A stretch of DNA of 7,012 bases from Streptosporangiaceae bacterium. GTDB taxonomy: Bacteria > Actinomycetota > Actinomycetes > Streptosporangiales > Streptosporangiaceae. The translations under genes were made by a program, and so were the position numbers. Positions 1-7,012 of the stretch are shown piece after piece. Positions within the stretch are counted from its first letter, which is position 1. Every line of letters begins with the position of its first letter. Location of the stretch: assembly GCA_030050125.1 (NCBI GenBank), contig JASIJN010000326.1:1-7012 (forward strand), in the 5' to 3' direction. The notes beneath the pieces were generated by a model. The model saw only the letters and a program-made list of their open reading frames with translations. It had not been told where the DNA came from and searched no databases.

Positions 1-878
1 GCCGGAGCATCCGGCGTTGCCGGAGCCGTCGGGGGCAGCTGGTGAGCAGATGCCACGCCGTTGGATCCGGCGTGCCCAACGCCACGCGAACCGGACGACA
101 CCGCCTCGCCCGGACCCGTAGGCGCCGCGCCAGCCGAAGGCCGCGCACCCCCGGCGGTCCTGGCCTCGACGGCGGAGCCAGCGCCGCCCGAGGGCCCCGC
201 ACCGCTCGAACCACCAGCACCCTTCCAGCCGTCGGAGGCACCACCGCGCGAACCCTCGGGCGCCGGGCCCGTGCCAGCCGGCGCTGCGGAGCGTTCGGCG
301 GTCTGCGGGCCCGACATCGGCGGACCGCCCGCCGACGGCGCGGACCCGCCCGGTCTTGGCCTCGGGATCCAGCGTGCCCAGTCAGACCACCGTGCCCAGC
401 TAGCCCAGCCGCGCCGCCCGCCCCGGGTCGGCGGCTTGACCTGGCTCTCCAGCTGCTTCAGCGGCTCGCCTGGCCGCCAGCGGGCCGTGATCGGCCGGCT
501 CGTCACCTTGATCTCGCCGGTCAGCGGGCGCCCATCCTTGTTGGTCAGCTGCGGAGAATCCGCCTCGGCGCTATCGGCCTCGCCCTTACCCTGTGGCTTC
601 CACAGGACGACCCGGCTGGCCGCGGCGGCTCGCTCGCTGCGCCGCGCCTCAAGCCGGGCGCGCTCGCGCTCGACCACGGTTTCCGGTTCTCCGATGCTCG
701 AGAGAATCCGCATGACTTCAGCCGGATCGGCCGTTCCCCGCACACCGGACTGGCGCTCGATGAAGTCACCGATCCGGGCGAGGAACGCACGCCTGTCCTC
801 CGGCTTCAGCCGATTCCGCGCCACAACCGAGAGCCGGTTGAGGTAGTCGCGGATAAGTTGCTCGGCGGGGGGCCTCAT
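1..878 (-). CDS. HAAS/DUF1700-like N-terminal domain protein with Trp repeat and low-complexity tail (3' end outside window)
   Basis: An open minus-strand frame begins at ATG 878 and stays open for 292 codons to the window edge, so the C-terminus is missing. The start is supported by GAGGG nine bases upstream. Residues ~5-72 are predicted helical: a YLNRLS start, an acidic/basic middle (LKPEDRRAFLARIGDFIE) and an SIGEPETVVERE end. This resembles the HAAS/DUF1700 domain found in actinobacterial and firmicute membrane or signalling proteins, typically ending in a 'lG.Pe..a' motif. Residues 73-157 are a charged linker. Residues 158-170 hold five tryptophans spaced exactly three apart. From ~171 on the chain is Pro/Gly/Ala/Ser-rich and probably disordered. 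No signal peptide or membrane segment is visible in the part present; HAAS proteins often carry membrane helices further on, so one may lie outside the window. The gene lies downstream of groEL on the same strand, 122 bp away, behind a terminator-like stem. The function is unknown. Confidence is high that it is a real gene, moderate for the domain. Confidence 0.75.
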   Translation of the reverse strand, partial: MRPPAEQLIRDYLNRLSVVARNRLKPEDRRAFLARIGDFIERQSGVRGTADPAEVMRILSSIGEPETVVERERARLEARRSERAAAASRVVLWKPQGKGEADSAEADSPQLTNKDGRPLTGEIKVTSRPITARWRPGEPLKQLESQVKPPTRGGRRGWASWARWSDWARWIPRPRPGGSAPSAGGPPMSGPQTAERSAAPAGTGPAPEGSRGGASDGWKGAGGSSGAGPSGGAGSAVEARTAGGARPSAGAAPTGPGEAVSSGSRGVGHAGSNGVASAHQLPPTAPATPDAP

Positions 879-949
879 GCGCAGATAATCCCTCGTTTGG
901 GCAGTGTTGTGGAGTACGCGCGCCGTCGTACCTCAGCACAACGCGAGAA

Positions 950-976
950 GGCGGCCCCGGATCTACCGGGACCGCC
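950..976 (-). terminator. Terminator-like hairpin downstream of groEL
   Basis: An 11-bp stem (GGCGGTCCCGG / CCGGGGCCGCC in minus-strand sense) closes a 5-nt loop, 24 bp after the groEL stop. The single non-Watson-Crick position is a G-U wobble in the minus-strand RNA but a C-A mismatch in the plus-strand RNA, which favours minus-strand transcription. Only a weak TTCTC follows, not a real U-tract; such stems without a U-tract are common in high-GC actinobacteria. Confidence 0.6.
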
Positions 977-1000
977 TCCTGGCGTCAGACGTGGCGGGAC

Positions 1001-2746
<1,746 letters not shown>

Positions 2747-2753
2747 TCACTGA

Positions 2754-2781
2754 GTTATCACTCTCACCCCGAGAGTGCCAA
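2754..2781 (-). promoter_or_regulatory. Predicted groEL promoter (-35 TTGGCA, -10 GATAAC)
   Basis: The -35 hexamer TTGGCA and the -10 hexamer GATAAC are separated by 16 bp and embedded in CIRCE 1. The transcript would have a 5' leader of roughly 120 nt. The -10 matches TATAAT at four of six positions. The remaining bases between here and the start codon (2639-2750) show no feature I can name. This is inferred from motif similarity only. Confidence 0.5.
2755..2781 (-). promoter_or_regulatory. CIRCE operator 1 (HrcA site) overlapping the groEL promoter
   Basis: Plus-strand TTATCACTC-N9-GAGTGCCAA differs from the CIRCE consensus TTAGCACTC-N9-GAGTGCTAA at one position in each arm and keeps the exact 9-bp spacer. 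In groEL sense the arms contain TTGGCA (2781-2776) and GATAAC (2759-2754), 16 bp apart, which read as the -35 and -10 of a housekeeping promoter. HrcA bound here would sit directly on the promoter. The distance to the groEL start is about 130 bp. Confidence 0.92.
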
Positions 2782-2789
2782 CGCCCTGT

Positions 2790-2816
2790 TTAGCACTCTC
2801 GGGGTAAGAGTGCAAG
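2790..2816 (-). promoter_or_regulatory. CIRCE operator 2 (HrcA site), upstream copy
   Basis: Plus-strand TTAGCACTC-N9-GAGTGCAAG has a perfect left arm and two differences from consensus in the right arm. It lies 35 bp from the first copy, start to start, so the sites are not on exactly the same helical face for 10.5 bp per turn (about 3.3 turns). In groEL sense it too contains a promoter-like pair, TTGCAC (2815-2810) and CTAAAC (2793-2788), with a 16-bp spacer. Double CIRCE elements before groEL are known in actinobacteria. Confidence 0.93.
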
Positions 2817-2835
2817 CCGAAGCCATGGCATGCCG

Positions 2836-2870
2836 GAAGGCCCGGCCCCACCAGGTGGGACCGGGCCTTC
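2836..2870 (-). terminator. Strong terminator-like hairpin downstream of the cold-shock gene
   Basis: A perfect outer stem of 10 bp (GAAGGCCCGG / CCGGGCCTTC) continues into an inner CCCACC/GGTGGG stem, ten bases after the csp stop. The one position between the two stems is a U-G wobble in minus-strand RNA but a C-A mismatch in plus-strand RNA, so the structure is continuous only in the csp transcript. No U-tract follows. It insulates groEL from csp transcription. Confidence 0.8.
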
Positions 2871-2880
2871 TCTGACGTGA

Positions 2881-3087
2881 TCAGACGCTGACGGTGCGGA
2901 CGGCCTCAGCCTGCGGCCCGCGGTCGCTCTGCGTGATCTCGAACTCGACCCGCTGACCCTCCTCAAGGGTGCGGTAGCCATCCGCCTGGATGGCTGAGAA
3001 GTGGACGAAGACGTCCCTGCCACCGTCGACCGCGATGAAGCCGTAGCCCTTGTCCGCGTTGAACCATTTGACGGTGCCCTGAGCCAT
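2881..3087 (-). CDS. Cold-shock domain protein (CspA family)
   Basis: This is a 67-residue single-domain nucleic-acid-binding protein, an RNA chaperone or transcription antiterminator acting in the cytoplasm. The whole length is one cold-shock domain: [15 protein letters not shown] at residues 4-18 (RNP1 is K13-I18) and DVFVHFSAI at 25-33 (RNP2). The family-typical [13 protein letters not shown] and a C-terminal GPQAEAV complete the five-stranded barrel. The start ATG at 3087 is chosen because GGGAG lies nine bases upstream and MAQGTVKWF is the usual N-terminus; an in-frame TTG three codons earlier has no such spacing. It lies upstream of groEL on the same strand but is separated by a strong hairpin. 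The long leader (3088-~3230) contains two stable hairpins and may control expression. Which Csp paralogue this is, and whether it is actually cold-induced, cannot be told from sequence. Confidence 0.97.
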
Positions 3088-3119
3088 TACCAACAACTCC
3101 CTAACTTTGCTCGGGCTTC

Positions 3120-3147
3120 GGGTTCCGCCCTTGCAACCGCGAAACCC
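3120..3147 (-). other. Hairpin in the csp 5' leader, near the start
   Basis: In minus-strand sense GGGTTTCGC and GCGGAACCC form a 9-bp stem with one U-G wobble and a 10-nt loop, ending 32 nt before the start codon and about 18 nt before the Shine-Dalgarno. The wobble pairs only in the csp-sense RNA. It may be part of a temperature-responsive leader, as known for E. coli cspA, but the sequence is unrelated and this is inference. Confidence 0.45.
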
Positions 3148-3176
3148 GTCGATCGCGGACCGGGCCAGACGTGCTA

Positions 3177-3193
3177 GGCAAGCTGAGCTTGCC
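3177..3193. repeat. 17-bp perfect palindrome upstream of csp
   Basis: GGCAAGCTGAGCTTGCC is an 8-bp inverted repeat around a single central base. It lies about 90 bp upstream of the csp start, downstream of a weak -10-like TACGAT (3237-3232). It could be an RNA hairpin in the leader or a protein operator on DNA; the sequence alone does not decide between them. Confidence 0.5.
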
Positions 3194-3272
3194 GTTCTCG
3201 CCGTACCGACAGCGACCGGACATGACTTTACATCGTAGCGTGCCCACTCGCGCCCAGTTACTCCCCGAACCA

Positions 3273-3310
3273 GGGCGAGCGCAGCGGCGACGCGGCGAAG
3301 CGCACCGCCC
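3273..3310 (-). terminator. Possible terminator stem after the sulfur-carrier gene
   Basis: In minus-strand sense GGGCG-(GT)-GCGC and GCGC-(T)-CGCCC can form a stem with a small internal loop, starting a few bases after the stop of the sulfur-carrier gene. No U-tract follows. The local GC content makes chance pairing likely, so this is a weak call. Confidence 0.25.
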
Positions 3311-3313
3311 CGC

Positions 3314-3589
3314 TCAACCGCCCGCGACCGCGGGAATCACCGAGACCTGAATGCCGGCAGGCACCTCGGTATCGAGTCCCTGGGCCAGCCGGACGTCGTC
3401 CTCGCCGACGTACACGTTGACGAAGCGCCGCAGCGTCCCGCCCTCGTCGAGAATCCGGCCGGCCAGGCCGGGATACGCGGCGTCCAGCCCGGCGATGACC
3501 TCGCGCAAGGTCCCGGCCTGCGCGGTGACCTCGGCGGCGCCGCCCGTGTAGCTGCGCAAGATGGTGGGGATGCGGACCGAGACGCTCAT
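3314..3589 (-). CDS. MoaD/ThiS-family ubiquitin-like sulfur carrier (CysO-like)
   Basis: This 91-residue beta-grasp protein ends in AVAGG, with Gly90-Gly91 as the carboxyl terminus that an E1-like enzyme (MoeZ/MoeB type) would adenylate and convert to a thiocarboxylate. Overall it resembles M. tuberculosis CysO as I remember it: [14 protein letters not shown] at the N-terminus, a central [13 protein letters not shown] strand and [10 protein letters not shown] at the end. Its ATG at 3589 overlaps the stop of the preceding ThrC-like gene by four bases (ATGA), so the two are translationally coupled and made under the same SAM riboswitch. No cysM, mec (JAB protease) or molybdopterin gene is next to it, which argues against a dedicated role in cysteine or molybdopterin synthesis. 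I infer that it donates sulfur to the enzyme encoded before it. The family call is very sure, the partner moderately so. Confidence 0.95.
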
Positions 3590-4893
3590 GCGACGACCGC
3601 CTTTCTTGCGTGGCCGGACGACTCCAGCTCGGCGAAAGCCTGCAGAGTGGGGCGTATGGGGCTGACCGGGCCGAAGGACCCGGCCACGGCGTCGAGCGTC
3701 TTCAGGCCGTCGCCGGAATTGATGATCACGGTCTCGGCCTCGGGGTCCAGTTGCCCGGACTCCAGCAGCCTGCGGGCGGTGGCCAGGGTGACCCCGACCG
3801 CGGTCTCGCCGAAGATGCCCTCGGTCGCGGCCAGCAGCCTGATCGCGTCCACGACTTCCTCGTCGCTCACGTCGTCGACCGCACCGCCGGTGCGGCGCAC
3901 CACGTCGAGCACGTACGGCCCGTCCGCCGGGTTGCCGATGGCCAGCGACTTGGCGATCGTGTCCGGCCGGACCGGCTGTACCACGTCGTGCCCGCCCCGG
4001 AACGCGGCCGCGACCGGGGCGCAGCCTGCGGCCTGGGCGCCGAACACCCGGTAGTCCGCCTGGTCCACCAGGCCCAGCCCGAGCAGCTCCCGGAACGCCT
4101 TGTCGATCTTGACCAGCTGGGCGCCCGACGCCACCGGGACCACGACCTGCCGCGGCAGCCGCCAGCCGAGCTGCTCGGCGATCTCAAACCCGATGGTCTT
4201 GGAACCCTCGGCGTAGTAGGGCCGCACGTTGACGTTGACGAACGCCCAGTCTTCCCGGTCGTCGGCCAGCTCGGAGGCCAGCCGGTTCACGTCGTCGTAG
4301 GTGCCGTCGACCGTGACCATGGTGCCGCCGTAGACCGAGGTGCCCAGGATCTTCGGCGGCTCCAGGCTGGCCGGGATCAGCACCACCGAGCGAATGCCCG
4401 CCCGGGCCGCGGCGGCGGCCACGGCATTGGCCAGGTTCCCGGTGGAGGGGCAGGCCAGGATCTTGAAGCCCATCTCGATCGCGGCGGCCAGCGCGACCGC
4501 GACGACCCGGTCCTTGAACGAGTGGGTGGGGTTGGCCCGCTCGTCCTTCACCCAGACGGCCCGCATGCCGAGCGCGGCGGCGAGCCGGTCCGCGCGGACC
4601 AGCGGGGTGCCGCCCGGCTCGGTGTTCGGCCGCGCGGCGACGTCCGGCGGCACCGGGAGCAGGCTGGCGTAGCGCCAGATGTTGGGCGGCCCTGCCTCGA
4701 TGGATTCCCTGGTCAGCGCCGGGAAGTCGTAGCGGACCTCCAGCGGGCCGAAACACTCGGAGCAGGCGTGCTGGGCGCCGAGCTGGCAGGTCTGCCCGCA
4801 CTCGCGGCAGGACAGCCCGCTGGCATGGCCGAACCGGGACGCGGCCGGGCCGGCCGCCGGAGCCGGGATGGTGGTTGCTGCAGGTGTGGTCAC
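3586..4893 (-). CDS. thrC: Threonine-synthase-family PLP enzyme; possible homocysteine synthase under SAM riboswitch
   Basis: This 435-residue fold-type II PLP enzyme would be annotated as threonine synthase (O-phosphohomoserine to threonine). Cys29-x2-Cys32 and Cys44-x2-Cys47 form an N-terminal zinc-ribbon-like module. NPTHSFKDR at 121-129 holds the PLP lysine Lys127; STGNLANA at 150-157 is the substrate-loop motif; SGDGLKT at 393-399 closes the PLP site. The usual glycine-rich phosphate loop (GNFG in E. coli ThrC) appears here as SGAQL at 256-260. The start is GTG at 4893, nine bases after GAGAGG. At 435 residues it is longer than the ~350-360-residue ThrC of actinobacterial thrA-thrC-thrB clusters, so it may be a second, specialised paralogue. 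It is preceded by a SAM-I riboswitch and overlaps a sulfur-carrier gene, which points to methionine/homocysteine synthesis rather than threonine. The family is certain; the reaction is inferred. The gene symbol reflects the family only. Confidence 0.93.
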   Translation of the reverse strand: MTTPAATTIPAPAAGPAASRFGHASGLSCRECGQTCQLGAQHACSECFGPLEVRYDFPALTRESIEAGPPNIWRYASLLPVPPDVAARPNTEPGGTPLVRADRLAAALGMRAVWVKDERANPTHSFKDRVVAVALAAAIEMGFKILACPSTGNLANAVAAAAARAGIRSVVLIPASLEPPKILGTSVYGGTMVTVDGTYDDVNRLASELADDREDWAFVNVNVRPYYAEGSKTIGFEIAEQLGWRLPRQVVVPVASGAQLVKIDKAFRELLGLGLVDQADYRVFGAQAAGCAPVAAAFRGGHDVVQPVRPDTIAKSLAIGNPADGPYVLDVVRRTGGAVDDVSDEEVVDAIRLLAATEGIFGETAVGVTLATARRLLESGQLDPEAETVIINSGDGLKTLDAVAGSFGPVSPIRPTLQAFAELESSGHARKAVVA

Positions 4894-4910
4894 GTAGCGA
4901 GGCCTCTCTC

Positions 4911-5054
4911 CTCATCTTTCCCGGCGGTCGTCTGGCCGCGGGCCGGAGTTAGCACCTGTCACGGAATGGCCTCGCCGTCGTGGCGCGGACACGCTTGTCA
5001 CCGTGATGGTTGCCGGGGCTTCACAGGGCCGATCCCTCCACCCCTCTGGATGAG
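4911..5054 (-). promoter_or_regulatory. SAM-I riboswitch (S-box) controlling the ThrC-like/sulfur-carrier operon
   Basis: The minus-strand RNA has the S-box core in order. P1 is CTCATC (5054-5049) pairing with GATGAG (4916-4911). The 5' conserved block is AGAGGGGTGGAGGGATCGG, then GCCC-TGTGAAGCCC, then GGCAACC (5014-5008). P3 is TCACGG (5006-5001) with CCGTGA (4964-4959) and a long variable loop. GGTGCTAACTCC (4956-4945) follows. P4 is TCCGGC with GCCGGGA, leading to GAAAGATGAG. This class binds S-adenosylmethionine and normally turns off methionine and sulfur genes when SAM is high. Only 17 nt separate P1 from the GTG start and there is no terminator stem, so control is probably translational: the Shine-Dalgarno GAGAGG (4908-4903) starts two bases after P1. 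I found no convincing promoter hexamers upstream, though TACAAC (5069-5064) is placed where a -10 would be. Confidence 0.96.
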
Positions 5055-5112
5055 CAATATGAAGTTGTAGTGAGAACTGTAGCCCGAAATGCGCGCACGG
5101 TCCGCGTGGGGT

Positions 5113-5144
5113 GCCCCCAGGCGGGGGCGTCCGGCCGGCCGGAC
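5113..5144. repeat. Two abutting palindromes between the divergent ThrC-like and otsA genes
   Basis: GCCCCC-AGGC-GGGGGC (5113-5128) is directly followed by GTCCGGCCGGCCGGAC (5129-5144), a perfect 16-bp palindrome. They lie upstream of both the riboswitch and otsA. They could be operators, RNA hairpins in an otsA leader or a terminator for transcription entering the region. The rest of the intergenic stretch up to 5202 shows no other structure I can name. Confidence 0.5.
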
Positions 5145-5202
5145 ACCAGGTCATCAGGGCGATGCGCCGGCCGGGAGACCTCGCCAGATAGCCTGGCCGC
5201 TC

Positions 5203-6690
5203 ATGGACGCAGGATCGGCCGACGGCCGGGTGCTCATCGCATCCAACCGCGGGCCGCTGTCGTTCCGGCTCGGCGACGACGGCCGGCTCTCGGCCCGGCG
5301 CGGTGGCGGCGGGCTGGTCTCAGGCCTGTCCTCGGTGACCGACCACACCAGCGCCGCCCTCTGGGTCTGCGCCGCGCTCAGCGACGCCGACCGGGCGGCG
5401 GCGCGCGAAGCCCCTGAAGGACGCCTCGGCCCGGACGGGACGCCGGGCGGCTCGGGGGTGCGCATGCTCGACATCCCGCCCGCGATCTTCCAGCGGGCCT
5501 ACAACGGCGTGGCGAACTCCACGCTGTGGTTCGTGCACCATATGCTGTACGACACCCCGAATCAGCCGCAATTCGACATCGCCTTCGGGCGGGAGTGGGA
5601 CTCGTTCCGCGCCTACAACCGCGCGTTCGCCGAGGCGCTGGCGCAGGACGCGGGACCGGCCAGGGCGGACCGACCGGCCCGGGCCCTGGTGCAGGACTAT
5701 CACCTGACCCTGGTCCCGCGGATGCTCGCGGACCTGCGCCCGGACGTCAGGATCGCTCACTTCTCGCACACCCCGTGGGCGCCGCCGGCCTACTACCGGA
5801 TGCTGCCGGACGCCGTCGGCCGGGAGGTGCTCGACGGGCTGCTCGGTGCCGACCACGCCGGGTTCTTGTGCCAGCGGTGGGCGGACGCGTTCCTCGACTG
5901 CTGCGAGGCCGTCCTCGGCCCCGGCGGCGCCGAGGTGGACCGGGCCCGGCGGCAGGTGAGCTACCGCGGCCACGTGACCGGGGTGGGCGTGCACCCGCTG
6001 GGCGTGGACGCGGCCGAGCTCACCGCCCGCGCCGCCGAGCCGGACGTCCAGGCCCGGATGGCGGCACTGGCCGAGGTGGCCGGCGACCGGAAGCTGATCG
6101 TCAGGATCGACCGCACCGAGCTGTCCAAGAACATCGTCCGCGGCCTGGCCGCCTACCGGGAGCTGCTGACCTCCTGCCCGCAGTGGCGCGGCCGGGTGAT
6201 GCACCTGGCCTTCGCCTACCCGTCCCGGCACGACCTGCCCGAGTACCGCGAGTACACCGCCCGGGTGCAGCGGCTGGCCCGGGAGATCTCCGCGGAGTTC
6301 GGCTCGGCGGACTGGGACCCGCTGATCCTGCAGGTCGACGACGACTACGCCCGCTCGCTGGCCGCCTATCGGCTGGCCGACGTGCTCCTGGTCAACCCGG
6401 TCCGCGACGGCATGAACCTCGTGGCCAAGGAGGGTCCGGTCCTGTCCGACCGCGGCTGCGCGCTCGTGCTCTCCCGTGAGGCGGGCGCGGCGGCGGAACT
6501 GTCGGCCGATGCCCTGATGATCAACCCGTTCGACGTCTGGGGCACCGCGCTGGCTTTGCGCGAGGCGCTCGAGATGCCTGATCCAGAACGCAGACGTCGC
6601 GCCGAATCCCTGGCCCGGGCCGCGTCGGCGATGCCGCCGAGAACCTGGTTCGCCGATCAGCTGGCCGCCCTCGACCGGCCGGGCGGCTAA
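5203..6690 (+). CDS. otsA: Trehalose-6-phosphate synthase OtsA (GT20)
   Basis: This 495-residue retaining glycosyltransferase of family 20 joins nucleotide-glucose and glucose-6-phosphate to trehalose-6-phosphate in the cytosol, for osmotic, desiccation and spore protection. Visible motifs are [10 protein letters not shown] at 9-18, RRGGGGLV at 32-39, DYH at 165-167 (E. coli Asp130 equivalent), HFSHTPW with His189 (His154), [10 protein letters not shown] with Arg304 and Lys309 (Arg262, Lys267), and [10 protein letters not shown] at 401-410 with Asp402 and Glu410 (Asp361, Glu369). All the catalytic and donor-phosphate residues are present. The start at ATG 5203 is chosen because [10 protein letters not shown] is the family N-terminus; an in-frame ATG at 5089 would add 38 Arg/Pro/Gly-rich residues with no family match. 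Neither start has a well-placed Shine-Dalgarno. otsB faces it at the 3' end. In Streptomyces venezuelae, as I recall, the close homologue uses GDP-glucose rather than UDP-glucose, so the donor here should not be assumed. Confidence 0.95.
6664..6687. terminator. Possible bidirectional hairpin at the otsA/otsB convergent end
   Basis: GCCGCCC (6664-6670) and GGGCGGC (6681-6687) form a perfect 7-bp stem with a 10-nt loop. It covers the last codons of otsA and begins right at the otsB stop. Because the two genes overlap, any terminator has to lie inside coding sequence. No U-tract is present on either side. Confidence 0.3.
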
Positions 6691-7012
6691 CGCCTCATGG
6701 CGGCGGCCAGCGCGTCCAGCAGCCGGACCACGCCGTCCGGGCCGTCCACCACCAGGTCGGCCAGCTCGATCAGCGCGGTCACCTCGGCGGAGCCGCTACA
6801 CACGGCCAGGCCGCCGATCCCGTCGCGACGCAGCCGGGCCACCGCCTGGAAGGCCGGCACGTCCCCGAGATCGTCTCCGCAGTACATGACGGCCGAGGCG
6901 TCGCGTTCAAAAGTGAGGCTTGTCAGGGTCTGACCCTTGTCCGAGCCGGGCGGCCGCAGCTCGATCACCATCCGCCCCGGCTCCACTGCCAGGCCGGTCC
7001 GCCGGGCCAGCG
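6687..7012 (-). CDS. otsB: Trehalose-6-phosphate phosphatase OtsB, C-terminal part (5' end outside window)
   Basis: The frame is open from the right edge to TAG at 6689-6687 and gives the last ~107 residues; the true start is beyond the window. The visible part matches the C-terminal half of HAD-superfamily trehalose-phosphatases: a PGRMVIELRPPG strand, then DKGQTL with the motif III lysine, then MYCGDDLGDVPAF with the motif IV acidic residues that hold magnesium. SSAEV-like SGSAEVTALIELADLVVDGP and a final helix [14 protein letters not shown] close the domain. The enzyme removes the phosphate from trehalose-6-phosphate, the step after OtsA. The N-terminal DxDGT nucleophile motif is not in the window, so it cannot be checked. 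The gene converges on otsA with a 4-bp overlap of the ends. In-frame GTG at 6986 is not the start, because conserved family sequence continues upstream of it. Confidence 0.93.
   Translation of the reverse strand, partial: LARRTGLAVEPGRMVIELRPPGSDKGQTLTSLTFERDASAVMYCGDDLGDVPAFQAVARLRRDGIGGLAVCSGSAEVTALIELADLVVDGPDGVVRLLDALAAAMRR

Follow-up and report, generated by a model that had tools for sequence, protein, structure and literature searches.

A probable MetM/MetO methionine biosynthesis operon behind a SAM-I riboswitch in Streptosporangiaceae, and actinobacterial MetM loci without an adjacent MetO

In the CysM/CysO pathway, the phosphate of the substrate is replaced by the sulfur of a carrier protein. 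For methionine, Hasebe and colleagues reportedly found that MetM and thiocarboxylated MetO convert O-phosphohomoserine to homocysteine, and the Wolinella route of Krishnamoorthy and Begley is said to depend on a MetY-type enzyme (PF01053) acting on O-acylated homoserine. The MetM/MetO pair was named in Streptomyces albulus (Hasebe, Adachi, Maruyama, Hamano 2024, Appl Environ Microbiol 90:e01247-24, as cited in PMC12172450). According to the available excerpts of PMC12172450, a SAM riboswitch lies 5' of S. albulus metM, and MetM relieved methionine auxotrophy. Also described in these excerpts is a homolog from Microcystis that shares 51.6% identity with S. albulus MetM and is reported to have threonine synthase and threonine deaminase activity; no increase in methionine accompanied it, it lacks the riboswitch, and a metO-like gene adjoins it. 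A protein-thiocarboxylate route to methionine is also known from Wolinella succinogenes (Krishnamoorthy and Begley 2011, as referenced in an excerpt of PMC5764234). The same source, as excerpted, names Acidimicrobium ferrooxidans, Aquifex aeolicus, and Pyrolobus fumarii as organisms without the routes to homocysteine recognized at that time. The MetM/MetO system is real and already known. A sequence-only reading of the locus studied here had tentatively pointed to Streptomyces work on a ThrC-like enzyme paired with a sulfur carrier; the pointer was correct, as this is the MetM/MetO of S. albulus in the excerpts of PMC12172450, and the novelty of the pair is thereby removed. Our additions beyond the known system are a genome-wide accounting, markers that tell MetM from ThrC, and lineages without MetO.

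We analyzed a stretch of 7,012 nucleotides (the window) from a Streptosporangiaceae bacterium (GenBank assembly GCA_030050125.1, contig JASIJN010000326.1), in which a SAM-I aptamer, a 435-aa open reading frame, and a 91-aa open reading frame follow one another in the order of transcription on the minus strand (Table 1). The window shares with S. albulus, as excerpted, a ThrC-like enzyme, a neighboring carrier gene, and an upstream SAM riboswitch, but it comes from another actinobacterial family. We propose, at a probability of roughly 90%, that the pair is a MetM/MetO methionine biosynthesis operon under a SAM-I off-switch that forms homocysteine from O-phosphohomoserine. MetM, a PLP enzyme related to ThrC, would take O-phospho-L-homoserine from the threonine pathway and swap its phosphate for the sulfur of the MetO C-terminal thiocarboxylate, and homocysteine would be freed after release from the carrier. 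At high SAM, the aptamer would close; because its P1 stem extends into the region where the ribosome would bind, translation of metM and the overlapping metO would fall. What MetM catalyzes, where its sulfur comes from, how the product leaves the carrier, and whether SAM turns the operon off are points on which we draw on inference and on the cited work. Our own computations cover the identity of the genes and the riboswitch, their conservation, the closeness of the enzyme to Streptomyces members of the MetM clade, a separate ThrC in relatives, and complementarity with MetX. The proposal is supported by the family matches of the leader and both genes, a MetM clade apart from ThrC that has a Cys4 motif and altered active-site positions, a separate ThrC in nearly all genomes surveyed, the complementarity with MetX, searches of MetM-only genomes in which MetA was undetected, a SAM-I match in every MetM genome of the class draw described below and at nearly all metM loci examined, the published S. 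albulus system as cited, and the 63% identity of window MetM to a Streptomyces-type ortholog. That a homocysteine-forming module was at hand had been suggested from sequence alone; the published system, as cited in the excerpts of PMC12172450, the separate ThrC, and the MetX complementarity favor this view, in which the chemistry is predicted.

Table 1. Positions of features in the window and in related loci and genomes
Feature	Position	Strand	Remarks
SAM-I riboswitch aptamer (S-box leader)	4909..5056	-	RF00162; 5' of metM
P1 3' strand into purine-rich putative ribosome-binding sequence GATGAGGAGAGAGG, with 15-nt linker to GTG	4894..4916	-	putative ribosome-binding role
metM, 435 aa, GTG start, threonine-synthase-family PLP enzyme, proposed homocysteine synthase	3586..4893	-	
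Cys4 zinc-ribbon-like motif, metM codons 29-47 (C29, C32, C44, C47)	4753..4809	-	putative metal binding
metM Lys127 codon in SFKDR, expected PLP lysine	4513..4515	-	invariant residue in alignment
metM stop/metO start overlap ATGA	3586..3589	-	
metO, 91 aa, ThiS/MoaD-type sulfur carrier, ends VAGG	3314..3589	-	PF02597
metO C-terminal Gly-Gly codons, expected thiocarboxylation site	3317..3322	-	
Second SAM-I preceding GNAT gene	L187:2364-3005	-	PF13302
Second SAM-I preceding GNAT gene	L189:2360-3121	-	PF13302
Second SAM-I preceding GNAT gene	733-nt stretch before metM in L008		by inspection
Third ThrC-like paralog	G001:C97, G013:C5:1291831, G014:C11, G027:C12, G033:C2, L160		
SAM-I match without MetM	G047, G066, G072, G100, G115, G269, G276, G286, G293, G301, G316, G335, G359, G366, G373, G376		class-draw genomes
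MetO-less groups on the MetM tree	L008/L009; L044/L051; three Nocardioides (L052, L064, L077); Pseudonocardiales clade		

The match of the leader to RF00162 spans the full model (positions 1-108) and, at 73.9 bits (E = 2e-16), exceeds the gathering score of 44.4. The canonical SAM-I aptamer noticed in the sequence-only reading was therefore confirmed, as was the CysO/MoaD-like gene that overlaps the enzyme gene by ATGA. A threonine-synthase-family gene (PF00291, TIGR00260) does follow the aptamer, at a spacing of 15 nt (Rfam end 4909 to GTG at 4893) rather than the 17 nt first given. We compared 47 leaders, that of the window and those of 46 loci, and in 46 of the 47 the 3' end of the aptamer lies 1 to 18 nt 5' of the chosen metM start; the exception, L008, has 733 nt between the two, and the start codon may be wrong at L052, where the spacing is 1 nt. 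A SAM-I match is present at all 39 further metM loci, and a metO-like carrier gene lies 3' of metM in 57 of 81 loci, the window counted. Because it recurs in this way, the arrangement of aptamer, metM, and carrier is not a product of chance. The 3' strand of P1 in the window (GATGAGGA) runs directly into the purine-rich sequence, and no terminator-like site was found between positions 4850 and 5250, from which it is most likely that SAM, by holding the P1 stem, keeps the ribosome from binding. A CCTC stands behind P1 in 37 of the 46 linkers, against a mean of 2 and a maximum of 7 among shuffled linkers (2000 rounds), and it could pair with GAGG of P1, with an effect of either sign. An unconstrained fold of the leader lacked the aptamer and had a stability no better than that of shuffles (z +1.24); the switch model therefore draws its support from the match to Rfam and from the spacing kept across loci. 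The excerpts of PMC1262725 describe Actinobacteria as seemingly the sole group in which the base stems of riboswitches directly overlap the translation start with no extra hairpins, and these excerpts report no conserved RNA structure 5' of methionine or threonine operons.

Other genes are also associated with SAM-I elements in MetM genomes. In three of them, a second, compact SAM-I riboswitch (~90 nt) lies 5' of a GNAT acetyltransferase gene (Table 1). In Actinosynnema (G020, L186:330-2928), a second SAM-I riboswitch precedes ABC importer genes whose products (NIL-domain ATPase, permease, and NlpA lipoprotein) form a MetNIQ-like methionine importer. From its neighborhood, we take SCO4293 of Streptomyces coelicolor to be a metM ortholog. 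ArgR binding has been reported just 5' of this gene, labeled 'putative threonine synthase' (PMC3293853, PMC5839063, both as excerpted). If SCO4293 is a metM ortholog, arginine control would be added to SAM control.

MetM and MetX largely complement each other across the class. In a draw of 373 Actinomycetes genomes, MetM is present in 232 (E ≤1e-60, less two genomes near 1e-70, from an initial 234) and MetX in 237 (E ≤1e-60 to TIGR01392, a model whose curated cut-off of 500 bits was reached by none of the 373 genomes and none of 14 control genomes). MetM occurs without MetX in 129 genomes, MetX without MetM in 134, both in 103, and neither in 7, for an odds ratio of 0.04 (Fisher p 2e-26, kinship ignored). 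MetA was detected in none of the 73 MetM-only genomes searched (73 of 129) and in two of the seven genomes having neither MetM nor MetX. MetM or MetX is present in 366 of the 373 genomes, a figure that rises to 368 with MetA; MetM, MetX, and MetA all went undetected in five (G052, G055, G115, G223, and G410), which may be auxotrophs, have draft gaps, or use another route. A SAM-I match occurs in all 232 MetM genomes versus 16 of the 141 others, and the gathering score was passed in 246 of these 248. The sixteen genomes with a SAM-I match and no MetM are listed in Table 1.

We also chose 45 genomes from the 80 loci, all 45 of which have a SAM-I match (a single one in 38), and from these selected 27 for spread. 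The same 8 of the 27 genomes carry both MetX (scores of 364 bits or more) and MetY (above its cut-off). A search of the genome for metX, metY, and metB had been proposed on the basis of the sequence; in these relatives, MetX and MetY both went undetected in the same 19, with many of the loci being contigs of metagenome-assembled genomes (MAGs) and absence from such drafts being weak evidence. The two genomes that hold the best matches to the window, G001 (L001) and G002 (L002), both carry MetX and MetY, and MetM may be redundant in the organism of the window. The 103 MetM genomes of the class draw that retain MetX, these two among them, count against a simple story of replacement, and against the MetM/MetO reading itself.

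The solved structures nearest to window MetO are 3dwg and 4n6e, the first of which, labeled 'culture filtrate antigen' in the PDB, we take to be CysO of Mycobacterium tuberculosis. A C-terminal Gly-Gly is present in 83 of 84 carriers compared, and a tree of these 84 sets MetO apart from CysO at 100/100, with MetO as one clade; identity between MetO and most of the compared CysO sequences is 47-57%. The carrier is of the kind found in the CysM/CysO/Mec pathway, whereas the enzyme beside it is ThrC-derived and not a CysM, the carrier clade is distinct, and neither the list of open reading frames nor a Pfam search revealed a mec gene within the window. With the Wolinella route, the locus would share a protein thiocarboxylate as sulfur donor for methionine, but the window enzyme matches PF00291 only and no MetY-type enzyme lies beside the carrier. 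Elsewhere metM and metO are separated by gaps of up to 156 nt, compared to the ATGA overlap in the window. A predicted MetO structure (without the first residue) was set aside for its mean pLDDT of 66, with no alignment used.

A dedicated MetO does not accompany every MetM. Beside the 57 loci with metO after metM, 17 of the 81 have no carrier within reach (their sequence continues for 450 nt or more), and 7 are cut. These 17 loci count against the MetM/MetO reading and argue that the carrier is not always needed. MetO absence on the MetM tree takes four label changes, with bootstrap support unsettled and the direction presumed (Table 1). Actinosynnema and Nocardioides are examples of taxa with a MetO-less MetM. 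That a dedicated MetO is missing at four places on this tree goes beyond the published reports found; literature searches, the reach of which stopped short of the primary MetM/MetO paper, returned no report of a MetO-less MetM. Residue differences that set MetM beside a MetO apart from MetO-less MetM were not used, as they mainly track one clade rich in Pseudonocardiales. One Pseudonocardiales MAG, G008, has two metM genes (L008 and L063) from different parts of the tree, neither beside MetO, which either transfer or a mixed bin may explain.

The carriers in genomes with MetO-less loci are those of cysteine synthesis. We searched eight such genomes whole, and the best carrier in each is CysO-like (48-55% identity), with a second, weak match in G022 and G024; MetX and MetY went undetected in six of the eight (G008, G024, G027, G033, G034, and G037). 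In the class draw, the best carrier match is weaker than 1e-27 in 53 of the 232 MetM genomes, a thin line that limits the MetO-less claim to the genomes checked by locus. Thirteen class-draw MetM genomes without MetX have one carrier match each, not close to metM (G218 has a second match of 24 bits); ten of them have more than 900 nt of carrier-free sequence behind metM, another two are truncated there, and the last gave a fragmented match. In all 13, the carrier lies beside mec and cysM, metM has a SAM-I match, and MetA was not found. The carriers of MetO-less genomes fall on the CysO side of the 84-carrier tree. Sixteen genomes in all (six and ten) have a MetM with a riboswitch and, as their clear carrier, the CysO of mec-cysO-cysM, with MetX and an adjacent MetO undetected; the MetY search covered the six and the MetA search the ten. 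MetM in these 16 genomes may borrow CysO or use sulfide. We give even odds to the view that several actinobacterial lineages lost a dedicated MetO and that their MetM draws sulfur from the CysO of cysteine synthesis. If true, one carrier feeds both cysteine and methionine, and the SAM riboswitch on metM sets the split; the MetO-less lineages make such sharing directly testable.

Alternatively, MetM could use free sulfide in the cell, with the carrier merely helping, which would explain the MetO-less lineages without a shared carrier. The persistence of the riboswitch at the 17 loci without an adjacent MetO is in its favor. However, the 57 loci with metO after metM and the MetO clade apart from CysO point to a lasting role for the carrier, and CysO is present to serve where MetO is missing. 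We consider this account unlikely; as it alters the sulfur donor and not the product, it is compatible with a homocysteine-forming MetM.

The enzyme itself is plainly related to threonine synthase. Window MetM matches PF00291 (241 bits) as its sole Pfam family and TIGR00260 thrC at 256 bits, above the cut-off of 167, and scores slightly below the cut-off of PRK08197 (286 versus 303 bits). Its closest solved relatives are threonine synthases (for example, 1uim and 2d1f), and every named match among the best 120 of each of two protein searches is labeled threonine synthase. The best-matching genome locus, L001, is from a Streptosporangiaceae MAG, and its enzyme is 85% identical to window MetM. 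Over 409 aa, window MetM is 63% identical to L183, a Streptomyces-type ortholog (the named best matches of which are from Streptomyces and relatives) and not the S. albulus MetM sequence itself. Given the 'threonine synthase' labels on MetM, automatic annotation can leave the methionine synthesis of many actinomycetes seemingly without an explanation.

Our alignment combines 81 MetM sequences, one from the window and 80 from other loci, with 26 ThrC sequences from genomes that also carry MetM. The two share the SFKDR motif, in which Lys127, presumably the PLP lysine as known from the family, is invariant in all 81 MetM and 26 ThrC sequences (97% criterion). The N-terminal cysteines C29, C32, C44, and C47 are present in 81 of 81 MetM sequences, and this stretch is absent from all 26 ThrC sequences; the motif is zinc-ribbon-like and may bind metal. 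Among other differences fixed in 81 of 81 MetM versus 26 of 26 ThrC sequences, MetM has L154 for T, N222 for S, R224 for N, Y227 for R, S256 for N, G257 for A, and K262 for A, and positions 255 and 259 also differ, with one MetM exception each. MetM positions 222 and 227 align with S155 and R160 of Thermus ThrC, which we take to be ligands of the substrate phosphate; our literature search on the phosphate-binding residues of Thermus ThrC found no mention of 'Arg160' among the papers listed. If 222 and 227 are phosphate-ligand positions, MetM perhaps holds its substrate differently, and R224 may be involved. In a tree with four ThrC sequences, the MetM clade splits from ThrC at 100/100, with a long-branch warning. 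MetM can be told from ThrC by simple markers, namely its four-cysteine motif, its altered residues, and a SAM-I aptamer 5' of the gene. A predicted MetM structure was set aside (mean pLDDT 55, narrow alignment of 26). In addition to MetM and the short ThrC, some MetM genomes encode a third ThrC-like paralog of full length (Table 1), which is 35-40% identical, scores 184-217 bits, and aligns from about residue 20.

A separate short ThrC is present in 26 of the 27 MetM genomes, and the remaining one, G002, has a fragment only. This agrees with the expectation in the sequence-only reading of a second, shorter thrC, and MetM is not the only thrC-like gene in these 26 relatives. It also bears on whether MetM might combine two functions, as a homocysteine synthase with real threonine synthase activity whose balance is set by sulfur supply. 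Against such a combination, residues 154, 222, and 227, which we take to bind the substrate phosphate in ThrC, are replaced in MetM, and ThrC is kept separately. The activities of the Microcystis homolog, with its adjoining metO-like gene, are consistent with two functions (PMC12172450, as excerpted). These activities and the lack of a methionine rise in the same excerpts count against the MetM/MetO reading. We regard a two-function enzyme as quite improbable.

Very improbable, in our view, is a plain second threonine synthase that is SAM-controlled to balance the threonine and methionine branches, with the adjacent carrier incidental. The TIGR00260 match above its cut-off, the uniform threonine synthase names in both best-120 lists, and the threonine synthase activity of the Microcystis homolog (excerpts of PMC12172450) speak for it. 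However, we rejected a plain ThrC identity on the replacement in MetM of residues fixed in the 26 ThrC sequences, the separate ThrC, and the complementarity with MetX, and the SAM-I riboswitch with its carrier and the published function of MetM, as cited in the same excerpts, likewise point to MetM/MetO. A CysM/CysO-type cysteine synthase, suggested by CysO as the closest solved structure to the carrier, was rejected as scarcely credible, given 256 bits to thrC against 45 bits to cysK and 48 bits to cysKM (both far below their cut-offs), a mec-cysO-cysM cluster located elsewhere in the genomes checked, and the MetO clade apart from CysO.

On the 5' side of metM, the window has two divergently oriented genes, one otsA-like and one otsB-like (the latter with its end only), and on the 3' side of metO lie a cold-shock gene and groEL (the latter by inspection of the open reading frame). 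A 292-aa open frame with a long low-complexity tail runs off the window edge (positions 3-878, minus strand) and has no match in Pfam or NCBIfam. Two inverted repeats of the form TTANCACTC-N9-GAGTGCNAA lie 5' of groEL (positions 2755-2781 and 2790-2816), and by name we take them to be the CIRCE/HrcA operator. With up to one mismatch allowed, this CIRCE-type pattern has two matches in the window, compared to none in 200 shuffles.
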